Assembly (NCBI GenBank): GCA_026928325.1 | Contig: JAIXKS010000062.1 | Location: forward strand, 27,236 to 61,356 | DNA from: Chitinophagales bacterium | GTDB lineage: Bacteria > Bacteroidota > Bacteroidia > Chitinophagales > Saprospiraceae | DNA length: 34,121 nt | Direction of reading: 5' to 3' | Shown here: in pieces, positions 1 to 34,121 of the stretch | Numbering within the stretch: the first letter of the stretch is position 1 | Layout of the letters: each line of letters starts with the position of its first letter | Notes under the pieces: generated by a model | Database searches by the model: none | Seen by the model: the letters and a program-made list of their open reading frames with translations, nothing else | Told to the model about the DNA's origin: nothing | Translations under genes and position numbers: made by a program

Positions 1-7
1 TGTTTAA

Positions 8-118
8 TATTTTGATAATCAGCATTTTGAACCGTTTTTAATAGACGACTATTTATCGGTTATCGAAACGAGCAAGATTATTCCCTTCTATCATTGGTTA
101 AAAAATCTAGGACTATGA
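8..118 (+). pseudogene. 3' end of an upstream reading frame (remnant or truncated gene)
   Basis: Frame 2 is open from base 8 to the TGA at 116-118 and reads like real protein (ending ...IIPFYHWLKNLGL), but it has an in-frame TAA at 5-7 and no ATG, GTG or TTG start in between. The stop overlaps the ATG of the methyltransferase as ATGA (115-118), the usual layout of translationally coupled genes. I read it as the end of a gene that was once, or still is, coupled to the methyltransferase. Whether it is broken at base 5 or the left edge hides a frameshift cannot be decided here. Family unknown. Confidence 0.35.
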
Positions 119-1041
119 AATCATTTAAAGAAATTCAAGCAGCCTTCAATTTTTTAGATGTTGAGCAAGCAGAAAAAAGAATCAACCGATATTTAAAAAC
201 ATATCCAAACAAGGATATCATCCCCTATGCAGAAAAGGTCAAATTTGAAGAACAAATAAAAATAGTTCAGCATGACCTAATACAAAAAATCAATGCCTTA
301 AATCTTACAAGCTCATTTCTTAAAGAAAAAGCATTAGAAATCGTAAATAATCCAAAATTTATAACCAAGCATATCAAGGGAAGCGAAGCACCTTTCGACA
401 AGCTCATGGCCTACCTGAGCGGCAATCGCTTTTACAGACTAGAGAACAATGATTTTAGAGCCTGTGATATTGAAAACGAATCCATCGACATCATCGTTAC
501 TGATCCGCCTTATCCTAGACAGTATCTAGATTTATACCACGATTTAGCCGTTTTTGCCGAACGTGTGCTGAAACCCGGAGGCTCCTTGTTTGCGATGGCC
601 GGCCAATCCTATCTACCGGAAATCCTGCAATTGATGCAAGCCCAAGGGTTAAAATACAACTGGACATTATGCTATCTTACGCCAGGTGGCCAATCGCCTC
701 AATTATGGCAAAGAAAAGTAAATTCTTTCTGGAAACCGGTATTGTGGTACATCAAAGGCGATCCTAAAAAATGGTTGGGAGACGTCGTCAAAAGTGATGT
801 CAACGATAATGACAAAAATTTCCACTTCTGGGGGCAATCCATTTCAGGAATGAATGATTTAATTCAGCGCGTTTCCGATCCCGGAGATGTGATTTTAGAT
901 CCATTCTTAGGCGGTGGTACAACCGGTGCGGCTTGTTTGTATAATTTAAGAAACTTTGTTGGTATCGAAATCGAGCAAGATAGTTTTGAAACCGCCAAAG
1001 AAAGGCTTAGCATCATCGACAAGGCCATCTTAAATGACTAA
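115..1041 (+). CDS. Orphan DNA methyltransferase (N6-adenine/N4-cytosine type)
   Basis: Predicted SAM-dependent amino-methyltransferase acting on DNA bases. Counting from the ATG at 115, the catalytic DPPY motif (motif IV) is near residues 130-133 and the SAM-binding motif DPFLGGGTT (motif I) near 262-270. The order catalytic motif, about 130 residues, then SAM motif fits the beta-type arrangement of the N4/N6 family. The first ~100 residues are charged and helical and match no domain I know. A TTG at 94 would add seven residues, but the ATG at 115 overlaps the stop of the upstream frame as ATGA, so I prefer 115. No restriction endonuclease gene lies downstream, so it is an orphan or phage-type enzyme as far as this window shows. 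Target sequence cannot be inferred. Confidence 0.85.
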   Translation: MKSFKEIQAAFNFLDVEQAEKRINRYLKTYPNKDIIPYAEKVKFEEQIKIVQHDLIQKINALNLTSSFLKEKALEIVNNPKFITKHIKGSEAPFDKLMAYLSGNRFYRLENNDFRACDIENESIDIIVTDPPYPRQYLDLYHDLAVFAERVLKPGGSLFAMAGQSYLPEILQLMQAQGLKYNWTLCYLTPGGQSPQLWQRKVNSFWKPVLWYIKGDPKKWLGDVVKSDVNDNDKNFHFWGQSISGMNDLIQRVSDPGDVILDPFLGGGTTGAACLYNLRNFVGIEIEQDSFETAKERLSIIDKAILND

Positions 1042-1322
1042 TTATTAGCTACAAAATACCAAATAGCCTCCAAATATTAATGGCCAATCTTACGACCATG
1101 GTATGGCACTCCGCATAAGTTACCGATAAAAACACGGAGAATAGTTGACCAACAATTAGAATTAAGACAATTGAAGAAATAGCCGAATAGGCAAAAAGCA
1201 GCAATAGATATCAAGGACATTTTAAACACCCACAACCCATAAAAAAACCACACTTGAGTATGCGGTTATACCCAAAGTTTTAAAAGAAAAGGAATTATTA
1301 CAAAATCAAAAGCTGAGGAGGA
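1042..1322. other. Intergenic stretch without recognisable gene
   Basis: About 280 bases with stops in all frames and no clear hairpin terminator. The A-rich composition and short open pieces could be decayed coding sequence, but I cannot identify any family. Confidence 0.4.
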
Positions 1323-1478
1323 TTACATCCAACGCATTGCCTTGACAAAATAGGTAAAGAATGAAGGAAGCATTACCCAAAACCATTCTGGCTTAAATAA
1401 TAAAAACAAAACTATTCCGATTGCAGATAATATTGCATAAATCCAGTAAAGTCCGGTTGATTCTGTGGAAGTTGTCAT
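1323..1478 (-). CDS. Small membrane protein, 51 residues
   Basis: An ATG on the minus strand at 1478 opens 51 codons ending in TAA at 1323. The peptide begins MTTSTESTGLYW and has a hydrophobic segment at roughly residues 10-28 (YWIYAILSAIGIVLFLLF), then KPEWFW and a second hydrophobic run around 32-45, ending KAMRWM. The high content of Trp, Phe and Leu and the Lys/Arg-flanked end suit a one- or two-helix inner-membrane peptide. It is divergent from the kinase gene at 1571, with 92 bases between the starts. I do not recognise a family, and the function is unknown. Chance ORFs of this size exist, so confidence is moderate. Confidence 0.5.
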   Translation of the reverse strand: MTTSTESTGLYWIYAILSAIGIVLFLLFKPEWFWVMLPSFFTYFVKAMRWM

Positions 1479-1565
1479 AATATTATTTTAAATTTGTCCT
1501 GAATTTCTATTAATTAACGTGGCAAATGTAAGCAATTACTCTTGTATATTATATAAAATGTAAAA

Positions 1566-1573
1566 TATCTTTG
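1566..1573 (+). promoter_or_regulatory. -7 promoter element TATCTTTG
   Basis: Perfect match to the Bacteroidota -7 consensus TAnnTTTG, just upstream of the GHMP kinase frame. No TTTG is correctly spaced for a -33 element; a TTG at 1542-1544 is 21 bases away. The element overlaps the only canonical start codon (TTG, 1571-1573), which is a conflict. Confidence 0.45.
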
Positions 1574-2428
1574 TTAAAAAATCATAAATCTTTCTTTTCA
1601 AAAGTATTATTGGCCGGCGAATATACGGTCATTTCGGACGGTGAAGCCCTAGCCATCCCATTTCCTCAATTTAAAGGACAGTTCGAATTTCGGCCGGCAT
1701 CCAACCAAGATTCATTGATCCAACTTATAAATTATTTACAAGAAAATGGCATGGAACAATACTTCAATCTCCAAGAAATGCACGAAGATATTCAAAAAGG
1801 ATTGTTCTATAATGCTGATATTCCGATCGGTTACGGTCTTGGCAGTAGTGGCGCATTAATTGCTGCGTTGTACGATAGATATGCGATCTCTAAAGCTAAC
1901 GATCTCCATGACCTCAAATCTATTTTAGCCCAAACAGAATGTGCTTTTCATGGTTCTAGCTCCGGCATGGATCCCTTGGTCTCTTATCTCAATCGTCCCT
2001 TGTATTTTTCTTCCAACGAAATTCAAATTTTACCTGAAAATGCTTTAGACCTCCAGCGCTTCTTTCTCGTGGATACAGGCATTGCCAGAAGTACTGCGCA
2101 CCATGTCCAATACTATTTAGAACATATATCGGCTGAGGAAGCCAATAAGAGCGACCTACATGCCTTGAAAAATGCCAACCATCTAATGATTCGGGATTTG
2201 ATCAATAACCACCCTGAAAATTTAAACCAAACCATAAAGACAATCAGCACCATTCAATACCGGCTCTTTCAAGCAATGATTCCTGAGGATTTTAAATCGC
2301 TCTGGCTTGAAGGTCTTAATACAGACCGTTTTTACCTCAAACTATGCGGTGCAGGTGGTGGTGGCATGATATTGGGCTATGCTCAACATTCCAACTTTTC
2401 AAACCATCATCCGGTTTTCCAGCTATAA
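1571..2428 (+). CDS. GHMP kinase, probable mevalonate kinase
   Basis: Predicted ATP-dependent small-molecule kinase; mevalonate kinase of the mevalonate route to isoprenoids is the most likely role. Motif 1 reads KVLLAGEYTVI (residues 11-21), the ATP-binding loop PIGYGLGSSGA is at 85-95, an HGSSSGMDPLVS segment follows near 128-138, and the C-terminal motif KLCGAGGGG is near 257-265. At 285 residues it is a little short for the family. The start is TTG; no ATG or GTG precedes motif 1, and a stop closes the frame at 1529. That TTG lies inside a perfect -7 promoter box, so the true start or the promoter must be different from what it seems. No other mevalonate genes are nearby, so the substrate is inferred. 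Confidence 0.78.
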   Translation: MLKNHKSFFSKVLLAGEYTVISDGEALAIPFPQFKGQFEFRPASNQDSLIQLINYLQENGMEQYFNLQEMHEDIQKGLFYNADIPIGYGLGSSGALIAALYDRYAISKANDLHDLKSILAQTECAFHGSSSGMDPLVSYLNRPLYFSSNEIQILPENALDLQRFFLVDTGIARSTAHHVQYYLEHISAEEANKSDLHALKNANHLMIRDLINNHPENLNQTIKTISTIQYRLFQAMIPEDFKSLWLEGLNTDRFYLKLCGAGGGGMILGYAQHSNFSNHHPVFQL

Positions 2429-2497
2429 CCTTATTTCAATAAAAGACTACGCTAACGAAAATGCGCATTCCTAATCCTCAAATCCGAACCTAATCGT

Positions 2498-3421
2498 CTA
2501 TTCTAAGGCCGCATCATTTCCCAATCCGTATTCTTGATTTACAAAATCGAAGGATTTTTCTATCACTTTTTGCGTTACAAAGGTTGTTTTTTCACTTTTG
2601 GACTTTTTTTGCTTGTTCTCGTATTCCAACATCACCGTATTTTTATCCTTCATCAACGCACTATTTTCCCGATATGCAGAAGGTACAACTCTATCAAGAT
2701 ATGTCTGCATGGTCGCTTGTGGATATACAGGAAAATCCTTGGCCATATATACCTTTATCTCTTCCTTCTCCGATGAACCTACGTACTCGTCTGCCTGATA
2801 TCCTGCAATCTTTTTTGTTTTTCCTGTTTTTTTTATAGTCATGGTCTCATCATCCTCCTTGGAAGCATCAGCTGCGCTATTGACGATTGCCTTGGATAGT
2901 TTCATAACAGAAGGAACCACTTGACCGGATTTTTCGCCTTTTTTACTGACCGTGTACATAATCATTGCATCTCGATCTATATCCATAACGACAGTTTGCT
3001 TGTCTTTTTCGTCATTGACTTGCTCGATCCCTATGATTGATGCCGTTTTTGAATAGTGAAATTTGACCTTGTTTTTCTTACCGTCATAATCCGTAATTTC
3101 CACTTCCTGTGTTAAATCAAAAGTGTATTTTTCAGGCAAATCGACCTTTTTATTCAGATTTTCTAAGAATTCAGCATAATCGACCTTCCTACCCGAATCG
3201 CCTGAAGCTTCATACTCTTGAAGCAAGAGTGAATCCATAGACGCTTCCAACGAACGGAAAGCGCGGTTAGCAATTTCGTCAGACACGACTTGAACTATTT
3301 TATTTTCAATCTTACGCTCAAGTTTCCTTTGCGCTTCATTCATAATTCCTCCAAATATTTGCGCATCTGCTACGACTACAGCAAATATGCAAAACAAACT
3401 AATAATAATACTTCGTACCAT
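2498..3421 (-). CDS. Secreted DUF4412-like protein
   Basis: A 307-residue exported protein. Residues 1-20 form a signal peptide (MVRSIIISLFCIFAVVVADA) with likely cleavage before QIFGG. The mature part begins with a charged helical stretch (residues 25-85) and continues with a beta-rich region whose layout matches DUF4412: an early Lys-rich strand pair, a conserved IAGYQADEYV segment near 205-215, then MAKDFPVYPQATMQTYL. The highly charged, Lys/Glu-rich composition suggests a periplasmic or surface protein. The gene is monocistronic and converges on the kinase gene. The family has no established function. Confidence 0.7.
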   Translation of the reverse strand: MVRSIIISLFCIFAVVVADAQIFGGIMNEAQRKLERKIENKIVQVVSDEIANRAFRSLEASMDSLLLQEYEASGDSGRKVDYAEFLENLNKKVDLPEKYTFDLTQEVEITDYDGKKNKVKFHYSKTASIIGIEQVNDEKDKQTVVMDIDRDAMIMYTVSKKGEKSGQVVPSVMKLSKAIVNSAADASKEDDETMTIKKTGKTKKIAGYQADEYVGSSEKEEIKVYMAKDFPVYPQATMQTYLDRVVPSAYRENSALMKDKNTVMLEYENKQKKSKSEKTTFVTQKVIEKSFDFVNQEYGLGNDAALE

Positions 3422-3806
3422 AATAAATCATTTAATCAATAAATATAACTCTGTTGCTAAGTGAATCCTTCTTAGTTAAGCAATTGCATCATTTAAAAAT
3501 TCTTGTTCGAATGGATAGTTTTCCTTGAACAAATAGATTGAGGTTTTGACATGCAGCAGTTTAACTTCCTTACAAATCCACTATTAAGAAATAGAGCTAA
3601 GGATTATTAAAAAAGCAAAAATAATTATTTTTTGTGAAAATTATATAGCATAAGTGAAATTTATTAATTATTTTGGATAATTTTATCTAAATCTACTTAT
3701 AAATTACCAATTTTTCTAGAAAATCATCCCCCATTAAGTCAAAACAATATATTCAATTGAAACGTTAGCTATAGGAATTGAATAAAAATAATTAAAAATT
3801 TATAAC
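3422..3806. other. Divergent intergenic region, 385 bp
   Basis: Very AT-rich spacer between the divergent DUF4412 gene and the small lipoprotein gene, so it must hold two promoters. I find no perfect TAnnTTTG element on either strand. A weak inverted repeat (TTGCTAA ... TTAAGCAA, 3452-3484) sits about 30 bases upstream of the DUF4412 start. No ORF worth calling. Confidence 0.4.
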
Positions 3807-4169
3807 ATGAAACATTTAACCTTTTCAGTTTTATTGCTAGCTGTTTTTACCATTGTTAGCTGTAGTAAAGACGATAAAGACACGACTAATCCAGTCATTA
3901 CCATTACTTCTCCTGTCGATGGAAGTACATTGGAAAAAGGAAAATCTTATCCGATCATCGGTACAGTAACTGATGACACTGAGTTGGCAGAGATTGACGC
4001 TGGTGGATTGAAAATCACATCATTTGACGACAAAAAGTCTTATACATTTGCTAATATTAACCTTCCTATTCCTGCAGATACTAAAGAAACAGGTGGTATC
4101 TTAAAGATAACTGCCAAGGATAAAGCGGGTAATGTAGCCACTAAGACTATATCTTTTACCATAGAATAA
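3807..4169 (+). CDS. Small lipoprotein with Ig-like domain
   Basis: A 120-residue lipoprotein. The signal peptide MKHLTFSVLLLAVFTIVSC ends in a lipobox (IVSC), and the lipidated Cys19 is followed by SKDDKD, an acidic +2/+3 pattern that in Bacteroidota is linked to surface export of lipoproteins. The remainder is one beta-sandwich of Ig-like type: NPVITITSPVDGSTLEKG at the start and GNVATKTISFTIE at the end are typical of Big/DUF4625-like modules. It lies 7 bp before cysQ and is probably co-transcribed with it, although a functional link is not obvious. Confidence 0.75.
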   Translation: MKHLTFSVLLLAVFTIVSCSKDDKDTTNPVITITSPVDGSTLEKGKSYPIIGTVTDDTELAEIDAGGLKITSFDDKKSYTFANINLPIPADTKETGGILKITAKDKAGNVATKTISFTIE

Positions 4170-4176
4170 CCTCAAG

Positions 4177-4980
4177 TTGAAATACTTTGATACTCATCAG
4201 GTTCTTGAAACTGTTGAGGAAATATATAGTTTGCTAGATCGGGCTGGTCAAGCGATAAGAGATTTGTATCATCAAACGGATATAGATACAATGATTAAAT
4301 CGGACAAAAGCCCGGTCACAGCAGCTGACTTGCTTTCCAATAAAATCATAATCCATGGTTTGAATACAAGCTTTCCTGATATCCCGATTATTTCAGAAGA
4401 GATAGAAACTCCTGCTTATGAACAAAGAAAGACTTGGGAATACATTTGGATACTGGATCCTTTGGACGGTACAAAGGGATTTATTAATAAGACAGGAGAG
4501 TTCACCATTAATTTAGCACTCATACAAGCTGGAAAGCTGTTAGCGGGATTTATCTATGTTCCAGTGCAGCAACAGATGTACTTTGCTGTTAGAGGATTTG
4601 GCGCTTACGAATATCAGCCCGAAAAAGAACACCGTAGGTTACAAGCCCGTACTTTTAACAAAAATGATGATGGAATTAGGGTATTGGCCAGTCGGCATCA
4701 CAACAACGCCTTGACACAAGCCCATATCAACACCCTCAACCATCCTGAAGTTATGGAACGAGGCGCTGCCTTAAAGTTTGTCTCTATAGCCGATGGTCAA
4801 GCGGATTACTATCCTAAAATGGCTCATATCATGGAGTGGGACACAGCACCCGGCCAGATTATACTCGAAGAAGCAGGCGGCTCTGTTGTACAATTTGACA
4901 ATGGTCAGCCGCTTATGTACAACAAGCCCGACTTATATAATCCATATTTTATCGCTTCTGGCAAATCCGAACCTCAATGA
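4177..4980 (+). CDS. cysQ: 3'(2'),5'-bisphosphate nucleotidase CysQ
   Basis: Predicted Mg-dependent phosphatase that converts 3'-phosphoadenosine 5'-phosphate (PAP) to AMP, clearing a by-product of sulfate assimilation. It belongs to the inositol monophosphatase-like superfamily: the metal-binding motif LDPLDGTKGFI is at residues 93-103, preceded by KSPVTAAD (44-51) and the acidic SEE (73-75), with a second motif MEWDTAPGQIILEEAGG near 220-236. The segment DGQADYYPK is typical of CysQ rather than SuhB. Length 267 is normal. The start is a TTG, 8 bases after the preceding stop; no upstream ATG exists in frame. Confidence 0.88.
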   Translation: MKYFDTHQVLETVEEIYSLLDRAGQAIRDLYHQTDIDTMIKSDKSPVTAADLLSNKIIIHGLNTSFPDIPIISEEIETPAYEQRKTWEYIWILDPLDGTKGFINKTGEFTINLALIQAGKLLAGFIYVPVQQQMYFAVRGFGAYEYQPEKEHRRLQARTFNKNDDGIRVLASRHHNNALTQAHINTLNHPEVMERGAALKFVSIADGQADYYPKMAHIMEWDTAPGQIILEEAGGSVVQFDNGQPLMYNKPDLYNPYFIASGKSEPQ

Positions 4981-5032
4981 AAAAGCGATTTAAATACCAT
5001 ACTACCGGCTTTTTAACAAAATACATTCAACT

Positions 5033-5800
5033 ATGCAAAATTTAAGTATCGCCATCATTACCTACAATGAAGAACGCAATCTTGAACGTTGCTTAGAGAG
5101 CATTCAGGATATCGCATCCGAAATTGTAGTAGTTGATTCTGGTTCTACAGATAAAACCATCGAAATAGCCCAACGATACCATGCGACGGTGTATCACCAG
5201 TCATTTTTAGGGCATATTGAACAAAAAAATCTTGCGATGGCAAAAACGACGCACCCGTGGGTCTTGTCTTTAGATGCAGATGAAGCATTGGACGATCAAC
5301 TAAAGGCCAATATTATAAAAGTACTTGAGGCACCTGATTTTCAAGGCTATTCTATGAATCGACTCAACAATTATTGTGGTCAATGGATCCGTCATGGAGC
5401 TTGGTATCCTGACAAAAAATTGAGATTGTGGAATAAGTCATTGGGGGCGTGGTCTGGTATTAACCCACACGATAAGGTAGAAATGCAACCTGGCACCAAC
5501 ATTCAACACCTTAAAGGAAATATTTTGCATTATTCTTATATGTCCATTGAAGAACATCAAATACGTTCGAAAAAATATGCAGACATAGCGGCTAAAGCAT
5601 ACCAACAACGTGGGAAACGGGCGTATTTCTTACAGCTATTATATAAACCACCATTTAAGTTTTTGAGAGATTATATATTCAAATTAGGTATCCTTGACGG
5701 TTACTACGGATTAGTAATTGCGCTCATTAATTCAAAAGAAGTTTATCTAAAGTATTTGAATCTTTTGCGAATTCAAAGGGATACACCTAAAAAAGCATAG
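5033..5800 (+). CDS. Family 2 glycosyltransferase (WaaE/KdtX-like)
   Basis: Predicted cytosolic, membrane-associated sugar transferase with a GT-A fold. The N-terminus LSIAIITYNEERNLERCLES (residues 4-23) and VVVDSGSTDKT (33-43) bind the nucleotide sugar; the DXD-type metal motif is DADEA near 80-84. The middle (WIRHGAWYPDKKLRLWNK) and the C-terminus resemble the LPS-core glycosyltransferases of the WaaE/KdtX group, so a role in lipopolysaccharide or surface-glycan synthesis is the best guess. The exact donor and acceptor cannot be told. It follows cysQ by 52 bp on the same strand and ends before a bidirectional terminator. Confidence 0.82.
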   Translation: MQNLSIAIITYNEERNLERCLESIQDIASEIVVVDSGSTDKTIEIAQRYHATVYHQSFLGHIEQKNLAMAKTTHPWVLSLDADEALDDQLKANIIKVLEAPDFQGYSMNRLNNYCGQWIRHGAWYPDKKLRLWNKSLGAWSGINPHDKVEMQPGTNIQHLKGNILHYSYMSIEEHQIRSKKYADIAAKAYQQRGKRAYFLQLLYKPPFKFLRDYIFKLGILDGYYGLVIALINSKEVYLKYLNLLRIQRDTPKKA

Positions 5801-5847
5801 TTAAACACCATCCAACTAAGCAGTCAAAATCTGTTATAAAAATACAA

Positions 5848-5894
5848 TAGAAAAAGCAGTCGCACATCTTAACAATTTGCAACTACTTTTTCTA
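5848..5894. terminator. Bidirectional terminator
   Basis: Imperfect inverted repeat TAGAAAAAGCAGTCGC ... GCAACTACTTTTTCTA with 14 of 16 arm positions pairing. The A-run on the left and T-run on the right let it work on both strands. It sits between the converging glycosyltransferase and ArsR genes. Confidence 0.7.
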
Positions 5895-5916
5895 TTTATT
5901 TTTTTGGCTTTAAGTT

Positions 5917-6225
5917 TTAAGCTTTGCCTACGAATCTGTTGACCGCATAACTTGCTTTCTCCATCACATCATAATTAATCCTATAGATGTGAAATTTTCC
6001 TGAAACTTCGACACTAACAGCACCGGATAATCTGAGTATTTTTAAGTGTTGTGAAGTTATACTCTGTTCGATATCCAAGTTGCTATAAATTTTGTTTACA
6101 TTGATGGAATCATTCTCATCAATGAACTCTAAAATTTTCAATCTCAGTGGATGCGCTAACGCTCTCATTAATTCCGACGCATAATTTAATTTGTCGGCAT
6201 CAAAAGTGACTTTTGTACCTCTCAT
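5917..6225 (-). CDS. ArsR-family winged-helix regulator (first of two)
   Basis: A 102-residue DNA-binding regulator. A winged-helix fold of the ArsR type is visible: ELMRALAHPLRLKILEFI (helices 1-2), then VNKIYSNLDIEQSITSQHLKILRLSG (recognition helix SQHLKILR) and the wing VSVEVSGKFHIYRI. It contains no cysteine and no obvious metal-binding His/Asp cluster, so it is unlikely to be a thiol- or arsenic-type sensor. A similar regulator is encoded 207 bp upstream. No transport or resistance gene is adjacent, so the targets are unknown. It has its own promoter-like sequence at 6261-6291. Confidence 0.85.
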   Translation of the reverse strand: MRGTKVTFDADKLNYASELMRALAHPLRLKILEFIDENDSINVNKIYSNLDIEQSITSQHLKILRLSGAVSVEVSGKFHIYRINYDVMEKASYAVNRFVGKA

Positions 6226-6260
6226 TTTGTGTTCCTTATTTTCTGATTAAGACCTGAGCA

Positions 6261-6291
6261 CAAATATGAGTAGTTATTTTAATATGACAAA
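6261..6291 (-). promoter_or_regulatory. Promoter-like sequence for the first ArsR gene
   Basis: On the minus strand, TTTG (6288-6291) is followed after 19 bases by CATATTTG (6261-6268). This is one mismatch from the Bacteroidota pattern TTTG-N19-TAnnTTTG, with correct spacing, 36 bases before the start codon. Confidence 0.45.
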
Positions 6292-6432
6292 ACAAATATT
6301 AAAAAAAAATTAATTTGTAATAATAAAATAACCTTTTTGGTAGGTAGATACTCAAATTGATGATAAAAAGTAGATTTATTTAATCATAAACTATTGTCTT
6401 TCATTAAATAAACTCCCATCAGTGCAAGTAAG

Positions 6433-6774
6433 TTATTTACTGGTTAAATCTTCTACAAGCGTCGAAATCTGGCCTAATCTATCTTTATCCAATGAATAAT
6501 AGATAAACTTACCTTGTCTTTCTGTTGCTACAACTCCCGCCCTTCTAAGGATGGCTAAATGCTGTGACGCTACTGACTGTTCTAATCTCAACTTAATGTA
6601 AATGTCTGTAACAGTCATCGTCTCACCATCTTCCAGCAGATCTATAATCCTCTGGCGAAGCTTATGGTTGACAGCTCTTAAAACCAATACCGCCTTTCTT
6701 AAATCGGCATAGTCCAGCTGTACTTCCTTACCTCCTTTCTTTAACGTAACGGTTTCGTTCTTTTTATTTCTCAT
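6433..6774 (-). CDS. ArsR-family winged-helix regulator (second of two)
   Basis: A 113-residue regulator of the same family as its downstream neighbour. It has a Lys-rich N-terminal tail (MRNKKNETVTLKKGGKEV), the helical segment VLRAVNHKLRQRIIDLL, the recognition region IKLRLEQSVASQHLAILRRAG and the wing VVATERQGKFIYYSLD. It too lacks cysteine. The two proteins share the core pattern LEQSxxSQHLxILRxxG and a GKFxxY wing but differ elsewhere, so they are old paralogues rather than a recent duplication. The tandem arrangement suggests they may form heterodimers or cross-regulate; that is inference. Confidence 0.85.
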   Translation of the reverse strand: MRNKKNETVTLKKGGKEVQLDYADLRKAVLVLRAVNHKLRQRIIDLLEDGETMTVTDIYIKLRLEQSVASQHLAILRRAGVVATERQGKFIYYSLDKDRLGQISTLVEDLTSK

Positions 6775-6927
6775 ACGAATAAATTTGTTAGTTCATGGAA
6801 TTCGGATAGGATAATTCAATAACCTTGCCAAACCCTAACAAGAACCTAAATAAAATTTAACAAATTATTATATGTTGATTTTAACTATATATAAAGAACT
6901 AAATTTCTTATAATAAAGTTCAATATT

Positions 6928-7614
6928 TTAAAACAAATTTTTAGTGGATTTTGTGATATTTGGTGCTTTAATATAATCTGGTGTAAAATAAGCAACACTA
7001 GCAAACTGGTTTTCTTCAAATGCTTGGCTCGTAACTACCTCCATATAACGTGCAGACGTACACTCATGTTGTATATGTGTGTTGGAATCTCCATATTGTT
7101 GATAATACTTGACCGCTCCATTGCCACATATATATATATGTCTTCCATCATAGAAGGTTTCAAATGGATTTTCGTCCAAGATAACCGGTGCCTTCGGGAG
7201 GAGCACCTCATAGCTTTTTCCATATACGCCAGCATAGACTTCATTGCGTCTGGCATCAATCATCGCAATAGCAATATTATTATCGCCCAATAAGGCTTCA
7301 GGCACACCATAAGCTAGTATCGTCAAACTATCCACAGTTATCAACGGCTTATCTAACGCATAACACATGGCTTTAGCGGTTGCAGCTCCTATCCTAAGCG
7401 AAGTGTAAGAACCCGGACCATCACACACTGCTATTGCATCTAATTGGTGCTTCTGTATGCCAGCCTCTCGAAGACAAGCCTCAATCAGTAAGGTTAACTT
7501 TTCTGTATGACTATTGGAGACTTTTGATTCCTGTAGCATGATCGTGTTACCATCTACAGCCACCGCTACCGAACAAACGTCCGTAGATGTTTCTATATTG
7601 AGTATAATAGGCAT
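6928..7614 (-). CDS. tsaB: tRNA threonylcarbamoyladenosine biosynthesis protein TsaB
   Basis: Partner of TsaD in making t6A37 in ANN-decoding tRNAs; TsaB is an ASKHA-fold scaffold rather than the catalytic subunit. The N-terminal strand-turn ILNIETSTDVCSVAVAVDG (residues 4-22), an HTEKL segment, and GPGSYTSLRIGAATAKAM near 69-86 are diagnostic. At 228 residues it is of normal length. It starts 6 bp after the stop of the S41 protease gene, so the two are surely co-transcribed, probably with the alpha/beta hydrolase upstream. Confidence 0.92.
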   Translation of the reverse strand: MPIILNIETSTDVCSVAVAVDGNTIMLQESKVSNSHTEKLTLLIEACLREAGIQKHQLDAIAVCDGPGSYTSLRIGAATAKAMCYALDKPLITVDSLTILAYGVPEALLGDNNIAIAMIDARRNEVYAGVYGKSYEVLLPKAPVILDENPFETFYDGRHIYICGNGAVKYYQQYGDSNTHIQHECTSARYMEVVTSQAFEENQFASVAYFTPDYIKAPNITKSTKNLF

Positions 7615-7620
7615 ATTATC

Positions 7621-9261
7621 TTACTTTCGTGAAAGTATTTGCTTGTATCGTTTTGTATCTTTAAGTATTGTTACCGCTTCTTTTACGTCCTTATCATCTC
7701 GTAAGTTATACTGAATCTTTCCTTTCTGTAAATAAAACCGCGTAACTATCTCCTTTTCTAGTTCATAGACGATCTGATCTTTAGCCCGAACCAACTCATT
7801 GCTCTTACCTTGAGCAATCATTTGTTCCAATTTCTTAATCTCCTCAACATACCGTCCATCTTTACTCTTTTCGAAAGCCATTTTGGCTGCTTGTAAGGCT
7901 TTTTCACCATCTGAATTATAAGAAAATTTATTTTTGTTTATAAATTTCACAAAATCATCAAATTGGGTGAACTTATATTGATCTATAGAAGAAATGGTAT
8001 CCACACTATTGACATATTGATTTACATAATCAAAAATGAGATACTGATCAAGCAAAGCTTGAGTTACAGGTAAAAGTTCTTTTACTTCTGTTGTAATGTC
8101 CGGCGAAACACCGCCACCATCCAAAACTACTCTTTTATTTTTAGTCTTAAATTTTGTTCGTTGACTATCCGGGATGTCTTTAGGTTCTCCATTTTCATAC
8201 TCTACACCTTGAATACAACGACCACTCGGAATATAATACTTAGAAGTCGTCAATTTAAGCCGAGCATTATACGGAAGATCTTTGGTGTTTTGCACCAATC
8301 CCTTTCCAAAGGATCGCTGACCTATCAACACACCTCTATCCAAATCTTGCATCACTCCGGAGACGATTTCAGATGCGGAAGCCGATCGACCGTCTATTAA
8401 AACAGCCAATGGAATATCCAGATCCACCGGATTGCCTGTCGTTCTAAAAGTCTGATCTCGCTCCCTGATTTTAGACTTTGTCGTCACGACCGTTTCGTCT
8501 TTCGGTATAAAAATATTACAAATATTCACCGCTTCGTGGAGAAGCCCTCCGCCATTATGCCGCAAGTCTAAGATGACGCCCGACATATTTGGATTGTCAT
8601 CTTTCAGATCTTTCAATGCTTTTTGAATATTAGATCCGGCCATTTGTGTAAATACCGTCAACGAAATATAACCTACATCACCAGCTACAAAACCCGAATA
8701 TGGAACATTCGGAATATTGACCTCGCCACGAGTCACTTTATGTTCTTCAATTTTGCCGTCTTTAATGGCTTTTATCCCGAGTACAACATCTGTTCCTGGC
8801 AAGCCTCTGAGCATAACATTGACTTCTTCCATCGATTTTCCTGCGATCTGTGTTCCATCGATCGACACGATGATATCACCTGCCTTAATACCGGATTTGA
8901 CCGCCGGACCTTTTTCGAACGGCTCGATCACCGTCAATTGGCCATGAATCATATCCATCTTGGCACCGATCCCTTGATATCGCTCATCGTCGTTTAACCA
9001 ATAACTTGCCGCTTGAGATTCAGAATAGAAATTGGTGTAAGGATCCAATGACTTAGTCATCGCATCTATGGCTGTTCGCATCAAGGTACTTGGATCTAAT
9101 TCGTCCGCAAAATTAGTATTTAGCTCCTTATAAACAGATACAAAAATTTCAAGATTTTTGGATATTTCAAAGAGCTTATCTTGATTGACTTGAACAGCTG
9201 CAATACCCGAAATCATAGCGATTACAAGGATGATTACTTTATATTTTTTAAGCATAGACAA
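7621..9261 (-). CDS. S41 C-terminal processing peptidase (CtpA/Prc type)
   Basis: Periplasmic serine protease anchored by an N-terminal hydrophobic segment (residues 6-23). A helical region with SLDPYTNFYS (71-80) precedes a PDZ domain (about 95-175, with GIKAGDIIVSIDG) that recognises C-termini. The peptidase core has LDLRHNGGGLL (231-241) and the catalytic pair Ser295 (in SASASE) and Lys320 (in SFGKG), 25 residues apart as in E. coli Prc. A coiled, charged C-terminal region (about 440-546) follows. Likely role: trimming of envelope proteins. Second gene of the hydrolase-protease-tsaB unit. Confidence 0.92.
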   Translation of the reverse strand: MSMLKKYKVIILVIAMISGIAAVQVNQDKLFEISKNLEIFVSVYKELNTNFADELDPSTLMRTAIDAMTKSLDPYTNFYSESQAASYWLNDDERYQGIGAKMDMIHGQLTVIEPFEKGPAVKSGIKAGDIIVSIDGTQIAGKSMEEVNVMLRGLPGTDVVLGIKAIKDGKIEEHKVTRGEVNIPNVPYSGFVAGDVGYISLTVFTQMAGSNIQKALKDLKDDNPNMSGVILDLRHNGGGLLHEAVNICNIFIPKDETVVTTKSKIRERDQTFRTTGNPVDLDIPLAVLIDGRSASASEIVSGVMQDLDRGVLIGQRSFGKGLVQNTKDLPYNARLKLTTSKYYIPSGRCIQGVEYENGEPKDIPDSQRTKFKTKNKRVVLDGGGVSPDITTEVKELLPVTQALLDQYLIFDYVNQYVNSVDTISSIDQYKFTQFDDFVKFINKNKFSYNSDGEKALQAAKMAFEKSKDGRYVEEIKKLEQMIAQGKSNELVRAKDQIVYELEKEIVTRFYLQKGKIQYNLRDDKDVKEAVTILKDTKRYKQILSRK

Positions 9262-9323
9262 TATGAGTTGGGTTTGGTGATATCCCTATTCCTCTATTAT
9301 TATAACGTAGGAATGGTTAAAAA

Positions 9324-10094
9324 CTATCTAATAAAATCAATTATTGCGCTAAAAAGTTCATCCGGCTTATCAGCATGAACCCAATGACCCGCACCAGCTA
9401 TTGTGATTAGCTGGCTATTTGGCAATGCTTCTTGAATCTTTGACCAATCTTCATCTTGAATATAATCAGATCGTTCACCACGAATAAACAATGTTTCCGC
9501 CATGGATGGTTCTCTAAATACGATTTCGTCTAAAATGTGATGGTAGTTCTTATATAATAATGGTAAATTAACCTTCCATTCGTATGGGCCTTCTTTGGTC
9601 TTGGTCAGGTTTTTCATCAAAAACTGAACAACTCCGCGATCTCGTATCTTTTCTATGAGTATCAACTCGGCTTCACTTCTTGTGGCGATTTCATGTACAG
9701 GTACAGACATGAGTGCATCAAAAATATCACGATGTCCTTCTACATATCTTTTGATACCAATATCTATAATGATAAAATTAAAGTCCGTAGGTAAATAATC
9801 GGATAAATACTCCAAACAGGTTTTTCCGCCCATACTATGCCCGATGATGGTACCGCCATAAATCCAATTTTCTTCCAAAAAATGATGGAGATCCGTTGCC
9901 AAAGCTGCATAATTAAATGTGTCTGTATGTGCAGAACGTCCATGATCCCGCTGATCTACCAAAATAGCCATATAGCCTGCTTCTTCCAGCTTTTTTCCGA
10001 AATTATGCCAGTTGTCTAACGTTCCAAACAAGCCATGCAAGATGATAACGGGTTGTCCTTGTCCATAAATTTTATAATTGAGTTCCGGATTCAT
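9324..10094 (-). CDS. Alpha/beta-fold hydrolase (YbfF-like esterase)
   Basis: A 256-residue soluble hydrolase with no signal peptide. The oxyanion strand VIILHGLFGTLDNW (residues 16-29), the DQRDHGRS turn (47-54) and the nucleophile elbow GHSMGG with catalytic Ser are the family signature. A late Asp (near ERSDYI) and the terminal His in GAGHWVHADKP complete the triad. The HGLFG...DNW and DQRDHGRS pattern resembles the esterase YbfF. Natural substrate unknown. First gene of a likely three-gene minus-strand unit, 62 bp before the S41 protease gene. Confidence 0.87.
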   Translation of the reverse strand: MNPELNYKIYGQGQPVIILHGLFGTLDNWHNFGKKLEEAGYMAILVDQRDHGRSAHTDTFNYAALATDLHHFLEENWIYGGTIIGHSMGGKTCLEYLSDYLPTDFNFIIIDIGIKRYVEGHRDIFDALMSVPVHEIATRSEAELILIEKIRDRGVVQFLMKNLTKTKEGPYEWKVNLPLLYKNYHHILDEIVFREPSMAETLFIRGERSDYIQDEDWSKIQEALPNSQLITIAGAGHWVHADKPDELFSAIIDFIR

Positions 10095-10340
10095 GTGATT
10101 TTCAATAAATATTTAATTGCGCTAAATTACAAAACAAATAGCAGGTTTCAAAATTTAGCCAAAATAAGAAAATCATTAAATACAATTGAATATGGATTAT
10201 TGAAAATATGCAACAAAACATCACTGTGACAATCACATACCTTAAAAAGAAGTAATCTATATTAACCGATAAATTAAGATTATTACGTATTAATTAAACA
10301 AATATTCATAATTTTCATTGTTTATATCATAGGAGTACCT

Positions 10341-10348
10341 TATCTTTA
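10341..10348 (+). promoter_or_regulatory. Weak -7-like element before the T9SS protein gene
   Basis: TATCTTTA differs by its last base from TAnnTTTG. A TTG at 10318-10320 is 20 bases upstream, close to the expected -33 position. It would give an untranslated leader of about 35 bases. The rest of the divergent spacer 10095-10388 shows no gene. Confidence 0.3.
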
Positions 10349-10388
10349 ACTTCTAAATTACTGATATTCATAATAATAAAATAATTTC

Positions 10389-12554
10389 ATGAACAGAATT
10401 ATTACTATTACGGCATTTTTTATCGCTATTTTTGGCATGACGCTTTCCTCCTTTGCCGACCCAATCCTTATCTGTCAAGATATGACATTTAAAGCATTTC
10501 CTTTAATTCCTTTAGGACCATGTGAAAGCAATGTGCAATTGGAAATGAAGGCCTCTATTGAGTCGCCTTGTCAAGAAAACGACGAACTTAGCTGGCAGGT
10601 ATCTATGGACTTGTGGGCTGACGGCACTGTCGATAGATTAGGTTCGAGTCAATTGAATGTCGAATGGCTCAACCAATGGATTAAAATCGATAGATATGAA
10701 AATGGGCAAGAAACTCAGGCATGGCTACAACTCCAAGCTCAATATCCCGATTTGATCCTTCACGACGAACTATATGTCACTTATATAGTGCCAACATCTT
10801 CTGCTGATGTTACAGTCATGCTACCGGGATTTATACTATCCACCCATTCGAATAACCATATAGCCACATGGAAGATTACAGACAATTGTGGAAATAACGA
10901 CCAATGCAATCAATCTTTTGTGGTAAAAGACACGAAAGCACCGACACCAATTTGTATTTCTATAAGGAATTTTATTTTTACTTTGGAAGAAGCATGGGCA
11001 AAACATTTTGACAAGTTGTCCTTTGATGATTGTACACCAAACGAAAACCTATTATTTACTTTCGATGAAGTACTTCCTATGGAATCCATGCTTCTTGAAT
11101 CACACTATTACAAAAAAGAAGAAGGAAAAGTCGTTCTTGCATCTGAAGAAGAATATACAGCAGGTAAGGCCTATAAATGGGATCCCGATTTAAAAAGTGC
11201 TGCCGTATCAATATTCTTCTTTAAACCTGGTAGAAATGAGGTTATAGTAAGCGTTTGGGACGAAGCACTCAATACTGATTATTGTATATTCGAAATGCAT
11301 GTGGAAGGCCACCCTTATATGTATATGACGCACAAATTATCCGGACAAATAAAAACGATCGACGGAAGATTTTTGAATGACGCCAGTGTCATCAATGAAT
11401 CTATACTTCCTGAATTTCCATTACAGATCTATACGAAAGATGAAGGTCAATTTATTTTTGAGTACTTACCAAGTCAAACAAACTATACCATTCATGCTGA
11501 AAAGGAAGACTATCCTATCAATGGTGTTTCGACCTTAGATTTAGTCTTTATACAACGTCATATCTTGGGTATAGAGCCATTTGACAATCCATTTAAGATT
11601 ATGGCCTCTGATGGCAATGATGACGGAAGAGTTACCGCTTCGGATATCAACGAAATTCGAAAATTAATACTAGGCGTAAAACCGAGAATGATCAATAGTA
11701 GTTGGAGATTCCCTGTGATTCACCAAGATTTTTCGATGAAACACATTTTTCCATATATAGAAAAATATGAATTTCTTGATCTTAATGTTGATACTACTGG
11801 CGTTGATTTTATAGCTATTAAAATAGGAGATGTTAATGGTACTGCAGTGATTGATTTACAAGACAAAGATACGGAGATTAGGACATCCCGTGTCTGGAAT
11901 TGGGCTGTCGCCAACCAAACCTTCAAAGCTGGAGATATCATTTCAATTCCCGTATATTCTAATGAAGAAACAGACATTTACGGATGTCAGTTGACTTTTA
12001 ATGCCCAAAACTTAACGTTGATAGATATTGAGGGTGGCATACTTCAACCTGATGAAAGTGAAATAGGTCGTTTTGAAAATGGAAAAACATCTATGAGCTT
12101 GGCACTAGCCCATCCGATGCACGTGAATACTGAAACACCATTATTTACGCTACAATTTTTAGCGGAAGATGCCGGATCAATAAGTAACAATTTACAACTT
12201 ACTTCGGATATGACCACCGTCGAATACTATACAAAAGGATTTCAAGTAGGTAAAATAAACTTGCGTGTAAATCAAAACTCGACACAATCTCAAGTTGCAG
12301 TCTATCAGAACGAGCCCAATCCTTTCAATACGCAAACTCAAATTTCGTATTATTTGCCGGAAAATGGGCCAGTTTCTATTACCATCCATGACATGATGGG
12401 TCGCAAAATCCGAGAGTTCCAAATAGATGGTATCCAAGGTCACCATGCTTTTGAGATATCTCAAGACCAAATTGGCACATCCGGAACACTTTACTATACC
12501 TTTAAATTCAATGAATTCATTGAGACAAAAAAGATGATACTACTAGATAAATAG
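10389..12554 (+). CDS. Secreted T9SS protein with dockerin-like and cohesin-like domains
   Basis: A 721-residue exported protein. The signal peptide is residues 1-23 (ending SSFA before DPIL). The mature N-terminus (25-310) is a Cys-containing beta-rich region with ITDNCGN...CNQSFVVKDTKAP, resembling HYR/Ig-like modules. Residues 315-375 look like a carboxypeptidase-regulatory-like beta domain. A dockerin-like block spans 374-485: its first half (GVSTLDLVFIQRHILG) has lost the calcium loop, its second half keeps it (DGNDDGRVTASDI, then RKLILG), and it ends FIAIKIGDVNG. Residues 500-630 resemble a cohesin-type beta-sandwich (AGDIISIPVYSNE...TPLFTLQFLAEDAG). A T9SS type A sorting domain closes the protein (from about 635: YQNEPNPFNTQTQISYYLP). 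It is likely a surface or secreted structural or adhesive protein. Monocistronic. Confidence 0.85.
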   Translation: MNRIITITAFFIAIFGMTLSSFADPILICQDMTFKAFPLIPLGPCESNVQLEMKASIESPCQENDELSWQVSMDLWADGTVDRLGSSQLNVEWLNQWIKIDRYENGQETQAWLQLQAQYPDLILHDELYVTYIVPTSSADVTVMLPGFILSTHSNNHIATWKITDNCGNNDQCNQSFVVKDTKAPTPICISIRNFIFTLEEAWAKHFDKLSFDDCTPNENLLFTFDEVLPMESMLLESHYYKKEEGKVVLASEEEYTAGKAYKWDPDLKSAAVSIFFFKPGRNEVIVSVWDEALNTDYCIFEMHVEGHPYMYMTHKLSGQIKTIDGRFLNDASVINESILPEFPLQIYTKDEGQFIFEYLPSQTNYTIHAEKEDYPINGVSTLDLVFIQRHILGIEPFDNPFKIMASDGNDDGRVTASDINEIRKLILGVKPRMINSSWRFPVIHQDFSMKHIFPYIEKYEFLDLNVDTTGVDFIAIKIGDVNGTAVIDLQDKDTEIRTSRVWNWAVANQTFKAGDIISIPVYSNEETDIYGCQLTFNAQNLTLIDIEGGILQPDESEIGRFENGKTSMSLALAHPMHVNTETPLFTLQFLAEDAGSISNNLQLTSDMTTVEYYTKGFQVGKINLRVNQNSTQSQVAVYQNEPNPFNTQTQISYYLPENGPVSITIHDMMGRKIREFQIDGIQGHHAFEISQDQIGTSGTLYYTFKFNEFIETKKMILLDK

Positions 12555-12580
12555 ATCACTTTCATAAAGATAATCCAAGG

Positions 12581-12623
12581 AAAAACCCGGACGAACCCAA
12601 GATCACTTCGCTCCGGGTTTTTT
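12581..12623 (+). terminator. Rho-independent terminator
   Basis: Perfect stem AAAAACCCGGA ... TCCGGGTTTTTT ending in a T-run, 26 bases after the stop codon of the T9SS protein gene. Confidence 0.88.
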
Positions 12624-12657
12624 AATACGAACCCGAGTATAATGGGCATCATCATTT

Positions 12658-12728
12658 CAGATTACACATTAGGATTCGTTATGCGCGACAAAAGAGTAAT
12701 ATATCCAGTAAAACGTTTGATTTACAGC
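12658..12728 (+). repeat. Repeat family B, copy 1 (internally deleted)
   Basis: CAGATTACACATTAGGATT and the following ~30 bases match 31616-31664 at nearly every position. After AATATATC the copy jumps to CAGTAAAACG ... GATTTACAGC, which aligns with 31717-31739. The roughly 50-base hairpin centre of the other copy is missing. It lies between the T9SS gene terminator and repeat A copy 1. Confidence 0.75.
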
Positions 12729-12840
12729 TTTTTCGGTGTGCAATAGATTTTCAAATGCGTAATTTTGGGATTAATATAACGGTCATTCTGACCCATTCAT
12801 TTTTTATCCATCGTTAAAGTCCCTTTTAGATTCACTACTC

Positions 12841-13005
12841 CTAGTGCTCTGTCAACAAAAATATCTTAATGAAATGTCGTTCCTTTTCCAAATCTTATCG
12901 TTAAAAATACTCGCCATAGTTACCACTATGTCTGCGTTTTTTGCCTTGATCTTTAAAAAAATAACTTCCATTATAGTTTAAGTCTTTTTATAGACAGAGC
13001 ACTAG
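12841..13005 (+). repeat. Repeat family A, copy 1 (full length, MITE-like)
   Basis: A 165-bp element bounded by perfect 13-bp terminal inverted repeats, CTAGTGCTCTGTC (12841-12853) and GACAGAGCACTAG (12993-13005). In its middle is the hairpin CATAGT-TACC-ACTATG (12915-12930), flanked by CGC and GCG and by an A-run and a T-run. It encodes no protein. The terminal CTAG on both sides may include the duplicated target. Similar copies are at 19673, 20954 and 25138, all in the same orientation and all intergenic. It has the features of a miniature inverted-repeat element, but no matching transposase is in the window. Confidence 0.88.
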
Positions 13006-13201
13006 TAAATACCATTGCGCACATGATGAAAATAAATAATTATTTCACCTAAAAGATATTTAATTATCGAATAATGTACTACATTTACATATTTGTAATA
13101 TTTTTGTAAAAAATTTTTAGACTTTTAATCTTAATAGCGTAAAAATCAAGATATATATAAGATTGAGGTATAATTTTTTATATAGAATCAGTATTATAAT
13201 T

Positions 13202-13234
13202 TTCGAACAAGATGATCTTGGTCATCAATTCGAA
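13202..13234. promoter_or_regulatory. Long dyad upstream of the cbb3 locus, possible Crp/Fnr-type operator
   Basis: TTCGAA-CAA-GATGA-TCTTGG-TCATC-AA-TTCGAA is an almost perfect inverted repeat over 33 bases. The core GATGA-N6-TCATC has the half-site length and 6-base spacing of Crp/Fnr-family operators. It lies 38 bases before ccoS. A near -7 element TAATTTTC (13197-13204) overlaps its left end. Control of cbb3 oxidase genes by Fnr-type regulators is well known in other bacteria; applying it here is inference. It could instead be an mRNA hairpin. Confidence 0.5.
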
Positions 13235-13272
13235 GTATAAACAATTTCTAAATTGCACGCAATTTTGTAAAA

Positions 13273-13440
13273 ATGAAAGTTATATTTTATCTTATTATCA
13301 TCAGTTTGGTACTTGCGGCTGGTTTTTTGGCTTCCTTTTTTTGGGCGGTCAAAGACGGGCAATACGACGACGAATATACGCCGGGTATGCGTATCTTACT
13401 AGAAGATGATATGATCGAAAAGAAGAATAAAAACAAATAA
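13273..13440 (+). CDS. ccoS: cbb3 oxidase maturation protein CcoS
   Basis: A 55-residue single-span membrane protein needed for cofactor insertion into cbb3 oxidase. The hydrophobic segment is residues 3-24 (ending FLASFFWAVKDGQYDD). The FFWAVKDGQYDD pattern followed by an acidic tail is the CcoS signature, and the tail ends in Lys/Asn-rich sequence. The ATG at 13273 follows the operator-like dyad and the stop is 26 bp before ccoNO. In many bacteria ccoS sits next to the copper ATPase gene ccoI, which is absent here. Confidence 0.88.
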   Translation: MKVIFYLIIISLVLAAGFLASFFWAVKDGQYDDEYTPGMRILLEDDMIEKKNKNK

Positions 13441-13466
13441 AAACAAAACATTTAAAAATCGGGTTT

Positions 13467-15584
13467 ATGGCAAATTTAGAGACATTTAATTATGACAATA
13501 AGGTTGTACGTAACTTTGCTTATGCGACAATCATATTTGGTGTTATCGGTATGCTAGTAGGGATAACAGCTGCATTACAGTTGGTATCTCCTATGTTCAA
13601 TTTTGGGCTCGCTGAAACAACTTTTGGACGTATCAGACCATTGCATACCAATGCAGTCATCTTTGCATTCGTAGGTAACGGTATATTTACGGGTGTGTAT
13701 TATTCTTTACAAAGGTTGCTCAAAACGAGAATGTACAGTGATTTTCTTTCAAATTTCCATTTTTGGGGATGGCAATTAATTATTCTTTCTGCCGCTATTA
13801 CCCTACCTATGGGATTAACCTCTAGTCACGAGTACGCAGAATTAATATGGCCTATTGATATTGCCATAGCCATTGTATGGATCGTGTTTGGTATCAATAT
13901 GTTTGGTACTTTGTTAAAAAGAAGAGAGCGACATATTTATGTAGCCATTTGGTTTTACATCGCTACATGGGTTACGGTAACTGTGCTTCATATTTTTAAC
14001 AACATTCAGATTCCGGTTAGTATGTCCTATGCTGTCAATGCATTTGCTGGAGTTCAAGACGCTTTAGTACAGTGGTGGTATGGTCACAATGCGGTTGCAT
14101 TCTTCCTGACTACACCCTACCTAGGATTGATGTACTACTTCCTTCCTAAGGCAGCGAACAGACCGGTATATTCTTATAAATTATCTATTATCCACTTCTG
14201 GGCATTGATATTTTTATATATATGGGCAGGACCTCACCACTTATTATATACATCATTACCGGATTGGGCACAATCTTTAGGTACAGTATTCTCCATTATG
14301 TTGATCGCTCCATCTTGGGGAGGTATGTTAAATGGACTTTTAACATTAAGAGGTGCTTGGGACAAAGTAAGAACGGATCCTATTTTGAAGTTTTTCGTTG
14401 TTGCCGTGACTGCTTATGGTATGGCCACACTAGAAGGACCGCTATTATCTGTCAAATCCCTTAACGCAATAACACACTATACAGACTGGACTGTAGGTCA
14501 CGTACATATCGGAGCCTTAGGCTGGAATGGAATGTTGACCTTTGGTATGTTGTATTGGTTGCTACCAAGAATTTATGGTACAAAACTTTATTCAATCAAG
14601 TTGGCGAATACGCACTTCTGGATAGGTACCTTGGGTATATTATTCTATGCTATTCCACTCTATTGGGCAGGTTGGACTCAATCATTGATGTGGAAACAAT
14701 TTACACCGGATGGATTTTTGGAATACGGTAACTTCCTAGAAACGGTTACTCAGATATTACCAATGTACATGATTCGTGCTATTGGTGGTTTGATCTACTT
14801 TGTCGGAGTAGTTGTCATGATTTACAATTTATATATGACTGTAAAAAGTGGTAAATTGATTGCGGATCAAGAAGCTTCAGCACCAGCTTTAGAAGCTTAT
14901 GTTCGTGAGAAAAACGAGCATTGGCACCGTTGGATAGAAAGAAAACCAATTCAAATGTTATTTTGGAGTACCATCGTTATATTAATAGGAGGTATTATCG
15001 AAATCATCCCTATGATGCTTATTGACGAAAACGTACCAAAGATAGCGTCTGTTAAACCATATACACCACTAGAACTCGAAGGACGAGATATCTATATTCG
15101 TGAAGGTTGTGTCAACTGTCACTCTCAAATGGTTCGTCCATTCAGATCTGAAACAGAACGATATGGTGAATACTCAAAATCGGGAGAATTCATTTATGAC
15201 CGACCATTCTTATGGGGTAGTAAGCGAACAGGTCCGGACTTACATCGTGTAGGTGGTAAATATCCGGATAGTTGGCACTACAACCACATGATGGATCCAA
15301 CGTCGATGGCACCGGGTTCTATCATGCCTCCGTATCCATGGTTATTGAAAAACGATCTTAATACCAGCTATACACCGGCAAAGATTCGTGTACTTCAATC
15401 ACTAGGTACACCATATCCAGAAGGGTACTCAGAAAGAGCGGTAGAAGATTTGCAAAATCAAGCAAAAAAGATAACTGCCAGCTTGGCTAAAGATAAGATT
15501 AATCAAGAAAATCTTGAAAACAAAGAAATCATTGCGGTGATTGCTTATCTACAGCGATTAGGTACGGATATTAAAGTGAAGTAG
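13467..15584 (+). CDS. ccoN: Fused cbb3 cytochrome c oxidase subunits I and II (CcoN-CcoO)
   Basis: A 705-residue fusion of the catalytic heme-copper subunit and its membrane-bound cytochrome c. Residues 1-460 are CcoN with about 12 helices: His60 (RPLHTNAV) is a low-spin heme ligand, His207 (WWYGHNAV) and His257-His258 (GPHHLLYT) are CuB ligands, and GHVH (344-347) carries heme ligands. After a linker (460-495), a helix (about 497-517) anchors the CcoO part, with heme site CVNCH (548-552) and a likely axial Met in GSIMPPYPW. The fused form is usual in Bacteroidota. The complex reduces O2 to water at low oxygen and pumps protons. Confidence 0.95.
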   Translation: MANLETFNYDNKVVRNFAYATIIFGVIGMLVGITAALQLVSPMFNFGLAETTFGRIRPLHTNAVIFAFVGNGIFTGVYYSLQRLLKTRMYSDFLSNFHFWGWQLIILSAAITLPMGLTSSHEYAELIWPIDIAIAIVWIVFGINMFGTLLKRRERHIYVAIWFYIATWVTVTVLHIFNNIQIPVSMSYAVNAFAGVQDALVQWWYGHNAVAFFLTTPYLGLMYYFLPKAANRPVYSYKLSIIHFWALIFLYIWAGPHHLLYTSLPDWAQSLGTVFSIMLIAPSWGGMLNGLLTLRGAWDKVRTDPILKFFVVAVTAYGMATLEGPLLSVKSLNAITHYTDWTVGHVHIGALGWNGMLTFGMLYWLLPRIYGTKLYSIKLANTHFWIGTLGILFYAIPLYWAGWTQSLMWKQFTPDGFLEYGNFLETVTQILPMYMIRAIGGLIYFVGVVVMIYNLYMTVKSGKLIADQEASAPALEAYVREKNEHWHRWIERKPIQMLFWSTIVILIGGIIEIIPMMLIDENVPKIASVKPYTPLELEGRDIYIREGCVNCHSQMVRPFRSETERYGEYSKSGEFIYDRPFLWGSKRTGPDLHRVGGKYPDSWHYNHMMDPTSMAPGSIMPPYPWLLKNDLNTSYTPAKIRVLQSLGTPYPEGYSERAVEDLQNQAKKITASLAKDKINQENLENKEIIAVIAYLQRLGTDIKVK

Positions 15585-15610
15585 CCAATTTATTAAAAAA
15601 AATATAGAAT

Positions 15611-15775
15611 ATGGCAAAATATATTTTAGAAGGAGCCGGAAGTATCAATTGGATGGCTATATTTGCACTTGTTACGTTTTTTTTTGTATTTACGATGAGC
15701 GTTGTACTTGTTTTTCGAAAAAACAAAAAAGACTTGGATAGATTAAAAAATCTACCCTTGGAGGATGATGAGTAG
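15611..15775 (+). CDS. ccoQ: cbb3 oxidase small subunit CcoQ-like
   Basis: A 54-residue peptide in the position of CcoQ, between ccoNO and ccoP. One membrane helix (about residues 14-35, MAIFALVTFFFVFTMSVVLV) is followed by a basic stretch RKNKKD and an acidic end LEDDE. CcoQ stabilises the association of CcoP with the core complex in other bacteria. The assignment rests on position, size and topology, since these subunits are poorly conserved. It starts 26 bp after ccoNO. Confidence 0.8.
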   Translation: MAKYILEGAGSINWMAIFALVTFFFVFTMSVVLVFRKNKKDLDRLKNLPLEDDE

Positions 15776-15817
15776 TATAAAATGTGTATTTTTGTCAATT
15801 AATTAATTATTCAAACA

Positions 15818-16747
15818 ATGATGAAGAAATTTTCTTTAACATTCATGTATATAGCTGCCCTTGGAGTGGTCAATGTGTATGGCCAAGGTGGTAACGCTGA
15901 TAATATGGGAAAAGTAGTTTTAAACTATATTTATAATAATTTTCTTTTATTTTTGGCAATCGCCGTATTGTTGGGAGTTTTAGGTGTAGCCTTAAACCTC
16001 ATTTGGGCATTTATAGATACTGAAAAGGTAAAACTTGCGAACCAAGGTGGTTCAATTAGTGTTGGTCAATCAACATCAAGTAGCGAAAAATCGTTTTTAC
16101 GCAAATGGTATGAGCGTGCATGGAATATTGCACCTGCAGCAAAAGAAGCCGACATTGACTTAGGTCATGAATACGACGGGATTAGAGAATTGGACAATTC
16201 CCTTCCGCCATGGTGGTTGTGGATGTTTTATGGTACAATCATCTTTGCAGGCGCATATTTTTGGTATTACAACGTTTCTCACAAGGGACCAAACCAATTG
16301 CAAGAATATGAAATCGCCATGGAAGTTGCCGAATTACAAAAAGCTCAGCAATTATCCGCTCAAGGAAATATGATTGACGAAACGAACGTAACCGTTATCA
16401 CAGATGAAGCCGCCATTGAAGAAGGTAAGGAAATCTATCAGACGAACTGTGCAGTTTGTCATGGTAAAGAAGGTGAAGGACTTGTTGGACCTAACTTTAC
16501 TGACAAATATTGGTTGCACGGAGGTAGCGTCAATGATATCTTTAGCGTTATCAAATACGGTGTTCCAGAAAAAGGAATGATTTCTTGGAAAGATCAGTTG
16601 AGACCAGCAGCGATTCAAAAAGTGTCTAGCTATATCTTGACATTCCAAGGCACCAATCCGCCAAATCAAAAAGAAGCTGAAGGAGAATTGTACGAACCTA
16701 AAGTTGAAGAGGCAGCTCCACAAGCAGAACCTACTCCGGAAGGATAG
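15818..16747 (+). CDS. ccoP: cbb3 oxidase subunit III (CcoP), mono-heme form
   Basis: A 309-residue membrane cytochrome c. An N-terminal signal-like segment (1-22) is followed by helix 1 (about 42-66) and a second helix after the conserved YDGIRELDNSLPPWWLWMF (119-137), the hallmark of CcoP. The periplasmic cytochrome domain has a single heme site CAVCH (211-215) with probable axial Met254 (EKGMISW). Proteobacterial CcoP usually has two hemes; one is common in Bacteroidota. The tail (280-309) is rich in Glu, Pro and Ala. The start is MM, so 15818 and 15821 are equally possible. Followed by a terminator. Confidence 0.92.
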   Translation: MMKKFSLTFMYIAALGVVNVYGQGGNADNMGKVVLNYIYNNFLLFLAIAVLLGVLGVALNLIWAFIDTEKVKLANQGGSISVGQSTSSSEKSFLRKWYERAWNIAPAAKEADIDLGHEYDGIRELDNSLPPWWLWMFYGTIIFAGAYFWYYNVSHKGPNQLQEYEIAMEVAELQKAQQLSAQGNMIDETNVTVITDEAAIEEGKEIYQTNCAVCHGKEGEGLVGPNFTDKYWLHGGSVNDIFSVIKYGVPEKGMISWKDQLRPAAIQKVSSYILTFQGTNPPNQKEAEGELYEPKVEEAAPQAEPTPEG

Positions 16748-16813
16748 TAAATATATTGAATTTTTTTATCCGTTTATCTTTTTTTATAGATAACAGATAG
16801 CCCACAATTATAA

Positions 16814-16852
16814 AAAATAAGAAGGTTGAAAATAGATCGGCCTTCTTATTTT
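16814..16852 (+). terminator. Terminator after ccoP
   Basis: Stem AAAATAAGAAGG ... CCTTCTTATTTT of 12 perfect base pairs with a 15-base loop and a T-rich end, 66 bases after ccoP. It separates ccoSNOQP from ccoG, so ccoG probably has its own promoter or is read by partial read-through. Confidence 0.8.
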
Positions 16853-16918
16853 CGTAAATATAAGATAGCAAACTCCAAATTAATTTATTACTTTTTGCTT
16901 CATTCAAAATTAAATTAG

Positions 16919-18424
16919 ATGGACGTAGATCAATTTTACCAAATGGACGACCAGTTCAGAGATGAAATTGCCACTGTAGATAAAAGTGGTAAACGCATCT
17001 GGGTATATCCAAAGAAACCTTCAGGTAAATTCACCAATTATAGAACCTGGCTTTCCTATTTTTATTTTTTAGTATTCTTTGGCCTTCCTTTTATAAAAGT
17101 AAATGGAGAGCCATTTGTTTTATTAAACATTATTGATAGGGAATTTATAATCTTCGGTATTCACTTTGGCCCACAAGATTTTTACTTGTTTGCCATTGCA
17201 ATGCTGATATTACTAGTATTCATCATTCTTTTTACAGTCGTTTTCGGTCGATTATTCTGTGGCTGGATATGCCCGCAGACCGTCTTTATGGAACTTCTTT
17301 ATAGAAGAATAGAATACGCGATAGAAGGTGATCATAATGCACAGAGAAAACTAGATAAAGCTCCTTGGGATACCGATAAAATCCTTAAAAAAGGAGGCAA
17401 ACATTTCTTATTTCTTTTGTTAGCCGTTATCATCTCCAATACCTTCCTGGCATATATTATCGGTTTAGATGAAGTCGTAAAAATCATTAAAGACCCAATA
17501 TCTGAACATGCCAGCGGATTTATCGCTATGGTGATATTTTCCTTTGTATTCTATATCGTATTTGCCAAACTCAGAGAGCAAGTTTGTACGACCATTTGTC
17601 CATACGGAAGGCTCCAAGGAGTTATGTTGGACAATAAATCTCTGGTAGTGGCTTACGACTTTGTGCGTGGTGAGCCAAGAGGCAAAATCAAAAAAACAAA
17701 GGCAGCACCAGCTACTAAGCCACAACCAGCGGCAGCTATGGCAACAAGTACCGCTACAGCTACCTATGATCCATTGGGAGACTTCCTAGGTGCAACCCAA
17801 GAAAAACTAGGAGATTGTATCGACTGCCGATTGTGCGTACAAGTTTGTCCTACCGGAATTGATATCAGAAATGGTACCCAGTTGGAATGTGTCAACTGTA
17901 CAGCATGTATGGATGCGTGCGACGATGTCATGGAAAAAATCGATCGACCTAAAGGGCTTATCCGCCTAGACAGTATCGAAGGTATCACGAAAGGAGAACG
18001 CAAAATTTTCAATACCAGAACCATTGCCTACTCTGTCGTGCTATTTGTTTTGATAGCCGTAGAAGTCCTCCTATTTACGCTTAGGTCAGATGTCGAAGTT
18101 CTTTTCCTCCGAACAGGTGGTTTACTCGCTCAAGAGCAAGCAGACGGTACAGTAAGTAACTTGTATAATTTCCAATTAATAAATAAAACGTCCAACACGC
18201 TACCGTTAGAATTTAGGATGATGGAACCTGCATTAGGAAGTTTCGAAATTATAGGAGGTAAAGAGCCTATCGTCGAAAAAAATAGTAATGCGAAAGGAAC
18301 CGTCTTCATTAAAATACCGGCAGAAAGCCTGCATAGTGGTAAAAACAATATTGTTATTGGCGTCTATTCAGATGATAAACTTATCACAAAAGTCAAGACC
18401 ACTTTCTTTGGACCTATAAAATAA
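16919..18424 (+). CDS. ccoG: cbb3 maturation copper oxidoreductase CcoG (FixG/RdxA)
   Basis: A membrane ferredoxin-type protein that reduces Cu(II) to Cu(I) for cbb3 assembly. N-terminal helices (about 45-60 and 87-110) are followed by the conserved GRLFCGWICPQTVF (110-123) and VCTTICPYGRLQG (222-234) loops with paired Cys. Two 4Fe-4S clusters are coordinated by CIDCRLCVQVCP (300-311) and CVNCTACMDACD (324-335). A C-terminal Ig-like FixG domain (about 385-501) follows the last helix. Odd feature: an Ala/Thr/Pro-rich stretch of about 35 residues (260-295) separates the membrane part from the ferredoxin domain. Length 501 is slightly above the usual ~470. Confidence 0.93.
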   Translation: MDVDQFYQMDDQFRDEIATVDKSGKRIWVYPKKPSGKFTNYRTWLSYFYFLVFFGLPFIKVNGEPFVLLNIIDREFIIFGIHFGPQDFYLFAIAMLILLVFIILFTVVFGRLFCGWICPQTVFMELLYRRIEYAIEGDHNAQRKLDKAPWDTDKILKKGGKHFLFLLLAVIISNTFLAYIIGLDEVVKIIKDPISEHASGFIAMVIFSFVFYIVFAKLREQVCTTICPYGRLQGVMLDNKSLVVAYDFVRGEPRGKIKKTKAAPATKPQPAAAMATSTATATYDPLGDFLGATQEKLGDCIDCRLCVQVCPTGIDIRNGTQLECVNCTACMDACDDVMEKIDRPKGLIRLDSIEGITKGERKIFNTRTIAYSVVLFVLIAVEVLLFTLRSDVEVLFLRTGGLLAQEQADGTVSNLYNFQLINKTSNTLPLEFRMMEPALGSFEIIGGKEPIVEKNSNAKGTVFIKIPAESLHSGKNNIVIGVYSDDKLITKVKTTFFGPIK

Positions 18425-18431
18425 AGACCAT

Positions 18432-18471
18432 ACAACAACAGGTGCGCAAACACTAAGCCACCTGTTGTTGT
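18432..18471 (+). terminator. Strong hairpin between ccoG and ccoH
   Basis: Perfect 13-bp stem ACAACAACAGGTG ... CACCTGTTGTTGT with a 14-base loop. No clean T-run follows, so it may be an attenuator or an RNA-processing/stability element inside the operon rather than a full terminator. Confidence 0.6.
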
Positions 18472-18493
18472 TATACTTATAAATCATCCATAT

Positions 18494-18937
18494 ATGAAAT
18501 TCAATTGGGGTACAGGATTAGCTATTTTTATTATTGCCTTTATAGGAACGCTTGTTTTTATTTTATATAAATCCACTCAATATTCTGAAAGCTTAGTTGT
18601 AAAGAATTATTATGAAGAAGATTTGGCTTATCAAGAAGTCATGGTAAAAAAGCAAAATACTGCTGACTTGCCTGCACAAGTAAAGCTAAACTATCTCAAA
18701 GAAAAACAACAAATAGAAATCGTTTTCCCTTCGGATCATACCAATGATATCCAAGGTAGTGTGCTTATTTTTAGTCCTATTTCAGACAAACTCGACGTTA
18801 AACACGAATTTAATATAGGGCAAGACTCGATATTTAACATTCCAGTTTCGGAATTGAACAATGGAAAATACAGGATAAAACTCGATTGGAATCGAGCCGG
18901 AAAAAAATATTATCAAGAAGAGGTTGTCGTCATTTAA
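18494..18937 (+). CDS. ccoH: FixH/CcoH-like cbb3 assembly protein
   Basis: A 147-residue protein with one N-terminal membrane helix (about residues 8-25, LAIFIIAFIGTLVFILYK) and a periplasmic beta domain. The segment VVKNYYEEDLAYQEVM (35-50) is the typical FixH feature. The end, GKYRIKLDWNRAGKKYYQEEVVV, closes the beta-sandwich. FixH/CcoH is needed for stable assembly of the cbb3 complex. It lies between ccoG and the TauE/SafE gene, the usual order in Bacteroidota. Confidence 0.86.
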   Translation: MKFNWGTGLAIFIIAFIGTLVFILYKSTQYSESLVVKNYYEEDLAYQEVMVKKQNTADLPAQVKLNYLKEKQQIEIVFPSDHTNDIQGSVLIFSPISDKLDVKHEFNIGQDSIFNIPVSELNNGKYRIKLDWNRAGKKYYQEEVVVI

Positions 18938-18946
18938 TCAATCGAA

Positions 18947-19645
18947 TTGTACTGGATAGCATTTCTCTTAGGTTTCTTTGGTAGTTTGCATTGTATAGGT
19001 ATGTGTGGACCGCTAGCCATGGCTGTTCATACCACAAAACAACAAACAGGATGGGTTGCTTTAGGAGGTTCCTTGATGTATAATTCTGGGAGAACATTGG
19101 GTTATATTAGCCTTGGATTGCTATTTGGAATCATCGGTAGTATTGCAGCTTTTAGTGGGATTCAGCGGTTTTTATCTATTTTGCTTGGAGTCATTATGAT
19201 TCTGTTTTTTCTCCTATCTACAAATCCCGATCAATTGATTGCCAAGTCTGCCATCCTTAGGAAGGCTTATGCTAAAGTAACGACAACACTAGGTAGCTTC
19301 TTAAAGAAAAGCAAGCAAGTACCGTCCTTTTATCTAGGGCTAATCAATGGGTTTTTACCTTGTGGACTCGTTTATTTGGCCATAGCTGGAGCTATTTCTT
19401 TAGGCAATATATACGGAAGCATGGGGTTTATGTTATTCTTCGGGCTTGGTACATTTCCAGCTATGGTTGGGCTTATTATTGGCCATCAAGCTGTAAGCCA
19501 AAAATGGAGAATTTCACTAGCTAAACTTTATCCTTTCATCAGCTTAGTCATGGGAATTTACCTGATTTATAGAGGTTGGATGTCGAAACTACCCCTAGAA
19601 CTCGATTTCTTTGAAGCTTTAAAAAACCCGATTATGTGCCATTGA
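18947..19645 (+). CDS. TauE/SafE-family membrane protein of the cbb3 locus
   Basis: A 232-residue polytopic membrane protein with about six helices, annotated in databases as sulfite exporter TauE/SafE or a DsbD-like transmembrane family. The N-terminal loop FGSLHCIGMCGPLAMAV holds a His-Cys-Met-Cys cluster, echoed by NGFLPCGLVY in the second half and a terminal MCH; such residues suit copper or thiol handling. Its position directly after ccoH suggests a part in cbb3 metal supply rather than sulfite export, but that is inference. The start is TTG, 9 bp after ccoH; the next ATG (residue 20) would cut into the first helix. Confidence 0.8.
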   Translation: MYWIAFLLGFFGSLHCIGMCGPLAMAVHTTKQQTGWVALGGSLMYNSGRTLGYISLGLLFGIIGSIAAFSGIQRFLSILLGVIMILFFLLSTNPDQLIAKSAILRKAYAKVTTTLGSFLKKSKQVPSFYLGLINGFLPCGLVYLAIAGAISLGNIYGSMGFMLFFGLGTFPAMVGLIIGHQAVSQKWRISLAKLYPFISLVMGIYLIYRGWMSKLPLELDFFEALKNPIMCH

Positions 19646-19672
19646 TATCATGCATGAATGGATGGAAACATA

Positions 19673-19833
19673 AAGTGCTCTATCAACAATAAAATCTTAA
19701 TGAAATTTCGTTCTTTTTTCAAATCTCATCGTTAAAAATACGCGTCATAGTTACCACTATGCCTGCGTTTTTTGCCATGATCTTTAAATAAATCTTCCAT
19801 TATTATTTAAATCTTTTTATGAACACAGCAATA
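19673..19833 (+). repeat. Repeat family A, copy 2 (degenerate ends)
   Basis: Same layout as copy 1 at about 85-90 percent identity by eye, including the central CATAGT-TACC-ACTATG. The ends have decayed: AAGTGCTCTATC on the left and GAACACAGCAATAG on the right. It lies directly upstream of rlmN, between the TauE/SafE gene and the rlmN promoter, and the last part of 19834-19896 holds only that promoter. Confidence 0.82.
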
Positions 19834-19884
19834 GGCATTTGATCGATACAATAAATTATTTCTTTCAACTTATTCTTTTTTAAG

Positions 19885-19892
19885 TAACTTTG
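19885..19892 (+). promoter_or_regulatory. -7 element TAACTTTG of rlmN
   Basis: Perfect TAnnTTTG only four bases before the ATG. Transcription should begin at or within a few bases of the start codon, so the mRNA would be leaderless or nearly so. No TTTG is visible at the -33 position. Confidence 0.55.
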
Positions 19893-19896
19893 CAGT

Positions 19897-20946
19897 ATGA
19901 ATGCAAAAAACAAACAGGATATACGCAAGCTTTCTTTTGAGCAAATTAAAGCGTTTATAATAGCGAATGGGCATCCTGCATTTAGAGCCAAGCAAATATA
20001 TGAATGGCTTTGGCAAAAAGGCGAAACATCCTTTGATAACATGAGTAACCTTTCTAAGGAATTGAGAGCAGAGCTAAATGAACATTTTGAAATTCACTCG
20101 ATAACCTTGGATAAGGCTCAACACAGCCTCGACGGGACTCTCAAAAGTAGGTTTACCCTCTACGATGGGCATAAGATAGAATCGGTACTCATACCCGTTC
20201 CCGTAGAACAACGATTCACAGCGTGTGTATCTATACAGGTAGGTTGTAGCTTATCTTGTAAATTTTGCGCAACAGGCCAAATGCCGAGAGTTAGAAATCT
20301 AGATGCCGCTGAGGTTTATGACCAATATGTCGAAGTTAACAAACAATGTCTCGAAACATACGGCCATCCTCTGACCAATGTCGTATATATGGGTATGGGT
20401 GAACCTTTACTCAATTATAGCAATACCATGGAAAGTATAGAGCGACTCACAAGTCCGGATGGGCTCAATATATCTCCTAAAAGAATAACGGTCTCAACTG
20501 CAGGAATAGCCAAAATGATCCGCCGCATGGCCGATGAAGATACTAAAGTCAACCTCGCACTTTCCTTACATGCTGCCGATGATCAAAAGAGAAACATGAT
20601 TATGCCGATCAATGAGCAGAATAATCTAGAAGTTTTGATGGACGCATTAAAATACTTTTATCAAAAGACTGGAAATAAGATCAGCTACGAGTATATCGCT
20701 TTCAAAAACTTCAACGATACCCTTGAAGATGCTAAAAACCTAGTCAAACTTTGCAAAGCTTTTCCGGTCAAAGTCAATATTATCGAGTATAATCCCATCG
20801 CAGGATTAGATTTTGCAAAATCGGATGAAAATGCCATCAATCAATTTGCTTTACATCTTCGTAAAAATGACGTCATGTGCACCATCCGTAGAAGTCGAGG
20901 CAAGGATATAGACGCAGCTTGTGGGCAATTGGCCAATAAAGAATAA
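19897..20946 (+). CDS. rlmN: Dual-specificity RNA methyltransferase RlmN
   Basis: Radical SAM enzyme that makes 2-methyladenosine at A2503 of 23S rRNA and A37 of some tRNAs. The 4Fe-4S binding motif is CSLSCKFC (Cys117, 121, 124). The two cysteines of the ping-pong mechanism are visible: Cys110 (FTACVSIQVG) and Cys342 (DIDAACGQL). Other family blocks: YMGMGEPLLNY, TVSTAGI, LALSLHA and RRSRGKDIDAACGQL at the end. At 349 residues it is full length. It stands alone, bracketed by repeat A copies 2 and 3. Confidence 0.95.
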   Translation: MNAKNKQDIRKLSFEQIKAFIIANGHPAFRAKQIYEWLWQKGETSFDNMSNLSKELRAELNEHFEIHSITLDKAQHSLDGTLKSRFTLYDGHKIESVLIPVPVEQRFTACVSIQVGCSLSCKFCATGQMPRVRNLDAAEVYDQYVEVNKQCLETYGHPLTNVVYMGMGEPLLNYSNTMESIERLTSPDGLNISPKRITVSTAGIAKMIRRMADEDTKVNLALSLHAADDQKRNMIMPINEQNNLEVLMDALKYFYQKTGNKISYEYIAFKNFNDTLEDAKNLVKLCKAFPVKVNIIEYNPIAGLDFAKSDENAINQFALHLRKNDVMCTIRRSRGKDIDAACGQLANKE

Positions 20947-20953
20947 TACGCTA

Positions 20954-21119
20954 CAAGTGCTCCGTCCACAAAAATATCTTCATGAAATGTCGTTCTTTTT
21001 TCAAATCTCATCGTTAAAAATACTCGCCATAGTTACCACTATGCCTGCGTTTTTTGCCTTGATCTTTAAAAAAAATAACTTCCATTATTATTTAAGTCTT
21101 TTTATAGACAGAGCACTAG
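20954..21119 (+). repeat. Repeat family A, copy 3
   Basis: A 166-bp copy starting 8 bases after the rlmN stop codon. The left end CAAGTGCTCCGTC has two differences from copy 1; the right end GACAGAGCACTAG is perfect. The central hairpin is intact, followed by GCGTTTTTT, so it may also terminate rlmN transcription. Same orientation as copy 2, giving rlmN flanking direct repeats. Confidence 0.86.
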
Positions 21120-21202
21120 TTCAATAAGGAATTAGAATAACGCATAGAGTTAAATGTCGAATTTATCATATATATAGTAAACTAAATATCAGTATCATAA
21201 AC

Positions 21203-21613
21203 CTATTTGTGCTTATTTGGTTTCTTTAGGCTTCTATCTATATAAAAGTGTGCAATTAAGAGAAAGACAATGGTAATCGTCGTTCTAAAAATCATGGCTT
21301 TTATCGTCTTAACTTCATAAAGTCCTCCCGAGTTAATATGGAAAAGCAAGCCAATAAATGCGACAGTTAATACCAATACAGCGAGGGACAATATCTTTTT
21401 GGCATAGATTGCAGGTTTGAAAAAATAATAGGACGCAGCAAGATACATCAAGCCACAACACCAATTTGTCCAAACAATAAATGGCACATAATTGCCTTGC
21501 TTGGCTCGAATACCCAATAGATCAAAATTGACTGCCGTACTCATAAACAGCGTGAGCAATCCAAAACTCATTAAGAATATCCCTGCTATACTTAAAATTG
21601 TCTTGTTATTCAT
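21203..21613 (-). CDS. Four-helix membrane protein, unknown function
   Basis: A 136-residue protein with four predicted membrane helices: about 6-27 (ILSIAGIFLMSFGLLTLFMS), 44-63 (containing WTNWCCGLMYLAASYY), 72-92 and 106-126, followed by a basic tail RSLKKPNKHK. No family recognised. It lies 94 bp downstream of the small lipoprotein gene on the same strand and could be transcribed with it. Confidence 0.65.
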   Translation of the reverse strand: MNNKTILSIAGIFLMSFGLLTLFMSTAVNFDLLGIRAKQGNYVPFIVWTNWCCGLMYLAASYYFFKPAIYAKKILSLAVLVLTVAFIGLLFHINSGGLYEVKTIKAMIFRTTITIVFLLIAHFYIDRSLKKPNKHK

Positions 21614-21707
21614 CGCTTATCCATTTATAAATGTGTAATCAAGAGCCTACTTTTAATGCTAATTTTATTATCAAAAAAACAAGCATTGTCTCCAATTCAA
21701 GCTAAGT

Positions 21708-22175
21708 TTACTGAAAATAGTTGTGATACATCTGATAAGATTCGGCCAGTTTTTTTACGATAAAAATCGCTGTTTCCGAACTTTCAGCATCTTCTAAATC
21801 TTCCGTAAGCAGTATATGTGGATTCAACCATTTGTGCAACTCCTCATGGCTTTTACCCTGCATGGTACAACTCCGAATAAGATTTCCATTCTCCGTAACC
21901 AAGCCTTTAGCCAATTTTTCATAATCGGTATCTTCATTCGCTATATAGTTCAAAATCAGTTGTTCTCCATTGAGAATGAATGGTTTCATTTCCTCATTGA
22001 CAGCCCATTTTTGGCCATTTTCTAATTCAATGTCACCTGAAATAGCGCTATGATCCAGCTCCAAATCCGATAATTCCACATCTTGTTGGCTGTTGGCCTC
22101 TTGGTTGGGCTTATTCCCACAACTCAAAAGTGCAAAAGAAAGGATCGCAATAATAAGAAGGTAAGGTGTTCTCAT
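21708..22175 (-). CDS. Small lipoprotein, unknown function
   Basis: A 155-residue lipoprotein. Signal peptide MRTPYLLIIAILSFALLSC with lipobox LLSC and lipidated Cys19, then GNKPNQEANSQQD. The mature domain is helical (NEEMKPFILNGEQLILNYI; SSETAIFIVKKLAESYQMYHNYF) and has one further Cys in RSCTMQGKSHEELHKWL. The pattern of charged helices and a TMQGKSHEELH segment suggests a small periplasmic helical bundle; I do not know a matching family. Promoter box at 22207-22214. Confidence 0.7.
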   Translation of the reverse strand: MRTPYLLIIAILSFALLSCGNKPNQEANSQQDVELSDLELDHSAISGDIELENGQKWAVNEEMKPFILNGEQLILNYIANEDTDYEKLAKGLVTENGNLIRSCTMQGKSHEELHKWLNPHILLTEDLEDAESSETAIFIVKKLAESYQMYHNYFQ

Positions 22176-22206
22176 GAGATTTTTTATTGATGAATGCTAA
22201 AACGTA

Positions 22207-22214
22207 CAAAAGTA
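22207..22214 (-). promoter_or_regulatory. -7 element TACTTTTG of the small lipoprotein gene
   Basis: Perfect TAnnTTTG on the minus strand, 31 bases before the lipoprotein start. No well-placed -33 TTTG. Confidence 0.5.
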
Positions 22215-22300
22215 ATTGCTAATACTCTTTAATCCTTTCAACAGTCTGAAAGTCAATATGTTTATGCAGCGGCACATTCATTACCCATATAGTTAAAAAA

Positions 22301-24814
22301 TTAATGAATATCCTTTTTGTTTCTTTTATATAGCTTGAAAACTTCAAACCACAGAACAGAGATACTCGCAATCAATAAAGCAAATCCAATATGTCCTATT
22401 TCTAATGGATTTACTTGAAAAAAGTCAGCAACGGTAGGTATGTAAAGGATCACGAAAACAGCTAAAAAGGCTAGCACATTAATACTAATCAATAATGGAT
22501 TTTTATTCTTCAAGCTATCCAGAATACTATAATAAAAAGATCGATTTACAAGGCTTAAAATCACATTTGCAAAGATCAAAGTAGTAAATACCATGGCTCG
22601 GGTTTCTTCCTCTGTTCCGCCGATATTTACCGTCCATTGGTAAGCAAAAAGAACACCTAAAGTTATCATCAAACCCTGAACAATACTAATCGTGAGTTCC
22701 TTTTGATTTAAGAAAGTATCCGCCATAATCCTCGGCGGCTTTTGCATTAAATTTTTCTCCATAGGCTCACTCTCATAGGCAATCGAACAAGTCGGGCCCA
22801 TGACCAATTCAAGAAAAATAACATGAACCGGCGTAAAAATCAAAGGATAGGACCAGCCTAAAAATAGCGGCAATGCTACGGTCAATATAATCGGAATATG
22901 GATTGAAATAATATATTGGATGGCCTTTTTTATATTCGTATAAATGCGTCTGCCCGCTGCAATCCCGATAATCAAGTTATCCAAATTATCATTGGTTATC
23001 ACTAAATCGGCAGCTGCTTTGGCTATTTCGGTACCCTTGTGACCCATGGCCACACCAATATGTGCCGCCTTCAATGCCGGAGCATCATTGACACCATCTC
23101 CAAGCATGGCTACGACTTCGCCGTTTTTCTTCAATGCACGAACTACTGCCAATTTTCTTTCTGGATACATCCTAGCAAAAATAGTGGTTTTCTTAACGAG
23201 GGTTTGCAATTCTCCTTCCTCCATATCGGCTATTTCATAGCCATTGACTATAGAGTTATCGATTAATATACCGGCTTGCTCGGCAATAGCTTTAGTGGTG
23301 CCTCCATGATCACCCGTAATAATCTTGAGATCAATACCGGCATCGGCGATTTGTCGAAACACTTCGTTGATTCCATCCTTAGGCGGATCATAAAACATCA
23401 ATAAACCTAAAAACTCAAATTGAAAATCTTGTTGCCTTTTAGGAAAATCAGGACCATTCCATATAGCTTTTCCTACACCTAATATGCGATATCCTTTTAT
23501 TCCAAATTCCTCAATGACCTTGCGAATCGCAGATTTTTCTGTGCTGGTCAGGATACTCACATCCATGATAGCTTCAGCTGCACCTTTAGCAGCAATAATT
23601 CGATACTTTTGCTCGTCTTCATAAATATGAGTCATCATGGGCGGTTGTCCATCCAGAGGATACTCATGGCACATCACATACGTTTTGCTCAAATCAGTGG
23701 TTTGCGTCGATGCATATACTTCATGGATGGTCTTTTCCAAAGGATCAAAAGGTACCGGCTCGCTACTCCACATCGCATATTCGATTAGTTCAGCATAGGT
23801 ATGTTCTTTCAATTGACTTGCAGCAGCTATATGACCGGATTTTTTGTCATAGATATAGTGAAGTTGCATGATATTTTTAGTAATCGTACCCGTCTTATCG
23901 GCACAAATGACGGTTGTGCTCCCAAGCGTTTCAACAATATTGCTCCTTTTGATGATGAGGCCATCTTGCATGAGTTTCCACGCTCCCAAGGCCATAAAAG
24001 TCGTAAATGCCACCGGGATTTCTTCGGGTAATACCGACATAGCCATGGTCAGCCCATTCAAAAGGCTTTCAATAAGTCCGCCTGACATATAATAGCTAAA
24101 TACCCAAACCATCGCAAAAACGGATATACCTAATATGGCCATCTTTTTGACAAATGAGGAAATCTGTATTTGTAATGGAGATTTTTCTTCCTCCATATGA
24201 AGAACCGCACTACCGATTTGGCCTAATCGAGTCTCCTTACCTAAAAATTCAACTTCAAAAACAGCTAAACCGGACACGACAATAGTCCCACTATAAATCC
24301 GATTATCTTCCGAATCTCGATTTTTAAAAATTGAGAAACGCTCACCCGTCAAGGAGGATTCATTCACTGAAAAATCGTTACTATGGAGGATTCGGCCATC
24401 CGCATTAATCATCTTTCCTTCTTCAACGATGCATAAGTCGCCTACTGCTATCTCAAACGAAGGAATCTCTTGTACTTGTCCCTCTCGGATGACTTTACTC
24501 AATGGCTCATTGAGTTGTTCTAAAGCTTGAAGTGCCCTTTTACTGCGATTATCTTGATAAAAAGAAATACCTGAAACCGCTAGTATTGCTGCAAACATGA
24601 AAATAGCTTCACCGTAATCTCCTATCATCAGATAAAGTATCGTCACTGCTATCAACAATAGCAACATTGGCTCTTTGAGGATATCTAATAGCATAGTAAG
24701 CCAAGAATCTGCCTTAAACGATTCTGCCTTGTTGTACCCGAATCGCTCCCGAGACGACCTTAGTTCATCGGCTGTAAGACCTCTTAAATGTTCAGGAATG
24801 TTTGCATGCATCAT
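22301..24814 (-). CDS. P-type cation-transporting ATPase (P2-like, substrate unclear)
   Basis: An 837-residue P-type ATPase. Phosphorylation site ADKTGTIT with Asp306, actuator TGE at 156-158, TGDHGG and GDGVNDAPALK hinge motifs, and about ten membrane helices place it nearest the Ca2+/P2 group; it has no N-terminal heavy-metal domain and no CPC motif, so it is not the copper pump CcoI. Deviations from SERCA-type pumps: helix 4 reads PEEIPVA (263-269) in place of PEGLP, the actuator has TGER instead of TGES, and helix 6 reads ELVMGPTCSIAYESEP. Ca2+, Mn2+ or Mg2+ are possible ions. The start ATG-ATG is preceded directly by GGAGG, one of few SD-like sequences in the window. Confidence 0.87.
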   Translation of the reverse strand: MMHANIPEHLRGLTADELRSSRERFGYNKAESFKADSWLTMLLDILKEPMLLLLIAVTILYLMIGDYGEAIFMFAAILAVSGISFYQDNRSKRALQALEQLNEPLSKVIREGQVQEIPSFEIAVGDLCIVEEGKMINADGRILHSNDFSVNESSLTGERFSIFKNRDSEDNRIYSGTIVVSGLAVFEVEFLGKETRLGQIGSAVLHMEEEKSPLQIQISSFVKKMAILGISVFAMVWVFSYYMSGGLIESLLNGLTMAMSVLPEEIPVAFTTFMALGAWKLMQDGLIIKRSNIVETLGSTTVICADKTGTITKNIMQLHYIYDKKSGHIAAASQLKEHTYAELIEYAMWSSEPVPFDPLEKTIHEVYASTQTTDLSKTYVMCHEYPLDGQPPMMTHIYEDEQKYRIIAAKGAAEAIMDVSILTSTEKSAIRKVIEEFGIKGYRILGVGKAIWNGPDFPKRQQDFQFEFLGLLMFYDPPKDGINEVFRQIADAGIDLKIITGDHGGTTKAIAEQAGILIDNSIVNGYEIADMEEGELQTLVKKTTIFARMYPERKLAVVRALKKNGEVVAMLGDGVNDAPALKAAHIGVAMGHKGTEIAKAAADLVITNDNLDNLIIGIAAGRRIYTNIKKAIQYIISIHIPIILTVALPLFLGWSYPLIFTPVHVIFLELVMGPTCSIAYESEPMEKNLMQKPPRIMADTFLNQKELTISIVQGLMITLGVLFAYQWTVNIGGTEEETRAMVFTTLIFANVILSLVNRSFYYSILDSLKNKNPLLISINVLAFLAVFVILYIPTVADFFQVNPLEIGHIGFALLIASISVLWFEVFKLYKRNKKDIH

Positions 24815-25137
24815 CCTCCGAAAAATTATCTTTTATCGAAAAACATCGTTTTGGATATAAAAATAAGTTATAATTTTTTATCAAGGATATCCTAAGGTCT
24901 AGAAATGACCTAATTGCAAGAATTTATAATCATTCCAATTTGATAGGCTTATAAAATTGGGTGTTATTTTCATCCAATGATTGCTATCCATGAAGATGAG
25001 ATACAAGGGTTTTTCAACATCCATGACCATAAATGTGCATGCAAATCAAGGATTTCTATGTATATATATATGTAGATATAACCAAGGCCTAAATACAGCA
25101 AGCACGAACTATTCGACGATAGATTTTGACAAAAACA
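24815..25137. other. AT-rich spacer without gene
   Basis: About 320 bases upstream of the ATPase gene and before repeat A copy 4. It holds a short TA-rich run near 25060-25075 and no ORF, terminator or TAnnTTTG element that I would defend. Confidence 0.4.
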
Positions 25138-25200
25138 CTAGTGCTCTGTCAACAAAAAAATCTTAAAGAAATGTCGTTCTTTTTATAGACAGCGCACTAG
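25138..25200 (+). repeat. Repeat family A, copy 4 (internally deleted, 63 bp)
   Basis: Begins with the perfect terminus CTAGTGCTCTGTC and ends GACAGCGCACTAG (one difference). It runs as copy 1 through ATGTCGTTCTTTTT and then jumps to ATAGACAG, missing about 100 central bases. In the full copies both breakpoints carry TCTTTTT, so deletion between short direct repeats explains it. Confidence 0.85.
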
Positions 25201-25226
25201 GATATACAGATGCCCATGTTTAAAAC

Positions 25227-25940
25227 CTATTTCTTTTTGGGCTTCATGACCGGCTTAGCACCTGGACGATTGCGATTTTGATTTGGGTTCTGGTTCTGAT
25301 TTTTTACATTAGACCCACTACCTTTTCTATTCTTACTTACTTTAAAGGTATTGATATTATGGTAAGGTTGAAGATTTTTAGTAGTAATCGTGATTGTGTG
25401 ATCGTCCTGAACAGATAATTTATTATTAGATAGGGACGCAAGGTCAGAAATAATGATATCATCACTTACGAAGTGTTCCTTATTCCATGTTCTATAAGAC
25501 ATTTTCATATAAGACAAGATAGTTTCTACATAACCTTGTTTAACGGGTCCATCTTCCATCGTCAATGCCTTATTGATCATCATCCGTATATTGTGCCCAT
25601 AATGACGCCAATTGAATTCATGTTGTGGATAAGGTACTTTTGCTGCCTTGTTTTCTTGAGTATCTAACGTAGTATCTACGCCTTCCGGAATGTCCACATC
25701 CAATTCATAATTGGCCATCTTCAGCACGTGTCTCCAAAGCTTCTGTCTGTATTCTAATAGATTTTTGGACTGCGGATTGAGTTGGTTGATCAAAGAAACG
25801 ATTTCTTCAACTATCCGTTGTCTCTCTTCTCTGTCCTCAACAGTCTTGGCATATTTGACAAGTTTCTGAATCGAACGACCATATTCCAAAAATGACAACT
25901 TTTCTCTTGTGGAATTATATTCAAGGCTTAATTGCTTCAT
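25227..25940 (-). CDS. DUF4290 protein
   Basis: A 237-residue soluble protein of the Bacteroidota family DUF4290. The N-terminal helical domain has EYGRSIQKLVKYAKTVEDREERQ (19-41), the LWRHVLKMANYELD block, and HEFNWRHYGHNIRMMI with a further ETILSYMKMSYRTWNKEHF. The end (about 205-237) is a basic, low-complexity tail of Asn, Gln, Arg and Lys repeats that suggests nucleic-acid contact. Function unknown. It starts 13 bp after glmS and is the last gene of the GT5-DUF4270-glmS unit. Confidence 0.83.
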   Translation of the reverse strand: MKQLSLEYNSTREKLSFLEYGRSIQKLVKYAKTVEDREERQRIVEEIVSLINQLNPQSKNLLEYRQKLWRHVLKMANYELDVDIPEGVDTTLDTQENKAAKVPYPQHEFNWRHYGHNIRMMINKALTMEDGPVKQGYVETILSYMKMSYRTWNKEHFVSDDIIISDLASLSNNKLSVQDDHTITITTKNLQPYHNINTFKVSKNRKGSGSNVKNQNQNPNQNRNRPGAKPVMKPKKK

Positions 25941-25953
25941 AAAAAAATTCTAA

Positions 25954-27792
25954 TTATTCTACAGTTACAGATTTTGCAAGATTACGTGGTTGATCGACAT
26001 TGCACCCGCGCATTACAGCGATGTGATACGCCAATAATTGAAGCGGGATAACCGACAATAAAGGTGTCAATGGCTCCTCTGTTTCCGGAATTTCGATACT
26101 ATAATCTGACATTGCTTTTATTTTAGTATCTCCTTCTGTTACAATAGATATCACCGTACCTTTACGTGCCTTCACTTCTTGAATGTTACTTGCTACCTTA
26201 TCATAAGCAGATTTATTGGTAGCGATGACGACAACCGGCATTTTATCATCGATCAATGCAATCGGACCGTGCTTCATCTCGGCTGCCGGATAACCTTCTG
26301 CATGGACGTAAGAAATCTCTTTGAGTTTTAATGCGCCTTCGAGTGCAACTGGGAAGTTATATCCACGTCCCAAATAAAGGGCATTATTAAAATCTTTAAT
26401 CTCCTGAGCGATATATTTCACCTTGCTGTCTTGCTCCAATACCTTCTGTACTTTTGCAGGAATATCTTCCATCGCATACAATAATTGTCTGTATTGACTT
26501 TCCGGGATTTGACCACGTTTATAGCCTAGATTTAAGGCCATCAACGTCAATACGGCTAGCTGGCTTGTAAAAGCTTTTGTGGAGGCTACCCCTATCTCTG
26601 GACCTGCGTGTGTATAAGAACCACAATGGGTATTTCTAGCGATAGAAGAACCGACAACGTTTACGATGCCATAAACTAAGGCTCCTTTTTCTTTAGCAAT
26701 TTCTAATGCAGCCAAGGTATCTGCTGTCTCACCGGATTGAGAGATTACGATTACTACATCATCCTGATTAATGATCGGATTTCTATATCTAAACTCTGAA
26801 GCATATTCTACTTCTACCGGAATTCCTGCCAATTCTTCAAACAAATATTCGGCCACCAAAGCAGAATGCCAAGAAGTACCACAAGCGGCAAAAATAATTC
26901 GCTTGGCATTCATAATTCGGTTGAGATACTGCTGCATGCCTCCGACAATCACCCAACCATCCTGAGCATTGATACGACCTCGCATACTCTCATGAATCGT
27001 TATCGGTTGTTGGAAAATCTCTTTTAGCATGAAATGCTCAAAACCTTCCTTTTCTAGTTCTTCTAGCTTTAAGTCCACTTCATGGACTTTATGGTGTTGA
27101 ACTTCGTTATAAAGATTTATAATCTTGTAACTACCATCTTTAGAAATCGTCACTATTTCTTCGTCATTCAAATAAATGACCTTATTGGTATATTTGATAA
27201 TCGGGGAAGCGTCTGAAGCCAAAAAGAGTTCATCTTCTCCTATACCCAATACTAAAGGACTTGATTTTCTAGCTCCGACGAGCATATTAGGATTATCTCT
27301 GTCGATTACAACAATAGCATAAGCTCCTACTGCCTTCTCTAACGCTCTTCTAACGGCTTCATCTAATGGTAAATTATCACGAGTTTGGTACTCCTCGATT
27401 AAACGGACCAAAACTTCTGTATCCGTTTCACTTACAAAAGTATGTCCTAAATCTTCTAATGCCTTTTTTAAGGTCAAATAGTTTTCAATAATACCATTGT
27501 GTATGAGCGATAGCCTGCCATTACCTGATACATGTGGGTGCGCATTGATATCATCTGGCTTACCGTGCGTGGCCCATCGCGTATGACCTATCCCTACTGT
27601 TCCATCCAAATTGACCTCCTTAGCCGCAGCTTCAAGCTCTGAAACTCGACCTTTTTTCTTCACAGTCCTTATTTCATCGTTAAGAATGGAGACTCCGGCA
27701 CTATCATAACCACGATATTCAAGCCGTTTTAATCCTTCCAAAATAATTGGATAAGATTGTTGTTTTCCTATATAGGCTACTATTCCACACAT
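25954..27792 (-). CDS. glmS: Glutamine-fructose-6-phosphate aminotransferase (isomerising) GlmS
   Basis: Makes glucosamine-6-phosphate from fructose-6-phosphate and glutamine, the first step to UDP-GlcNAc for peptidoglycan and LPS. Cys2 of MCGIVAYIG is the N-terminal glutaminase nucleophile, with HTRWATHG and HNGIIENY in the class II amidotransferase domain (1-235). Two SIS domains follow (about 285-420 and 455-600), with the CGTSWHS and SQSGETADT sugar-phosphate motifs and the C-terminal PRNLAKSVTVE. Full length at 612 residues. No glmS ribozyme-like sequence is seen in the 16-bp gap upstream; the gene is read within an operon. Confidence 0.97.
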   Translation of the reverse strand: MCGIVAYIGKQQSYPIILEGLKRLEYRGYDSAGVSILNDEIRTVKKKGRVSELEAAAKEVNLDGTVGIGHTRWATHGKPDDINAHPHVSGNGRLSLIHNGIIENYLTLKKALEDLGHTFVSETDTEVLVRLIEEYQTRDNLPLDEAVRRALEKAVGAYAIVVIDRDNPNMLVGARKSSPLVLGIGEDELFLASDASPIIKYTNKVIYLNDEEIVTISKDGSYKIINLYNEVQHHKVHEVDLKLEELEKEGFEHFMLKEIFQQPITIHESMRGRINAQDGWVIVGGMQQYLNRIMNAKRIIFAACGTSWHSALVAEYLFEELAGIPVEVEYASEFRYRNPIINQDDVVIVISQSGETADTLAALEIAKEKGALVYGIVNVVGSSIARNTHCGSYTHAGPEIGVASTKAFTSQLAVLTLMALNLGYKRGQIPESQYRQLLYAMEDIPAKVQKVLEQDSKVKYIAQEIKDFNNALYLGRGYNFPVALEGALKLKEISYVHAEGYPAAEMKHGPIALIDDKMPVVVIATNKSAYDKVASNIQEVKARKGTVISIVTEGDTKIKAMSDYSIEIPETEEPLTPLLSVIPLQLLAYHIAVMRGCNVDQPRNLAKSVTVE

Positions 27793-27808
27793 ATAATGAA
27801 TAGATTTT

Positions 27809-29173
27809 TTAGTTTTTAGTATAATAGATACTCAATTTGACAGGATAGGTACTGTGTTTGGCACCATAAAATGCAACACGATTCGGATTTTCAGATTCTG
27901 TCAATACTGAAATATATAACGTTGGTGAAAAACTTGGGTCTTTAAAGGCTTTTTTCAAATGATTGGTTATATTCATTTTATATTTATAACCATTTTGTAC
28001 CCGAACCGGAACACCATTAAAGGCAGGCACAAAACTTGTACCCAAGGATAGAGGTCGTGCAATATCCTCTATAAATTCATATTTATCCTGTGCATTTTTG
28101 ACGGTAGCGATCAATTGAGGCGGCGTCGCAGTATAATTCACCAAACCCGGGATATCGGCCACAAAAACCTCCAATTCTGCTTTATTAATCAATAGGTTAT
28201 TGGCCTTGTCCAGATCTTTAAAACTAATCTCCGTTTTAACTCCACCAAATCCCTGCACAAAGGACAAGGAATCTCCTAATTGCGGATTGTTTAAAAAGGA
28301 ACCAACGACACTTCCTGCATGCTCAAGGTTATATCTGTTTATCACAGAATTATCGATGATAAAATCATACGCTTTACCGACAGTATCCGACACGGTATAA
28401 TACATAATCAATTTATTGGACGGATTTGTAGCGCTCAATGCTGTCGAAGACATGTCAAATCCATACATAAACGGGTTGCCGTCTGCGGATTGCGAAGTTA
28501 TATATATTCCCTTAAAAAAGTCCCTGAATAAAGAATCTCGCACCAAAGTCTCATTGTCAAATATGGTTTTTGCAAAAGTATCATCCAACCTAAGTCGCAA
28601 TTGAGAGGCTTGCTTCAATGTTTTACCAGAACCATGCTCTAGAATGGTTATAGAATCGGTTGGTTTGATGAAAATGGTTTTATCCAGAATCGGAGTTGGC
28701 AGATAACTCAACTTAGTATCTGAATAAAAGGTATCTGTACTTTTATAAGCTTCATCTAACTGATATACTTGAATATGTTGTAAGCCGGAAGGTTGGCCAA
28801 AAGTTGCTAAAGTATCATAACTAAGGACAAGAACCAAAGAGTCAAACCTAGCCGTAGCATCTACTGTAAACGCAGGCGTAGTAGAAACATTAAATCCAAA
28901 TTTCATGTACATCTCTGCTGCCGTTTTCCCAAATATGGGTTCATTAATTTCTCCGAGTCTATACGTTTTACTAGCAGATGATCTGGTAATAACTTTTGTT
29001 CCCTCCACTGTAGATGATGCAATATCAAAATCGTGCATCACCTCAACATTAATTTTTTCATCATCGAGCAATTCGGATCCTACTAAAATCGGATCTTGAC
29101 AACCACTGACAACGATAGCACTCAAAAACAGAAGCATTCCGGCTTTTAATAGGTTAAATGAACTCAATTTCAT
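27809..29173 (-). CDS. DUF4270 lipoprotein
   Basis: A 454-residue lipoprotein. The signal peptide ends in the lipobox VVSGC (Cys25), followed by QDPILVGSELLDDEKINV, a typical DUF4270 opening. The rest is beta-rich with SYRLGEINEPIFGKTAAEMYM-like blocks, a DSLVLVLSYD strand and a C-terminal RVAFYGAKHSTYPVKLSIYYTK. Likely at the outer membrane, on the periplasmic or surface side. Function unknown. It lies between the GT5-like gene (7 bp) and glmS (16 bp), a gene order I recall as common in Bacteroidota. Confidence 0.85.
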   Translation of the reverse strand: MKLSSFNLLKAGMLLFLSAIVVSGCQDPILVGSELLDDEKINVEVMHDFDIASSTVEGTKVITRSSASKTYRLGEINEPIFGKTAAEMYMKFGFNVSTTPAFTVDATARFDSLVLVLSYDTLATFGQPSGLQHIQVYQLDEAYKSTDTFYSDTKLSYLPTPILDKTIFIKPTDSITILEHGSGKTLKQASQLRLRLDDTFAKTIFDNETLVRDSLFRDFFKGIYITSQSADGNPFMYGFDMSSTALSATNPSNKLIMYYTVSDTVGKAYDFIIDNSVINRYNLEHAGSVVGSFLNNPQLGDSLSFVQGFGGVKTEISFKDLDKANNLLINKAELEVFVADIPGLVNYTATPPQLIATVKNAQDKYEFIEDIARPLSLGTSFVPAFNGVPVRVQNGYKYKMNITNHLKKAFKDPSFSPTLYISVLTESENPNRVAFYGAKHSTYPVKLSIYYTKN

Positions 29174-29180
29174 TATTTAT

Positions 29181-30002
29181 TTAATTAACAATATCCTGAA
29201 GCAATGATTTGTAAAATTCAACAGAGGCCATTGCAGATTCATCCGTCTCTGTGGCACTCATAAGCGTCGGTACAGAAAACATTTCTCCAAACTCTTTTGT
29301 TGCAGCATCTGTGGCTTCACAGCCAGAAATAACTGCATCTGCATACTTTATACATCCAAAGTCTAAATTTACTTTATCATCTTGCTTGAAGAAATTCAAC
29401 TCTTCAGACTCTAGGTCATTAATGGCCGCTATTTCGGTAAATTTTGAATTGAAAGAATCGCTTAATTCATTTTCATACAAAGAGTAAATAATCTTGGCGT
29501 CATTAAAAACCGGGTCATTTTTATAAGCTTTTTTCATATAAAAAGGAATTAAGGTCGTCATTTGTCCATGTAAATGTACAATATCCGGTGCCCAACCAAA
29601 TTTTTTGACCGTTTCTAATACGCCCTTGCAAAAGAAAACCAAACGCTCTTGATTATCCTCAAACGGGCTTTTGTCTTCATCTTTAAAAACAGCCTTTCGC
29701 TTAAAAAACTCCTCGTTATCTAAAAAATAAACTTGTAATCTCGCTCCTGGCAAAGACGCTACCTTAATAATCAATGGGTAATCCTCATCATCTACAATGA
29801 TATTCATTCCAGACAATCTAACAACTTCATGAAGTCTGTGTCTCCTTTCATTGATGATGCCAAACTTCGGCATCAAAATCCTGAATTCAAATTCGTCATT
29901 GGTAGCAAAATGTGTAATCCTCCTTGCTAAATCAGAAATAATGGATATCTCTGTATAAGGATTTAATTCCTGGGTGACGAAAAGAACTTTCTTTTTGCTC
30001 AT
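29181..30002 (-). CDS. Glycogen/starch synthase-like N-terminal domain protein (GT5-like)
   Basis: A 273-residue protein resembling only the first Rossmann half of GT5 glycogen synthases: KKVLFVTQELNPYT (3-16), the long first-domain insert with YFLDNEEFFKRKAVF and DNQERLVFFCKGVLE, then WAPDIVHLHGQMTTLIPFYMK, IIYSLYENEL and a CIKYADAVISGC block. Two things needed for catalysis are missing: the KTGGL loop that holds ADP-glucose is replaced by EISIISD, and the entire C-terminal nucleotide-binding domain is absent. Short forms like this are widespread in Bacteroidota. It is probably not an active synthase. Its place before DUF4270 and glmS suggests a role in envelope sugar supply, by inference only. 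Confidence 0.82.
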   Translation of the reverse strand: MSKKKVLFVTQELNPYTEISIISDLARRITHFATNDEFEFRILMPKFGIINERRHRLHEVVRLSGMNIIVDDEDYPLIIKVASLPGARLQVYFLDNEEFFKRKAVFKDEDKSPFEDNQERLVFFCKGVLETVKKFGWAPDIVHLHGQMTTLIPFYMKKAYKNDPVFNDAKIIYSLYENELSDSFNSKFTEIAAINDLESEELNFFKQDDKVNLDFGCIKYADAVISGCEATDAATKEFGEMFSVPTLMSATETDESAMASVEFYKSLLQDIVN

Positions 30003-30047
30003 AATTTTATTAAATATAATAAAGTATGTTGTACTTTAAAATGGGTG

Positions 30048-30055
30048 CAAAGATA
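30048..30055 (-). promoter_or_regulatory. -7 element TATCTTTG of the GT5-DUF4270-glmS-DUF4290 unit
   Basis: Perfect TAnnTTTG on the minus strand, 45 bases before the GT5-like start. Gaps of 7, 16 and 13 bases through the next three genes make a single transcript likely. Confidence 0.55.
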
Positions 30056-30229
30056 ATACAAATTTTTGTAAAATTTAAAAATTTTTAAACCAAAATTTTA
30101 AAATCTATTGATTATCAAAAAAGTATGAACATTTACGCCTCCTAATTGATACTTTGCCCAATAGTAAAACAACCCTTGCTAAGAAACGCAAGTAGATGGC
30201 TAAAAAGTATAAATTTGAAATAATAATTA

Positions 30230-30237
30230 TAGTTTTG
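30230..30237 (+). promoter_or_regulatory. -7 element TAGTTTTG of the DUF819 gene
   Basis: Perfect TAnnTTTG that overlaps the GTG at 30237. Transcription from it would start downstream of that GTG, which favours the ATG at 30267 as the true start. The upstream TTTG at 30214-30217 is only 12 bases away, too close for a normal -33. Confidence 0.5.
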
Positions 30238-30266
30238 TGCCTTTTATTGGGAATCAAGCACCTATA

Positions 30267-31604
30267 ATGGATCAAGTTTTTAAATCGCCACCCTTGTTTA
30301 CCGATGATTTTATCGTTTTGGGTATTATCATGTTGCTATTGGCTTTTATATTTCATACTTCATCCTTAAAGTCTCCATTTTGGACCAAATTTTACACTTG
30401 GCTCCCTCCGCTTTTATTGTGTTACCTATTACCTTCCTTGTTGACGTCTTTCAACATCATCAGCCCCGAATGGCACCTTACGGATCATTCGGGTGACTTC
30501 GTTTTGGACGATCACGACCTGCCTATAACCCAAAAACTGGGATTGTACAAGGTAGCATCTCAAGTCTTATTACCGGCCGCACTTATTCTTTTGACCATTA
30601 GCATTGACCTAAAATCTCTATTTGGACTTGGAAACAAAGCCATTATTATGTTTTTGGCCGGGACACTAGGTGTAATCCTCGGTGGTCCGATCGCCGTCTT
30701 GATTATGTCCTTTTTCTCGCCTGAAACGGTCGGTGGCGAAGGATACGACGCCATGTGGCGCGGATTGTCAACATTAGCAGGAAGCTGGATTGGTGGTGGT
30801 GCCAATCAAACAGCCATGCTCGAAATTTATAAATTTAATCCACACAAATACGGTGGTGTCGTCCTTGTAGATATCATAATATCCAATATTTGGATGGCCA
30901 TTTTGCTTTATGGCATCAATAAGCAACAGGCCATTGATCGGTTTCTACAAGCAGATACGAGCGCTATTGAAAAAACCAAGGCAAAGATCTCCAAATACAC
31001 ACTGTCCATCACTCGGATTCCATCTTTAAACGACTACGTCATAATGCTCGGTATCGTCTTTGCCGGTGTCGCTTTATCTCATGGTTTTGGAAAAGGAATT
31101 CCTTGGATGCTCACTCAATTATGGCCAAGTTTTTCTGACGAATCGGGCTTTTTAAGTACCTTCTCTGATTCCTTTTTCTGGATGATAACAATAGCTACAT
31201 TTTTGGGTATCGGGCTTTCCTTCACCTCATTTAAAAACTTCGAAGGCGTCGGAGCGAGCAAAATAGGCAGCTTGTTTATTTATATTTTGGTAGCCACCAT
31301 TGGTATGAAAATGGATATTTCTTCGATACTTAAGTACCCGGGATTGCTTGCAGTTGGGGCGATCTGGATGATGGTCCATGTTGCAGTTTTGTTTATTGTA
31401 GCTTACCTTATAAAAGCTCCTTATTTCTTTATAGCTGTAGGTAGCATGGCTAACATTGGAGGTGCTGCATCTGCGCCAGTGGTTGCCTCTTCTTTCCACG
31501 CTTCACTCACTAGTGTAGGAGTTTTATTGGCTATATTCGGCTATATCATCGGCACATATGGTGCTATTGTATGCGCAATATTGATGCAATGGGTTGTCGG
31601 TTGA
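30267..31604 (+). CDS. DUF819-family membrane protein (YjcL-like)
   Basis: A polytopic membrane protein of 445 residues from the ATG at 30267 (455 from a GTG at 30237, rejected because it lies in the -7 box). About 11-12 helices. Two related re-entrant-type motifs occur in the two halves, GSWIGGGANQTAM and SMANIGGAASAPVVA, which indicates an inverted internal repeat as in secondary carriers of the sodium/glutamate-symporter superfamily. Between helices 1-3 is a soluble acidic loop (SGDFVLDDHDLP). The substrate of DUF819 proteins is not established. Monocistronic, divergent from the glmS unit. Confidence 0.85.
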   Translation: MDQVFKSPPLFTDDFIVLGIIMLLLAFIFHTSSLKSPFWTKFYTWLPPLLLCYLLPSLLTSFNIISPEWHLTDHSGDFVLDDHDLPITQKLGLYKVASQVLLPAALILLTISIDLKSLFGLGNKAIIMFLAGTLGVILGGPIAVLIMSFFSPETVGGEGYDAMWRGLSTLAGSWIGGGANQTAMLEIYKFNPHKYGGVVLVDIIISNIWMAILLYGINKQQAIDRFLQADTSAIEKTKAKISKYTLSITRIPSLNDYVIMLGIVFAGVALSHGFGKGIPWMLTQLWPSFSDESGFLSTFSDSFFWMITIATFLGIGLSFTSFKNFEGVGASKIGSLFIYILVATIGMKMDISSILKYPGLLAVGAIWMMVHVAVLFIVAYLIKAPYFFIAVGSMANIGGAASAPVVASSFHASLTSVGVLLAIFGYIIGTYGAIVCAILMQWVVG

Positions 31605-31615
31605 TTCTTTTTACC

Positions 31616-31739
31616 CAGATTACGCATTAGGATTCGTTATGAGCGTCAAAAGAGCAATAAATCAGAGATTTATTATCGAAAAGCATAACCACCGTTATGG
31701 TTACAGATAATAAATACCGTGAAACGGCTGATTTGCAGC
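31616..31739 (+). repeat. Repeat family B, copy 2 (full)
   Basis: Begins CAGATTACGCATTAGGATT as in copy 1. It contains a perfect outer stem ATTTATTATC (31668-31677) with GATAATAAAT (31706-31715) enclosing the small hairpin CATAAC-CACC-GTTATG (31684-31699), and ends with a segment also present in copy 1 (CCGTGAAACGG...TTTGCAGC). It starts 12 bases after the DUF819 stop. The remaining spacer to 31892 shows nothing else. Confidence 0.78.
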
Positions 31740-31892
31740 ACCTGACTTGTAACCGTTCAGCTTAATTTCTATACAAAGCGTTATTATTCAAAGGTTTAAA
31801 TATTATGTTTCATACAATCACCGTGCTAAATGATACTTTAGCTGGATTCAAGTAACAATGTCAAATTAAAAATCGCATTATCGGGTTTAGAT

Positions 31893-32639
31893 TTACTTCA
31901 CAAACCGATATCCTACACTAAATGCCGCGTATATCCCTGTACCTTTGGCTTCAAAGACGGCGGTTTCTTGTGGAACGCCTTTGTAAGCATATTTGAAATA
32001 CATGTTTTGGTAAGATTTAAATCCCCAAACTCCCTGGATAGTCAGCCCGATATCTATCCGTTTCCATAGCACAAATCCGGATTTTAAGCCTGCTACTGGC
32101 ACTATTTGTAAAGTGTTAAAATGTTCTGCGGTAATATATTCTAATTGCTCATATTCAGGACCATAAATTTCAAAGTACTCACTACCTATTTCGACATCAT
32201 CTAACCGGTTTGAGCTCTGTATGCCTATCATTAAAATGGGTTTTAAATAAAATTTTCTTAACTTAGGGAAGATATTGTAAGCAACGCCGACATCAAGCCT
32301 GTTTATTATAGTTCCGGAATATCCTACTCCTATTGTATAACCACCTTCACCATTTCCTGAGACACTTCCTTCCCTGAATTTAATCAATGTAACTCCATCG
32401 AAATACGAAAAAGTAGATAGTAAGGAAACCCTTTTATGTTTTAGAAAGTGTTCATAGCTAAAAGCAATCTGATAATCCGTATTTTGAAAATCATCACTGC
32501 TATTTACCATTTTTACTTTCTGATTGGTATGTGTAAAAATCGGACCTATACCGACGGAAATGGCTTGACCAATAGCTAAATTAAATGAAAATAAAACAGC
32601 TAATGAAGTTAAAAACTGAAAGCGCTTTTTGTGTATCAT
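31893..32639 (-). CDS. Outer-membrane beta-barrel protein
   Basis: A 248-residue protein with signal peptide MIHKKRFQFLTSLAVLFSFNLAIG and likely cleavage before QAISVGIG. The mature chain is a run of amphipathic strands alternating Gly and aromatic residues (GGYTIGVGYSGTI, RLDVGVAYNIF, YLKPILMIGIQ, RIDIGLTIQGVWGF, GIYAAFSVGYRFVK), typical of an 8- to 10-strand barrel. The last strand ends in Phe-Val-Lys, close to the usual aromatic C-terminus. It begins 7 bp after the split lipoprotein gene and was probably part of one unit with it. No specific function is apparent. Confidence 0.75.
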   Translation of the reverse strand: MIHKKRFQFLTSLAVLFSFNLAIGQAISVGIGPIFTHTNQKVKMVNSSDDFQNTDYQIAFSYEHFLKHKRVSLLSTFSYFDGVTLIKFREGSVSGNGEGGYTIGVGYSGTIINRLDVGVAYNIFPKLRKFYLKPILMIGIQSSNRLDDVEIGSEYFEIYGPEYEQLEYITAEHFNTLQIVPVAGLKSGFVLWKRIDIGLTIQGVWGFKSYQNMYFKYAYKGVPQETAVFEAKGTGIYAAFSVGYRFVK

Positions 32640-32646
32640 TAGCTAT

Positions 32647-33582
32647 CTAATCTAAAACCAATCTCGGTACACCGTTAATACCAAATCCAAACCAGGTTCC
32701 TTTGACATTGACCCGATGTCCCGATGACAGCTTGTCGGGTTCTCTGAATATTTTGTCTATATCTTTCTTTTTTACAGAAATAGAAGTTGGGTATGTACCG
32801 TTGCCCAGGCAATAATAATCATAAACCGATATGTCTATACAGGATTTATTAGTCTGCTCTTTTTTATATGTCCCGCTGATATCCGTGCAAACTCTCTTAT
32901 TTGACGCAGGAAGCCAAAATCCGAGTCGCTTCCTTTTGTAGCTCATTTCACATCCGACCTCGCCACTTTTTACCCAGATTAACGCCTGTATCCGCCAGGT
33001 TTCTCCGTTTATGGTTCGAACAAGGGTTTGAGGTTTAGACCTTTTCTCTCCACAATTACAGAAAAAAGTTTTAGAACCGTTACAGTAAGATGTATGAATA
33101 ATACCTGTACCTGCCTTATATATCTCTAAATATACCTTACCGCTGCCTTCACATGGGACGATGATTGGGTTTCCGGTTAGTATCTGAGCATTATTGCTGA
33201 ATGTCCATTTAAAAGCATCCCAGTAAAGATTGCCATTGACAAGCTCGATGCGCATCATACCATTATTCAGATATGTGATTTTTATCTCATTCGAATCAAT
33301 CAGACATACCAATGGGCTAAGAAAAACTGTTGGATTTTCTATTATTGATGCAACCGGCATTTCGCTTGATATATTATCATTTGCATCAAAATAATATAAA
33401 TCTCCCCATGAAGAATAATCCTGGTTGGTTACGACTATACTTTCTGATGATAATATGGAAGAAAATTCTGCTTTTTTGATATTATTAATATGCTGTCCAA
33501 TCATTGTTAAGTACGATAACCAGGCCACCATTATCAAAAAATCTGAATATCCTTGTACCAATATGTACTGACATGTCAGCAT
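32647..33582 (-). pseudogene. C-terminal part of a frameshifted lipoprotein gene
   Basis: This frame looks like genuine protein from about INNIKKAEFSSIL (near 33490) onward; the ATG at 33582 is in out-of-frame sequence and is not a believable start. The chain has a PKD-like or Ig-like beta segment (WDAFKWTFSNNAQILTGNP ... GSGKVYLEIYKAGTG), then a Cys-rich stretch (YCNGSKTFFCNCGEKR), and ends GTWFGFGINGVPRLVLD. It continues the frame of the middle part after one extra base at about 33484-33490. Reading TAT-(t)-AAT-AAT-ATC joins ...NNDWTAY to NNIKKAEF. The outer-membrane barrel gene follows by 7 bp. Confidence 0.7.
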
Positions 33583-33871
33583 TCAGCGCGGTTTTGAGAT
33601 AAGCATCCTCAATGATTGAAAATGCGTCCCCACCGGTGTTTAAATCTGCATTTATGGCATCTTCTTCAATTCTTCTTGCTGATATAAACCCGGGAAAAGA
33701 ATTTTCCATCAACTTACAAACAGGATAATCAGTGATGTTTATCGTTTGTTCGACACTTGTGTCAATGCCCAATGCTATAAAAGCGTCGATTACTGCTGAG
33801 GAGTCCTGCTCCTGGCTTTTTAAATCTTCAACGAAATCATCAAAATCCTGCATGGAAGCAAAACTAAGCAT
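33485..33871 (-). pseudogene. Middle part of a frameshifted lipoprotein gene
   Basis: A 128-codon frame beginning MLSFASMQDFDDFVEDL and ending NNDWTAY at a TAA (33485-33487). The same frame is open upstream to about 33918 and reads ATPGTINGMLSF, so the ATG at 33871 is probably internal. The block LKTALNADMSVHIGTRIFRFFDNGGLVIVLNNDW has the look of a conserved extracellular domain of Bacteroidota lipoproteins that I cannot name with certainty. It links the lipoprotein leader on one side and the C-terminal part on the other, each by a one-base shift. Confidence 0.7.
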
Positions 33872-33876
33872 ACCAT

Positions 33877-34011
33877 TTATAGTGCCGGGTGTAGCAGACC
33901 TGGTTTGTAATTTTTGTCATATCCGGCATTTAGATTTTCATCCCTACTACATGTGTAAAAAACAAGGGCAATCCCTATTAAAGCTAAGATAACTAATATT
34001 TTATTTTTCAT
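33877..34011 (-). pseudogene. N-terminal lipoprotein leader of a frameshifted gene
   Basis: The ATG at 34011 opens 44 codons: a hydrophobic leader ending in the lipobox FYTC (Cys21), then SRDENLNAGYDKNYKPG, after which the frame runs into LLHPAL and stops at 33877. A shift of one base between about 33918 and 33880 would carry the reading into the middle part (…ATPGTINGMLSF). The first and third parts are in the same frame, so the two shifts compensate each other. Too short to be called by size, but the leader makes the gene model complete at roughly 450 residues. Confidence 0.68.
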
Positions 34012-34090
34012 TTATGTTATTATAAAAAGTGAAACATATCTTTATAATAATATGGGATTCAATCCTATACCTCTGGGTTGAAAATTAATA

Positions 34091-34098
34091 CAAAGATA
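34091..34098 (-). promoter_or_regulatory. -7 element TATCTTTG of the split lipoprotein gene
   Basis: Perfect TAnnTTTG on the minus strand, 79 bases before the ATG at 34011. The leader it would give contains a short palindrome GGATTGAATCC. Its survival suggests that the gene was, or is, transcribed. Confidence 0.5.
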
Positions 34099-34121
34099 CT
34101 ATAAAACTATACAATTAGTAC

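What the first reader, a model, noticed from the sequence alone, without database searches (positions are those of the whole stretch)
12841..25200. Four-copy MITE-like intergenic repeat (family A) with 13-bp terminal inverted repeats
Copies at 12841-13005, 19673-19833, 20954-21119 and 25138-25200 share ends, centre and orientation and never enter a gene. Copy 1 has perfect termini CTAGTGCTCTGTC/GACAGAGCACTAG. Four copies in 12 kb imply a high genomic load. No transposase with such ends is in the window, so the mobilising element is unknown.
Basis: seen in the sequence. Interest (0 to 1): 0.7.

Follow-up and report, generated by a model that had tools for sequence, protein, structure and literature searches.

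The report
Mobile DNA hairpins with conserved tip
The repeats are copies of a short mobile DNA element, present well over a hundred times in this Saprospiraceae-type genome; related elements in distant Bacteroidota carry the same folded hairpin tip on different mobile ends, and the fold seems to be preserved for one strand only.

Summary
The repeat is real and is a MITE. The window holds three 163-166-bp copies and one 63-bp internally deleted copy. The genome (3.72-Mb draft, nearest to Saprospiraceae) has 392 sites within one mismatch of CTAGTGCTCTGTC (4 control sites), about 167 loci by extrapolation; TA flanks both ends at 59 of 86 loci. No transposase with these ends was found in this genome. 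A 1,217-bp IS630-family IS whose ends share 13 of 16 letters with them is in six copies in a distant Bacteroidota genome that also holds palindromic elements with those ends, so IS630-type mobilisation in trans is the best explanation.

The unexpected part is inside. The whole element is one long imperfect hairpin. Its ~63-nt tip recurs across Bacteroidota on about a dozen terminal sequences (by eye), nearly always with self-complementary arms. In a 36-sequence alignment all 22 base pairs show two-sided changes. Arm mismatches are strand-biased (G·U 186, A·C 46; baseline 62% G·U), so one single strand, RNA or ssDNA, is selected. Within this genome distinct mutations are unbiased but multi-copy ones lean to G·U (p 0.05), hinting that the fold serves spread. 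No Rfam family or paper found matched. The hairpin's role is inferred.

The parts
12841..13005 (+). Full-length element, copy 1 (165 bp incl. CTAG at both ends), between two genes of the same direction
   Evidence: perfect 13-bp TIR
12844..12853 (+). Left TIR GTGCTCTGTC of copy 1, preceded by TA
12993..13002 (-). Right TIR GACAGAGCAC of copy 1, followed by TA
12891..12953 (-). Conserved structured core of copy 1 (R1 match 76.5 bits, E 3.7e-20)
19672..19834 (+). Full-length element, copy 2, with degraded ends (AAAGTGCTCTATC ... GAACACAGCAATAG)
19722..19784 (-). Conserved core of copy 2 (65.6 bits)
20954..21119 (+). Full-length element, copy 3, between convergent genes
21004..21066 (-). Conserved core of copy 3 (79.3 bits)
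25138..25200 (+). Core-less 63-bp form with both TIRs, joined at TCTTTTT; the same form is at two other loci with different flanks (L132, L344)

Best explanation
The repeats are a MITE family: non-autonomous DNA elements cut and pasted in trans by an IS630-family (Tc1/mariner-like) transposase that recognises GTGCTCTGTC ends and inserts at TA, often within CTAG. They carry a conserved hairpin. The whole element folds back on itself on the core strand, with the two TIRs paired at the base and a conserved ~63-nt tip (internal loop CAAGGC/AACG, variable paired stem, apical ATAGCC-NN-AGCTAY hairpin). The fold is maintained because elements that keep it spread better; once inserted, a copy decays freely and can lose the tip by internal deletion. 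Tandem arrays arise by local duplication. Shown here: ends, TA flanks, copy number, structure, covariation, strand asymmetry, similar ends on an IS630 in other genomes. Inferred: that an IS630 enzyme moved these copies, and that the fold serves spread.
For: TA on both sides at 59 of 86 paired-end loci, 40 of these 59 being C-TA...TA-G (at least four of the 86 are chance pairs, not removed). In G349 six pairs of ends 1,217 bp apart delimit one IS: one copy has TAGTGCTGCGTCAAG at both ends, five have it at one end and TAGTGCCGTGTCAAG at the other; that genome's palindromic elements have the same end, exactly or with 1-2 mismatches. ORFs were examined in two of the six copies: second ORF IS630 NF033545 109.7 bits (cut-off 100) and DDE_3; first ORF 59.9 bits, below that cut-off. 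IS630s of the host's own order, L287 and L288, end in CTAGTGTCATGTCAA or CTAGTGTCGTGTCAA. Core: 22 of 22 pairs with two-sided changes, covariation 0.493 against 0.168 shuffled and 0.08-0.13 slid. Arms pair best with their own partner in 23 of 27 elements (-40.4 against -14.1 kcal/mol) and 18 of 20 others (-59.1 against -28.4). Strand test: 186 G·U against 46 A·C arm mismatches, 44 of 50 elements with more G·U, p 3.8e-9 against the 62% cross-element baseline; with one element per genome 163 to 40 in 43, p 2.6e-8. In 98 copies of this genome, distinct transitions at paired sites are 30 G·U and 27 A·C, but those in 3 or more copies are 13 and 5 (Fisher p 0.052). The same core-less 63-bp form at three loci with different flanks fits ends being sufficient, unless the same deletion recurred.
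Against: No IS630 transposase was found in this genome (PF13358: 0 matches; tblastn with the G349 transposase: 0). Of 13 IS630-like loci of the order scanned for CTAGTG-type ends, 10 showed none, among them four copies from G589. No empty site could be compared: intergenic DNA of the nearest named relative (L042) is too diverged. Other TIR types carrying the same core show 3-bp TTA/TAA or 4-bp CTAG flanks, so IS630 need not be the mobiliser of all of them. The propagation argument rests on p 0.05 and on copies that share ancestry, some in tandem.
Confidence: 0.7

Rival explanations
1. The hairpin is a functional RNA of the host or a cis-regulatory element (terminator, RNase site) that the MITE scaffold merely disperses.
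For: Strand-specific G·U bias and covariation; mismatches on the core strand are purine-purine 227, pyrimidine-pyrimidine 54 (from the table; no cross-element control was made for this); copy 1 folds far better than shuffles (z -5.0 and -6.6).
Against: No clear relation to gene strand in this genome: convergent 14, divergent 11, same-direction 13 of 38 elements with both neighbours called; of 9 full copies in same-direction sites 6 have the copy-1 orientation of the genes and 3 the opposite. Distinct transitions on copies are balanced, 30 to 27. No Rfam match.
Confidence: 0.12
2. The element moves as folded single-stranded DNA (HUH/Y1 transposase or attC-like recombination), REP/REPIN-like, and the TIRs are only the base of the hairpin.
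For: Selection on one folded strand; orientation follows replication skew at 69 of 99 loci, contig-level p 0.009; Y1 transposases are present in 15 of 18 core-bearing genomes searched.
Against: Only 3 of 30 Y1 loci examined had a core in reach, at roughly 0.1, 0.7 and 1.1 kb, and the two Y1 proteins compared are only 38% identical. TA-flanked symmetric ends match a DDE transposon in G349. If the G-rich strand leads (a recalled general rule), it is the less stable strand that lies on the lagging template.
Confidence: 0.1
3. Arms stay complementary only because replication template-switching repairs quasi-palindromes; no selection on the fold.
For: It would make arms co-vary without function and would explain how both ends change together (recalled mechanism; complementary arms).
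Against: As recalled it is strand-symmetric and would not give 186 G·U to 46 A·C, nor keep the internal loop CAAGGC/AACG across genomes.
Confidence: 0.05

Closest known systems
RUP of Streptococcus pneumoniae (hypothesised trans-mobilisation by IS630-Spn1; passages of PMC3049150 seen)
   Same: Short, AT-rich, TIR, TSD, folded with its TIRs paired, linked to an IS630-family IS
   Different: RUP is reported from pneumococcus and S. mitis, almost absent from other streptococci; here one hairpin tip recurs across a phylum on many ends
ERIC of Enterobacteriaceae and Vibrionaceae (passages of review PMC10969869 seen; palindrome and TA target recalled)
   Same: Intergenic palindromic element, wide taxonomic range, high and variable copy number
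   Different: Not compared by sequence here; in the present family ends diverge between genomes while the tip is conserved, and strand-specific pairing was measured
Correia elements of Neisseria (passages of PMC10969869 and PMC3049150 seen)
   Same: MITE with TIRs, over 100 copies, transcripts cleaved by RNase III at the TIRs
   Different: Described from Neisseria; not compared by sequence here
REP/REPIN with RAYT (search listings with the start of the abstract of PMC3116915 and PMC2817692 only)
   Same: Dispersed extragenic hairpins, small mobile DNA
   Different: No consistent Y1 partner here; long arms with DDE-type TIRs and TA flanks

Membership tests
MITE | Short, non-coding, terminal inverted repeats | tested here: met
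   165 bp, perfect 13-bp ends in copy 1; no ORF of 100 aa or more over the copies
MITE | Target-site duplication | tested here: inconclusive
   TA on both sides at 59 of 86 loci; no empty site available
MITE | High dispersed copy number | tested here: met
   392 end sites against 4 control; about 167 loci extrapolated
MITE of IS630 type | Ends shared with an IS630 element | tested here: met
   Met for the relative in G349, where IS and palindromic elements share TAGTGCTGCGTCAAG. For the window's own family the ends are similar, not identical: 13 of 16 letters to that IS (by eye)
MITE of IS630 type | IS630 partner in the same genome | tested here: not met
   0 matches for PF13358 and for the G349 transposase; draft assembly of 74 contigs
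REP/REPIN-RAYT | Linked Y1 (RAYT) transposase | tested here: not met
   Cores near 3 of 30 Y1 loci, not consistently placed
Known RNA family (Rfam 15) | Covariance-model match | tested here: not met
   0 at gathering threshold for the window; no match at the cores in four loci at E up to 5
Tandem or gene-linked array | Copies confined to arrays or one gene type | tested here: not met
   81 of 102 loci single; no clear gene-arrangement link

The most novel reading that the evidence does not exclude
A hyperparasitic hairpin: one ancient, strand-specific RNA or ssDNA structure that spreads through Bacteroidota by riding on whichever insertion-sequence ends are locally active. It has changed its terminal repeats (2-bp TA, 3-bp TTA/TAA and CTAG target types) many times while both arms stayed complementary and the tip was kept, and the fold itself is selected for transposition.
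Probability: 0.4. Interest if true: 0.88.

Novelty: new variant of a known kind. Interest (0 to 1): 0.7.

Why it matters
MITE interiors are usually taken as leftover DNA. Here an interior structure recurs across a phylum, co-varies at every base pair of a 36-sequence alignment and is maintained for one strand, while the ends that transposases read keep changing. That makes testable whether a folded transcript or ssDNA helps a non-autonomous element to move, and whether such a structure can change transposase partners. It also gives a covariance model for finding such repeats in other Bacteroidota genomes.

Tried and rejected
Empty-site comparison with the nearest named relative (L042): intergenic DNA too diverged to define the duplication. 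Autonomous IS in this genome: of 13 DDE_Tnp_1 matches, 11 belong to three IS types that were delimited by comparing copies and end otherwise (GGGCATCTCTAAAAA, AGAGGCTGTCCGAAAAGG, TAGTCGTCCC); the other two (C8 in L152, C55 in L185) were only scanned for the ends, which do not bracket them. One copy each of two of these IS types lies inside an element copy or dimer, which I read as insertion into it. Other transposase families were not searched apart from PF13358 and PF01797. A 1-kb pair of ends on C2 (L122) belonged to separate copies. IS630s of the first scan of relatives (L135-L150) were not bracketed by GTGCTCTGTC-like ends. Y1 transposases as partners: rejected. An IS with GAGGCTGTTGAA ends in G752: the two widely spaced end pairs fetched contain ORFs I take for host genes by eye, no transposase; only the first 100 places of that genome were listed. 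Plasmids, phages and IMG/VR: no matches (69; and 65, 106, 107 as exact patterns). Orientation tied to gene bias: none. Orientation tied to replication: not significant for single stretches (GC3 p 0.12, AT3 p 0.08) nor as a rank correlation over 22 contigs (p 0.25 and 0.19), significant as pooled counts over 23 of 26 contigs (C10, C15 and C51 left out for too few genes, one locus for, one against, two undecided). Papers: searches listed nothing I recognised as this element; I judged from titles and abstract starts, and from passages of PMC10969869, PMC3049150, PMC12542641 and PMC4853749. Two searches used literal sequence strings (43, 104; 0 papers each).
Full report
1. Observation. The window contains three full copies (12841-13005, 19672-19834, 20954-21119) and one 63-bp form (25138-25200). 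Copy 1 has perfect 13-bp ends. Copy 4 has the ends but not the centre. The copies lie between ORFs.

2. Copy number and host. The window is part of contig 62 of a 3,724,515-base draft in 74 contigs. Its RlmN is nearest to a Saprospiraceae MAG (86%, L042), so the host is a Saprospiraceae-type bacterium; its own name was not shown. CTAGTGCTCTGTC occurs 392 times at up to one mismatch, against 4 for the reversed pattern. Twenty 19-kb stretches of six contigs, spaced without regard to hits, hold 21 copies in 17 loci, or about 167 loci per genome.

3. Ends and target. In the sampled stretches 86 end-paired loci were found; 72 have TA on the left, 67 on the right, 59 on both, and 40 of the 59 read C-TA...TA-G. 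At least four of the 86 are chance pairs that I did not remove. Among the 59, outer bases other than C and G occur with TA kept, so I read the duplication as TA in a preferred CTAG. No empty site was available.

4. Mobiliser. No IS630 (PF13358) match exists in this genome or in eight of the nine genus relatives searched; G009 has three. Eleven of 13 DDE_Tnp_1 matches belong to three IS types with other ends; two were not delimited. In G349, a single-contig genome of another class of the phylum, the pattern TAGTGCTGCGTCAAG showed six pairs 1,217 bp apart and palindromic elements with that end. At up to two mismatches the pattern found 30 sites against 26 for the reversed control in that genome, so the loose matches alone mean little; the 12 exact matches and the repeated 1,217- and ~165-bp spacings carry the case. 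ORFs of two of the six copies were examined: IS630 NF033545 109.7 bits (cut-off 100) for the second, 59.9 for the first, with DDE_3 and HTH_32. IS630s in the host's own order, L287 and L288, have CTAGTGTCATGTCAA or CTAGTGTCGTGTCAA ends; 10 of 13 such loci scanned showed no end of this type. IS ends and element arms share a second AATGTCG-like motif near position 28, by eye. The window family thus most likely moves by an IS630 enzyme that is absent here, lies in a gap, or acted earlier.

5. The element is a hairpin. Both strands of copy 1 fold far better than shuffles (z -5.0 and -6.6). The minus strand, which carries the core, is the more stable one in all four copies, and the core strand in the consensus of 98 copies (-61.0 against -42.4 kcal/mol).

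6. The tip is conserved, the arms are not. BLAST with copy 1 finds 14 of 60 genomes, own included: full length in four others of the genus, only the centre or pieces elsewhere. A 63-nt core finds 17 of 149 genomes of the order, own included, of which one (G067, L203) looks like chance. A covariance model finds 10 of 395 genomes of the phylum, own included, and a second model 15 of 244 genomes of the class of G349; both searches used strict filters. Among 80 named loci around rlmN, five matches lie in four: two Saprospiraceae MAGs, an Aureispira MAG and, partial and weak, a Chitinophagales MAG. The sequences around the core differ between genomes but are self-complementary: -40.4 against -14.1 kcal/mol for foreign arms in 27 elements, own partner best in 23; -59.1 against -28.4 in 20 others, best in 18. 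L220 (-17.1), L252 (-20.6), L260 (-9.7), L110 (-21.4) and the cut-off L069 pair poorly.

7. Different ends, different targets. By eye there are about a dozen terminal types. In the GTAAC type all six elements seen (L196, L201, L211, L213, L214, L215) have identical 3-bp flanks, TAA or TTA; in the TACM type eight of ten do (not L197, L212). In G752, with 411 sites for AGRAGGCTGTTGAA against 4 control, 11 of 19 elements fetched have CTAG on both sides, and some carry the core and some do not by a loose pattern. So the core rides on ends with at least two, perhaps three, target types. I did not cluster ends or build a tree, and found an IS with matching ends only for the CTAG-TG type.

8. Covariation and strand. 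On 38 cores 89.9% of cells pair and 15 of 22 pairs show two-sided changes. On 36 more diverse cores 88.2% pair and all 22 pairs show them; covariation 0.493 against 0.168 for shuffles and 0.08-0.13 for slid partners. The structure was drawn by me from these sequences, which favours it in the slid control; RNAalifold on its own gives 17 pairs, nearly all the same, all 17 with two-sided changes. The strand test needs no folding: left arms were aligned to reverse-complemented right arms with a symmetric score. I gave it 50 of the fetched elements. On the core strand 186 mismatches are G·U and 46 A·C; 44 elements have more G·U, 3 fewer, 3 equal. Foreign arms give 62% G·U, and against that baseline p is 3.8e-9; with one element per genome 163 to 40 in 43 elements, p 2.6e-8. 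Perfect dsDNA palindromes or template-switch repair should be symmetric, so one folded strand, RNA or ssDNA, appears to be selected.

9. Level of selection. Among 98 distinct full copies of this genome, paired sites change less than unpaired ones (4.1% against 7.7%) and G·U-making changes outnumber A·C-making ones in cells (137 to 69). Counted once each, the distinct changes are balanced (30 to 27); those carried by three or more copies lean to G·U (13 to 5; Fisher p 0.052). I read this as free decay of single copies and selection during spread; it is suggestive only.

10. Genome layout. Of 45 elements in 187 kb (stretches mostly chosen for hits), 2 overlap a crude ORF call; sites are convergent 14, divergent 11, same-direction 13. 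All 21 tandem arrays seen are head to tail on one strand, many sharing the CTAG; neighbours are more alike than other pairs (94.9% against 91.7%, best match in 9 of 14), so arrays look like local duplications. Neighbouring loci agree in strand in 62 of 74 cases (permutation mean 36.7, p 5e-5); with the loci of the later stretches added, 64 of 89 (mean 44.2, p 5e-5). Strand follows the third-position GC skew of the contig in 69 of 99 loci (Fisher 2e-4; contig permutation p 0.009), though the per-contig rank correlation is not significant.

11. Novelty. No Rfam match; no paper with the sequences and none recognised in the other listings (33, 35, 71, 97, 98, 103) of an open-access library that lacks most subscription papers. 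As a MITE it is a known kind; the conserved, strand-specific tip on changing ends is what sets it apart.

Noticed in passing
12658-12705 and 31616-31663: A second dispersed repeat, 48 nt, 90% identical; a reverse-complement relative also lies beside an element copy in L003, by eye.
   Followed up: no
13467-15584: One ORF of 705 aa matches COX1 (12-443) and FixO (487-702): looks like a fused cbb3 oxidase CcoN-CcoO.
   Followed up: no
10389-12554: ORF of 721 aa with a cohesin match just above cut-off and a dockerin match below cut-off.
   Followed up: no
L186 1239-3025 (G000 C49): A 563-aa-transposase IS with AGAGGCTGTCCGAAAAGG end sits at the junction of a tandem dimer of the element, where the joint palindrome is missing.
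   Followed up: partly
L039 (G002) around 1501: A core variant whose apical hairpin is replaced by roughly 75 nt of other sequence with hairpin potential, by eye, while the flanking internal loop remains.
   Followed up: no
G752 (L373-L390): A 3.1-Mb genome with 411 sites for one end sequence and many length classes of palindromic elements, some with and some without the core.
   Followed up: partly
G000 sampled contigs: Element strand is polarised over tens to hundreds of kilobases and tends to follow third-position GC skew.
   Followed up: partly
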